Part shown: positions 1-64,000 of the stretch, piece by piece
Numbering within the stretch: position 1 is the stretch's first letter
How the letters are laid out: each line of letters begins with the position of its first letter
Assembly: GCA_037042915.1 (NCBI GenBank)
Contig: CM073194.1
Span: 3,224,001-3,288,000, forward strand
Direction of reading: 5' to 3'
Origin: Auricularia sp. M13
Lineage: Eukaryota; Basidiomycota; Agaricomycetes; Auriculariales; Auriculariaceae
DNA: 64,000 nucleotides
Notes under the pieces: generated by a model
Told to the model about the DNA's origin: nothing
What the model saw: only the letters and a program-made list of their open reading frames with translations
The model's database searches: none
Translations under genes and position numbers: made by a program

Positions 1-3000
1 GCAGCAGGCAAGCCGAAATGGCAATACCAGAAGGCACGCCGGCGCAGCTACGGGCCCGTGAAACGCCGTGGCAACAGTGTCACGGATAACTTAACTTATA
101 AACGGGACCGAACGTCACGAATCACGATGCACCACTATATGATAAAAATGTTTCAGGACCGAGGCGATTCGGGAAGGGTAGAGTTGAGGAAGAGATTAAC
201 CATATGGGCGCGCTGTGCCGGCCATAGCTGAGCCTACTCCGAGTCAAAGCCGGCAAAGTTCAAGTTCTCTGCCGCCCTGGCAGGAATCTGTAAGTACTGG
301 GCGACGGCGATACTCTGATGTGCAAGGGTAGAGCTCGCACTTGGGTCAATCAGTCACCGTGCAGTGTGCACAGACAAGCTCCTCATTCACGAACTTTGAA
401 AGGCTGCCAGGTAGAATGCGGGCCATACCAGTGGAGCGGGAAACAGGTGTGCCTCAACCTGATCATGAGGAGAAACGGAACGCAGAGACACTCCAAGTTC
501 GGATTGTCGTTCCCAGGACACCTGGTTGTATAGTGCATCCGTGGTACACGCTGGAAGAGGCGAGGTAGAACGAACGTCTCCATGGCTAAAGAGAAGGCTG
601 GGAAGAGGAGGAGGCGTTGAGCGAATACGGTGCACATTGCACGTGGAAGTCGTACAGCGGTACGAGTCGTTCGCCGGCTCAGACTCGAGAGCACATTGCA
701 AAAGATACTTATCCAGGTCGCACGGATAAGCCGTCCGATAACCGATTCGTCGGGTCGGCAGAAGTAAACATGAAAACGGGCAGGTATACGACGCGCTCAG
801 GCTGGCGCGCATTGGCGATGGGTGCAGCGGGCGCGCGTACGCGCGGACGTCGTAGCCCGGTCCCAAGATGCCGCGCAGCGTTGTACGTCACGGTAGGCAG
901 TCCTTGCCGGCCACGCGTCATCCCGGCCAGCCTGAGCGTCCGGAAAGCACATATTGCATGCGTAGGAGCCAGGAAAGCGTGGAACAAGTACCAAGTAGTC
1001 AGCCTGAGCGCTGCATCATGCCAGCATGTCAAGTGACAGAAGAGAAGGAGAAGACGAGTCGCGATTCCAAACTCCGGCGAATCAACCTCGTCTCGTCCCA
1101 CACCCATGACATGCGGGCGCCCCGGAGTGGAGACCGGCGCGCCACCCATTGCACTGTACATGTCTCCTCTGCGGGCCTTCAGATCCCTCTGAGTCGTGAG
1201 TCGTGTTCCTCCGACCGGCGACGGTGCCTGATCACGAGAGCGTCTACCGCCCACAGTACCCCAGATCTAAACCGTGACGTGTCCGCTGTCCGGGAGAGAC
1301 GCGCAAGATCCCAGATTGAGATTCACACTGTGACTCTGGCAGGTGCGCGGTGGGTTCTGTTTGTTAGTGTGGGCCATCGATCTCGAGATTTGGATCTGAC
1401 TGAGTGAGTGAATGAGCCGTGACGCTGACACTGGCAGCTGCAGAATGAATGAATGAACGGACGCCGGCGCGGGCGGGTGTCCCGAAGCGGACGTCCGAGT
1501 CAGGGTGAGGGCTCAGGGCGGGTACGAGTAATCGATTTTTGCACCGAACCTCAGCTCCGACGTCGCCGCAAACCTCATTACATAGGATATGTCGAGCTTT
1601 CACATGAGGAGCTGAGACCGATTCCTAAGGGGTTGCACGTCAACGTCAACAACATTGCGACTTCCGGTCCTGGGTCCGGCAACCTCTTGTTTGCACTGGC
1701 ACGCTGGCAGAGGACGCCGGCTTTCCCACGCCCGGCCGGCGTCTCACTCGGATCGTACAGTTGTCGCCCCTGTGCGGTCAGAAAAGTGACCGCAGACTCG
1801 GAGGGACAGATCGAGTCGTCGTCGCCGCAGGGATGCGTGCCACCGCACCGTGACAGGGGCCTCACGAACCTTTCTTGACTGGAAGAAGAATTCTCTGCTG
1901 GAAGGTGGAAGTGTTGGGGCGACTCCGGCGATGACGAGCTGCTCAATTATAATACTCAGTACTGAGTTGAACACCGTGACGCCCGGAATGCGTTCCCATT
2001 ACCGAGTCGCCTGAGGAGACTTGGACTCCACTCCGAGGCGGTGATTAGTATTATATTGGCCTGAGCCTGCGGGGCGCGTATTGAACTCATCTCTTACATA
2101 CTTTTCAACATTCGCACACTGAGACCGTCATTCTGAATCTCCAACTTCCAGTCTCGCCACTGTACCATGGGCTCAGTCTCACGTCAACAATTGAAAGACC
2201 CGATCGCGACTCGGAAGGAAGCACAAAGCAGTGGCAGCGAACACGAGCTGTCGAGCGGGTGCATTCCCTTCGAATTCGTGCGGCTCGGACAGTTCGAGTT
2301 CCTCACTGGCACGTCCGTTTGAAGTTCGACTTCTGCACTGACAAGGAGGACGATCCGCCGGCCGCATCTTCCGCGCATCGTGACTGTAAGCCTGATATCA
2401 GATATCAGATTGCAGTGAAGCCCGAGTGTCTCTACTCGATCATAGACGGACCTGTACTGTACTGTGCAGTTGCCAAGTAGAGTACATACGTAGGATTCCC
2501 CGCCAGGCCCTCCGCCATCAAAAGCGAAACAACAGTGAACAGTGAACAGTGACCAGTGGCTGCCGAACGTCGCGGGCGCAAGTCGCCCCGATCGGGCGCA
2601 GGGTGCACCGGGGGATCGTCCAATGCTTTGCTTTGCTTATGACAATTGACATGTCCGGCGGGCAGTTCCGACTCGGAACGCAACAGAAACAGAAACGACC
2701 TAGCGCTAGCGTAGCATGTTCAGAAAAAAAAATCGGTTATGCAGTCTCAGCCTCAGCCTTCCGGGAAATGCAAATGCACCGCTGCCAGTGCTGCGATCTC
2801 AGTCGAGGTAGATTCAAACAGCTAGAATTTCACCACCACCACGACGGACGGACAAACTGACTGACTGACTATCTAAAGCGTACATGGTAAGTTCTCGACA
2901 GGGGCACAGCGCGAGCGGACTGGGGGACCGTGACAGCAAGAAGGGACGACGTGACGGCGGCCTGGACGATGTAAGTATGTATGTACTGGGGGCCCGCTGG

Positions 3001-3212
3001 CAGGCGGGCGAAGAAAAAATGTACGTTGCGGAAGAGAAAGCGGACGCAGAGTGAGAGTGAATAGCGGGAGAGTGGGCAGGGGGTAGCGGTGCGAATGGAC
3101 AGCAAGGGGTGGGGTGGGGTGGTAGCAAGAACGATGACGAGGATGACAGCAAATTACGACGACGCAAGCAAGCAATACACGAACGTTGAGGGAGCGAGGG
3201 GGGGGCTCAAGC
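1..3212. other. gene-free stretch
   Basis: I see no reading frame here with protein-family character or a consistent splice pattern; the ORFs of 60-180 codons look like chance frames in GC-rich DNA. It holds simple repeats (GAAT units near 1,444; a GTGAACA unit repeated at 2,531-2,556; GACT units near 2,860), a GATATCA repeat at 2,395-2,409 and one CACTGGCAG motif at 1,429-1,437. The right end is the 3' flank of the zinc-finger gene. Confidence 0.5.
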
Positions 3213-4720
3213 TCAAGCGCCGACCCACGCATGGCTCGGCGCGGCCCACTGCTGGCGCAGCGGCCCCGGGCCGGGGAGCTTGCTCGCCCACTGCTCCAAT
3301 GTCCCATCAGCACGGGGAAAGGAAGCACAACGAGTCGGAGAAAGCGCACCTGGGACGGGTGGTACGGCCACTCGTTCGCGCTGGCGTCGATGCCGACGCC
3401 GACGCCCTCGACGCGCGGGCCGCGCAGCGCGGCGGGCAGCTCGAGCGCGTTGCTGAGGTGCTGCAGCGAGTCCGGGACCCACCTCTGCTGTTGCTGGTGG
3501 GGGTGGGGGTGCGGGTGGTGGGCGGCGAGGACGTCGGCGGGCGTGGGGCGCAGGACGTCCGCGGGGAGGTCGAGCCAGCTGTCCATCGTCGCCGCCGCGG
3601 CGGACGAGGAGGCGATGGATGCGGAGGAGGGACGGTGCTGCTGGGATGCGGCGTGCGCCTGCTGGCGCTGGTGCACGCGCAGGTGGCGCGTCGCGTTGGA
3701 GCGGACGCCGAAGCGCTTTGAGCAGCCTGGCACCGGGCATTTGTATGCTGCGAAGAGGGTGAGACGGGGTGAGAGGGGGAGGGGTGAGACGCGGAGACTG
3801 ACGTTTGGCGCCGCTGTGGACGTTCATGTGTGTCTGGAGGCCGCTGGGCCTGGGGAACTCCTTGTGGCAGACGTCGCAGGCGTGCATCTTGACCTTCTTC
3901 GGCTTCTTCTTCGCGCCCTCCGTGTTCACGCTGGCGGATGGCGCGGGGGCGAAGGACGAGGCGGAGCGCGACGAGGCCGCCGTCGACGGGCGCGAGTGCT
4001 GGGTCGGATGGTCCATCTGCATCTGCTGGCTCGCGGGGGAGGAGCTGGCAGTGGGGAAGCCGGGCACGACGCGGCGCTAATAAACGGGAGGAGGGCTGGG
4101 CGCGGATCGTGCGGGACGTGCTGCGTGTGCGCGGGGGCCTCTGCGTCACGCTGCCGTCCGGTCACGCTCACGTCCATACTGTCCATCTCCATCTGGAACT
4201 CGAAGCTCGCGCCGGGGTCGTCCTCCTCCGCATCCCCGTCGCCGTCGTCCCCGTCCTCGACAACGCGCGGGCCGGTGGTAAACGGGTCGACGCGGAACAC
4301 GCCCATCATGGCCTTCATCCCGCGCTTCGGCGCGCTGGCCACCCCGGCCTCGGCCTCAGGCGCAACCGCGCCGCCGCGCGCGAGCAGGCTCTCCTCGTCG
4401 CACAGGTCGAAGCTGACGGACCCGTCCTCCGTCCTCCGCGCGTGCTCGAAGACGTACACCAGGCCCTGCGCGTGCAGCGTCGGCTCCGCGGGCTCGGGCT
4501 TGACCTCTCTCCGCTGCTGGGGGAGGGGCGGGAGGGGCGGGATGAGGACGGCCATGGCGGGCAGCGGCGGGAGGCGGAACACCGCGTCGTCGCTGCTGTG
4601 CGGCGGGATGTCGATGTACTCCGAGTCGTCCGCGGCCGGCGCGAAGCCCAGCGCGTGCGCGAGCGAGCTGCTGCTGGGCGGGTGCGGGTGCCAGGCGACG
4701 GCGTGGGCGATGGAGAACAT
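3213..4720 (-). CDS. C2H2 zinc-finger protein, putative transcription factor
   Basis: Four exons on the minus strand (4720-4172, 4076-3803, 3747-3350, 3290-3213) give 432 residues with every junction in frame. Two adjacent C2H2 fingers are split by an intron: the first reads CDVCHKEF...HMNVHSGAKPY and the second CPVPGCSKRFGVRSNATRH, a canonical TGEKP-like linker and paired finger at about residues 249-303. The first 180 residues are acidic and proline-rich (E/D run near residues 150-175), as in activation regions; the C-terminal part is rich in His, Gln and Pro. Two fingers plus a long disordered region is common in fungal sequence-specific regulators, but the DNA target cannot be read from sequence. 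The start was chosen at 4720, where family-like sequence begins; an in-frame ATG at 4861 would add 47 residues. Confidence 0.75.
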
Positions 4721-5795
4721 GAGCAGAGTAGCGGGCGAGAGAGCAGACGGCCGGACGGAGGATTGGGCAATAAGAGTCCTCGGGATGTGCGGCGCCCTGC
4801 CGGAGACAGACAGCCACACACAGTCACGCACAGACAGACTGCCAGAAGAAAACAAAAACACAAGTACAAGTGTCGAGCGTCACGCGAGTCGTGACGGGCG
4901 TCCGAGTGTGCAAGCTGCGATAGTACGGTACGAGTGATGGATGGGAGCCAGCCAGCACAGACGCACCCAGCCGCGCTTTAAGCAAGCAAGCAAGCACGCA
5001 CGCCGCGTTGCCCTCCGAATAATTCCTCCCTCCCTTCCTTCCCGCAATCCGCAGGAGAAGGGCGCGCACTGCTCCCGAGCGTGGATCCCCCCGTTGTTTG
5101 CGCTTCCTAATCCGGCCATCGAAATTCGAATCATCGATGGCCGCCTGCAAGAACCCAGCGCATCGGGGCACCCACCAGGAGAGAGGAGGATGGTTCGAGG
5201 CCCGAGTGCTGGCAAGTGGCAAGTGGCCCGTGCGGCGTGCGAACGAGGCATATTATACTCGTATATCGCGCACCGTGCGCTGGAATACGGAGGACGAGCC
5301 AGCGCGTTGGCGCGAGGATGGAAGCGGACAGTACAGTAACACTATTCCAAGCCCTGGCCCCTGTGAGTGTGGCGGTCGACAAGAAGCTGTCCGGCCGGTG
5401 CAAACCCAATCCATCCGTCGTCCGAGCTCGAAACAAATGCACTGCACCCGCGCTTTAGCCTTTACGTACCCGCGTCCGAAGCCGAAGCCGACCAAGTGGC
5501 AACGAAAGAAAAAAAAAGAGTGTCACGACGCGGTCGGAGGGAGGGCGTCGGCTATCCGCGGATTCCCTGGATGCGGACTGTCGAGTTTATTTTTATGAAT
5601 CTTCTCAGGCAGATGAAGAATTAACTGATGAAAGATGGAAGATGCAAGATGGAAAGCGCGTGGACGTGACGCGTCACATTCACACACTTTCTACGGCGCC
5701 TGACATTGTCAACGTGGGAACGCACGACACAGCCTCGCAAAAGAAAAAGAAAAAGAAATGCAGCATCACGTGGTCGCATTATCATTATCCAGCTC
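4721..5795. other. intergenic, leader of the zinc-finger gene
   Basis: This region lies upstream of the minus-strand zinc-finger start and downstream of the methyltransferase stop. It contains AAGC/GCAA simple repeats near 4,981 and a pyrimidine tract (CTCCCTCCCTTCC) near 5,026. No gene is visible. Confidence 0.5.
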
Positions 5796-6979
5796 CTACA
5801 CCTCCTCCCACCGCCCCTCCCAAATCCGACAATTCCTCTTGCGCACGCCCATGCCCTCGCGCCCCACACCCCTCAGCACGCTCGCGCCCTCCCACACCGC
5901 ATCCTCAGCACAAATCTCTTCCCACTCCTCCAGCACGAGCCCGCGCGCGCGCGCCCCCGCGACGAAGCGCGCGCACACCTCCGGCGCGGTGTACCGCCCG
6001 CACGCGACGTATGCGCGCGCGCTGGCGGTGCGCGCGAGGAGCGCTGTGAGCGAGGTGAGCAGGGAGGAGTGGGAGGAGGCGAAGTGGAGCAGGTCGCTGA
6101 GGAGGAGGGTGTCGAAGCCTTGTTGCGGTGAGTCGGGACGTTCTTGCGGCGCGGGACCTTTCGCGCCGGAGGAGGAGGAGTCGGTTTGGGTGTGGGCGGA
6201 GGGGTCGTTTTGGGATTGGGATTGCGAGTCGGTGTGGGTGTCGATGTGGGCGAGCCGGAGCAGCGCCGCGGGGTCCGTCCCCCACTCGAACGGCACGACG
6301 TGCACGCCGGCCGCGGCGACGTTGGACTTTAGCGTGCGCAGGATCAGCTCGTCGGGGTAGTCGGACGCCACGACGCGCGCTGCGCCGTGCGCCGCGGCCA
6401 GAAGAGAGGGCAGGCCGGTGCCGGCGCCGAGTTCCAGTACTACAGTGCATGTGTCCGAGTCGGGCAGGTTTCACAGAGCGTGGAGCGTAGAGCGTGCACG
6501 GGGAGGCGAGGAAGTTGGCGATCAGTCAGACAGTCGAGCAGACACAAGGACGTATACGTCGGCACAAATCAGATTGCACCATGCGAGCGGAGGCAGCCTG
6601 GCGTACCCGTGCGCCCAGCGACGAGCACGCGCCCAAGCTCGATCTGCTCCGCGAGCAGCAGCGCGGGGCTGAAGAGCTGGTCCGCGAGGAGCGTGTTCGC
6701 CTGCAACGTAGCGCACCATCCCATCAATATCAACCACATACCACACACCGCATACATTCCAACCACACATTGCACAAAATAAAAATGAAAACGCACCCTG
6801 CCTTCCTATAAGTTAGTAAAGCACACCAACCCAACCCGATCCTCAATCAGATCCAGTATCCAGCCCAAAATCCCAAACGGACGCGCCTTGGGCGCAACGT
6901 TCAGCGTGTACGGGCCGTACACGACGACCCCGTCGTCCTCCACGCGCGCGTCGCCGAAGAGCGCGCCGACGTCCTCCAT
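5796..6979 (-). CDS. EFM7: protein-lysine N-methyltransferase, EFM7/NNT1-like
   Basis: Seven-beta-strand SAM-dependent methyltransferase of the NNT1/EFM7 (METTL21-related) group, which in yeast methylates translation elongation factor 1A. Exons 6979-6887, 6805-6797, 6700-6607 and 6439-5796 total exactly 280 codons (279 residues; yeast EFM7 has about 261). Family signature segments are YGPYTLNVAPK, ANTLLADQLFSPALLLAE, the SAM motif I VLELGAGTGLPS and DYPDELI. Exon 2 is only 9 nt (codons EGR). It is flanked by a textbook acceptor (ACTAAC branch site then TTATAG) and a GTGCGT donor. The intron before it must use a GC donor (AAG|GCGCGT) to stay in frame, so that junction is the least certain. A disordered Ser/Gln/Asp-rich insertion sits between SAM-fold strands. 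The C-terminus is slightly unusual and could hide one more intron. Confidence 0.75.
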
Positions 6980-9900
6980 TCGAATCGACGGGCGATCGGA
7001 AGCGGGATAAGGTGCTCGGGCGGACTTCGGAGTCGGAAGTCCGGTGACCGGCTGGGCGGAGCTTGAAACGTGTGCCTCCCTTTCTTTTACAGTAATCTCT
7101 GTGTGTGACTGTGACTTCCAGCGTGCGCACTACCTGCCACTGCGCATGTGTGGTTCGCAGAGAGCTACTGCCGACTGGCGCTTCTGCTTGGGCGAAGGAA
7201 GAACGTCGATTTCCTGAAGAGCTTCCATTATTCGAAAAAACAATGTTGCTGCTTTTCACAGACAAGACGAACTGCCGCCGCGGCCGATTTTCTTGCATCG
7301 CATCGCATCGCACCCTGGATTCCGATTCCTTTCGGCGCTTCTCCTGCCCCGTCGCGTTTCTCGATCGCTGACACTGAACTGACTGACAGCCGTGCGTCTT
7401 CGATCTCACTCTGGCTGGCTGGCCACGCTGCCCTGCCACCCGTCGCGACGGCCGCCTATCTCTGCGCTGCGGCTCCTTCAGGTTTTCCCGGCGCGTCCGC
7501 TTCCTCAACGTCTGCCAGTGCGCCCTTAACCACGTAGCCCTCACACTCTGCCATTGATTACGGATGGGACTTCGTGCTACGACCGCTCCGAGTTTTCTAG
7601 TCAAAGCGCGCGCTCTCGCTGGCAGGCTGTGGAAGTAGAGGTGTCCAGCTCCGAATCCCCGTTCTGATTCTGTCACGGTCCACGTGCACCCAAGGCCGTG
7701 CGACCTCTCACTGGCAGCGGCTGCATCATCATCATTTTCAGTGGGGCTTGTCAATGGGGCTTGGACTTGGACTTCTTCCCCACCTCACAAGTTTGAAGGT
7801 TGGCTTCTTCCGTCCGCCCAACAACGACAACCCGACGCAGCGGCTCATCCTGCGTCACCTGACAGCGTCTTCTCCCACACCTCTCACCTCTCACTGCGTC
7901 AATACCTAACTGGTAACTATATCGGTGGCACGCGCGGCACAGGGGAGCGGGGAGCGGCAAACTTGGGGCGAGCGCGTAACGAGGGCCCCCGCACGCGCGC
8001 CTCACTGGATTTTGACCCAACTCCTCTTGACTCTCACTTCAGCGCCCAGTGGCAGGACTCCGTATGTGTGTGTGTGTGTGGGTGGCGCGGGAGTCCTGGC
8101 GTCCGATCCGCGGCCTCACCGCCATTATGTACTGCGAAGGGCGACCGTGACGCTGGCACCGGCACCGTGGCACATGCTCTCATCTCATTCAGCTGGCGGT
8201 GGCCCTCATCCGGGCCGGGCGTCTCCGGTCCTTTCAAGTTGCAACTTGAACGAGTCGTCTTGCTCCGTCATAGGTAGCTCGAGCGTCTCAGGCTTTGCGC
8301 GCAGGCAGCTATTCGCCGGTCTCACGCACTGGGCCTCATCATGACGCCCACAGTGTGCATGTGCGTGCGGCTCTACACTAACTCCCCCCTGGCAGGCCCA
8401 TATGCGGTTTCGCTGCCGAACCAGCCTCATCAGGACACACCAGCTTCACCGCCGCAGCCTGCGCGCGTGATTCTGGTTGGGGACCTGGCCGCCTGAGATC
8501 CCACCCCTCCCTTCTTAACCTCGAGGTCTTGGCTCCTCAGGGCCTGTGCTCGCGATCCACTTGCGTCTGGCCGCTGCTGAATACTCAATACTGTATTGGT
8601 CATTGAATAATGAATCGCAGGGTCTGTTGGGCGGCTCAGTGTACTGTACTTTATTGTAATTTATTTTCGAGTAGCCATCATTCATACTTACTGTAACTAC
8701 ACTCAGAGTAATTCTATCCGAGTCGAACCGATCGTGCACCATGGCCAGCACTCGGACTTCTTTCTCCCCTGCAGTAGCAACGCAACACGCAAGAAGCAGC
8801 AGCCCGAGCGCACCGCCGCTGTTGCGTTACCGTAACGTCCAGCTGCAGCTTTTTATCAGTCTCAGTAATTCAGGTCCCACGGCCAGCTGGCCCGCGACTC
8901 GGACTCCCCTGTGTTTCGTCCCCGCGTTGGCTTGCAGGTGTGGGACGAAGTCAAAGCGTACAGCAATGCAATCTCCGAGCGCACCGCCAGTGTTTCTGCG
9001 AAATTCACCAGCAGCTTCTCATCAGTAATTCAGGTCCCACCAGCGTCCGCCATCCGCCATCCACCAGCTGGCTGGGTACGCCCCGTGTTTCGTCTTCAAG
9101 TTGGCTGCCGGTGGACGAAGTCGAAGCGTAAATGCAATCTGATTAGAGATGCCACTGCGCTCCAGGCTAGAAGAAACGACAGTGGCAGTGGCAGCGCCGC
9201 CGATCCGGGGGGAGGGCAGGCAGGTGCGCATCGCGCGTTCCCACGCGCTGCCGGCCGGACATGTTAATGTTATTCCCACGGGTCTTGAATGGCGCAGCTG
9301 GACTGTGTGTGTCATGACGGGCTGTCGAGGTGCGGAGACTTGCGGTCCTCTCCAGACTGAATGCAGCCGCTCAACAGTTGAAGCCGCACGCCCACGCAGT
9401 CCATCCGTCCATCATTATGCAATCTCCACCTCCCTCCGCCTGTGCCAGCAGCCTGAGAGCCAGCAGAACTACGGCGCTAATGCTGGCAGTGGCACCGCGT
9501 GATGCGATAAGTAAACGAAGGCTGCTTACAAGTGCAAGTGCAAGTTACTGCCTTCACTGCAACATTCGCTCCACACAGTAGTTCCTAGGCCTGCATTTAC
9601 CGCAGCGCGTTCAGGGCACGCAGCGGAACGGTCCACGCTAGCGTTCCAGATAAGGACATCCCGGGCGACGGAAATGCCATTATGGGCACGCCACGGAAGG
9701 CCCGCATTTGGAGATCCCGCTTCAGAAGCCCTCACGCGAGGTGGTGGCGCCCGAAACAGGGTGCGGATAGTCGACAGCGGACAGCGGAGAACCTCCGCGG
9801 TGATGGTTCGAACTTCGATAACTTGTGGATGATTGGGCGGGAATTAATATGTGGCTTCCTACTTCTTCTGTCTGCTGGGCTGCAGCAGGACGAGCGAGAA

Positions 9901-10076
9901 TGTCTGATTTCGTGCTTTACAAGCAAGTCACTGCAACTCCGCCTCAACATGTTGTTTTGTTTGTCAGTTTGTTTGTTTGCGCGTCGGGCCGGTTGTCCGC
10001 ATTCTGCACTCGGACAAGTCGAAGCATTGTGCCAATCTGAAATCTGCCAATCTGGATCTGTGTCTTCCTCGGGAGC
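6980..10076. other. gene-free stretch, 3.1 kb
   Basis: No coding signal was found. It contains a (TG)n tract at 8,063-8,080, CACTGGCAG-type motifs at 7,512-7,520 (reverse) and 7,709-7,717, and the degenerate direct repeat described separately. The two ends are the promoter regions of the divergent methyltransferase and formyl-THF ligase genes. Confidence 0.5.
8804..9140. repeat. degenerate direct repeat, two units of about 170 bp
   Basis: Unit 1 (8,804-8,974) and unit 2 (8,975-9,140) both begin CCGAGCGCACCGCC. Both share CAGTAATTCAGGTCCCA, a GTGTTTCGTC...TTGGCT stretch and GGACGAAGTC.AAGCGTA, and both end in ATGCAATCT. The units are diverged and have small indels, so this is an old tandem duplication. 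No reading frame is maintained in both. Confidence 0.7.
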
Positions 10077-11111
10077 ATGACGACAGCCACTACACTTCAG
10101 GCGCAAAAGCGCGCGCTGCGCTCGCAAATGGGCAAGCTTTTGCGCGCAATACCGGCCGCAACGCTCGACGCGCAGTGTACGTGCCCACAGCGCTCTGTTG
10201 ACAATGTGAAGACTAACACATCGTGTGATATACGCAGCTAGTCAGGTGACCAAACGGATTTTGGACTCAGCAGTGGTTCAGCGCGCCCAGAGCGTCGCCG
10301 TCTTCCTCAACTTGCCGACCGCAGAAATCCGGACGGACGCCATCGCGCACGGCCTGCTCGCGCGTGGGAAGGCGCTCTACGTGCCAAGGGTCGTTCCAGC
10401 ATCCGAGCTTTCGACAGCGCCGGCCGCGACGACCCACGGCGCGGCGACGCATGAGCACGCCGGCCGCCGCTCGCCCGACGCCGCGCCGACGAACAACATG
10501 CAGATGCTGCGCGTCGCCGACGCGCGCGACCTCGACGCCATCGCCCCTCATGGCGCCTGGGGCTTGCGCGAGCCCGCCCCTGCAGGGCGCGAGGCAGGTA
10601 CTGCATCCGGCTTGGTGCTGCTGTTGGTTGTTGTCGCTGACTTTGCACCCGTTACGTTCGCATTCGCGTTTAGCGGGCCCGGGCACCCTGGACCTCATAC
10701 TGCTTCCGGGCGTCGCGTTCGACCGCTCCCCGCGCCCGAAGCGGCTGGGCCACGGCAAGGGCTATTACGACGCGTTCCTTTCTTCCCTCGCGGCTCCTGT
10801 CACTGGCGCCACACGGATGCCTCAATTGGGTATGTCTCTTCGCAGCCTTGCACAGTTTCACCGATACCTATTGTCTCGACGGATACGTAGTTGGCCTGGC
10901 TCTTCGCGAGCAGGTGCTCGACGTGGGTCAGGTGCCAGCCGGTGACCACGATTGGACGCTGGATGCGGTCCTCACTGCGGACGGCTTCATCCCCTCGGAA
11001 CCTGCGAATCCAGATGAGGACGACTCAGGTTCTCCGCCTGGCGAAGACAAGAGTTCCGTGGTCGATGCTCTAACTCTTGCATTGGCCGATGCAGTAGTCC
11101 TGAGCAGTTGA
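10077..11111 (+). CDS. FAU1: 5-formyltetrahydrofolate cyclo-ligase
   Basis: Methenyltetrahydrofolate synthetase: ATP-dependent conversion of 5-formyl-THF to 5,10-methenyl-THF in one-carbon metabolism. Exons 10077-10176, 10238-10597, 10674-10829 and 10891-11111 give 278 residues, all junctions in frame, introns 61-76 nt, with a GACTAAC branch site in the first. The N-terminal basic helix (QAQKRALRSQM) that contacts ATP is present, then VAVFLNLPTAEIRTD, the substrate-pocket segment LDLILLPGVAFD and the hallmark LGHGKGYYDAFL. The length is near that of fungal FAU1 proteins, with an Ala/His-rich insertion in the middle of exon 2. The C-terminal acidic/serine stretch is not conserved-looking. Confidence 0.88.
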
Positions 11112-14100
11112 TCTAATACTACTCGAATTTCGGTGAGTGCATGGTGTGAAGGTCCGTTCCTAGCTGAGATAATTAGGTTGTAGCGATATTTGTATAATCT
11201 GTATCGATAACATGACCGATGCGGTTGTGGCTTCGAAGCCATTCAACTGGCGTCACTACCTACTTCACCAGTCGTATCATTGTTCCTCTCGCCCAGTTCA
11301 GCTGACCGCTGCCACTGCCAGTGTCCCAGCCAATTCTGGACGTACCTGCATCATCATGGCTGCTTGAATCGACATCACATGGCGCCTTTCCCACGTCAAC
11401 CAATTGCTGCTGCAAGGGCCCGGAACTCGGCAGCTTTCCCCCTTCGACTCCGAGTCGTACACTATCGTTTTTGGCCCTGGAACCGTCCCATGCGCAGAAG
11501 GCTCGCTCCCTCCTAGCTTCTATCTCCCCCCCTCCCGAGCAGGGTCTCCCGTGCACTGACACATCCGCTTTAGGCTTTCTGACAACGCGCGCGCACCCAC
11601 TTGTGCCTCTGAATCCCGAACACGTCCGGCCCCGGGCCCGGCGCATCTGCAAATCCGGCGCGACGTTACTTGACAGCCTAACTGCTTCGATCTCTGCCAG
11701 TGCCACTGCAATTCTGCCAGTGCTCGCACGCACGTCACGGCCGGCGAGCTGGAATGTATTCCTTTGCACCCTCTCAAGACGCGCGCACCCTTCTCAGGAT
11801 CATGCTACGTTGCAAGGTTTCCGAGTCGGCAGTCTTACAGTTACACTGCTCGCCTACATTTCTTCATTCATCACTCTCGGGCGTTCATTTCTCATCGCAC
11901 CGCGCGCTTCATTTGCTGACCGTTGCTGTCGTCTGAGCTCAGGCTCGGCCGGCCTTCAAACAACAACGCAACAAGAACAACGCAGCTGCCACAGGCCATG
12001 GCAGGAAACCCTGTGTGTGCGTGGGAACTGCGCCCGATTGCAGGTTCACGCCGGCCCTGTCGCGGCCACTCTTCGTGCAGCGTGCTGGATCTGGGAGCCC
12101 CGGTGCCGCGCGCACATTGTGTGAGATGACGGGGGAGGCTGGTGAACCTCGACCACAGCGACCACAGCTCCTTAGGTAACTATGTGGGAACTCGTAGGCG
12201 GGCCAACGCCGCGGCTTGAGGTCATCCGCCCGCCCGCGTCCGTGGGTCACGCATTTATAGGCGCTTTTCCGGGCCCCTTTGTTTCTTATCTGTGTGGGGT
12301 CTCAGGCCTCAGGTTCCAGCGCCATTCACGTTGACGCTTGCGAGAGGCCACCTGCTCCATGATTCCTCGAAAGGGGCGAAAGGTGGCGAGGCAGGGCTGT
12401 TTGTTCAATGCTGCGCGCGCTCGCTTCACACGTTCGATCTGATACTGAGCGTGTCTGATGAGATCTTGCGCGGAGGCAGGCACGGCTGCGAATGGTACAT
12501 TACCAGATAGACATAGACCTTGCGCGATGAACGATGGACGTGCAATGCGGGGCTTCTTTGCATGCTCCTGGTGCTAGAAGCGCAGCGGCTGCGCACCCGG
12601 GCGTGGATGGCTACTGTAACAGTGTGCATCTTTACATACTTACTCATATCGCGGTGCACGTACACGCTGATGCTGCTTGGGCCGGCCAACAACCGCAGGA
12701 GCGCCTCGCCCGTCGTTAATTGAATGACCGTGAGTGGCACTCTTTCCAACAAGCGGCCTAACTCGAAATCCTTCCTGAACCACAACCTCATGGCAGCACG
12801 GCATCACAACTTCCAGGGGGAGGAGAGAGACGGCGGCCTCTCCCACGCATACACGTAAGTCTATTTGCACGCCGGGTGGCGCACCGCAATGGACGACGAC
12901 TCGCTGGTAGAGATACCCGGCCACGAGACGCGGTGCCACCGGATGAGGAGCTGGACGCTGAACGCTGGGCTGTCGCGGCACAGCAGCCTGGCTCAGGCTG
13001 CGTGCTTCTCAGGGTTGCCGGCGGGATCTACGACTTGCATCGTGATTCGTGAATCGTGACGGCTGTCCTCTCAGGCTGCTGCTGTGTTCCCTCGTGGTCG
13101 GTGATTGCAGGTTCCGAAGTCGCGCTCGTGGCGCACGCCGCAGCATGCGTGCAAGATGAAGGTAGCACATCTCAAAGCTATGAAGGTGCATCTATCCCTA
13201 CTCGACGTGGACCCTGCGAAACCGTCTCCGGTCTGAGGCGTCTCGGCGTTCCTGGGCGCTTACCGACCCCGAATGGACCCATCGCCCAGCGCTGAAGACG
13301 AATGTGTTGATCTTAGCGATGCGGCTGCATTGTGGCTCTGTCTCTCCTTCGATTCAGGTAGATGAAGAGGGCCATTCTATTCAGTTTCCCCCGGATGTCA
13401 TCCCGGTCCCCGGATGCGCCCGCGCTGCGCTGACGTCCAGACCAATTCAAACAACTTCCCTAGACAGCTGCTCCTTTACTGAACACCGACCTCAAGTCGG
13501 GGAAACGTATCGTATCGTTGTCTTACTGGATACGCAGAGCAGAGCGGTTTCTGTAAATTTTGATCCGAGGAACTGAATTTGGTTTCGAGTAGCACTCCAT
13601 CTTGAGGTCCTCCTTCCACACTGTCATGACATTAACCCCTGGAAAAAGCGCGCGCATGATATCTCTGGGACGTAGTAGCTAATTTTACTCACATTGCCTT
13701 TCCCACGCCCGGACGCAGGCGCTCCGCCTTACTAGTACTTGCATCGACACAACGTCGAACCTCGACAACCGAGGGCCACGGCGCCTTAAGCCGCCGCATA
13801 ATGTAATCCCAGGCTTTGTTTGCATACCATTGACTCACGCAGGGTGGCACTCCCTCCGCATCGTTCCGTCAAGTTCTTCGGGCGGCGGACAACGATGATG
13901 CCCGATGTAAGGCCGAGTTTCATTGCGACAAGGCTTGAAGAAGGACCGGATCGAGGGCACAACAAAAACTCAAAAGGTGGCGGGCGGCGCTGGCGTCTGC
14001 TTGCGATGGGCGGCGTCGTCCGAAATGAAGACATGTTGCCGCGTCGCGAACCTGAGTGTGGTATTACAGCAACGGCGGTTGAGCCAATCAGTAGTACGAG

Positions 14101-14242
14101 AAGTCCACTTCAACAAACCTTCCTTCGTCGCATCGACATGTCACAACGGTAAACGGTGACACTAAAGATGAAGCCTGCGCGCGGACATCTGTCCGGATCC
14201 ATGGATAATGTACTATAATGTACTGTGCGCGACAGCGCGCTA
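11112..14242. other. gene-free stretch, 3.1 kb
   Basis: No supportable gene was found. Three reverse-orientation CACTGGCAG motifs lie at 11,315-11,323, 11,694-11,702 and 11,714-11,722. A minus-strand frame near 12,640-12,790 has slightly protein-like composition, but no start, splice pattern or family could be assigned. Confidence 0.45.
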
Positions 14243-14836
14243 TTACACTGGTGGTAGTACTGTAACTGCAGGACCTCCGACCAGCAAGCCACTTGCATCT
14301 TCCGGCTCCGCAAAGAGCGCAAGGCGGTCCTTTTCCCGTTTCGGAAATTCGTCGACGTCGACTGAGACCGCGCCGCGCAGCTCCATTTCGAGCTCCTTGA
14401 GCTGCTGCAAGAAGCCGGGGTTGGGCGATATCTGCGGGCGCGCGGTGATGATCTGGCGCAGCGCGGCCTTGAGGGACATGTCGCGCCGCTTCATGAGGTA
14501 GGCGGCGACAACCATGGGCGAGCGCGAGATGCCCGCGGAGCAGTGCACGAGAATCTTTCCTGTCCCGCTGCGCGAGGCAAGCGCGTCGTCGATGATGGCG
14601 CATGCGGAGTCGCAGACTTTGGAGATGGTCGAGGACGGCGAGTCGCTGATGGAGATGCGGTGGTACGTGACGCCGTCGACGGGTCCGGACGGGCTGGCGC
14701 CGATGCTCAGGACGTGAGTCACCGCGTTTGCGTCGAGGAACGCTTTGGAAGACGCTGCAGATGCTGGGCCAAGGTATATGCACGGCGCGACGAGCGACAC
14801 AGCAGATGATGAGCCGGATTTGGCTGGCTTCTTCAT
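14243..14836 (-). CDS. dual-specificity protein phosphatase
   Basis: A single-exon gene of 197 residues. The core DSP domain spans about residues 14-160: IYLGPASAASS (the usual LYLG/IYLG start), THVLSIGASP, general-acid loop SDSPSS (Asp65) and the P-loop HCSAGISRSP with catalytic Cys99 and Arg104, followed by AAYLMKRRDMSLKAAL. This is the small atypical DSP layout (DUSP-like, no docking domain), predicted to dephosphorylate Ser/Thr/Tyr residues. The start at 14836 is the first ATG; codons upstream are in frame but lack an ATG. It lies head-to-head with the next gene, 92 bp between start codons, so a shared promoter is likely. The C-terminal tail beyond about residue 165 has no recognisable domain. 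Confidence 0.88.
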   Translation of the reverse strand: MKKPAKSGSSSAVSLVAPCIYLGPASAASSKAFLDANAVTHVLSIGASPSGPVDGVTYHRISISDSPSSTISKVCDSACAIIDDALASRSGTGKILVHCSAGISRSPMVVAAYLMKRRDMSLKAALRQIITARPQISPNPGFLQQLKELEMELRGAVSVDVDEFPKREKDRLALFAEPEDASGLLVGGPAVTVLPPV

Positions 14837-14928
14837 CGTGGTCGCGGTCACCGCACAAGCTCGCAGGTTCGGCTCCGACTCCGCGGCATTCTTCCTCGGA
14901 GGTTCACCTCGTCGTCGGTACCCCGAAC

Positions 14929-15409
14929 ATGGAGATGCCTCTTTTCAAGCACGACGACTTCAATGTTATCCGTCAAGATCCCCGCGCCGGCGGATTCGAG
15001 CACGTCAAGCTCAAGGATGCCCGCTTAGTCGTGAGTGGTTTGTCCTCACAACTTACTCCGTAACGTTGCTCATAACTTGTGCGCACCGCAGGCTCTAAAC
15101 CCCGTAAGTTCACTTCAGATACGATGGTAACTGTAATGAGTCGCTAAGTACCGCCTCAGGGACATGTTTACTTTCGTAAAGCCGTGACGATGGAAGCTTT
15201 CGACGATGCGTGCGTCGTTCGGACACTGTAACTCGTTGATCTTTGGTTCTTACCCGCTGAAAAGTATGTTGCTAAAGAGGAGCGTGATGTCGACTGGGTC
15301 CAATGGAGCCACGTTTTACCCCATGTACGACCATGACGGGTTAAAGTGGATGGTTCTCTCCCTCCCGAAGAAGGATGTACACATGATGGAATCTGTGCTG
15401 AGAGCCTAA
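14929..15409 (+). CDS. small protein of unknown function (102 aa)
   Basis: Four exons (14929-15030, 15092-15103, 15160-15209, 15265-15409) join in frame to 102 residues with good GT-AG introns of 50-61 nt. I do not recognise the family. The product is soluble, without signal peptide or TM segment, and alternates charged and aromatic residues (MEMPLFKHDDFNVIRQDP..., DHDGLKWMVLSLP). The second exon is just 12 nt (ALNP). Read without the third intron, the frame hits a stop, so the splice model is what makes the gene coherent. It diverges from the DSP gene. The coding call rests on splice-phase agreement only. Confidence 0.55.
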
Positions 15410-15999
15410 CTTTGCGCAATGTCTGTATCTGTGATTCTTCTTCATCTACCCTGTAGCTCTCCTACTAGCCCGATATACAGTACAACTTCGTAGAAGTTGG
15501 CAGATTTTGGCGGCGGCGGGAACACAGCCAAAAGAGCCAGAAACTCATGGTGGCGCGCTACATAGTCAGGTTGTCAGTCCCTCGATTCTTATGACGCCCC
15601 AAGTCGAACGGGCCGCCTTTCATAAGTCATATCATTCATTCATCCAACGCGAACTCAACTTGCGACACTGCCGCCGCCGATACAGGACTTTGGTATGTAT
15701 GGGCGGCTAGCAATATTAATACGCCGCCGGGCGCGCCAGTCGAGTTGTGGGATCTAGGGCGCAATTTCGAGCGAAGCAGCAGACGGCGGGCGGGCGACGA
15801 CGACGGTTGCCAGAAGCGCTCAGGTGAGTTGAGCGGTGGATCCCAGAACGACAGAATTCGAAGAGCAGAGAAAATATTCCATTCATTACGAGTAGAGAGA
15901 TCGACAGGATTAGAATGGCAGGCGTGCGGTTCCGCGAACGGGGTTGAACGGATTGCGCCTGACAATGCGAGTCTGTAATATGGTATCCCGGTCAGAACT
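15410..15999. other. intergenic between convergent genes
   Basis: 3' flanks of the 102-aa gene and of mL59. Nothing else is seen apart from a purine-rich stretch near 15,775-15,830. Confidence 0.5.
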
Positions 16000-16779
16000 T
16001 TACGTTTCTGAAGCAGGAAAATTCAATCCACGCACGGCATGCCATCTCCTGATACGGCGGGCCTGGCTCTTGAGGCGCAGCTTGATGAACTTGTGGCGCA
16101 GGACGACGACCTTCTCCCAGCGGTGGCCCTTGAACATGAACTTCTTGCGCGCGTACAGGCGCGCGCCGACGTCGTGGCCCTTCGGCCGCCTCTCCCAGAC
16201 GCGGCCCAGCCAGCGCACGGGGCGCTCGTGCGGCTCGGTCCTGGGCACAGGTTGCGGGCACGACAGTTTGACTGCTGCTGTGGCCTTTTTCTTGCCAATG
16301 CCGCCCTTCTTCTGGTTGGCCTGTGCAATCTTCTTGCCCTTATTCTGGCTGGCTTTTACAACTATAACAATGCAATCATTTAAAATTCGTCGTATTAACA
16401 CAAAAGTAAGTGACATACCGGGCTTAGCTTGCGGCTGCTGCTCCGGCTGGGGAGCCTGAGCCAAGCGCGCCTGCTCCTGCTTTCGTCTGAACTCTGCAAT
16501 CTCAGAGCGGTGCAGCTTAGGGCCGGGCGGGAGCAGGTCGAGAGTGCCCGTCGCGCGCGCGGCCTTGACGAGCTGGGCCTGGCGGCGGCGCGAGTAGCGC
16601 GGCTCGAGCCAGCGGCCGGTCGCGGGGTCGCGCTGGAAGAGGAACGGATTCGGCACGCGTGGGTGCGCCTTCGACGGCACCGCGTCCGCCGCAGCCAGCA
16701 GCTCGCGCACGGGCGCACGGCCCAGCTCGCGCTGCCGGAAGCGCTTCACCAGGTTCAGCGCGGCGCTGCTCGCCGACAT
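16000..16779 (-). CDS. mitochondrial large-subunit ribosomal protein mL59
   Basis: Matches the fungal mL59 (yeast MRPL25) family, a protein of the mitochondrial 54S subunit. Family-like features are a short basic N-terminus (NLVKRFRQRELGRAP), the conserved RVPNPFLFQRDPATGRW segment, YSRRRQAQLVKAARATG, LDLLPPGPK and a basic C-terminus with FKGHRWEKVV. Exons 16779-16419 and 16352-16000 give 237 residues. The 66-nt intron (GTATGT...AAAAG) is a multiple of three without an in-frame stop, so an unspliced transcript would still encode a protein with 22 extra hydrophobic residues. I chose the start at 16779, directly before the conserved N-terminus; an ATG at 16830 would add 17 residues. Confidence 0.82.
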   Translation of the reverse strand: MSASSAALNLVKRFRQRELGRAPVRELLAAADAVPSKAHPRVPNPFLFQRDPATGRWLEPRYSRRRQAQLVKAARATGTLDLLPPGPKLHRSEIAEFRRKQEQARLAQAPQPEQQPQAKPGMSLTFVLIRRILNDCIVIVVKASQNKGKKIAQANQKKGGIGKKKATAAVKLSCPQPVPRTEPHERPVRWLGRVWERRPKGHDVGARLYARKKFMFKGHRWEKVVVLRHKFIKLRLKSQARRIRRWHAVRGLNFPASET

Positions 16780-16944
16780 GAGGATGAGAACGGATGTATA
16801 TTTCGCCAACTCCGACGGCGACAACAACAAACGACAAAAATTAAAGGAATTGTTGAGAATTCATTGAGAACAGTACGTGTGGAAACATGCGGTGTGGTAG
16901 GGATACAATGTATACGCGAGCATAGAGGGAGGTGAGAAAGGGAG

Positions 16945-17760
16945 CTACTGGCGAGTCATCCACGACACGGCGCTGATTTGCTCTGGGCGCAGCCAAGGGT
17001 TGGACGACGAGGAGGCCGACGACGCAGCGCTCGAGCACGGCGCAAGTCTGCGCATGGCGCCGCTCTCCTCAAAGGCGCGCCGCAGCACGCCACAGTGGTA
17101 ACCCAGATCGATCTGTCAGGACCGCACAAATGACTCAGTCATGGCGCAAGATGAGAGAACTGTGATGCTCAGGCACGCACCTCCAACTCTTTTTCGAGCA
17201 CTCGCAGCTCCTTGCGCATATTTTTCAGCTGGAGCTCGTACCACGCCCGGTGGACGTTGCGGCCGAAGGGACCGAGCGACTCGATTTCGGTGAGGAGCGC
17301 GTCGAGGTCCGAGATGATTCTACGAGCGCGAAGTCAGCAGCGTTGTGGCATTTCCGAGCACAGGGGAAAAGGGGAAAGGGGTGAGACGCTCACTTGGCGA
17401 GACGTTCGAGTCCGGCCTGGGCGGCGTCCGTCCTGAAGCCGTAGCGCGCCGCGGAGCCCCAGATTGCATTGGCGATGGTGCGCGCAGCGTGGGCGGCGGC
17501 CTGCGATGGTTCCTTGTAGTGTTTCGCGAGCTGGAAGTTGGATATGAGATCAATAGGGTAGACAATGGAGACATGGAGAGCAGACGCACAAGAGCCCGCG
17601 AGTTCAGCGCGCACGCGCGCGCGCGAGTCTCGTTGGCGAGCGTGTAGCCGAGGCCCGCGCTGGGCGACGTCTCGGCGTATTCAGGCGCTGGCTCGTACGC
17701 CGGCAGGTCCTCCGAGGGCGCAGGCACGGCGGGCGCGGAGTCGTACACGACGAATGACAT
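16945..17760 (-). CDS. uncharacterised 204-residue protein
   Basis: Exons 17760-17590, 17530-17394, 17319-17181 and 17112-16945 join in frame to 204 residues with introns of 59-74 nt. No named domain is recognised. The N-terminus is acidic and proline-rich (PAYEPAPEYAE). The middle is helical and well ordered (SQAAAHAARTIANAIW, RYGFRTDAAQAGLERLA), followed by a predicted coiled-coil region with NVHRAWYELQLKNMRKEL and LGYHCGVLRRAFEESGAMR. It has no signal peptide or TM. The regular helices and phase-consistent splicing argue for a real gene. It is tandem and co-oriented with mL59, about 165 bp upstream of it, with its own TATA box at 17,811-17,817. Confidence 0.7.
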
Positions 17761-20700
17761 GGAAGAACGAAGACAAGATCGCCAACGCTGCGGATCAATC
17801 CTGCTCATCCCCTTATAAACCAAAACCATATCAGGACAGGGGATCTCCAGGCACACCCGGGGCAGCCGCAGCGAGTGCCTTTTCTCTCATTAAAAGCTTC
17901 GTATTATTCACAGCAGAACTCGCAGTGTGTTGGATAAAGTTTACGTATAAGGATTTGAGTACAATCAATATAACTCTCTCCGATCTCGCGGCGCTCCTCG
18001 GAGACGGAATGGTATCGGTGCGGTGGCTGAGATCCTTCGGCAAGCTCCAATTACCGGAGGCTAGAGGGACTCTAGATGTACTCACTGAGATGCTGGAATC
18101 AACACAGTATAAGTAAAATATTTGTTGACGGAATTGCCGAGGTCACGTGACTATACACTTGATGCAGTGGATGGCTCGCGGTACCGAATTCGCTGACTCC
18201 GGGCACAGTTTCTTGGACAGAGGTTCATCCGCTAACTATTCCACCTCACCCCTTAGATAGTGCTTCCTTCCGAAAGCCTCAGCAGCTCGGTTTCACTGGC
18301 ATACAAAAGACCAATCAACGGAATTGTCAATGCATCTCTAGTATTACTAGTACCTTGACGCAGGGAAAATCTTTCCTCCATGGCTGATCTGGAAGTATTT
18401 GGGCAATACGCGCTAGGTATTACAGTAGCTACCCCCGCCTCATGATACTAACGGTTTCCCCACTCAGCTTCATTGCCACATTTCTGAATGGCGCACAGGA
18501 ACAAATGCCCACGTCATCAAGTATCTCCTCTTCTTCAAATGCGCCAGCCGATGGCACGTCGTGCCTGTAGCCGTTCACATCGGGAGCCGGGAACCGTACA
18601 TCCTCATGGCCGGAAACCACCCGAATATTCACGTTGTAATGGAGTTCCGTAGCTGAGAGAATTAATGTACGCGCCCCTCTGCTGCATGCTTCTCCTGCGT
18701 ACGGTGCCTGCAGTCCGATACGGTCCCTGCTTTGGCTCCGTGATCAGTTTCCCACAATCGCTCCTCAGTGCACACAAATAACTAGTACATATGGGAGACC
18801 CTGTCAAGGCGTGGGAAAGCCGGAGTCCCTTGTAGGCAAGAGGTTGTTGGACCGGTCGTTCCAACGCCGAACGAGGTGACGTTGGCGCGGAAACTCCTGA
18901 GCTCAGGCAGCTCCACGAGCTCAACGACTCCTCTGAGTGACAAGGACACACATTCATCGGCAGCTCTTCTTTTATGCCAATATGTTAACGGGTGCACCGA
19001 GTACTGAACTTGCAGATGTCCCATATCGGGACATCCGGCTTCCGTCATTCAATTCCATTGCCACAAACAGAACATTGCGCACCAGATGTGTGAATCGGCC
19101 CAGGGATCTTTGGCGTCTCTCATGGACAATGCTTATCTGGGGTAAGTCACGGCGCTCAGGTCCCGTTCAGCGGCAGGAATACGGCGAGAACACGATTACT
19201 GACCATGGGTATATGCGCTACTGACAGCGAGGAACCTGAAGGCTCAGGTTGCACCGGTACCTGGAACGGCGCGGTAAATGGGTGGCTGAGTGGCCATGCA
19301 GGCCGTGCCAGCGGCGGAACTCCCAGACGGAACGGGATTGGAAGACACGCGTTGCCGGAGTTTAGAATCGCGCTGCTCTTTGTTCCCGTTCCTATCGCAC
19401 GTGCTGCCTTCCTGACCCAAATCGGATTGTACCCCTCTACGCATACAACGTGTGCTCACTTGACACTGGCAGGGCCCAATGACGCGCTGTGCACCGTACA
19501 ACTCGACGCGGTGTGCGCATGGCAGCCTTCGCGCGGACCGCCTACGTACAACGGGCACCGTGCTGGGCGCGCCGGGCGCGCGGCGTCCGCCACCTCTTCA
19601 TGCCTAGGTCGACGTGCTCCTGGCTCGGCTTGTGTGCAGCATGGACGTCTGCAACGATCTATGGCACTGGCAGTACGCGCGGCAGACTCGGAGAGTGTCA
19701 CTATATGCTCATACATTAACCATCTCTGACTCGACGGAACCGGATGCCTTTAACCTGGATGTTCATGGGCTCTGAGTCTGCGTATCAGTCGATCGCTCCG
19801 GTGACTTCCGCTTTTCCTGCACATGCTGCTCTGACTGCTACTTCCGTCTGGGCTTGCTGGTGACCTCAGACCCGCTTGACTATGCGCCCGCATATCGCCA
19901 GCCTGTTATTATCGGGGGACTGGCAGTAACTTGTCGGCTTGCGTCCGAGTCCAAAACGGCCCGGGGCCACCTGAACGTCACAGCCAAGATCACCAACGCT
20001 TCTATCCCGCCAGTCTGGCATTTCTGCCTACCTGAATTCAAGCGCTTTCATCCGGAGGTCGAGGACATTGCATCGGGGCTCTGCTGCGCGCGCATGCTAT
20101 CATACCACGCGCGTCTGACGATCTTCTAACACTGCGCCTGGACGATGTACAACTGTCAGAGTCTGCATCGCTTTGGTCCCCTGCTGTGGCTTGACTCCTC
20201 CTCAGGCCAGTGCTGCTGTTGCTGATGTACACCATGACGCTCGGTTCCGCCGTTCGCCCAAGTTCCGTGCCTCTCCCCCTGCCGCGCGATCGTCGCATTC
20301 GAAACATTGCATTGTCAAGGCGGGCTTTCCGGCGTTGCGCGCACTTAGACTGCGCGGGCTCCCAGACTCCGAGTCTTCCTGACACTTCCCCTTCCTGTTG
20401 GTCTTATCTCTGGCTACAAGCCGGAGGCACTCACTCGGCGCTCGCACCTAGGAAATCTGATTACTTGCGGCACTTCTCACAGCTACGCTCACAGAAGCCA
20501 TCCCGCAACGCGTCTCGTTGAGTTTGGCTCTGGTAGATCTTATGGACGATTCGCACAATTGGGGTTGACTGATGAGGGCCTCCGAGGGTACCTTCTTGTC
20601 CGGTGCCGCCATATCACAGCCAGGGAGATCACCTCATTCTGCTGCTCTTGACCTGCTGCAAGGCCGCCTACTGTGTTCTGATGACTTTCCAGTGTCGGAG

Positions 20701-21936
20701 CGCGGCATCGTGCGCCTGAACTTGAAGCCTTTTGAAACCTCCGGGAGATTGCCTTCCCTGTTGTCCTACACGTCTCAAGACGGCCTCGGAAGTCTGCACG
20801 GTATCAGGTGACCTGTACTACAAAAGACGTCTGGGTGCTCAGAGCGATTGCGCAGGACTGCTCCCTGCCACGAAAGCCAAGCTGCCAGTGCGCTCGCCGT
20901 GCGCCTGAAGTCTGATGTAGTTCGTTTCAATTTCATTTCTCAATTTCCTTCAGGTTTCGCGCTGAAGTGATCCGAAGCATTTACCCAGCCCGCCGTTTCC
21001 CAGACCAATCTCACGACTGAGCATGATACAAGTCAACCAGATAAAGCATCACAAAAGACATGACCGCTACTGACGCGTGAGTGAAGTGCCTCTTGCAAAA
21101 ATAGGCATACCTATCGTTGCGTGGTCAAACAAGGAGATAAGTCTCATTCCCTTTATTTTTGGCAGTGCCACGTCGTTCGCACGATGGGCAAGCCGCAACA
21201 GAGAATAGTCTTTCAGGTCGCGAGCGCAAGCCCGCAGCACACCGCTCAGTCGCATTCCACATTCAAAACCACGATCGCATATCTAGGTGCCTTCCATTAC
21301 TACTGAGAAGTAGGCTGCCTCGCGAATTTTCGGCTGCATTGTTTTGCAATGGCTGGCGCCAATACGGAGGCGCGGCATGCCATTGGCCACACATTTTTCA
21401 GCTGAGGATTGCCACTGGGCACGGGCTCGGCTCCACCTTGGCTTCACACTCATACCTCGACCGCGACCTCCAGAATTCTCGAGGCCTTTTTTCTGCTGTG
21501 CTTGTCTGTCGGTCTACTGGCACCTTGGGTGCGCATCAAGCAGCTGTCATCGAAGGCTCCGGAATGCTCTGTCCGGCTGTTCTTCTCGCTCAAGGCTACT
21601 GAATCGTCTGGCGTCCTGGGTGCTCCGATTTTGAGCGCGAGCACTGGGCAGGCTGGGCTACTTGGCGTGACTGCGTCACTGCAACCGGTTTTAGACTTGC
21701 GCGGCCCCAGATCGCCAAGAATAGGGCGAACGCGTCCGCATAAAATTAGCCGCAAGTCGCGTTGTTTGCGCGTTTCCCCACAGGACCCTTGTCCCTCGGA
21801 TTTCCATGAGCTGCTTTGACTTTAGAGTCGCGACGACCGGGGGCTTACCAGGGACAGCGACGGATCAATCCCAGCCATCGTCAGGCTCCGGTAGAACGCC
21901 GGTGCATCTCGTTCTTTCTTATACCCTCGCACAGTA
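17761..21936. other. largest gene-free stretch, 4.2 kb
   Basis: Apart from the TATA box of the 204-aa gene and the upstream region of the KRE6/SKN1 gene, I see nothing coding. Frames longer than 100 codons lack family character or splice support. CACTGGCAG motifs occur at 19,464-19,472, 19,665-19,673 and, reversed, at 20,882-20,890. I found no terminal repeats or transposase remnants by eye. Confidence 0.5.
17811..17817 (-). promoter_or_regulatory. TATA box of the 204-aa gene
   Basis: TATAAGG on the minus strand, about 50 bp upstream of the start codon at 17760. The spacing resembles other TATA-ATG distances in this window (46-92 bp). Confidence 0.5.
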
Positions 21937-24406
21937 ATGGGCTCCAACCCTCCGCGACCACAGGGCTTCCCCCAGGCCCATCGACGACGGTTTTCGAAAG
22001 ATGCCAGCGGTGTGTGCTGCCTCTGCGGGCGTCGTTGGCCGCGGCGCTGACGGGGATTCGCAGTCGAAGAACACACTCATTTGATGACGGCGGCAGGCAG
22101 CGCCGGCTGGTCGACGCCGCGCCGGTTCTCGCGGGCGTCGTCGGTCTACAGCTTCAACGGCGACGGCAAGTACCCGTCGTCGCCTGCGACGGCGGACATG
22201 CACTCGACGTTCGTGCCCACCGTCGCGCAAGGCGGCCAGTTCGTGCCCGGGCGCGAGTACAACCCAGCCGAGTCGAACGTCGGCCGCGAGCCCGACGACG
22301 CGCTGCACGAGCCCGACCCGCCGGGCTACAAGTACAGGAGCGGGCCGTCCGTGCGCGGCTGCGGAAACGTCATCACAATGGCCGTCCTCGCCGCCGCCAT
22401 CGTCGGGCTCTTCATGGGCTACCCCGTCGCCGACTTTATCTCCAACGGCGGCCTGCGCTCGCTTATAAGCTCGAATATCTTTGTCAACGGCACCGGCCAG
22501 GCCGCCGTGCTTGCGACCATCCCCAAGCTCGTCGACCCCGACACACCGTTAGAGGCGCACACTCGCAAGGGCTTCGATGGCTACGACTACGACATCATCT
22601 TCAGCGACGAGTTCAATGTCGAGGGCCGCACATTCTACCCCGGCGACGACCCGTTCTGGGAGGCCCAGGACATCTGGTACGGCGCGACGAAGGATCTCGA
22701 ATGGTACGACCCTGAGCAGGCCACCACCGTCGACGGCCACCTCCGTCTGCGCTGCGACCAGATCGACCCGGTCATCAACCACAACCTGTCCTACAAGTCT
22801 GCCATGATCACCACCTGGAACAAGTTCTGCTTCACCTCTGGGTACATAGAAGGTAAGCACCATCAAACGAACGTGCGGCGCGTGCAAAGTTTGACTTTGA
22901 CTTTCCGCAGTCTCCGTACAATTGCCGGGCCTGCCGACCACTGCGGGCTACTGGCCTGGCGCATGGCTGCTGGGTAACCTCGGCCGCGCTGGATACGGCG
23001 CTGTGACAGACGGTCTCTGGCCCTACTCGTGCGTAACGGCTCGTCCGTGACCTCCTCTTTGCACTAAATGTCCATTCAGCTACGACTCCTGCGACGTCGG
23101 TGTGATGCCCAACCAGGTGCGGTGCTCCCTCGTCGTGCACAACGCCAAACTCATGTTATGCAGACCAATGCGGAACACACTGAGCCCATCCCCGCGCTCG
23201 GCCCGCTACCCTCGCCCTACGGCCGTCCTGACTTCAACAACGAGCTGTCGTGGCTTCCCGGCCAACGCCTCTCGTGGGTCTTTTCTTCCCTCTCTCTAAT
23301 AGATGCTCATGCACGGCCCGCAGCGCATGCACGTGCAAAGACGAGGACCACCCTGGCCCGTGGTTGGAGAACGAGGGACGCTACCGCGGGCGCGGCTCCC
23401 CCGAAATCGACATCTTCGAGGCGCAAAAGTGCAAGTACCTTGGGCCTGACGCGCACCAATGCGTCTCGCAATCCGCGCAGTTTGCGCCATTCAGCAACAC
23501 GTACCAGTTCAACGAGGCCGGCGTGGAGGTGCACAGCACGGACAAGACGACGCGGAACCCGTACCACGGCTCCGCGCTGCAGCAGAGCGTCAGTTGCACG
23601 ACGCACGTCGAGGACTCGACCATGGGCGACGGCCCCGGCGGCGGCGGCTTTGGCATCTTCGGTACGTTGTCCCTCTTCCCGCTGTGCTTTCTTCTTCAGG
23701 TTCTGACTGGCCTGCAACTTTTTGCATTTATTTTCGATGCAGGATTTGAGTTCTACGCGGATCCGGTCGACCCGAGCAAGAGCTTCATCCACTGGGTCAG
23801 CGACGGCGTGCGCTCGCACTCGGTGTATGGCACGGCCGTAGGGCCCGATCCCTCTGTCGGCGTCGGCCAGCGTCTCGTCGCTGCAGAGCCCATGGTGCGC
23901 GCACTTCATCGTCCTTTCGCGTCCCTTCTGAGCTTTTTTGGCGCGTGATGTAGGCGATCATCCTCAACTTGGCGCTGTCCGACTCGTTCCAGAAGATCGA
24001 CTGGAACGCCATCACCTTCCCGGGCGACTTCCTCGTTGACTACGTCCGCGTATATCAGCGCCGCGGGTCGCCTGAGTCGGCCGCGACGTGCGACCCGCCG
24101 GAGTATCCCACTTCGAAGGTGCGTTGCTTGATTTTGTCGCGATCTCGGGCTATCAGATTGGCTGACACGTGTTGGGTTTGCAGTACATCCAGGACCATAT
24201 TGACGCCTACATGAGTGAGTCTTCGTCCTTTTCTTTGTGACCTCGCGCTGACCGCTACTGCTAGATCCGAACTTGAGCATGTGGAGTCAGACAAGCTACC
24301 CCCTGCCAAAGAATAAATGGGTGCGCACTCTCGGTCGCTCCCCTCGTATCTTTCAATTTTAACGTTTTCTTCTCGACTGGCGCAGAGAAATCCCGGAGCA
24401 TGCTAG
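21937..24406 (+). CDS. SKN1: GH16-type beta-glucan synthesis protein, KRE6/SKN1 family
   Basis: Type II membrane protein of the KRE6/SKN1 family, needed for beta-1,6-glucan assembly in the fungal wall. Eleven exons (21937-22009, 22064-22852, 22911-23028, 23080-23116, 23164-23273, 23324-23661, 23743-23894, 23954-24118, 24184-24214, 24265-24320, 24386-24406) give 629 residues, all phases consistent. Layout: a disordered cytosolic N-terminus of about 125 residues, a TM segment near 127-150 ([20 protein letters not shown]), then a lumenal GH16-like domain with [27 protein letters not shown] and the catalytic-type signature SPEIDIFEA (Glu403, Asp405, Glu408 approximately), ending with [20 protein letters not shown]. 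The first exon was placed upstream because the intron at 22010-22063 restores an ATG-started reading frame. The last exons are very short (7-19 codons), as often seen in basidiomycete homologues. Confidence 0.92.
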
Positions 24407-25523
24407 AGTGCATCTTCTGCTTACGCTTACACTTGCTGCTCAATCTACCGACACGTTGGACATTGAGCTGTTCGATACTTTGGACCCCCTTGCGACCTTG
24501 CGACAATAGGAGACGCTCTTTGGATCTACCAGTGCGATACAGTACCAGTATAACTTATGTCGATTGAAGTCCTTACGCGCCGTTTTACTAAATAATTGTT
24601 GCAACACTACCTGCTCAGTGTCCTGATGGCTATCGACTTCAGCGAAGTTCAGCATCTTCATAGCTTGTTGGGAACAACCTGCTGGCGGTTTCCTTCAGGG
24701 GCTGTTCAACGGACAAGTTGCGCGCGCTTGGGGCTTAAGCACGGTGACCGAGATGCTGATTAAATAGCATACGGCAGCGCTGCTTGCTACGTAGTGACTG
24801 CCGGGCCCGCTACGAAGAACCGCGGGCAAACCGGCGCGCAGGTGTGCACCGCAGACGAGGTTCTTGTAAGGAACTTGCTCAGATCATCCTTACCAAGGTG
24901 CGCTCAAATCAGGACTCGTGCAATAGCTGACCAGACGCTTCCTCCGCAGGAGATGCACTCTTCATCAGATCTCAACTCAGGTGTAGCAGCTGCGCACGAG
25001 TTGATCGACATGTAGAGACCCCCCGCATTGTCGGCGCCGCCAGACTCATCAACCCACCCTTGAGGCGCGTCACAGTAAAGATCGTACTGTTGTGTCTCCC
25101 CTGGTGCGAAGACTCCTCGTCTACTCCGAGCAAATCCCTGGTGAGTGCCCGCACAGGTCACTGATACTGCGCTCCTCTTCCATGCATGCTGTCGGCCTCG
25201 ATTCGGATCGGTTCTGGCGGGCCCGCTACACAGGAACCACAAAGGGCCGTCCGAGAGCGCCCGGGAGCACCATCCCTAGCGACGTATCGCCGTAGCGTCC
25301 TTCGTCGGAAGGCTGTTCTTTCCAGCAAGTTGAAATAAGACTTCATCGTGCGTTCTCAGGTGTCTCGCTAGGAAAGGGTCAGTGTGATACACCCTTCTCA
25401 GTCTGTGCTCAGCAGGTCGCAGCAGGTCAAGCTGCACAGATCTCAGGCAGTCTTTGTGGCTTATAAAGACGGGGTGTCTTCCAACGACTGTCACCTGTCC
25501 TCTCTAGGCCGCACGAGTGCAGA
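24407..25523. other. gene-free stretch with downstream promoter
   Basis: 3' flank of the KRE6/SKN1 gene and promoter region of the membrane protein gene. Several ORFs of 60-112 codons look accidental. Confidence 0.5.
25462..25468 (+). promoter_or_regulatory. TATA box of the membrane protein gene
   Basis: TATAAAG, 56 bp upstream of the ATG at 25524. Confidence 0.55.
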
Positions 25524-26679
25524 ATGTGGCGAATATTGGGTGTTTTGATTACGGCCCTCCCAATGATCGCGCGATGCCAGGAGAACATAACCCTGGAGGA
25601 AAACGACCCGAGACGTACGTTACATAACTTGCCCGCACTATTAATGCTCCTTACCACGAGTCAGTCCTTTATCTTCCGCCCAAAAGCTACTGGAAACCGA
25701 ATAGAAATCCACAGCCTGGCCCGAATGGAACGTCGATATCCGACTATTATCACGGTGGGGGCTATATTTCGATTGGCCTGGCAGGCGCGTCGGTGACCCT
25801 GACGTTCAATGGTAAATACTGCGGATTAAACTGTGAGCAACACTTTCGATATCTCATGCGATTTATCAGGATCATATATCGCGTACTACTCGGACATAGA
25901 CCCGAAGCACGGTCGCATGGAGGTACATAGAGTCACTCTCCAGCTCGATATCACTGAGCCGCGCAGATTGACCTAGACGGTAACACGACCGACATCACGA
26001 CTCACAGTGGTCTTTCTTGGGGAACGCCGCAGTTGAAGCTATTCGAGGCTCATGTCGATCCGAACGTAGCGAATCACAAAATTGTGTTGACAAACAATGA
26101 TAACAAGATTATGGCCCTTGATTACTTCCTGTCAGTGCTTTCCTGTTCAATTCTAACACAACACTTACTTGCCGTAAAGCTACACTCCAGCGTCTCCGAC
26201 AACGTGAGGACTGACTTGTTGAATCAGTTAAGCGGATATTGATTGACCACAGGGCGAAGCACTCAGTCATCTCTTCGCTGACGTTGGTATCGCCGACCGC
26301 TGGTGGACCCACCATCGAGTCGAAAATATCAACCGGACGCGCACTCTCAACGCTGACAATTGTTCTCATAACCCTCCTCTCGATCACGACTCTGTTACTC
26401 ACTGGAATCGGTGTTCGTCGCTTCCGCACGGTCCGGCGCCAGGCTAGTAGCAGAGAACCTGTAGCCGGGACAACTGGGCGAGATGAGCGCCAGTTTGGCG
26501 TCGTTGATGCCGGTGCTGTTTTGCCAACTGCGACGGCTCCAGGCACTAGGAGCGAAAGTGCGAGATCGCCGACTACGTTCCACCAGCTGTGCAGAACGAT
26601 CTGTCAATTCCCTTGGTCTGCATTGTCGACCTCCTCGAATTCACATCAACCTGATATCAGTACGTATGAAAATCGTTAA
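25524..26679 (+). CDS. single-pass membrane protein with extracellular beta-rich domain
   Basis: Exons 25524-25614, 25665-25811, 25870-25922, 25967-26130, 26180-26203 and 26253-26679 join in frame (about 301 residues). The N-terminus is a signal peptide (MWRILGVLITALPMIARC). An ectodomain of about 160 residues follows, with sequons (NIT, NGT, NTT) and beta-strand character (GGGYISIGLAGASVTLTFNG, SYIAYYSDIDPKHGRM). Then comes one TM helix (LSTLTIVLITLLSITTLLL) and a basic stop-transfer (VRRFRTVRR) before a disordered cytosolic tail. Many basidiomycete surface proteins share this signal-ectodomain-TM plan, with ectodomains resembling carbohydrate-binding folds; the ligand is unknown. A GTACGT at 26,660 could be a further donor, so the last residues are uncertain. 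Exon 5 is only 24 nt. Confidence 0.65.
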
Positions 26680-27002
26680 AGCTTCCAGCAGTTGATACTG
26701 ACCTAATATTGAGGGCCATTGGCGGACAGCTCCTGCCGCTCTCCTCCTTCATATTCCGAAGCGCATATCACATTTTGAAATCTAAAAACCTACCATCGGC
26801 CGTGCACAGTTCAGAGAGATTACTCTATGCAGCTGTCGCTGCCCTTTGAACGTGACGATGCATAGCATATGTTCGGATAACTCAAACGAATGGTAGTCGA
26901 GATTTTTCATATATGAACCTCGCCCTTTCATCCGAGTGCAAGCGTATATAATGTCTCGATAATGCGTGTCCCGTCCTACGGGTCGTCACTTCCCGCTCCT
27001 GT

Positions 27003-27106
27003 GCGCTTAGAATTTCGATCTTATGTGATTATTATAGTAAACGCGCGGCGATGAGCGCTTAGAATTTCGATTTTATGTGATTATTATAGTAAACGCGCGG
27101 CGATGA
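27003..27106. repeat. 52-bp tandem duplication
   Basis: Two adjacent 52-bp units (27,003-27,054 and 27,055-27,106) beginning GCGCTTAGAATTTCGAT differ at one base (C versus T). The unit is AT-rich with a TTATGTGATTATTATAG core. It sits between the convergent 3' ends of the membrane protein and F-box genes, so it may duplicate a polyadenylation or terminator region. Near identity means the duplication is recent. Confidence 0.95.
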
Positions 27107-27140
27107 ATAATATCGATGATTTTCTGCGAGGCCACGCTAC

Positions 27141-28922
27141 CTACGGTGTCCCTCCGAGTTTCTGTACCTGGTCACACTCAGGCTCATCCGGGTTCCATCC
27201 GTCAGCGAGCGAAAGGCAGAATTGTCCCACGTCGTCGTGTCCGGGGGCGGATTCGGTGCGAGAAACCCTGAGATTCTCGACCGAGTCGATGAGCAGCCAG
27301 AGGCGGCCCAGGGCGTGTGTGAGCAGCTCTGCGTCCCACACAATCAGCTCATCGAGCTTCCGAGCACTATACGCGAGGCAGAGCCGCATGAAATCGTAAA
27401 CGTCTTCAGGGGCAAGCAGAACGGGCAAGGAGTGAGAACGTGTTAGCAGTGGCCGAAGCTCGAAGGTGCGCAATTTCGGGCACGGGATAGGCGCTTGGAT
27501 GGCCCAAGGGTAGCTGAGAACGCTGAGATTGTCCTCGAGCCCAGTGCGACCGTCCTCGTCGGCGCGAGTTGGGACGTTGTAGATGAGCTGCAGCTGTGTG
27601 ACCCGCGGAAGAGGCGCGAGGTAGTCTGCGAAGTCCGCGACAAAGTGTTCATAGATCGCGAGCCTAACAACGTTTCCCCAGAGCGCGGGATCTGGTAGCT
27701 CGCCCAGCCAGACGTTATCAATGCCCAGGATTCTGCGCCCTGGTCGTACACCGAGATCCTCAATCCTCCAGTAGGCGTCATAATCATCCCGACGAGCCAG
27801 AAAACGCGCCATTGTCAGCGAATAGTCAGTATTGCCGCCGTCGACGAAAAAATTGGGGAACCAATCCTCGATGTAATCGTCGAAGAAGCACCGGACATCG
27901 GGGATTCGCTCGAATTGGAGGTGCTGAAGAAGCCACAGTGGAGAAGTGTCGGCAACTTGGGCCTCTACTCTGAGGTATAACTGCTTCAAGTGTAGCGGTG
28001 ACAATAGGTCGTATCCTTCCCCGGTACGAGCAGACCACGCCTCATAGGAAATTTCGAGGCGCTCTAGGCGAGAGAAAGACCTTCCAATAGCCTCGATATC
28101 ATACTCGTAGACGTTGTCCGTAGGTTCCCAGGCGAGTTGTCTCACTCCGGAAAAGGCGGCACAGCGCGGACGAGAGATCTCAATGTCGCCGTTGATAAAG
28201 ACACGCCAGAGTCTAGGGGCTTCTCCAGCAAAGAGATTGGGCGGGATGGTAAAGCCGGGCGTAACTCTATCCTCGAAGTCGTTGGGACTGGAGCTCGAGA
28301 TGCCAGGAGAGAACACAGGGTGAATAGCAGCATCGGTATTTCTGTTGTCGTCCGGCTCGCGATGTGCGTATGATGTCGTTCCGCCCATGAGCAGATGCGA
28401 CCGCTCTCCACCAGCAACGTCCCCCGAATCAGACTCGCTCATGGCATCCTCGGACGAATCATCGACATCCACGTCAGGACGGCCGCAGAATATCGCCAGC
28501 TCGAACTCCTCAAGCATCGGCGCAGGAGACCGGAAACTTTTGAATATTTTGTTAACGTCGGCACAAGTGAGATCCGTGAAGTGGTTGCTTCCGTCGACGA
28601 CGAGGAGTCGTGTGTGATAGAGATGCTGGTCGATGGCCCGCGCCGTCTGGCGAACCATCCCTGGTGCCCTCCCGTGAAAGGAGACGTAGACGGACACAGG
28701 AAGGCGCCCGGCCCGCTCGAGCTGGGCCAACAATGCACCGGGGACACGACCGTAAGATGCGATGCACGTCCAGAGCTTGGCACGCGAAGACAAGGAGCTC
28801 GCGCGCCAGTGGCGACAGGTATGCGACGTGTACAGACGGCCTTTGAATTGCAACTCGGCGAAGATCTCGCTCAGCAGCTCTGTCGGGAAGCTTGCTACGC
28901 GGCTTGTTTGTGGGTTCTGCAT
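27141..28922 (-). CDS. F-box protein
   Basis: An intronless gene of 593 residues. The N-terminal F-box (about residues 9-50) reads SFPTELLSEIFAELQFKGRLYTSHTCRHWRASSL, here quoted by its start SFPTELLSEIFAEL and the CRHWR core. It matches the basidiomycete F-box that docks SKP1 in SCF ubiquitin ligases. The remaining 540 residues have a loose leucine-rich pattern (LERLEISYEAW, LHLKQLYLRVEA, LRTFELRPLL), as usual for the substrate-binding part. A low-complexity acidic segment lies at about 165-200. Such F-box genes are multicopy in Agaricomycetes; a decayed copy of residues about 195-300 lies at 49,100-49,415. The start was chosen at the first in-frame ATG before the F-box. Confidence 0.8.
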   Translation of the reverse strand: MQNPQTSRVASFPTELLSEIFAELQFKGRLYTSHTCRHWRASSLSSRAKLWTCIASYGRVPGALLAQLERAGRLPVSVYVSFHGRAPGMVRQTARAIDQHLYHTRLLVVDGSNHFTDLTCADVNKIFKSFRSPAPMLEEFELAIFCGRPDVDVDDSSEDAMSESDSGDVAGGERSHLLMGGTTSYAHREPDDNRNTDAAIHPVFSPGISSSSPNDFEDRVTPGFTIPPNLFAGEAPRLWRVFINGDIEISRPRCAAFSGVRQLAWEPTDNVYEYDIEAIGRSFSRLERLEISYEAWSARTGEGYDLLSPLHLKQLYLRVEAQVADTSPLWLLQHLQFERIPDVRCFFDDYIEDWFPNFFVDGGNTDYSLTMARFLARRDDYDAYWRIEDLGVRPGRRILGIDNVWLGELPDPALWGNVVRLAIYEHFVADFADYLAPLPRVTQLQLIYNVPTRADEDGRTGLEDNLSVLSYPWAIQAPIPCPKLRTFELRPLLTRSHSLPVLLAPEDVYDFMRLCLAYSARKLDELIVWDAELLTHALGRLWLLIDSVENLRVSRTESAPGHDDVGQFCLSLADGWNPDEPECDQVQKLGGTP

Positions 28923-29793
28923 GCAGCGGAGCTGTTGCGCATGGTCAGTTGCTGCGTGTATTTGTGACGAGGCTTGAGCATACCCAAATGATTTTGACGG
29001 TATTGAGTGGATGCTCTGGACAGCGAGGGCGCCTGGGAGATGTGGCGGAACCCGCTACTTACGCCTCAAATCGTTTAAGTACTGCTGCTCCATGCCGCTG
29101 GTGAGCTTCTGGTGGCACGTTGTTTCGCGGAACTTGAGCCGGGACATACAAGCGTGGTGGAACCAATCCGAGCTCGCGCTTCGGACAATTGGAATGAATA
29201 ATAAGATTCTGGACCATTCTGTATCTATAGCCCTCTAGTCAAAATATAAAACCAAACGCCATACGTACGTTGGTGAACGGTGCCATGGCTCCTTTCGTCG
29301 GATACGTGGGTTGATTCCTGCAACATGAGATTCAACGACGTCAGGGCGCACCTGCTACCACATAATAATGAAGTTGGCGGTCCAGGCGTGGCACCTTCTA
29401 GACTTCAGTAAGAGGCCACGGTCTTGACCTGAGAGTAAGCTAGATGTACGTGTGATTTGCGAGTCGCGATGTCGAAACGGCACGGCATAACATTTCCGGA
29501 AATCTTCGAGAAAATCGTATTGCTCGCGATGCACAGATCGGGACATCCTTTGGCGTGCGCCACTAACCCAAGGACAGCAATACAGTGAGGGCAGTGGCAC
29601 CGCGGTCTTGCTGGGCGGTCGGGAAGGCACAGTCGTCAAGCATCGACTCGACGTAGCTCTCGACAACGTGCGCATAAGGAGTATGTTGAGTCGCGCGGGC
29701 TGATGATCGTCGACAACTTAAAAACGGCAAGACGGTAATAAATAAATTAACGGGTAAAAGAAAAATGCTCTGATCCTCTGATCCAAGTCTCGA
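28923..29793. other. intergenic between two minus-strand genes
   Basis: Promoter side of the F-box gene and 3' flank of the chitin-binding protein gene. A short plus-strand frame at 29,469-29,588 (MSKRHGITFPEIFEKIVLL...) vaguely resembles the start of an F-box, but it stops after 39 codons and is not called as a gene. Confidence 0.4.
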
Positions 29794-30889
29794 TTAGGCT
29801 TTGTAAATCGAGCAAGGCTCGTACGACTGCCAAACCCTGAACGTAGAACGACACATCCGTTAGCGAACAGCATCTTCGAAATTTAGATGAAACACCATGC
29901 GTACCCGCTGGTATTGTTGTCGGGAAGGTCGCCGACGGTGTTCCACAGCGCCGTATACCGCTTGTTGTCTGCACACAGGCGCCATAAGTACTCCATACAA
30001 GGCTGAACTGGCATGCAGAGCACGTACGGAAGAACACGTTATCTCCCGCGACGTACAGCTTCGCGCTGTCCCATCCCGGCGGCGGCGGGCAGAGGTCCTC
30101 TCCGGTCTCCGGTGGCGGGAAGTCCGGGTCGATCGCAGTGGGGGTCGGCGTCGACGTCGACGTTGTCACGGTCGCATCCGTCGCCGTCGGCGTGATAGTT
30201 ATGACGGTGGACCATGGGTACGGCGGGCACGGTGCCTTGGGCGCGCCCGGCGGCTTGCCGTAGTTGCAATCGCGCTCCTCCCAGATGGTCGTCACAATCG
30301 GCTCGCCGGCCGACGTGGTTGGCGTCGACGCGCCGCTATCCGACACGGTAGAAGAATCGATGACGGGGGTCGTCGTCGCGGTCTCGGTCGGCGTGATAGT
30401 GACGACGGTCGACCACGGGTACGGCGGGCACGGCGCCTTGGGCGCGCCGGGCGGCTTGCCGTAGTTGCAGTCGCGCTCCTCCCAGATAGTCGTCACGATG
30501 GGCTGCACGGTGGACGCCGTGCACGTAGCGGTCACCGGTGGCTCAGTTTCAGTCTCAGTGGCAGTGGCAGTATCCGTCTCCGAGGCAGTCTCGTCAGCGT
30601 CAGGCTCCGTCTCCGTCGCTGTCTCCGACGCAGTCGGTTCCGCCGCGGGCTCCGTCTCCGACACAGTGAGCGTCGGCTCTGCAAGGCCGCCAGTCGCGGA
30701 GAGCGTCACAGTCTCCGTATGCGGGTACTTCGGGCAAGGCGCCATGGGCGCGCCGGGCGGCTTGCCGTAGTTGCAGTCGCGCCAGGTCACTATGGTCGTA
30801 ACCACGGGCTCGTCCGCCTCGCGCGGGACCATGGGCGCGGCACTCGCCAGCAGCGCAATAGCGAGCGTCACAAAAGGCAGCGAAAGCAT
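29794..30889 (-). CDS. secreted protein with three Cys-rich repeats and a CBM5/12-like domain
   Basis: Exons 30889-30028, 29968-29905 and 29836-29794 give 322 residues in frame. There is a signal peptide (MLSLPFVTLAIALLASAAP). Three copies of a roughly 36-residue cassette, with core RDCNYGKPPGAPKAPCP and a following Tyr-Pro and TVTIT strand, lie at about residues 28-64, 130-167 and 197-233. They are separated by Thr/Ser/Glu/Pro linkers that should be O-glycosylated. The C-terminus (about 270-322) reads GWDSAKLYVAGDNVFFHNKR...LWNTVGDLP...VWQSYEPC, which matches the short CBM5/12 chitin-binding fold (W-D-x3-Y-x2-G-D, aromatic pair). That domain only appears after splicing the two introns. The cassette is not a domain I recognise. 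Cassettes 2 and 3 are almost identical in DNA, so they duplicated recently or are kept alike by conversion. Confidence 0.78.
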
Positions 30890-31777
30890 GGCTGGAGAAT
30901 GAATGGATATAAGCGAAAGAAATGAATAAAATGCGCGAAGAGGGAAGAGAACAAACGAGTGACCACGAGGATCATGTTACCTTTATATAGCGCACTGGCA
31001 CCGACCTGGGCAAGCGCTCGGAGGTGAATTACATCAGCCCAAGATTTGCACTGTGACACTGGATTCAGTGGGAGGAATCGCAGACTGCGGGCTCAGGCAC
31101 CCAGACTTCAGATGGTCATGGTTGCCATGGATTGGTGCCAAACAGCTGCTTTATGTCGAGGCTCAAGCTGAGCGCTGAGCGCGGCGCGCCACCCATGCGT
31201 GTCCGTAGAATGCAATCGGCACGACGGCCCCGAGATCCGCAGCAAGCGGATGCTGCACAGAATTGCGGCCAGATCAATTTCTGCGTTGGCAATGGCTTCA
31301 TTATGATAGACTGTCCCATACCTGATAAAGTAAGAATAGGAGGAACCAAGGAACCAGGAAATACGGGTCCGAAATTGCGAATAGGAAGGAGGGCAGACAC
31401 GGTTTCGAGCGGCGATTGAAAAACGACTTCCTCGTCCCCTATCCTCCTAACTTCGAATAATCGACTGGGACCTCTGATTGGAGCGAATAGCTGAAGTTTG
31501 TAGACCCTGCAATGAGTCACAATAAAGCGAAGTGTATATGGCATCGTATCTGTCATATCCTAGCTAGTTTACATACACAGGAAACTTTTTTTTTGTAATT
31601 TCTGTACATTTTCTGCTGTTTTTGTTGGTTTCATGATCCATGCAGATTTATTTCATAAATACCCAAAGGATGCGCGACCTATCCTACTGTAGATCTAGCG
31701 GTCTGTCTGTCTACCTAACGTACACACGCAGCAGCTGTACAAAAGTGTCCCGAGACGATAGCAAGGACAGAGCGTGA
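30890..31777. other. intergenic with promoter of the chitin-binding gene
   Basis: Holds the TATA box at 30,981-30,987 and, at the right end, the 3' UTR of PP1 copy 1 with an AATAAA on the minus strand near 31,648. A 146-codon minus-strand ORF (31,116-31,556) has no family character and is not called. Confidence 0.5.
30981..30987 (-). promoter_or_regulatory. TATA box of the chitin-binding protein gene
   Basis: TATAAAG on the minus strand within TATATAAAG, 92 bp upstream of the ATG at 30889. Confidence 0.55.
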
Positions 31778-33054
<1,277 letters not shown>

Positions 33055-33612
33055 AGTATAGAATTACACCGTCTCCGTCTCTCGTCAACTGGTCGTCGCT
33101 GCCAAGTGCGTGTCAGCACTCGGCTTGCGAACTCGCAGCGTCTTACAATCTCCGTGCCAAGAAATTAATACAGACAACAAATGCCAGACAGGAATCTGCA
33201 ATGGGTATCACAGAGCGCAATGGACGGAAACCAGCGTGCGCGGGTCGAATGAGTCAACAACGGGCGCCTCGAATGATACTCCGACGATGGCTCTCCTTCT
33301 TCAGTTCAAGCCGGTCGCACCACCTTCAACCACGACCACCCATCAGACCGTGCGCATCGACTTGGATGGCGAAAAATAACCGTATATAGGGCATAAGCTG
33401 AATCTTGAGATTAATGCTGTGACTCAAATACAATCCAAGAGGCATTTTTGCCTTTCCTTGAACCTCACAAATTGAACCTCCAGACCAACCGACATACTAT
33501 ACCGATCCTACGACTTTGCGGGGGTAAGTTCGACCTTTTCAAGAACACGGAAAGAAGGCAGGGAATCTTCTCTCATTCTGGCCAGACTTCTCATGAACGT
33601 GCAGGTACTGAT
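33055..33612. other. spacer between PP1 copy 1 and P450 copy 1
   Basis: A 558-bp promoter or 3' region. No gene and no clear TATA box were seen. The matching spacer of the second pair is longer (964 bp). Confidence 0.5.
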
Positions 33613-35680
33613 CTACAGGACTCTGTGCTTAAGGACAACCGGAAGGGGCGGTACCTCGATGACAAGATGTTCCTCTATGTGCTCCGGCCAAGACTTCGAG
33701 TCAAACCCTGGGGCAAACTCGATATCGTAGAAACGCAGGAGTGCACTGAGGACGATGCTGAACTCCATCTTCGCAAGATTCTTCCCGACACATTGTGCTG
33801 GACCAGCGGAGAACGGTATGAACGCGTCGTGGTTGGTGTTCCAGCCTGGTTCAATCCAACGCTCGGGCTTGAACAACTCCGTGTGGGGGGAAAAGTAGCG
33901 CGGATTGTGGTGCAGAAGATGTTGCGGAACGAAGACTTCGGTATTCTCTGGGATAAAGCTACAGGAGTTTATCCGTGAGCCTCTGACTACTTGTTACGAG
34001 CAGAGAGACGCACTGTCCGGCAATAATTTTGCCGCCCTGACCTGCAGGGATGCCACGCGAGCCGTTGGTGGGAACGAGAGGTGTGACGCGTAGCGTCTCG
34101 TTCCTGGTGTGTGTGTCAGAACTTGACTGATACACACAAATGCAGCACACACATGCATGCAGCGAGATACGGCAGCGCTCCATGACACTCGGGATTAGTC
34201 CATGGAACCACGCCAGTAGCCACCACGCGGTCGACCTCTTCACGCGCCTTCTTCAAACACTCCGGGTTGGCCAACAGATGGTACATCGCGCATGCCATGG
34301 CAGTCGCCGTCGTATCCGACCCAGCGACAATTGCCAGGACGCCTTCAGATGCAAGAATGTCCATGTTGAGCCTGCCGTTGCCGTCATCGTCCTCCTTGCC
34401 CTGCGATTCACATGAGATGTCTTCCAGAATTGAAGATGTGAAACCAGCGGCATACAAGGAAATACCAGAGGTCTACCGCTGTGGCTGGTCGTTGCACGCG
34501 ATCCATCACGCACTTCCTTGCGAAGCCTCGAAGGCGGCGGAGATGCTGGACCAAGCCCGGGATGAAAGACGCCTGGTATCCCAACCAGTGCATGTGCGCT
34601 ATCAAGTCTGTGACACTGTAACGAAGCTGAGCACACACTCTCAGCAGTAGCTCGGGAAGCATGCTCACAACACAGCCTTAGACACCGTTGCCCACACGTC
34701 GCCTTTGTCGACACCCGCTTCGACCAGTCCGAAGTCCTTCCCAAAGCTATCGATCCAGCTGTCAGTACGAATAGTGAATATAGCTGTACTATTCGCACTC
34801 ACGCAAACTTTCCCATGAAATCGAAACCATAGTACCTCATCCATGCAGTGATATCGACGACGGTTCCGGCCTCAGCAGCCTTATCGAACTGCTGGCGCAG
34901 TTTCTCCACACCTGAGGCTGCTGATTCGGCGTGGGCAGTCATGGCTTCCTTCCCCAGCCCGCGATTCCAGAGCCTGCGGCGATGCGCATGCTCGGTACCC
35001 GTCAGCTTGATGAGAGCAGGTGCGCGGGCTCTGTAATCTGACAACGCCGTCAGCGTGGAAATCGGGAGCTGCTGACGCGTGAAGGAAGTTTCGTACATCT
35101 ATCTTTGGGTAAGCCATTCGCACCCAAAACGGCCGGCACTGCGGCAGCATCTGCGATAGAGACTGAGTTGGGGGCTGTATGGCGAGTAAGTAGTGCAGTA
35201 TACGAATCGCAACGAAATGGTCTTCTCACCGACGCGCACAACCGGGCCGTACTTATCGTGCATCTCCTTGACGTCCTTAAAGTAATTACCCCGCGACGCG
35301 CCGTAGACAGTACGAAGCTTGGTGAGCTTGAACATGAAGGATCCAGGATATCGCGCAAGAGGATGCCAGGGCGAAAGACGGTAGAGAACAATCGAGGCAA
35401 AGAGCGATAACAGTGTGGTGCATGCGACCGTAGACAGGAGCCTCGCGGTGCTGTAGCCTGAAGGCAGAATGTCGAGATGCTGCAGTACGGCGTACAAGGC
35501 TGCGTTTGCGGAGGTGACGATCAGAACGGCCGCGACGCTGGTTGGTTCATGGTGCCGAAACCATTGGTGTAAGGTCTATCCATAAGTAGAGAGGCAGGCC
35601 GTTGAGCTCGACTTGGTATGCGACGGGACATTGGCACCTACGACGCCCAGGCCGACCGCGCTAGCCACAACTAGGTCCAT
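33613..35680 (-). CDS. cytochrome P450 monooxygenase, copy 1
   Basis: Nine exons (35680-35642, 35575-35230, 35174-35097, 35037-34803, 34746-34669, 34615-34456, 34400-34153, 34103-34014, 33958-33613) give 539 residues. Microsomal P450 features: two hydrophobic N-terminal helices, then YRLSPWHPLARYPG, HDKYGPVVRVG, the I-helix AGSDTTAT, the ExxR motif in NETLR, PERW and the heme loop FIPFSAGPAQCVGKNLA with its Cys ligand. All invariant residues are present, so it should be functional. It resembles fungal CYP67/CYP620-type enzymes (tentative). The substrate is unknown. The first exon of 13 codons (MDLVVASAVGLGV) was found because copy 2 has the same arrangement. Seven of its nine coding exons equal copy 2 in length. 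Neighbours are a divergent GST and an OMT. Confidence 0.9.
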
Positions 35681-36139
35681 GACGTGCTCGCAAATGTGAA
35701 GCTAAGGAGGGAGAGCGGCTTCAGAATTACGATGACCGAGTGTGGGCCCGACTCCCGAGCGCAATCATGCTGCGCAGCTTTGGGGGCGAATCGCGAAGCG
35801 GATCACGAAGTTGGCATGATCACAGGATGTTGATCGTCATCCGACAGCAAAGATTGACATTTTGTTGACACGGCTGTGTATGGATCGTCATGCTGGAAAG
35901 TTCGTGTTCGTGATCGCAAGTATCGAACGGAAAGAGTCGCTTAGGAGGTTATAAGCAACCAGGTCCAAAAGCCTTCATTATAGGATGTTCGTGACCTCGG
36001 GAGCTTTCCAGCAGATTAACATTCAAGCCTGTCAGCATAGCGCCCGATTATTGATACACTCGGCTATATTCCCAGTCTCATCCAGGCCCTCCTCCCAGTA
36101 ACCATAGGTGTCAATTCATTATTCGCACGCACCTACGAG
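35681..36139. other. divergent promoter region, P450 copy 1 / GST
   Basis: A 459-bp region between two divergent start codons, so regulatory elements may be shared. A TATAAG at 35,951-35,956 faces the GST gene but is 189 bp from its ATG. No other element is certain. Confidence 0.45.
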
Positions 36140-36957
36140 ATGGCGATTCTAACGCTCTACGATACCGATACCGGCGAGAATGGCCTGGCACTGAAGGCCA
36201 TATCCTCCGCTACGTGGCGCATCCGGTGAGGACTGAACGACGTTTTCGCTGTGCATGGTCTGACAAAGTAATCCTGGTATTCAGCCTGATTCTCAACTAC
36301 AAGAATATTCCACACGAAACCGTTTGGCTGCCTTACGCCAAAATCGCGCCGACCATCAAGGCTCTCGGGGCGCCATCATCGGGGTATCTCCCCGACGGCA
36401 CTGAGAGATACACCGTCCCGACCATTGTCGACGTCGACGGGACTGTCGTATCGGACTCCTTCAAGATTGCCGAGTATCTCGAGCATCAGTATCCTCGCCG
36501 CCCGCTGTTCCCCATCGGCACGCGCGCCCTACAGGCGCATTTCGCTTCAAACTTCGATAGTCCCACGGGCTTGGGAGCTTCATTCGCTCCGCTCCTCTTT
36601 CCTCGCGTGCTCACTTCCATGGAACCCACCGACCTTGCCTACTTCGACAAACTGTGGAGCAGTATGTTTGGAGTCCCAACGCTGACAGCACTATCGGACA
36701 CCGCGGACAAGCGCAATGCAGCTTGGAAGAATATCGACGCTGCACTGAGCGCTCTCAGTCAGATATATGACCATGCAGATGGCGCCGTTTTCCTGGGCGG
36801 CGAGTGCCCGCTGTACGCCGACTTCCTTGTCGCTGCCACTCTCGTCACGGTGCGGCTTGTCTTCGAACGCGAGGAGTGGGAAATGGTCTCTCAAAGGAAC
36901 GCGGGACGATGGGGCCGGCTCATGGCTGCCATCGAAGGCTGGATTACAGTGCATTGA
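36140..36957 (+). CDS. glutathione S-transferase
   Basis: Exons 36140-36225 and 36285-36957 give 252 residues. The N-terminal thioredoxin-like domain includes LTLYDTDTG, TWRIRLILNYKNIPHETVW, YTVPTIVDVDG (cis-Pro) and VVSDSFKIAEYLEHQYP, the Asp-Ser glutathione-binding pair. An all-helical C-terminal domain follows with LGGECPLYADFLVAATLVTVRL. The arrangement with a Ser/Trp-type N-terminus (SATWRIR) matches basidiomycete GSTs of the fungal Ure2p/GTE/FuA-like classes, which have detoxification or ether-cleaving roles; the class is uncertain. It is divergent from P450 copy 1 and convergent with the OMT (169 bp), which fits a shared metabolic function. Confidence 0.85.
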
Positions 36958-37126
36958 TCCCTCTGCTGTTGTTCTAACGCCACTGCTGTGGACGGAACGA
37001 TCTGTACCTCCCATGTGAGATTAGAGAAGTTTATACTGCGTAATGATTGACACTGCGCGATCTCCACGTCAGGTACTCTACATTTTCAAGGGATTTCATA
37101 GTATACCCAGCCGCACTCGTATTCCC

Positions 37127-38995
37127 TCAGGGTTGAGCGTACCAGCATAGTTCAGGCGCATCTGGTTTGGATAGGCAATAAGGCGTAGCGATCATGAGTG
37201 AGGCCGAGTCCTGATTGTGATGAACCTGTTCCAAGGTCCAACCGGCATTCATGAGCAGCTTTTCGAATTGTTGTAGCGTGCGCTCCTGTCCGTTGAACGC
37301 CGTCAACATCTGAAAGTGTCAGTTCAGGCCTGCCATGGACGGTGCCCGGTCTCACATGGATATCCACAAGGTATCCGTTCAGTTTTACGGCACCGCGGTA
37401 GGGCAACGGAGGTGCTTGTGCTCCAGCCCATGCGCAACTTCTTGGCGCCGTTTCGCATGCATAGGGAATGATGCGGTCGATGACAACGAGTTTCGTAGTA
37501 GGGCCCGCTGCGTCAAGAAGCCTGCGGAGAATCTGAACGGCGAAGCTCTCGGACCAGTCATGCAGGATGAAGCGCAGAAGGTACACCGCCGGTTGGGTGA
37601 CGCAGTAAGGCTGAGCCGCAAAGAAATCATGCGCTATGATACCGAAATTTGTCACAAATCAAGTGAAAGGGTTCAGAGATGTTGCTAACCTTGAAGTTGA
37701 ACGCGGTACGAGCCAATCTTTGAGGATCCCGACTGTAACTATAGTGAATATGTGCAGAAGCAAAAACGAGTACCGGTCACTTACACGACAGGTGTCTCTT
37801 GCCTGTTGTATCGTCTTTGGCTTGTCTTGCACAATCAACCTCAGATGAGGGTACGCCGTACTGAGGGAAATTGCAACATCACCCATGCCTCCCCCTACAT
37901 CGACGACAGTGGCATCCTCAGGAAGGTCTATCCACCCGAATCCTACGCGTATGAGAGACTCAGTCACTGAATGCTGGCAGGATGGGAAGATACATACGCT
38001 GTATGATATGCTCTTCACTGGCCGTCAGATGAGAAAATGCTTGTATCGCCGCAGAGTTTCTGCGAAGGTGCATTGCTTGCGCCGGTTCCGCAAGCCAGGC
38101 CCAATAGTTGCCACCGTCTTTAATTCCATGCGCAGCGCACATCGCAGACGCGCTAGGACTGTCTGACCCCGCCGTAGCAGGGTCAGTCAAGACTTCAGTC
38201 AGGCATGCCGCTGCTCTGAAGCCGTCGGCCGTGGCATCCTCCACGACTGCGGCTAGAGATACGATGTTGTCGAACTTGCGTTCGGGGCTGCGATGCGCTA
38301 AACGAACTGGTACGTTGTCAAGAGAGGCTGGCACATACTGGGCTCGCAATTCCGCAACCGGTTTCCCGGTGTCCAACAGCGAGGAGAGTTGATTATTGGC
38401 AAAGACGTCGGGCGAGACCTCGCGGAAGATATGGCGAGAAGCTAGGAGTCTCAAAACGCGGGCTTTACAGGACGTCAGCGCGGGTCAGTGAGAACGAAGC
38501 CACAGCCACGCACCGAGTTTCCCGGGATCAACTACTGTGCCAGTAGTGATCTGACGGACGTGAGCGCCCTCCACGTCTGGTCAGCACAACGAATGGCACA
38601 AGCACATATTGTAAAGACCCTTTGACCCGCCTCACGGAGCACCTCAGCAACATTGAGAACGGACGCAGCGCGCAATGCGGATACAACGTGATACTGCGGG
38701 GACAAACAGCCAGAATCAGCAGCGGTTCCAACACGTATACGATCGCACGCACAGAAAGTGAGGTATCCAGGATGTATCGCGCCGGATTCCACGCAGTAAC
38801 CATGAGTTGATCTGCCGAAGTGATGATAATCTCGAGGGAGCGCGCAATGTGTTCGTTGTTGCGTATAGCGTCAAATTGCGCATTGAACGGTTCGTCGAGG
38901 GACGGGAAGGCGACATTCTGGCTCCTGCAGACTGCGTCAATGGTCTGCGCAGCCTCCGTGATCAGGGCTGCGAGGTCAAGGAGAAGCTGAGCCAT
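37127..38995 (-). CDS. O-methyltransferase (family 2-like)
   Basis: Eight exons (38995-38753, 38693-38619, 38568-38514, 38462-37998, 37942-37785, 37732-37690, 37633-37356, 37309-37127) give 499 residues with consistent phases. SAM-dependent O-methyltransferase features: an N-terminal helical dimerisation region with winged-helix segment (VVSALRAASVLNVAEVLREAG, VLRLLASRHIFREVSPDVFANN). The Rossmann part carries motif I ATVVDVGGGMGDVAIS, RLIVQDKP, and the catalytic-region HDW in LLRFILHDWSESFAV, then the RIIPYA strand. The product class (phenolic or polyketide hydroxyl methylation) is typical of fungal secondary metabolism. Exon 6 (43 nt) and the insertion RSCAWAGAQAPP are less well supported; length is slightly above the usual 400-480 residues. 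Confidence 0.82.
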
Positions 38996-39437
38996 GGGGA
39001 GGAATATTGAGTGAATTAACTCACCGCAGTGGCAATCGATCCTTATGACAATGGGCGCGAGGTCTAGTCCCAAGAGAGAACTGAAGAGTAATTTTTGCAA
39101 TGGGAAACTTTAGAGTTGGGCGCTTGAGGTGGCAATCGGAATCTTGAGCGCGTACTGGCGATCGCATCTAGGGCCTCACAGATTTACCATCCTTCCGATT
39201 GCGAGCGAGTGCTCTCCCCGAGAATCAAGTGTCTAAGTGGTGGATCTCGAGAGAGTGAGCTTGCATCAAGGAACAAAGATTGCATGGCTCTGAGGATATT
39301 TGAGCGCCGAGGATGAAGTGCATGCGAGAAAATGAGTAAATAAGTTAAATGGGCAAAAGTATGCGAACATGCTCGATAATGTCGCACCGTGCTGCGGCCC
39401 CTCTTTGGTTTACAGCACTCTCATCGTCGTCGTTCGT
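38996..39437. other. intergenic between OMT start and DPBB-CBM gene end
   Basis: OMT promoter region and 3' flank of the next minus-strand gene. No motif was recognised. Confidence 0.5.
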
Positions 39438-40613
39438 TCAGCAAGCGCCAGCTTCCTCCCAGACTTCACCGCCAGGCGCCATGCCCTGCGTCCACCACTT
39501 GGCCTTCCAGGTCTTGCCCTGGTAGACCGCGGTATCGCCGCCGACGTACACCTTCGCGTTGTCGTACGTGTCGGTGCAGCTCCCGCTGCCGGTGTTGGGC
39601 GTCGCAGGCGGGGCCGGGGCTGGGGCGCTCTCCTCCGGTGGGCAGGGGTCCTCAGCGGGCGGCGGGACTGGCTGCGTCTCAGGCGGGCAGGGTTCCTCTT
39701 CAGTCGGCGGGGGCGGCGGGGGCGTGGGATCGCTCTCGGGCGGGCACGGCTCCTCCGGGGCGGGAGCGGGCTCCGGGGCGGGCGCTGGCTCAGGCGCGGG
39801 TGCCGGGGCGGGCTCGGGCTCAGGAGCAGGCGCGGGCTCAGGAGCAGGCTCGGGTGCGGGCTCCGGGGCAGGCTCCGGGGCAGGCTCCGGGGCAGGCTCG
39901 GGTGCGGGCTCTGGGGCGGGCTCAGGAGCAGGCGCAGGCGCGCTTCCTGCTGCCTCGTCTGCATGCGAGTGTAAGCGAATCCACGCCACAGGAGTACGAG
40001 ACGCCGCAACGTACCAAGCTGCCAAGAGATGCCGTGAATACGGCCCTCGTCGAAGCTTGCGAGCTGGCTGAACGCCGCCGGCGACAAGTCCAGGTCCTCG
40101 TAGGCGCAAGACTCGCAGCGGTCCAACAGGGTGACCGTGACGCTCTTGCCATTGTCTGCAATGCCGCAACGTGCAACGTAAGCGTGCGCATGTCCATGGG
40201 TGAACCAGGGGAGACGCACAGGTGACAGTGGCCGTCTTGCCGCACATCGGGTTGGCATTCGGGTTGGCGCCGTTGTAGTTCCTACGTAGGATTCATAGTC
40301 AATGCTTCTGTCATGCTGTCTTCCCGATCTCGGGGCTCACGGGAAGGTGTCGAAGTAGAGTTTCGACACGGCAGCCATGAGGTCGCTGTCACTCTGGGAG
40401 TTTGTGAGCACTGTATCGCAAATCCAATATCGTACGGGGACGCACGCTGGTCTGGCCGCAGGCGCCCATGCCCGTGTTGTAGAACGTGGCTTCTCCACCG
40501 GACTGGACGCCCATTGGGTCGCCAGCCGCGCGCCTCATGCGCATGACCGGCGTTGCGCTTGCGGCGCCAAAGACGACGGCAAGAGACACGAAAGAGGTTG
40601 AGAGCGAACGCAT
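39438..40613 (-). CDS. secreted DPBB (expansin/loosenin-like) protein with CBM5/12 domain
   Basis: Exons 40613-40446, 40393-40341, 40281-40220, 40155-40015 and 39958-39438 give 314 residues. There is a signal peptide (MRSLSTSFVSLAVVFGAASA). A double-psi beta-barrel domain spans about residues 38-140: GGEATFYNTGMGACGQTS, MAAVSKLYFDTFP, NPMCGKTATVTYNGKSV, DRCESCAYEDLDLSPAAF. It has the Asp and Cys positions typical of RlpA-like and expansin-related fungal proteins that loosen or bind wall polysaccharides. A long PAPE-repeat linker with EEPCPPE blocks follows. A C-terminal CBM5/12 chitin-binding module closes the protein (YDNAKVYVGGDTAVYQGKTW, AKWWTQG). Most domain residues are only visible after splicing. 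Predicted to be extracellular, acting on chitin or glucan. Confidence 0.82.
39758..39950. repeat. coding minisatellite (Pro-Ala-Pro-Glu linker)
   Basis: Short tandem units of the type GGCTCCGGGGCAGGC / GGCTCGGGTGCGGGC, read on the minus strand as PAPE repeats, form the linker of the DPBB-CBM protein. Unit variation is all in frame, so copy number can change without breaking the protein. Confidence 0.85.
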
Positions 40614-41489
40614 AATTCGGCAACGAAGAAGAAAAAAATGGTTGGTGAGAAGGGTGAAAAGCAGCGATGCGGAAGAAAACGGGGGAGGCAGCGACCGCGC
40701 CGCGCTGGGCTTTTTATTCTGTCCGGAACTGGGCTCGGCATTGTGGAGAGCCAGTGCTGGCAGCACCGCCTGGCCGTTGACGAGTGATGCAGAAGTGCCT
40801 ATGTAGCGCCCAGCAATGTCCGGTATGTTGTCAAGGCAAATTGTTGCATAGTGCCACCATAACTCGTCGCCGTTTGAGATGGTTGAACAAAAAAATCGGT
40901 GCGGACGACGGCGACGCTGAGTGCCAGAGACAGAGTAAGCCATGTCAACTGAGCGACTGTCAGTTGCCTATTCGGCTTGGATCGCCGTGATGACGACCAA
41001 CGCACTGCCTTGGGTTCATGACGACAGTCCAAGTCTTCGGTGTCGGAGGTTGGTTGAAGTCAGTTGTCGGAGTCAAGCTTGAAGCTGCATTCTTTATTCC
41101 GACCAACGCACTCAGTATTCAGCGCTTCAGCATCGAGTTTTTCATGCGAAAGGGCGGCCCGAGGGCGGCTAACCGCAGCAGCGCTGAGCGCTGAGCATAT
41201 GCTACCCTGTAACCGGATAGGTGCTTCAAAATCGCCCAGTACCAAACCGGGCCCGGCAGGATGCTCGAGTCACTGCCGCGCAGTCTGGACGGTGCCTAAG
41301 CACGCCGACGACGACGTCGCAGCCAGCGCTTGCACTCAAGTGGCGTTGTTCTGGCCTGCGCCGCAGCCGTAGTTCGTACCCTTCGAACGGCAATGGGGTA
41401 ATGAGGCCGATCGGACAAAGGAAGATACGTTTCGGACGCCGCAGCGCTACAACTAGGACAAGGGCCTTATAATAAGTTGGGTAGTGCAA
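40614..41489. other. divergent intergenic region
   Basis: Upstream of the DPBB-CBM gene (an AT-rich TATA-like tract near 40,710 on the minus strand) and of the F-box-like gene (TTATAATAAG at 41,467-41,476). No coding signal. Confidence 0.5.
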
Positions 41490-42623
41490 ATGCACGGCGT
41501 GACCTCCGCAGACTCGCTCCGAGCTCGTAACATGGCCACCAGCTGGGCGTTTATATTCGAACTTGTCCTGGCGATCGTCGAGCAGTCGTTCTTCAACGAG
41601 GATCTCCAGCCCGACTACGTTGCGCTTCGGAACTGGGCTCTCGTCTGCAAGAGCATCGCCTACGACGCTCAGCGGCTCTTGTTCAGGGATGTGCGTCTGC
41701 GCAGTCCCGAGAGCCTGGAGGCGTTCGTTCGGGCGACCGACCCGGCAAACAGTCGAGGAGCTGTGCTTGGAGGCTACGTTTGCCGTCTCTGCTTGCGCTC
41801 TGGCATGGAATCTTTCGATGTAGCCTTGCTTCGCTGCCCCAACGTGTACGAACTGCATGTTCTCTCCGACCAAACCGACTTGCATCCGCTGGACCAGCCC
41901 ATAATCACTGCGCTTGGCGTACGCTCTGCAACCATAAAGGCCTTAACAGTCACCAGCAACACGCTACCTATTCTTGCCGATGGCACTACGGATGCCCTAC
42001 CTATCCAGCTCCTCCATGCGCTCCCCAGCGTAGAATTCCTGACGCTGCACGGTTTGCCGTCACTGGCACGGGCCCCCGGCGCTCTTCACCCGGGGCCTCT
42101 CTACGAGTTCTGCTGGAACATCGTCGTTCCCTGGCACGAGCCCGAGAACGCCACCATCGCGCATCTCAACTGGTTCCTTCACAACTCCGTCGACTCGCTC
42201 CGCGTCCTGCGCTTCGGTACCCAGGGCACTGTGACGCGGTACATCTTCAAGGCCATTGCGCTGCGGTACGGCGCGCGCCTTCACTCGCTCACCCTTGAGC
42301 GCCGCGCCGACCGGCACCTCGAGGCGATCGCGCTCTTCCCCGCGCTCAAGGAGCTCGTGCTCGGGTGGGTGAACGGCGAGGACATCGGCGGGCTGTTTGC
42401 GGCGTGCCCAGCGGCCATCCAGCACCTTGCCATCCGCGGCATCACGGCTGTCAACATCGAGAGCCTCGTGGACCTCGTGCGCTCGTCGCCGGACGTTCGA
42501 TGTATATCGTATTTCTATGCCGACTGTCCTATTGAGACTTTGCGTGCTGCTTGTCTCCAGCGCGGTGTCGTGCTGCGGCGCTGTGAGCACTTTCCGCCGG
42601 TGCGCTCGCTCCCACAGACTTGA
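41490..42623 (+). CDS. F-box-like protein
   Basis: An intronless frame of 377 residues from the ATG at 41490; the ATG at 41532 has the better context (AACATGGCC) and would give 363. The N-terminal 60 residues follow the F-box pattern with FELVLAIVEQ, ALRNWALVCKSIAYDAQRLLFRDVRL (quoted in part: VCKSIAYDAQRLLFRDV). The rest is leucine-rich without clean repeats (LRVLRFGTQG, LFPALKELVLGW, IQHLAIRGIT), as in basidiomycete F-box/LRR-like proteins that recognise ubiquitination substrates. It shares no obvious sequence with the F-box gene at 27-29 kb beyond this plan. It has no TM segment. Confidence 0.7.
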   Translation: MHGVTSADSLRARNMATSWAFIFELVLAIVEQSFFNEDLQPDYVALRNWALVCKSIAYDAQRLLFRDVRLRSPESLEAFVRATDPANSRGAVLGGYVCRLCLRSGMESFDVALLRCPNVYELHVLSDQTDLHPLDQPIITALGVRSATIKALTVTSNTLPILADGTTDALPIQLLHALPSVEFLTLHGLPSLARAPGALHPGPLYEFCWNIVVPWHEPENATIAHLNWFLHNSVDSLRVLRFGTQGTVTRYIFKAIALRYGARLHSLTLERRADRHLEAIALFPALKELVLGWVNGEDIGGLFAACPAAIQHLAIRGITAVNIESLVDLVRSSPDVRCISYFYADCPIETLRAACLQRGVVLRRCEHFPPVRSLPQT

Positions 42624-42954
42624 AGGCAACGGCTGATACTCATGCTCTTGTTCAGCGTGTGCAACCGTTGCGCGCACCTGACTTTCCGCGATCCCTCCAC
42701 GTGGACAACTTCAAAGCGATGGTGCCAGCGTGATATCCTTACACACTTAGGCCACTCTGAAATATGATGGTCTGTTTTCGCTACGTCTGTGATGCTGTCA
42801 TCAGAGAGCGGGAAAGTCGAGTGCCTATTCCAGAATCCCTAAGCTGTGGGTGACTGTTTTCGCATCCAACATGCGATTTGAACGTCCCGAAGCGAGCTTA
42901 GGGCGCGACTATTGAGACGCCTAGCATGGCGTTGAACTCCTTCCTCGTGGGAAG

Positions 42955-43215
42955 TGCAAGGTGCACCACGGGCAAAGAATAAAGCCAACGCACGTTTCCG
43001 GTGCTGCGCTCCATGATTGCCAACTTGACACTGGTGAGTGCCAGTGGGCGATCTCGGATTATCGGATCGGGAATTATGTCCCAAAGTCTCAGGCTCGGAA
43101 CCGAGATTTATACACAGTTCCGGGGGAAACGAGACATCTAGATATATCGACGTACAGTAAAATTCCTGAGCATATGGGAAGACGAATGTCATTAGCGGAT
43201 TCATGGAATCCTGCG
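42955..43215 (+). repeat. dispersed repeat, copy A
   Basis: About 260 bp that reappear inverted at 49,425-49,715. Shared blocks in order are CACGGGCAAAGAATAAAGCC, GACGCACGTTT/AACGCACGTTT, GCGCTCCAT, TCTCGGATTAT.CGATCGGGAATTAT-like, GAACCGAGATTT, AAACGAGACATC, GGGAAGA.GAATGTCATTAG. Identity appears moderately high with small indels. No ORF spans both copies and no terminal inverted repeats are seen. The surrounding 42,624-43,263 interval is otherwise gene-free. Confidence 0.8.
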
Positions 43216-43263
43216 GAATGTGGCCACCGTGCGTGAGCATCCGTCGCACATCACGAAATAGGA

Positions 43264-44460
43264 TCAAGTTCCTTCCTCCAGGTCCTCACTGACAGGCACC
43301 GCATTTAGCGAGGGCATATCGATCGTACCGAATGTTGGATCGCGCCCTTCAGGCGTGAGCATTCGCCGCATGTCCCGGAAGAGCGTGTGCCCCAGAATAC
43401 CCTTTACGGCCGTCGAGAGTCTATAGTACGAGCAAGTCAAGCATTCGTGATGGTCCGACTTCGAACAGCTCATACACTTACACATAAAATGTGCCGACAG
43501 ACCCGGGATTGTTGGTGTGCACCACTGGCACGGGCCACCGGAAGGCTGAGATGGTCGCCGTCCCATACGTCAGAGTCATGCTGTCAGAGACAGGCCCGGG
43601 CCACAGTGAGCAACGACAGCGGCAGGCCATCACACTATCAGAGAAAACTCATACTCACATGGCATAATATTGCAAGTTTCCCCGGACCAACAGCATGAGA
43701 AGTCCCTTGCCCCGCAGGAGCTTGCGTTGGGTATATGCCTGGCGGACCTTCAGAAGGGCGAGGCCGCCGAGATAAGCTTGATAGCAGAAGCCTACGAACT
43801 GTCTCAGAACTACTGCAGACTTTGGGAGAGAAGCTACTAGGAGTCGGACGAACCGAGAAGACAGGTGATTGCGATGGTGATCCGCACCAGCGTGCGCTGG
43901 CTGAAGCACGACGTTCCTTGAGGACTCACAGATGTGGATTCTGCTCTGTCGGTTAGCTTGCGTGCCGTTCAGACCACGAGCCCCCATACCGGTTTGTGAA
44001 GGCAAGTTGATGATATCGTTGACCAGTGACGATGCGATGACAAGGCTGTACAGCGCCAGACTGCTAATGAGCAATCGTCTGTTGCAGTCATACATGTAAT
44101 AGATCCTTTCGAGGAACTCATTCAGTTGCCACTTCAGTGGCATCTGTCTTCTCGACGCACCGTAACGTCAGCAGCACTAGACGCACGGAGGGAGTCACTT
44201 TCCCGGGGGAAAGGAACAATAATTTCGCCACTCACAGTCTGAAAACACAGACACAAGAAGTCCCCATGCACCAATAAAGATCGGGGAATTTGCGCAGCTG
44301 CCAAAGCGATTATTATCTTCGCCCTGGAAAGAAAACTCAGACCCACTTCTGCGAGTGCGGGTGAGCATACTAAAGGCCAATGGGTCTCCGCAGATGACCT
44401 ACAATGCCGCTTTCCATGAGCAAACCAACGACGAGCGCGGAGATGGATAATCCGTTCATC
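43264..44460 (-). CDS. seven-TM (DUF6533-like) membrane protein gene, possibly decaying
   Basis: Fragments in different frames of the minus strand fit the basidiomycete DUF6533-type membrane protein plan. They include MNGLSISALVVGLLMESG near 44,455, YMYDCNRRLLISSLALYSLV near 44,090 (the usual LR.YALY....R..L segment), QRKLLRGKGLLMLLVRGNLQYY near 43,700 and a C-terminal KGILGHTLFRDMRRMLTPEG ending at 43,264. Between them several GT-AG introns are plausible (for example 43,671 to 43,580), but I could not build one continuous frame for the whole gene. It may be intact with unusual splicing or a degraded copy. The family is of unknown function and often multicopy in Agaricomycetes. Confidence 0.35.
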
Positions 44461-45861
44461 TATATATCCCAGTTGGCCTGTGTTCAGCCACGTGATCTCT
44501 ATGCGAAACATTAGCGATGCGCACCATAACGTAGGCTACCGTTGTCCACTTCTGGCCGCGTTTCTATGAAGATGCATTGCCATCAGAGAGAGTGACTCCT
44601 CGAGTTACGCGCAGCGCCCACCCAGACAAATTCCACCTGCAGTAGGATGAGCATCAGATGTCTATAGGGTGCGGACTGAGAACCGCACGTGCGTACCTCA
44701 TCCCCTACGTTCAACACTTGCGAGCCGTCAGCATCCGACTCATCGACAGCGCATATACTGTAATCACAGCAGAAAGACCGGGGAAAAGGTTACGCACAGT
44801 AATCGTACAGAAACCAGGCACATGCCCCCACTGGAGCCCGACCCGAGACATCAGAAACTTGTGAGCAGCCTGGCGAGCGCGTACCAGTCACACTAGCTTG
44901 GGCGCCGAATTCAAGCATGATCAGTTTGTCGGCTGCTCGCAATCTACATACGCCCTTTAAATCCTGCGTGCAGACCAGAGAGCTGTAGCCATTGGGCAGT
45001 GCGCACGACTCTCAGGCCGGCTCACGAGTCACTGGCAGACAGTGCAAGGCGCAGGCGCAAAATCCCAAGGTGCGAGCAGTCCAGAGTCCCGACTCCTCGC
45101 CCTCACGCGTTTGAGCTCGAGCACATGCGAAAGAAAACATCAGAGTGCCCTGGAATCCACAGCCATGGATGCTCATAATTCAACGTGTAACGTGCCACAG
45201 AGTAGAGTGAGACAGCCACTGGCAGGACGTGCAGTGTGTGGCGCCGCAAACCCCAAAAGTTCATTAACCTTGGCGCCAGGCGCGCAGCAAGACCAGGTAC
45301 GAGACTCGAGACTCGAGACACGAGCTGAAGACGGTGCACGAGAGCGGTGTCGGATTCTCTGAGGCGGCACGTCACGCGTCATTGTGCGACGATCTTGTCA
45401 ACGTCACGGACATTGTCAGCGCCGAGCAGCAGCATCAATTCCGATCTCGGACTGCGTCAGGATCATTTGCGGCAGAGACATGCGCCGAAGACGTAGGAGT
45501 GGGAGCCATCGCCCCCCAGCGCACATCCAACAGAGAATTCGAACGAGGACAAGATGCGGGATCTGCCGGCGTCATGGCAAGAAACAGGCGAGGAACAAAA
45601 ATCAACCAATCGTTCAAAAAAGCGTAACGTAACGTAATCAACTAACCAGAGCCACGAACCAAATCTACAATAGAGTACTTACGATGCACATCACAGCAGA
45701 GCAGCGGCGAGAGAGAGGGGGGAGAGAAAAATCCGAGGGAGCTCAGTCAAAGCCAGTGGTATAGGACACACAGAGCAAGAATGCGTGCGCGTGTGTGTGT
45801 GATACGGTAAATGCGAGTCCTTTTGCATTTTGCGATTGCGGGGCAGTAAAATGTTCGGGGT
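44461..45861. other. gene-free stretch
   Basis: No gene was found. CACTGGCAG motifs lie at 45,030-45,038 and 45,217-45,225. Next to the second there is a short GACTCGAGACTCGAGACACGAG repeat near 45,301, and the 3' flank of the PH-domain gene has a (TG)n tract near 45,789. Confidence 0.45.
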
Positions 45862-48191
45862 TCATGCAGAGCCAGAAGAAACTGTCGCAGCAGCAGACGA
45901 AGAAGAAGCGGGTTGAGGGTCCATGCCCGCGCCGGGATTCGGGACTTCGTCTGGCCGACGGCGTCGTCGTCTCCGTCTGCAATAAAAAGCAAAACCGTCA
46001 GCACGAGTTCACACGAAAGTGATAACGAATGTAGTATGTACCTGGGATACAGCGGCCCACGCGGCATCTGCCTCTCGTCCAAGTCCAGCGCAATGTTCGC
46101 CGCAGCCTGCAGCCCCTCGACCCACTGCAACAGAGTACGACGTCAGCTCTCAATACGCACTAAACAAAAAATCGGCAAGCAGAAACACACCTGCACGACC
46201 TCCTCCACGCTCCCCAGCTGGATCAAAAACTGCTCGCCCTCGGCCCTGATGCGCACGACATGCGGCTTCTTGACATAGTCCGAGCCCAAGCCGGACTCGG
46301 CGTGCTGCATGCTGTACACGCGCAGAGGCTCGCGCGCCGGCGCGTGCGTGTGCGTCGCGAGGAGCGACACCGTCGACGCCGCGGGCGACGCGGCCACCGG
46401 CGGGCGGTAGAATACATGTTGCTGCTGTTGTTGTTGCTGCTGGGTGTGCTGGGAATGTTGGGAGTATTGAAATTGTTGCGAGTGCCGGTGGTGGGAGTTG
46501 ACAGAGGAGGCGAGCATGGACGAGGAAGACGAGGGCGAGGGCGTCATCGAGTGTCTTCTCGACTGCGACTGCGACTGCGAGCTGGGCGCGTCGAACGGGT
46601 GTCGCAACACAAGCTTGTCCTGCCCGTTCGCAGACCCACCCACAGTACCAGTGCCAGTCTCGAGGCTCGTATGCGAGCTGGCGGGGCTGTCGCCGCCCAC
46701 GCTATTCCGACTCTGGTCCTCCGAGCTGCGCGCCGAGCTGGGCCCGCTGACACTCGAGCTGCGTCGCTGATGCCTCGTCAAATTGATCCTGCTCCGTCTC
46801 CACGCGCTGGGCCCGCCCCCTCCACTGCCCTCCTCCGTTGCCGATGCCCCACCACCACCGAACGAAAAGGACGAGCGGTCGCGGTACATCTTGAGCGCGG
46901 TGCCCTCGAGCACGAGCCACACCTTGCGCCAGCGCCGGTCGCGCGCCAGCACGCGCGGCGCGGAGAACTCCTGCTTGCGCGGGACGAGCGCCGCGAGGTA
47001 GATGCTGTTGCTGTACTCCGGCAGCTCCTCCTTGCCGTCCTCTGGCGCGTACGGCGGCGGCGGCTCGCTCGGCGCGTCGTGCACGGGCCGCCGCCGAATA
47101 GTCCCAGGCATCGAGCTCCGGCGTCTGCGCGGCTGCGGGCGTTCTTCCACACTGGGGAGGTGCTGCAATTGCGGGCCTTCGGTGAGGAGCGTGGCTTTCA
47201 TCTGGGCGAGGGTGGGGGAGGAAGAGGGCGAGCCGGGCGTGGTGGGAGAGCAAGGAGAGACTGCATGCTGGACCACGGGCGGCGGGTCGGGTCCGGGAGG
47301 CGACGCGCTTTGTCCCTCGTGGCCGCGGTCGGCCAACGCGTCGGCGCGTTTGCTTCCGGCCTCTTCCGCGAGGTCGGCCATGGAGCGCGACACGCGCCGC
47401 TGCAGGCCCGGGCGCGGCGTCGCCATCGCTGCCGGCGTCGCTACACTCGTGCTGGTGCTGGTGCTCACGTTCTTCGGCTGCGAGAAGTAGTCGACGGGCG
47501 AGGCCGGGACGCGCAGGTCCATGGGCGCCGCGTCGATCGAGATGGGCGGCAGCGTCCAGGCGGCGTTGCCTGGGGGCGCGGGCGAGGTGCGGACGCGGGC
47601 GGGAGGAGGGATGGGGCGCAGGGTGATCGTCTTGGACGACGAGGCGGGCACCATGCCGCCCTCCTCGTCGGTGTCGGCCTCGAGCTCCGAATCCACGACG
47701 GGCGACGAGAAAGACGCCGTCGGAGCGTCCTCGGCCGACGACTCGTCCTCATCCTCGTCGTCCTCCTCGTCGATCTCGTGCACGGCCGTCGGCTGCGGCG
47801 GCGCGTCCTCGCCGAAGAGCGGCAGGCGCGGCATGACGCGCAGCGACGAGCGCGCCGAGGGCCGTGGCCGGTGGGTCGGGGTGCGCAGGGCCTGCTGCTC
47901 GAGCGCGTGCTGGTGCTGCTCCATGAGGGTCGCGAGCGACGGCATCCGGGCGAGCGGCAGCGCGTCGGGCCGGCGGACGACGGACGGCGCGAGGCGCAGG
48001 CGGGGCGTCGCCGACCCGTCCGCGGACAGCGTCGGGCTCAGTATCGGCGGGATGGGCGGCAGCGACTCCAGGCGCGGCATCGGCGGCGGCGGCGGCCGGA
48101 GCGCGCTGCCGTCGACCGTCGCGGCCTTGCGCAGGGGCAGCATGTCGTTCGTCGTCGTCGTCGTCGTCATCGTCATCTCTGCGCCTGACAT
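45862..48191 (-). CDS. PH-domain protein with split PH domain and long disordered arms
   Basis: Exons 48191-46191, 46124-46042 and 45976-45862 join to 732 residues. The first 390 residues are disordered (Pro/Ser/Thr, an acidic run [14 protein letters not shown]). A PH domain then starts ([37 protein letters not shown], about 392-440) and is interrupted by about 180 residues of Ser/Gly/Gln-rich sequence including eight consecutive Gln. It resumes at about 621 ([57 protein letters not shown]) with the invariant C-terminal Trp. The last exon encodes an Arg run followed by a Ser/Ala tail. It probably binds membranes through phosphoinositides; role unknown. The split PH layout is known in fungal proteins of this kind, so the interruption need not be damaging. 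Confidence 0.8.
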
Positions 48192-49099
48192 TCAGCCGCG
48201 TTGCACCCGCCGCCGCCGCCGTGAGACACGGCGAGCAACGCACCTTGTCCGTTGTGGGTCGTGTTACGCAGCGGCAAAGGCCATCGAGTGCGAGTGCAAG
48301 GTGACGGTCCCAGTCGGGACATGAAAAACTCGGACAATCGCTGGTGACGCAATGAATTGATCGCTGCCGTCGCCCGTTTCGGCTCCTCGCCTGCTATTTC
48401 CGCTTCCTGCTCTCATCATGCCCGTTACAGCTCAGGGGCTTGCACGACGACAATCCCTGCACGCTCTTCATCGGTTGCAGGGACCGACAACGGTCTCAGC
48501 ACTCGTGCAGGTGCGTCATCAGGTTGGTCCAAGCGGCCATGTGCAAACGAGTCTAAAAGTAAACAAAACCAACACGTGCTGTGCTATCTATATCCACCTC
48601 ACTCCCTGATCTCATCGGTACCGACAGCCTACACCTTACCCCCGAAAGACACCGAACTCACGCTGTCAACAAGCTGAATAATGCTGTCAACAAGCTGAAG
48701 CTATCTCAGGCAGGCCGAGCCCTGCCCAAGCTCTCCCTGTACTATTATCGTACCCCGGAATGGTGCAACAGACAACATCCACTGTACCATGCGCTTTCCA
48801 TGAGGCAGGAGTTTAATGCCATCATCTAATAGGCGTCTCTGTCTTCGTGCCCTCAGCTCGCTTCGGGACGATATCCCAAGATACGGCCACAGTCGTCCAC
48901 GAATACTAGGGAATGGGTCGGTGTGCTCATTGCTGGCAACGACTCGTCGGAAAAACAACCATTATAATTACATTTCCTTCGTGACCCACCTCTCACAATG
49001 AGCGGCTGCTAGGTACCTGCTATCCGCTACTCAGTCATGTACAGGCTTCATGTTGACAGGATCGGATCGAGAAACCATGAGGCTGGCCGCTGGCGACCG
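48192..49099. other. gene-free stretch upstream of the PH-domain gene
   Basis: Contains the PH-gene promoter and a short tandem AATGCTGTCAACAAGCTGAA-like repeat near 48,663-48,698. Nothing coding. Confidence 0.5.
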
Positions 49100-49415
49100 A
49101 ATCGATGAGCAGCTTGTATCCTTCACCAGTCTGAGTACGGGGATTCCCTTGAAGCCCCATAAGAAATTTCAAGGCGTTCGAAGCAAGAGAAAGACCGCGC
49201 AATAGCTTCGTAGAGGTTGTCCGTGGGTTCCCACGCGAGCTTTCTCACTCCGGAGAAGGCGGACGAGGGATCTCGATATCGCCTTGGATAAAGCCACGCC
49301 AGAGTCTGGGGCGCTGCTTATGCGCAAAGAGAGTAGGCCGATTGGTAAAGTAAAGCCAGGCATCACTCTGGTCTCCAAGTCATCGCCACTTGCGGGAGGG
49401 AGCACAGGGGGGTGG
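49100..49415 (-). pseudogene. decayed F-box gene fragment
   Basis: DNA-level copy of part of the F-box gene at 27,141-28,922, matching roughly 28,000-28,310 in the same orientation. Shared blocks include AAATTTC.AGGCG, AGAGAAAGACC, GTTGTCCGT.GGTTCCCA, CTCACTCCGGA.AAGGC and CACGCCAGAGTCT.GGG. Small deletions break the frame; only pieces such as DDLETRVMPGFTLP (parent: NDFEDRVTPGFTIP) are still readable. There is no F-box, start or stop, so it cannot make a functional protein. Confidence 0.88.
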
Positions 49416-49424
49416 ACGCAAATC

Positions 49425-49715
49425 CTGCTGAATGATTCAGCAGGATAAGCATTTCATGAATCCTGTAATGCTCTAATGACATTCATCTTCCCGGATGCTC
49501 AGTAATTTCACTTTACGTCGATAGATAGCTTGATGTCTCGTTTCTCGCGGAACTGTACTTTCAAATCTCGGTTCAGAGACCTTGGGGTTATAATTCCCGA
49601 TCGGATAATCCGAGAGCGCCGACTGACCGGGTTCAAGTCTTGGCGATCATGATGATGGAGCGCCCGGCGCCGCACCGAAAACGTGCGTCGGCTTTATTCT
49701 TTGCCCGTGGCGCAC
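49425..49715 (-). repeat. dispersed repeat, copy B
   Basis: Reverse-complement relative of 42,955-43,215 (see copy A). It abuts the F-box fragment, so 49.1-49.7 kb is a mosaic of two segments copied from elsewhere in the same window. Its right edge runs into the leader of the acid phosphatase gene about 70 bp before that ATG, so the repeat may carry part of that promoter. Confidence 0.8.
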
Positions 49716-49787
49716 CTTCTCCTTGAAATTCACTACTGTACAAAGCCTGGGGCCACGGACGGCTTTCCATCTTGCTTCCTAACCGCC

Positions 49788-51540
49788 ATGGCGACATTCA
49801 AGCCGGCGCCGTGGCTGCTGTACTTCGTGGCTTGCCTCGCTGGCATCGCGTTGCTCGGGCACCTCACTCTGGGTAACGACGGCAGCGACGGAGCGCGCGC
49901 GTACAGACGCGATTTCGACAGAGCATACGTGATCGCGCGGCCCAGGCAGTCCGGCAAAGGCTCGGGGCTGCCGTTCGCGACCAGCTGGGGCGCGTATAGC
50001 CCGTATTTCGCAACAACGAAATACAGCGTGCCGAAAGGATGCCAGGTCACCATGGTACGTACCCCATCGCCCGTCAGGCTGGGTGGTTACTGATCCCAAT
50101 TGCTTACAGGCTAACATAGTGAGCAGTCTGTCCTGGATTTCAGCCTCACACTCTAATCGTCGGCTCAGTTGCAACGGCATGGCGCGCGCTTCCCGACGCA
50201 CGGCGCTACAACTCGCATCCAAACTGCAGTCGCCAAGATGCAGGCCGTGCCTTCATGGAAGGATCGCAAATTGGACTTCATCCCTTCCTTCGTATACGAT
50301 CTTGGAACGGATGACCTCATTTCATTCGGAGCAAAGCAGTACGTACCTCCCGACTCCTTCCACACGAATCTCAAGGCTTCGCACCAGGTCATTTGACGCT
50401 GGCTCGTTGACTGCGCAGAGATATAAGCATCTTGGCGAGCCATTTATCCGCGCGTCCGGCAGCCAGCGCGTCATTTTCACAGGAACCAATTGGACAGCAG
50501 GTTCGCACATTGCCTGATCTCCAATTTTCGAGTTCACAGGTGAGATTCATAGGCTTTGAGAGCGTGATAGGAGCATCTCTCCCGCCGCCTCTCATCATTT
50601 CCGAGGACGAAGGTGTCCGTTAATTGGTCTCTGCGAAGATATCTGGCTAACCAGTCTTCGCTTCAGTCCAACACTACGCTCGATGATTCTATGTGTCCGA
50701 CTGCACCATCGTCAGACGCTTTCCAGGCTACGTGGCAAGACGTCTTTGCCCCCGCCATAATCAAACGACTGCAAGCGCTGGCCAATCCCCCAGAATCTCT
50801 GCAGCTTGACAACGTCGACATTCCGAATCTCATGTCGCTGTGCTCTTTCCACACCCTTGCTTCGGAGGATACGCTGCGATCAACGGTCACCAGTCCGTGG
50901 TGTGCGCTGTGGACGCCGCGCGATGCAGTAGCTTTCGAATATTGGATGGACCTTGACAAATATTACGGGAACGGGTGAGTCCTCCTCCTCCCTCGTAGTA
51001 CCCTCATTGCCTTTGCGAGGGTGCTAATAGGGATGCATGCTCAGCTACGGCAATGAATTGGGGCCAGTCCAAGGAGTGGGGTACGTGAACGAGCTGCTCG
51101 CACGGCTCACGCGCACGGCCGTCGTCGACAGCACGAGCACCAACCACACGCTGGACGCGAATCCCGCGACCTTCCCCCTCAACCGCACGCTCTACGCGGA
51201 CTTCTCGCACGACAACCAGATCATCTCGATCCTCGCTGCCCTCGGCGTCCTTACACAGCAGCAGAAGGGTGCCATGGATCCCGCGGTCTTCGACTCCGAA
51301 AGGACGTGGATCGCCAGCCGGCTCGTGCCGTTTTCCGGACGGGTGGTGTTCGAGAAGCTCAGCTGCAAGGCAGAGCCGGCTCAGAGCGTGAGAGTGCTCG
51401 TCAACGAGCAGGTTGTCCCGCTGCCCGCGCCGTGCCCTTCGCGAGAGGACGGCGTGTGCGATTTGCAGACCTTCGTGCAGAGTCAGGCGTTTGCCAGAGG
51501 CGGGGCGCAAGAGGAGTGGAGACGGTGCTTTGCTTCTTGA
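49788..51540 (+). CDS. histidine acid phosphatase (phytase-like)
   Basis: Branch-2 histidine phosphatase. Exons 49788-50054, 50110-50118, 50169-50338, 50388-50500, 50553-50614, 50667-50974 and 51045-51540 give 474 residues. The catalytic RHGARFPT motif (nucleophile His about 96) and the distal proton-donor motif SHDN (about 364-367) are both present, as are FIRASGSQRVI, PPPLIISEDEG, NTTLDDSMCP and several Cys expected in disulfides. The N-terminus has a hydrophobic segment at about 9-28 preceded by few charges, so the protein is secreted or type II anchored. Exon 2 is a 9-nt micro-exon (ANI) that restores the family sequence before LQRHGARFPT. Expected reaction: release of phosphate from phytate or other monoesters outside the cell. 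Confidence 0.9.
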
Positions 51541-52549
51541 GAAGATCTAGGATGTGGATGTGTTCTCTCATTTGATCTTTCGTACACTGAACATCTACTC
51601 TATCGCATTGAACTTATTCCTTCCAGGAGCTTAGTCTCCTTCGCAGACTTTACATTTGAAGATGTAGGAACTCGAAATCCAGCCCAGTCTGTTCTTTAAA
51701 CTATGTATAGCAGTCGTCCGAAAGGCAACAATGCCTTGGTGATGCGTATGCAGTTTGTATGACTTCGACGTGTCACGTCCCCAGCAGGCGTATCTGTCTG
51801 ACTCCAAGCTGTCATCACTTGACACTCAACTAGTACGTGACATATCATGTGCGAGACATTTGAACTGCACGACCCCAGATCAATGAGGATGACATGCTGA
51901 TGGCCCCTGTCTAACCAGGATGGCCAGTAAGTACTGCAGTTATCCTGATCCCTTTGAGTTCGTCCCCCACTTCTACTATTCTTAAGCACCGCGTCAGTCT
52001 GTGAGTCTCACGTGACGCGCCGCGGCTAATGGCGTTTCACGTGACTTACTGCAGCCCGTGCAAGTTATACGCGCATCGTGTACCTAATCTGTCCGTCGAA
52101 GATACCAGGCGAAGTGTCGGGACTGGGCTCGTCTTGCCTTCTGAATGATGCAATACCTGATGAGCCGTAATTCACACGCTCGAGTCAAGAGCCAGTGAAC
52201 ATCCCTTCGGGCGGCGAGACCGTGCGCGGAACTTCCTTGCTGGCCTCGACACCACAGAGCGACCATGGGTATTCAAGCGTCTTGCCCCGATGTAGCGCGG
52301 CGCGGCGTCGATCTCCCTAAACTTCATTTCTGTCTGCATGACCGCATAGTGTCCTTTTCGAATCTCTGCGCATCCTTGAACACCCGAACCCACGAGCTGC
52401 TCTTCTAATGCCGTCATATCGATAACTTTCCACTGGCAGCAAAGTACAAAGCCTGCCATTCGCCCTTTATCCAATGTTCTGCAGATTTTCTCGCTTCCTC
52501 CGTTTCGGTTCACTTCTTCTCTTTGTATTACTTCATACCACTTATCGCC
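51541..52549. other. gene-free stretch
   Basis: 3' flank of the acid phosphatase and promoter of the small secreted gene. No elements were recognised. Confidence 0.5.
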
Positions 52550-53062
52550 ATGCTGTCGCGGAATTTTCTGGCTTCGGCTCTCATGCTGCCCGCGCTTGCG
52601 CTCGCGCAGAACACCATTCGCCCCAGCACAGTGGCAGAGGTGGTACTCGCCGGAGAAGCTGCCCACGCCGCCGGTGAAAGCGCTGAGTCCATTCTGGACC
52701 CGGATAAGTGCATCGGCGCGACAGCGCAGGAGGCCGATGCGGTCGTCGTCACGCTCGACTGCGCCGGACGGATGTGACGCAGTCGCCCGCGTACGATCGC
52801 GCCACCGCCGACCAAAGCGATGAAAGTCGCTCTGTGCTGAGCGGCGGTCGACAACGCCGTGCTGCTCGTGGAGTACGACGGCTCGGCCAAGCAGCAGTTC
52901 GCATCGGCGGCTTTCAACCACCGCATCGCCATCGCAAGCGACGGGCGCTGCATCACGTTGTTCAGCGGCAAGTCGGAGTCCCCACTCCTGCTTACCGAGT
53001 GCTCGCAGTCCAGTGTGGGCCAGGTCTGGCCCGTCTGGCTAACCCCTCCGTTCCCGAAGTGA
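52550..53062 (+). pseudogene. small secreted lectin-like gene with in-frame TGA
   Basis: Exon 1 from 52550 encodes a signal peptide (MLSRNFLASALMLPALALAQ) and a compact domain (PSTVAEVVLAGEAAHAAGES, DPDKCIGATAQEADAVVVTLDC). Exon 2 (52842-53062) continues VDNAVLLVEYDG, FNHRIAIASDGRCITLFSG and TECSQSSVGQVW, resembling the QxW-type strands of ricin-B lectin-like folds. The only phase-correct intron I find is 52791-52841 (GTACGA...TGAG), but it leaves a TGA at 52775-52777 in frame, 15 nt before the donor. So either the gene carries a nonsense mutation, or a non-standard splice removes the stop. Sequence on both sides still looks well preserved, implying recent inactivation if real. Confidence 0.5.
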
Positions 53063-54285
53063 GGGTCCAAGGGCGAACGAGTGAGAGATAATGCGCGGAT
53101 ACATCCTGGCCCCTGTGCAGATCCGCGCAGACTTGGTGGCGATAACTTATTTATTTCTTGAAGTTGGAGTATGTATCATGACGAACGATTCGAAATGCCT
53201 GCGTTCCGAGTTACACAAATGTGATCTGCAACAGCCCAGGTTCCGAGCAACGTGAGCGAGTACAGTACCGGACGAATGTCCACGTCGAGATGACCATCAA
53301 ATGACCGGCGTCGACTAGCGCTTCGCTAAACAACAGCAACCGTGGGCAGTAGCAAAGAGTACAGGTTCACAGGGCACCAGAGAAGCAAAGGCAGGTAGAC
53401 ACGGCTGACCGGTCAGCTCATGCGACAACTTGACTCGATGATACGAGAAGACCGACGAGGCGCGGGCGGAGGGCAAGTGACGGGGATTGACGGCGAGCTA
53501 GCCTCCGTTTGAGCATGCTAAAGAGATGTGGCAGTCCTGTTGCGAGAAATTTTTACGGTCGACGTGATCAAAAGAAAGAGGTGGGCTTGATTCAAAGGCC
53601 GCCGCTGCGGTTGTCTTCTCACTGGCAGGTCAACTACATTGTCTGGCCGGCCGTCTTCAATGGTTGTCGCCTACTCCTCGTATCCTGCCTGATCAGTCTT
53701 GCCATGTGTTTGGGCTGTCGACATATCTTTCGCACGCCCGCGGGGAATCGTGAAGGCCACTTAGTGCGCCGCGATCCTTGTCAGCTGTAAGCGGGTGGAA
53801 GTCGCCTTCAAACTGAAAGCACAAAGTCCTGAAAGTCATGTCAGTACAGCTGCTGGGAAATCCGGTGCTCGTAGCTATACTGAATATATTCTCGCGCAGC
53901 TCTACATGTCTCCGGGACTTCCTGGGTGCAGGACAACTGACTATCACGTCCTCGAATAATTACGAAACCCATGTCGATTGAAACGTGCAGAGCCCTGCCA
54001 AGAGGCGCGTGGATCTTCGATCGAAAGCGTGTTTCTGCCAGAAAGATGTTTTGGTCAACGTATCACTCTATGGGCGCACATGACATGAAGGCGTAGACCT
54101 CTTTCCACCATATACGGGCCAGACGTGGTGCCTCACCATGCACGGAGCATGCGACTCTATTCTTCCTGCGCATCTTATCGACAGGCATCGGCGCACTGTC
54201 ATGTCTAGCCCGCTCATTCACCCTGGATTCTGCTGGCGCTATAAAGCGGTCGACGACGAAGGCCAAGTTCTACCCATCAGGCGCA
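53063..54285. other. gene-free stretch
   Basis: Contains a CACTGGCAG motif at 53,620-53,628 and the sedolisin promoter. ORFs of 60-93 codons show no family character. Confidence 0.5.
54240..54246 (+). promoter_or_regulatory. TATA box of sedolisin copy 1
   Basis: TATAAAG, 46 bp upstream of the ATG at 54286. Confidence 0.55.
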
Positions 54286-56471
54286 ATGTTGCTGTCTATT
54301 GTCTCGGGCGTCGCTCTAGCTCTTGCGCACGGCGTACTTGCTGCGGCTACAAGGCACAATATGCGCGTGCATGAGCATCGCGCGCACGCGCCGCTTGGCT
54401 TTACCGCCGTTGGAAAGGCCGATGCGCACGCGCCGCTCACGCTTCGTCTCGCACTCAAGCAACGCGACACGCCAGGGCTCATCGATGCGCTGCATCGCGT
54501 CAGCGACCCGGCCAATGCGGATTACGGCAAGCATCTTTCGAAGGAACAGGTCAGTTCTGTCCCCCGGCGATTATTCTTTTTTGCGTATTGCAAAGGTAGC
54601 TAATTCAGCTTAAGGTCGAGGTGTACACGGCGCCGTCTTCAAGCACGCTGGCCGCAGTCAACGCATGGCTCTCCGATCACGGTGTCCAAGCCAAACCGGT
54701 CTCTCCTGCTGGCGACTGGATCGAGTTCACGGTCAACGTCTCGAAAGCCAACGACCTGTTCGACGCGAACTTCACCGTGTTCAAGCACGGGAAGAGCCAG
54801 TCCGAGGGCATCCGCACCCTGCAGTACTCGATTCCCGACAACCTCGGGTCGAAGATCAAGGCGCTCTCCCCTGGCGTCTCCTTCTGGGGTCCCGCCAGTG
54901 CTCCCAAATTCACTCGTCTCGACGCGCGTAGCAACACAGGGCTACTTGGCAAACGACAGCTCGACTGTGGCGTTGTGGTGACGCCGGCCTGTCTCCAACA
55001 TCCCGACCTATACAGCATTCCTGCTACTCCCGCCACCCAGTCCTCGAACCGCCTTGGCGTGACGGGTACGCGGACTGCAGGATCCTCGTATGACTATTGA
55101 TCTTCGCTTCGACAGGCTTCACTGAGCAATTCCCGAACCAAGCTGACTTGACTGTAAGTCAATCAAATTATGGTGATATTCTGTTCATGCGTTGACCACA
55201 TCCAGCAATTTCTCGAACACTATCGGCCAGATATTGGTAACGCGACTTTTACAGTGCAGTCTTTGGATGGAGGCAGTGACCCCCAAGATCCCAATCAGGC
55301 CGGCATCGAGGCAGTGAGTATGTATAGTTTCAGATATATTCTAGCTGACTCTTCGCGCAGGACCTCGACCTCGAGTACACGGTCGGTGTCGCGACCGACG
55401 TCCCCGTCACCTTCATATCCGTTGGACGAAACACCAATGATATTTTTGCTGGCTTTATGGACGTCATTATCAAAGACTGCCTCGGCGAGCAAAATCCACC
55501 GCAGGTACTCACGACGAGTTACGGCTTCAATGAGGACGAGTTCTCGAAGAATATGGCCGAGTGTGTAATGTTCAACATTCCAGTTCGGCAACAGCACTGA
55601 GTCGACTGGCAGCGTTCTGTGTAACGCTTACGCGGCGTGTGGGGCGCGCGGCACCTCCCTCATCTTTGCCTCAGGCGATGGGGGCGTTTCTGGAGTCCAG
55701 GCTGGAACCTGCACGGTGTTTAGGCCGACGTTTCCTGCGGGATGCCCATTGTGAGTGCAGACCGCGGAGTTGGATCCTTCTTTCGATTAAAACCATCCAG
55801 CATCACTTCTGTCGGTGCTACGACTGGTATTCCGGAGACTGCAGCACGTGAGTTTACAAGAGATTCCCGACAGCGAGGATATAGTCTGACGGCTGCGGTA
55901 CCTGCAGCGTTCTCCTCTGGAGGTTTCTCGAATTTTTGGCCTGCTCCCGCCTATCAGACGACCGCCGTGAGCAATTACCTCGCGCAGATCGGCGCGAACA
56001 ACACAGGTCTCTACAAACCGACAGGCCGCGGGTTCCCTGACGTGGCCGCTATGGGCGACAACATCCTAATTGCTTGGAGAACTCTCGAAGGAACGGTTTC
56101 CGGGACGTCGGCCAGCGCACCAATCTTTGCGAGCATTATAGCGCTCATCAACGACCGTCGTGAGGCAGCTGGGAAGTCGCCTCTTGGCTTCCTCAATCCA
56201 TTTCTCTACGCCAATCCCCATGTATTCCACGATATCATCACGGGGAATAATCCTGGCTGTGGTACGTGCCGGTTCTGCTGTCTTGAATACGATGTGGCTG
56301 ATCGACTTTAGGGACGAATGGGTTCTCTGCCTTGGGCGGATGGGATCCCGTAAGTTCCTTTTCGGGAACCTCTTGAATGCTGATTGATTGATTTCTCGTC
56401 AGGTCACCGGTCTGGGAACGCCGGACTTCAGCGCTCTGGCTGCCGCTGCAGGTGTTAAAGGGGCTGTTTAG
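54286..56471 (+). CDS. sedolisin / tripeptidyl peptidase (S53), copy 1
   Basis: Ten exons (54286-54549, 54609-55065, 55116-55153, 55206-55313, 55361-55560, 55613-55750, 55801-55847, 55908-56261, 56312-56349, 56403-56471) give 570 residues with all phases consistent. There is a signal peptide, then a pro-peptide of about 170 residues (RLALKQRDTPGLIDAL, VSDPANADYGKHLS). The S53 catalytic domain includes DLDLEYTVG (Glu and Asp of the triad region), VLTTSYGFNEDE, ARGTSLIFASGDGGV, GRGFPDVAAMG and the nucleophile loop SGTSASAP. The Ca-binding end is FSALGGWDPVTGLGTP. Predicted secreted acid protease removing tripeptides. It is paired with copy 2 at the right edge, which has the same central exon lengths. 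Confidence 0.9.
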
Positions 56472-56826
56472 GGGCACCACTCTGTCAGCAGCATTCTTCA
56501 TGTTGCCATTCAAGTATATTCGGTGCCCGGTAAATCCATAATCATAAGCTTTCCAAGGTTGAGCGGGGGTTTGATGAAACTTCTTCTCAGCGTGCTTCGC
56601 GGATGAAGCTTGTGTCGCCGCGGGCAGTCTTGCGTATCATATCTCAAGTGAGGTCCTCGCTATTCCCCCACTCCGTCATTGCAGCCAATCGGGCTCAGTG
56701 TGGCTCCTCGGCGGCCGTAACGGGGCATTTCCATCTTGAATTAGAGCAGCGAGGAGCACGCGCATGATTTACATTTCGATTGCCGCCGCATCAACAGCGT
56801 GGTGATTTTCCTCCCGCCGGTGGATC

Positions 56827-56832
56827 TATAAA
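56827..56832 (+). promoter_or_regulatory. candidate TATA box separated from P450 copy 2 by the insertion
   Basis: TATAAA. It is 773 bp from the ATG at 57600 now, but would be 93 bp away if the element and one target duplicate (680 bp) were absent, matching the 46-92 bp spacing of other TATA genes here. Inference only. Confidence 0.4.
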
Positions 56833-56872
56833 TGAAGAAGTCGTCGTGATGCGAGCGCAACGCAAACGCGCC

Positions 56873-57544
56873 CAAGGGGCATCCCGGATTGCGGATGGTG
56901 AAGACAGCGACTGGATCGGTAACGGGAGGCATTGCGAGTACGGGACGAGCAGAGTGAACTAGAAACTGAACGTCAGAAATCGAACGCGATTGGAAGGAGA
57001 GGAGCAGACAAGTTTCGATGTAGTTATAGTGGATTCTCGTCGCCCGTCTCGCCTTTTATTGCACGGTGCACAGAACACGCCTGTCAGGGCATGCATTATC
57101 AGCAGGACAAAGGGCACGGTAATCTGCACTGCCAACACACACTGGGCGTGCTTTAGAGTGCAAAAATGCTTCTAGAAGTGCTCAACGCCCTGCGCCAGCA
57201 GCGTGCATGGAGCAGTACACACCTAGTCGCACGAGATGCGCAGCAAATCGTGCACGGCAGGCTGCAGGACCTGCATAGCTTGACGACATACTTGCATGGC
57301 TCAGTCATGTAATTAATGGTGCAGGCAACGTTTGAATTTCATGTAGCAAAGTCGTGCAAGTCGTGCAGCAACGCGCAAGAGAGCAGTGGCCAAACTTGGC
57401 CTCACTATCCGGTCGAAATCCGGTGCACCGAGTCGGATGGGCGCCTCGATGTCCGCATTTAGAACCGATCAGCAAACACTTGATTTTCCCACGGGGCCAG
57501 GTTGGTGACATGGAATCACCATCCGCAATCCGGGATGCCCCTTG
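56873..57544. mobile_element. hAT-like miniature inverted-repeat transposable element (MITE), 672 bp
   Basis: The ends are perfect 29-bp terminal inverted repeats (56,873-56,901 and 57,516-57,544, starting CAAGGGGCATCCCGG). They are flanked by a perfect 8-bp direct repeat AACGCGCC (56,865-56,872 and 57,545-57,552), which is a target-site duplication. An 8-bp duplication and ends of the type CA(A/G)GG are hallmarks of the hAT superfamily. The inside has no ORF resembling a transposase, so it would depend on an enzyme encoded elsewhere. Perfect ends and duplication argue for recent insertion. It lies in the 5' region of P450 copy 2, ending 55 bp before the ATG. Confidence 0.88.
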
Positions 57545-57599
57545 AACGCGCCCTCCTGCTGACTTTGCCAGCGCTTTACGGGTCGAAAGACTACACGCA

Positions 57600-59704
57600 A
57601 TGGAGGTAGTCGCCGCGAGCGCTGGCTTGGGCATCGTGCGTAATGGGCTTAGGAGTGGCGCAGGCCGACACACTGACGGCCACCGCGTTGTTTAGGCGTT
57701 GCACCAAATATTCCGGCGCTATGAGCCTACGAGTCTGCGCGTCGTTCTGACAGTGGTCGGCGCGGATGCAGCTCTATACGCCGTCCTGCAACGGCTCGGC
57801 GCTCTTCCCATTAGTTACGCCAGATCCACTGTCCTTGCTCTCGTCGCCGGCACATCGCTCGCCTCGCTCCTGCTTTCTGTCGGCATCTATCGTTTATCTC
57901 CGTGGCATCCTCTTGCGCGATATCCCGGGCCCACCAGCTTCAAACTCACCAAGCTGAGCACGGTTTTTGCTTCATGGCGGGGCGACTACTTCAAGAAGGT
58001 CAAGCGGATGCACGACAAGTACGGCCCCGTCGTGCGCGTGGGTGCGTGTCGCTGTTCTGTGGCGCGTGCTCCATGCAGCATCCTGATCGTCGCCGCCTGT
58101 GCAGCGCCGAACGCTGTCTCGATCAACGACGTGTCTGCCGTGGCCTCCGTCCTCGGCGCCAACGGATTACCAAAGGACAGATGTACGTCCAATCCCATGC
58201 TGTCTCTCCGCTCTTTGCGGGTCACTGAGAAGATCACGATTAGATTACAGAGCGCGCGTCAACGCTCCCGGGACCGGTTCGCTGATTGTGCTCAAGGGAA
58301 ACGAGCACGCACACCGTCGCAAATTGTGGAATCGCGGGCTTGGAAAGGACGCCATTGCCACCCACTCACAGTCGGCAGCGGTTGGTGTCGACAAACTACG
58401 CCACCAACTGGACAAGGCCGCCAGGGTAGGCAGCGCCATCGACATGACCATGTGGCTACGCTTCTACGGATTCGATTTCATGGGAAAATTCGCGTCCGTC
58501 TCAATCTCCTGACGCTCAACAACAGCTGACACATTTCACGCCATGCAGGTTCGATAGAGACTTTGGTTTGATCGAATCGGGTAGTGATTCTCGCGGAGTA
58601 TGGGGCGCAGTCTCCAGGTTCATGCTGTGAGTATCGTTCGCTGATGGTGAAGGACTGCCGTTGAAACACCTTTTTTGAACCCGTAGTGCAGTGGATATCA
58701 TCGCGCACATGCACTGGCTGGGGAACCGCGCAATGTATCTCCCCGGACTCGTCAACGCTCTCGCAGGCATGAGAGGATTCGCCGTCAGAACCGTCCAAGA
58801 TCGGCTCCAGCGCCCGGCCACCAAGTTGGACCTGTGGTACTATTTGGTGTGACAATATGAGACCCAAATTGTACACTCTTTTGCTGATTCGCGTGATCAG
58901 GGCATGGAGGACGATGACTCGAACGATCGGCTTTCCGTCCAACAACTTTCCAGTGAGGGAATTCTCGCAATCATCGCGGGCGCAGACACCTCGGCGAGCG
59001 CGATGACCGTCATTATCTATTTCTTACTTCGCAATCCCGAGTGCTTTGCGAAGGCGCGCGAGGAGGTTGATAACCTCGTCGCGACTGGGTTCACCCCGTG
59101 GAGTAACGCGGATTGCCACGATGCCCTTCCCTACCTCACTGCGTGCATGTGAGCACCGCTGCACTACGTCGTTCCCCTGAATCTACCGAGGCTGATTTCG
59201 ATGTAGGAACGAAACTCTTCGCCTAATGCCTGTCGTCCCGACCAATGGATCTCGCGGCATCCCCGAGGGCAGCGGCGGGAAGATTATCTCGGGACAGTAA
59301 GCGCTAGCATCTCCGAGTCCCAGCTTCCAGCTCTAACGGCCTCCTGCAACGAGTACAGCTTCATCCCCGAGGGCACGGAAGTCTTCGTCTCGCCCTACAT
59401 GCTGCACCACGACCCGCGCTATTTTTCCCCGGAGACGGAGGAGTTCCGACCGCAACGGTGGATCGAACCGGGCTGGAACACAAACCACCTGGCGTTCATC
59501 CCGTTCTCCGCGGGGCCCGCGCAGTGCGTCGGGAAGAACCTCGCGCGCATCGAAATCGTCATGGTCCTCAGCGCGCTCATCCGCCACTATGATATCGCCT
59601 TTGCTCCCGGGAGTCAGCCAGAGAAGTGGTTGGATCATGTTGAGGAACATCTTGTCCTTGATTTGCCTCCTCTGCCACTTATTCTCAAGCTTAGAGACTT
59701 GTAG
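57600..59704 (+). CDS. cytochrome P450 monooxygenase, copy 2
   Basis: Nine exons (57600-57635, 57696-58041, 58105-58182, 58244-58493, 58549-58626, 58687-58846, 58901-59148, 59207-59296, 59359-59704) give 543 residues, in frame throughout. It is a close paralogue of copy 1: exons 2, 3 and 5-9 have identical lengths (346, 78, 78, 160, 248, 90, 346 nt), while exon 4 is 15 nt longer. Motifs are intact: YRLSPWHPLARYPGP, HDKYGPVVRVG, I-helix AGADTSAS, NETLR (ExxR), PQRW and heme loop FIPFSAGPAQCVGKNLA. The first 12-codon exon (MEVVAASAGLGI) mirrors copy 1. Coding capacity is undamaged; regulation may be altered by the transposon directly upstream. PP1 copy 2 follows downstream as in the first pair. 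Confidence 0.9.
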
Positions 59705-60668
59705 TGCTCGTTGGAAACTCACGCTCTTTCCCCCCTGTAATACATTGCTTGACTCTGTACTGTGGGCTGTGATGCATGTGATGGTTAGTAATGCCGCGCT
59801 GGCGTCGGCGAAATCAGTCCAAGACTTCAAGTGACCCAGGACCATTTGCGTACGAGGCTGATGACATTACAAAAGAATCCCTTGAATTATATTCGCGATC
59901 AGCATAGGCGTAGATGCCGTACAGCTAATCGACCAGGGACTCGCGTGGAAAGCCGAGCTCAGAGAACGCGATGCTCAACGGCTGATATTTGGCTCTACGA
60001 GGAGCAAGCTCTCACGTCCGCGCTTCGGCGTCGGGATTCCTTATACGTACGAAGCGTGCTAGATGCTGGTCTTCGCAGTGACGGCTTTCCTCAAAAGTCT
60101 CATGCTCCGAAAAGTCATGCAGCTACAAAGAGGCATGTGAGTGCCAGTGCATTCTGCCGATATCGAAAGAGCACATCAGAACTCACGCATGAGAGGCAGT
60201 TATGAACTTTCAGCGCTTTCTCGCTGTCTGGTGCCGACGCATCCATACAAACTTCGATATGGCACTAACAGAACCCGTCTGTATCGTGCTTCCTGGTCTG
60301 GAAGTTGGAGTCGAGATGGGAAATCGGTCGGCCAGAAGACTCACGTGGACATGAGTTTCTGACAAAGGGTCGTAGCGCTCGATCTACAGTCGTAAAATCG
60401 CAATATAAATCCTGAAAAATAATGCAAAGGGTCAATAGCCAGGCCGATTGGGATTTGAGGATGGTTGAAGCTTGGATGTGAGCTGTCAGTCGGATTCTAA
60501 TTGAACGCCGCCCGCAACCGCTCTTCCCCCGTACCATCGCGTGCAGCGACACCGACGACCGACGCCCGCAAACCCATAGCCGTGCTCAGAGGTACTGGGC
60601 TCCCTGCTTCTGCCGCCGCCGTTTAATCAACGGTTTCCCGTCAAAGGCAGTCCAAAAACCCAGGACCG
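59705..60668. other. spacer between P450 copy 2 and PP1 copy 2
   Basis: A 964-bp region with no gene and no clear TATA box. It is longer than the corresponding spacer of the first pair. Confidence 0.5.
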
Positions 60669-61960
<1,292 letters not shown>

Positions 61961-62597
61961 AGCCGCGCCTTGCCTTGCCTTGCCTGCCGTCCCCGCCGTC
62001 CCCTGGGCCACAGCGCAGCGCCGGTGCCCGCGCTCTCCGCCTCCGTCGGCGCGTGTTGTTGTTGTGTTTTTTATCTGCCACTACTGTCCCGCTTGGTCGT
62101 TCTCCCCTTGCTGCTCCGCAACGCTCTTTCCGTCTGGTTGACTTCTCTTTTTTTGATCTTTGTTCGTTTCTTTTCTTTTCTGCCCCAAACGCCGTACCTC
62201 GCAAGCTTGCTCGCTCACCTCCCCTCGCTGCTGCCCGTCCAAATCCTCTGGTAATTTGATGTGAAAATAGGTACGGTTAGTCCTGTATACAGACCCGACC
62301 GCTCTCTCGTCCTATCCTTCCGGTGGCCTGCTCGGCGTCAGCTGACAGGTGTGTTTTTGCATCCATAACGGCGATATCGGCAGCATATTCAATACTCGCC
62401 CGGTGATTGGAGTCCATCGCCGTGGCAGTCAGCTCACTCGCGTCGGCGGGGCACCTCCACCTCAGGCCTTACGGGCGGCTTCTTCATAAGGCACACTCGC
62501 AGGAGTGGATGTCTGTACGAATGATAGTAACTTTCCATGTATATTTTCAACAAGCTGTTGATCTTCATAACCAACGCCACACCGATCTCAAGAAACT
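61961..62597. other. intergenic between convergent PP1 copy 2 and sedolisin copy 2
   Basis: Two 3' flanks. A pyrimidine-rich T tract near 62,146-62,180 follows PP1 copy 2. No gene. Confidence 0.5.
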
Positions 62598-64000
62598 CTA
62601 CACTCCTGCTGCTGCCGCGAGTGCGTCGAAGATTGGGGTTCCAAGCCCAGTCACCTGGTAGAATTTCAGTTACAACTCGATACCGTGGCGGGAATCGGCA
62701 CTCACAGGATCCCAACCAGTGAGCGCAGGGAAGCCGTCCGTGTTGCTGCAAAAACGCGCAGTCAACTTCTGCTAGGCGCAAGATGGACTCGGAAACGAAT
62801 CACATACCAGCCGGGGTTGCTGCCCGTCGTGATGTCCGTGAAAGCCTGCGGGTTGGCGTACAGGAACGGGTTCAAGAAGCCCAATGAGTCCATGCCGGCG
62901 GCGATGCGGCGGTCGTTAATAAGGCCGATGATGCTCGCAAAGATGGGCGACGAGCAGGACGTGCCACCCACGAGGCCGGACAGCCCGGCGTTCACGATGA
63001 GCACGTTGTTGCCCATCGCCGCGATGTCCGGGATCCCGCGCCCGGTGCGGTTGAACAGCCCCGCGTTGAGGTCTCCGATCTTCGATTATATGATGGGCAT
63101 CAGCAGTGCACCTAAGTAGGAGACATTGAGACTGACTTGTGCGAGATATGCTGCGACGGCATCGGCCTGGTAGTCCGCCGTGGGGAAGACGTTGGAGAAA
63201 CCGCCCGAGGAAAAGTCGGCTGAGGTTTCTGGGATGTTCTCCGTCGCGCCTACAGTGGTGATGCTACCATTTAAATTAGCATCATCACAGCTCAATATCA
63301 TATGCAAGATACGAATACGCACAACGGGCAACCACTTGGGAAGGTGGGAACGAACGTCGTGCAGGCGTCGTTGCGCGAGCCAGCCACACCGCCGTCACCC
63401 GATGCGAAGAAGATCGATGTCCCCCGCGCTCCCAGAGCTGCATATGCAGTGCACAGCGTCCTTCGTCCAGATTAGCTTCCCAACACCACCAGATTCACAA
63501 TCGCATACTGAGAAAGAGCCGGAGAGATATCGCCCTCATTCGCGCCGAACGATGTCGTTAGTACTTGCGGAGGAGCATCCTCCGCAAGCAAAGCGTTGAT
63601 GATGTCAAGGAATCCGGAGAGGTCGCCGTCCTTGGTGTTTTCGCCGACAGAGATAAACGTCACAGGTACATTCGTCGCGACGCCGACAGTATATTGAGTG
63701 TCCAGGTCCTGCAAGATCATCAACGTTCGGAATCGCGACACGTGACTTGGGAGTCCTCACGGCCTCGATGCCAGCGAAGAGGAAGAACTGAGGGTTGACG
63801 CCACCATCGACGGATTGATCTGTGAATGTCCCATTCCTGATGTCTGGACGGTTGGCTCTGAGGAATGACTGAGAACCGTATGAGTGATCGACATGGCTGC
63901 AATTTGACGCGGGACTGTCTCACGCGTAGATCGTCCCTGTTGGCAAATTGCTCGATGAAGCCTTGCATAACTCCGTAAGTAGGGAGAACTCGAGGCAAAT
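62598..64000 (-). CDS. sedolisin / tripeptidyl peptidase (S53), copy 2, 5' end beyond window
   Basis: C-terminal two-thirds of an S53 protease, cut by the window edge. Exons on the minus strand: 63961-63924, 63868-63761, 63708-63509, 63460-63323, 63263-63137, 63079-62808, 62745-62706, 62654-62598. Motifs present are DLDTQYTVG, VLTTSFGANEGD, ARGTSIFFASGDGGV, GRGIPDIAAMG, the nucleophile loop GGTSCSSP (Ser retained, Gly replaces the usual first Ser) and VTGLGTPIFDAL. Four consecutive exons (38, 108, 200, 138 nt) equal those of copy 1. This copy lacks copy 1's intron after IPETSA and has an extra one in the middle of the domain, so the copies separated long ago. The signal and pro-peptide must lie past 64,000. 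Confidence 0.88.

Follow-up and report, generated by a model that had tools for sequence, protein, structure and literature searches.

In the hAT system Ac/Ds, non-autonomous copies arise by internal deletion and insertions are flanked by 8-bp target-site duplications, and faulty repair after excision is the origin of deleted copies among both Ds and P elements. The transposon family described here, from the genome of Auricularia sp. M13, is like Ac/Ds in having internally deleted copies and 8-bp duplications, but no hAT-specific feature was found in its coding relative. It also resembles the P element of Drosophila, for which 8-bp duplications, terminal inverted repeats and internally deleted copies beside a full-length one have been described (PMC7776569, PMC8230255). 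The catalytic residues given for the P transposase are D230, D303 and E531, with D339(2)H belonging to the P signature (PMC7776569, PMC8230255), and the transposase studied here is collinearly similar to it, with the same order D, D, D(2)H, E. The Drosophila element, however, is 2.9 kb long with 31-bp ends, against 5.8 kb and 111-bp ends here, a THAP match is missing here, and the similarity lies below single-hit thresholds. The THAP9/P-like elements of zebrafish, as described in PMC7776569, share internally deleted copies, inverted repeats and 8-bp duplications with the present family, but their terminal repeats measure 13 bp, and again no THAP match was obtained here. Among fungi, P elements were reported in 2011 in rusts and, by that account, had until then not been known from any Dikarya (PMC3164196). 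According to the same source, these rust elements (P-1_MLP, P-2_MLP, P-N1_MLP, P-N2_MLP and P-1_PSt) likewise have 8-bp duplications, with autonomous and non-autonomous elements in one genome, which makes them similar to the present family in description.

The stretch of DNA analysed, a window of 64,000 nucleotides on contig C2, was scanned for exactly complementary 12-bp arms separated by <4 kb and enclosed by a direct repeat. The only case with an 8-bp duplicate was a 672-bp element (56873-57544) whose perfect 29-bp inverted ends (CAAGGGGCATCCCGGATTGCGGATGGTGA) lie between two copies of AACGCGCC; one other case had a 5-bp repeat. This reproduces the coordinates, identical termini and exact duplicates given in a preliminary description made from the sequence alone, and its judgement that chance is a very unlikely source also holds, since by arithmetic, rather than by a control run, some 2.6e8 pairs of positions x 4^-37 place the combination of 29-bp pair and 8-bp duplicate far beyond chance. 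On one side of the element lies a peptidase gene, which has a prokumamolisin activation domain, and on the other a cytochrome P450 gene; the piece 55742-56308 on the peptidase side gave no match in a domain search. The features are as follows.

54600-55097: piece of the peptidase gene within which the prokumamolisin activation domain matches
56865-56872, no strand: left 8-bp target-site duplicate AACGCGCC (sequence and window scan)
56873-57544, minus strand: whole non-autonomous element, 672 bp, reversed relative to the coding parent on C4
56873-56901, plus strand: 29-bp terminal inverted repeat, equivalent to the final 29 bp at the 3' end of the parent (window scan and parent comparison)
56900-56901, no strand: junction left by the loss of 5112 bp of the parent, with 2-bp microhomology (parent comparison)
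56900-56932, minus strand: start codon and first 11 codons of the parental transposase, MPPVTDPVAVF (search of the window for transposase)
56900-57544, minus strand: parent positions 1-645 (4 of 645 mismatched), comprising the upstream region, the start codon and the first 11 codons (parent comparison)
57434-57544, minus strand: 111-bp stretch corresponding to the parent's long terminal inverted repeat, whose partner survives as 29 bp (DNA search and parent comparison)
57516-57544, minus strand: 29-bp terminal inverted repeat, the parent's 5' end (window scan and parent comparison)
57545-57552, no strand: right 8-bp target-site duplicate AACGCGCC (sequence and window scan)
58853-59149 and 59207-59701: pieces of the cytochrome P450 gene within which the domain matches fall

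Across the whole window, the search for transposase pieces returned only the 11 codons inside the element, plus three chance matches. At 27003-27106, the window also contains two near-identical 52-bp tandem units (98% matches).

The coding parent (C4:137986-143769) has inverted ends identical over 111 bp and an 8-bp target duplication. Its plus strand carries seven exons separated by GT/AG introns of 44-55 bp, with a spliced frame of 1545 aa free of internal stops, in a gene model made by eye and not from transcripts. Cys/His-rich, zinc-finger-like stretches were seen by eye at both ends of this transposase (L018:5904-6600 and L018:2099-2308) and had no Pfam match. Reversed, the window copy consists of parent positions 1-645 (641 identical) and the last 29 bp of the parent, overlapping by 2 bp, with 5112 bp gone, in agreement with the earlier view of the element as non-autonomous. 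Its inverted repeat measures 29 bp because the deletion fell there, the parental repeat being 111 bp; in the genome DNA search, positions 562-672 of the window element also matched C4:143659-143769 at 100%. The 4 differences in 645 bp suggest that copy and parent split recently. The element is apparently the young cut-and-paste transposon it had been taken for. The deletion may have arisen by faulty repair following excision; the C4 protein, or a close relative, would then act on the retained ends and excise the short copy, which would have been inserted with an 8-bp staggered cut between the peptidase and cytochrome P450 genes.

The end pattern CANGGGGCATCCCGGAT was searched with zero mismatches in the whole genome (52.1 Mb, 14 contigs) and found 14 times, 7 times per strand, the occurrences pairing into seven elements, whereas the reversed pattern, used as a control, did not occur in the 52.1 Mb. 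The exact pattern would miss more diverged ends; the genome DNA search gave no further copy. Membership of a family with shared termini and differing 8-bp flanks, as proposed in the preliminary description, is thereby confirmed, with duplicates in five of the seven elements, all different, but the 'many copies' expected there come down to seven.

C2: window copy, 672 bp, duplicate AACGCGCC
C4:137986-143769: coding parent, 5784 bp, duplicate GCTTGAAC
C3:3979162-3979537: short element, 376 bp, duplicate CCAGCGCC
C10:1546911-1547224: short element, 314 bp, duplicate GCTCTCGT
C1:762118-762253: short element, 136 bp, duplicate GCTGAGAC
C9:1918127-1918461 (L021:628-962): short element, 335 bp, no direct duplicate; 8-bp flanks inverted, GGATCACC / GGTGATCC
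C1:4999174-4999310: short element in a duplicated segment, 137 bp, no duplicate

From the neighbouring letters, the duplicate can also be read as 9 bp at the window copy, the C4 parent and C1:762118, and as 8 bp only at the C3 and C10 copies. The two C1 elements are associated with a segment duplicated in inverted orientation, at least 3.8 kb long and 99.1% identical (C1:4999172-5003000, L022:4173-8001, versus C1:758437-762255, L023:438-4256), which begins no more than 2 bp from the outer end of the short element, so that one breakpoint coincides with a transposon end. The copy at C1:4999174 has an extra 7-bp stretch, CCAATTG, between its other end and the shared flank.

Protein searches revealed 14 further transposase loci in the genome, with 32-55% identity to one query and 25-62% to the other, in each case over the part that matched. 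The closest coding relatives lie on C5 and C8 (5.5 kb), C11 (two copies) and C9 (5.0 kb). Their termini read CAAGGGGCATGCACGAT or CAAGGGGCCCGCACGAT, and their inverted repeats measure some 110-138 bp by an ungapped estimate. Three of these five copies carry 8-bp duplicates (CGCCGACC on C5, GCACGGCC for both on C11, where the second copy is the same insertion within an inverted duplicated segment), and none was found at the C8 and C9 copies. The remaining nine loci showed no inverted ends in the stretches examined. A lone end, CAAGGGGCCCGCACGAT, at C9:2869933-2869949 had no partner end in the same search and possibly marks a truncated copy. In viral contigs, 82 stretches fitted a pattern and none was confirmed as a relative.

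For the window copy, the joined flanks matched only themselves in the whole genome, where no empty site of it was found. The joined flanks of the C4 insertion matched C5:205020-205162 and C2:2351890-2352032 continuously through the junction, with a single copy of the target. In these alignments (query 181-325, junction at 200, 117 of 154 columns) only 20 bases are aligned on the left side of the junction, and both sites give identical alignments; they are therefore not independent empty-site relatives. The C4 insertion point reads GGCTTGAACCCGCG and resembles a tRNA T-arm or Pol III B box; the parent (L018:1479-1486 and 7271-7278) lies inside a repeat whose empty relatives (L068, L069) read GGTTCGAGTCC on the opposite strand and are B box-like. 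Targeting of tRNA genes was considered and dropped, as ARAGORN detected no tRNA in 7 loci, 7 joined empty sites or the 2 empty-site relatives, and Rfam searches gave no match.

The relationship of the coding parent to P transposases was assessed first at the level of domain models, then by comparison of alignments. The full 1545-aa protein had no Pfam match at E <= 10, THAP included, as far as the HMMER filters permit, and six pieces of it, taken exon by exon, yielded two chance hits (E 0.44 and 0.096). To our knowledge, an N-terminal THAP domain is not general to the P superfamily. PF21787 (TNP-like_RNaseH_N, the N-terminal RNase H domain of P-like transposases) matched two of nine family members, with a best E of 0.0074; one member also matched the unrelated PF18096 (E 0.065). 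Genome-wide at E <= 1, all three PF21787 matches fell on family loci (C1, C5 and C10; E 0.08-0.27), but all are below the curated cut-off (best 18.3 bits versus 24.6), and they are not independent, since the loci on C1 and C5 are closely related, with 77% DNA identity. The model for the C-terminal part of the P-type RNase H, PF21789, had four weak matches in the genome, none on the family. Because the cut-offs of PF21787 and PF21789 are not reached, we speak of a 'P-related' family and not of settled membership of the P superfamily.

A further indication comes from the comparison of the family alignment with the Drosophila P transposase (6P5A). The motif order D, D, D(2)H, E is conserved across the 13 core sequences, with the first D in 12 of 13 rows (one gap) and the second D, the D and H, and the E in all 13. 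Using hhalign, the 13-row family alignment gave three collinear alignments with P: family columns 81-176 with P index 5-89, a stretch that reaches and includes the catalytic D230; columns 321-391 with index 177-252, covering the D339(2)H motif and running into the beginning of the insertion domain as far as KQ-V--A; and columns 498-512 with index 368-382 (E531). Each is weak alone (E 0.013, 0.071 and 0.15). With alignment A1, which holds 9 of the 13 core sequences (L025, L029, L033 and L038 were left out as close relatives of kept rows), 2 of 200 shuffles reached the best single score; with the 13-row alignment none of 200 did (27.4 vs 27.6). Chained, the alignments scored 69.7, against a maximum of 44.0 and a mean of 16.8 in 1000 shuffles of P; this test used the 13-row set, from which the program retained 10 rows. 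Control proteins from the same genome, two KDZ and one partial hAT, behaved like shuffles or nearly so. The second catalytic D (P D303) was paired by eye and not by hhalign, and the spacing of the first two D residues differs (121 versus 73). About the first 70 residues of the GTP-binding insertion domain of P align with the family, but the region around D444 does not. A search of PDB with the family profile returned no P entry, only two chance lipases. On balance, the C4 transposase family is probably P-related, although each alignment is weak alone, and we give a probability of roughly 0.8 to the reading, based on sequence comparison, that the window element is a non-autonomous internal-deletion derivative of a divergent P-related cut-and-paste family with its coding relative at C4:137986-143769.

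The best of the other readings is that the coding relative belongs to a separate DDE superfamily with only the general architecture common to P, through convergence or a very deep relation. The lack of any Pfam or THAP match, the long inverted repeats, the absence of a P entry from the profile search of PDB and a length of 1545 aa versus 751 for Drosophila P all fit such a superfamily. We consider it unlikely, as the alignments reach beyond the catalytic positions, to LPS-T--RH before the first D and KQ-V--A in the insertion domain.

Less probable is the 'hAT-like' assignment of the preliminary description, by which the element would be a hAT-superfamily MITE mobilised by a hAT transposase. 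Several features are compatible with it: the 8-bp duplications that characterise hAT occur in the family, though they are not specific to hAT, ends beginning CA(A/G)GGG are compatible with hAT, and a D(2)H-type motif occurs in hAT too. The genome itself holds 25 matches to the hAT dimerisation domain (PF05699) at E <= 0.01, but none of the 25 falls on family loci. The full-length relative that the preliminary description anticipated does exist, as the coding copy on C4, but a hAT identity is not supported, since the protein encoded by this relative, which shares 645 bp and both ends with the window copy, has neither a hAT dimerisation domain nor any other Pfam match, and the family's transposase relates to that of the P element. 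Moreover, the hAT target pattern nTnnnnAn fits none of the seven distinct duplicates, and the partial hAT protein of this genome formed no alignment chain to P (20.0; 8 of 150 shuffles as high). Least credible is a place for the coding relative in KDZ/Zisupton (Kyakuja-Dileera-Zisupton), even though Zisupton generates 8-bp duplications (PMC12730594) and 162 KDZ domain matches were counted in the genome, for none of the matches listed lies on a family locus, the full C4 protein has no match to the KDZ domain PF18758, and two KDZ proteins of the genome formed no chain to P (18.5 and 14.4; 23 and 97 of 150 shuffles as high). These counts of KDZ and hAT dimerisation domains are those of a transposon-rich, basidiomycete-like genome, and the abundance of KDZ together with the short introns points to a mushroom-type fungus.

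Returning to the P-related reading, we found no account of P elements in agaricomycetes among the matches listed from the open-licence literature, which is no proof of absence. We tentatively suggest, at less than even odds, that the parent represents an undescribed P-related or P-sister lineage, with many-exon transposases of ~1,500 residues that lack THAP, have Cys/His-rich ends and are invisible to Pfam. Within one genome this lineage would comprise three or more sub-lineages with long CAAGGGGC... ends, besides relatives that are more distant, and it would give small elements by simple internal deletion. The element itself is ordinary in kind; what deserves further attention is the unclassified transposase family. 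A plausible hAT guess drawn from the 8-bp duplication has been replaced by an actual coding relative, which illustrates that a transposon can be misclassified when judged only by its end letters and the length of its duplication. According to PMC7776569, the insertion domain of the P transposase is the only one known to bind GTP. The transposase family, with its 14 further loci, lies below every Pfam cut-off as far as its members were scanned. A description of the family would help to annotate transposons better in fungi of this kind, and it offers a divergent relative of the P transposase.
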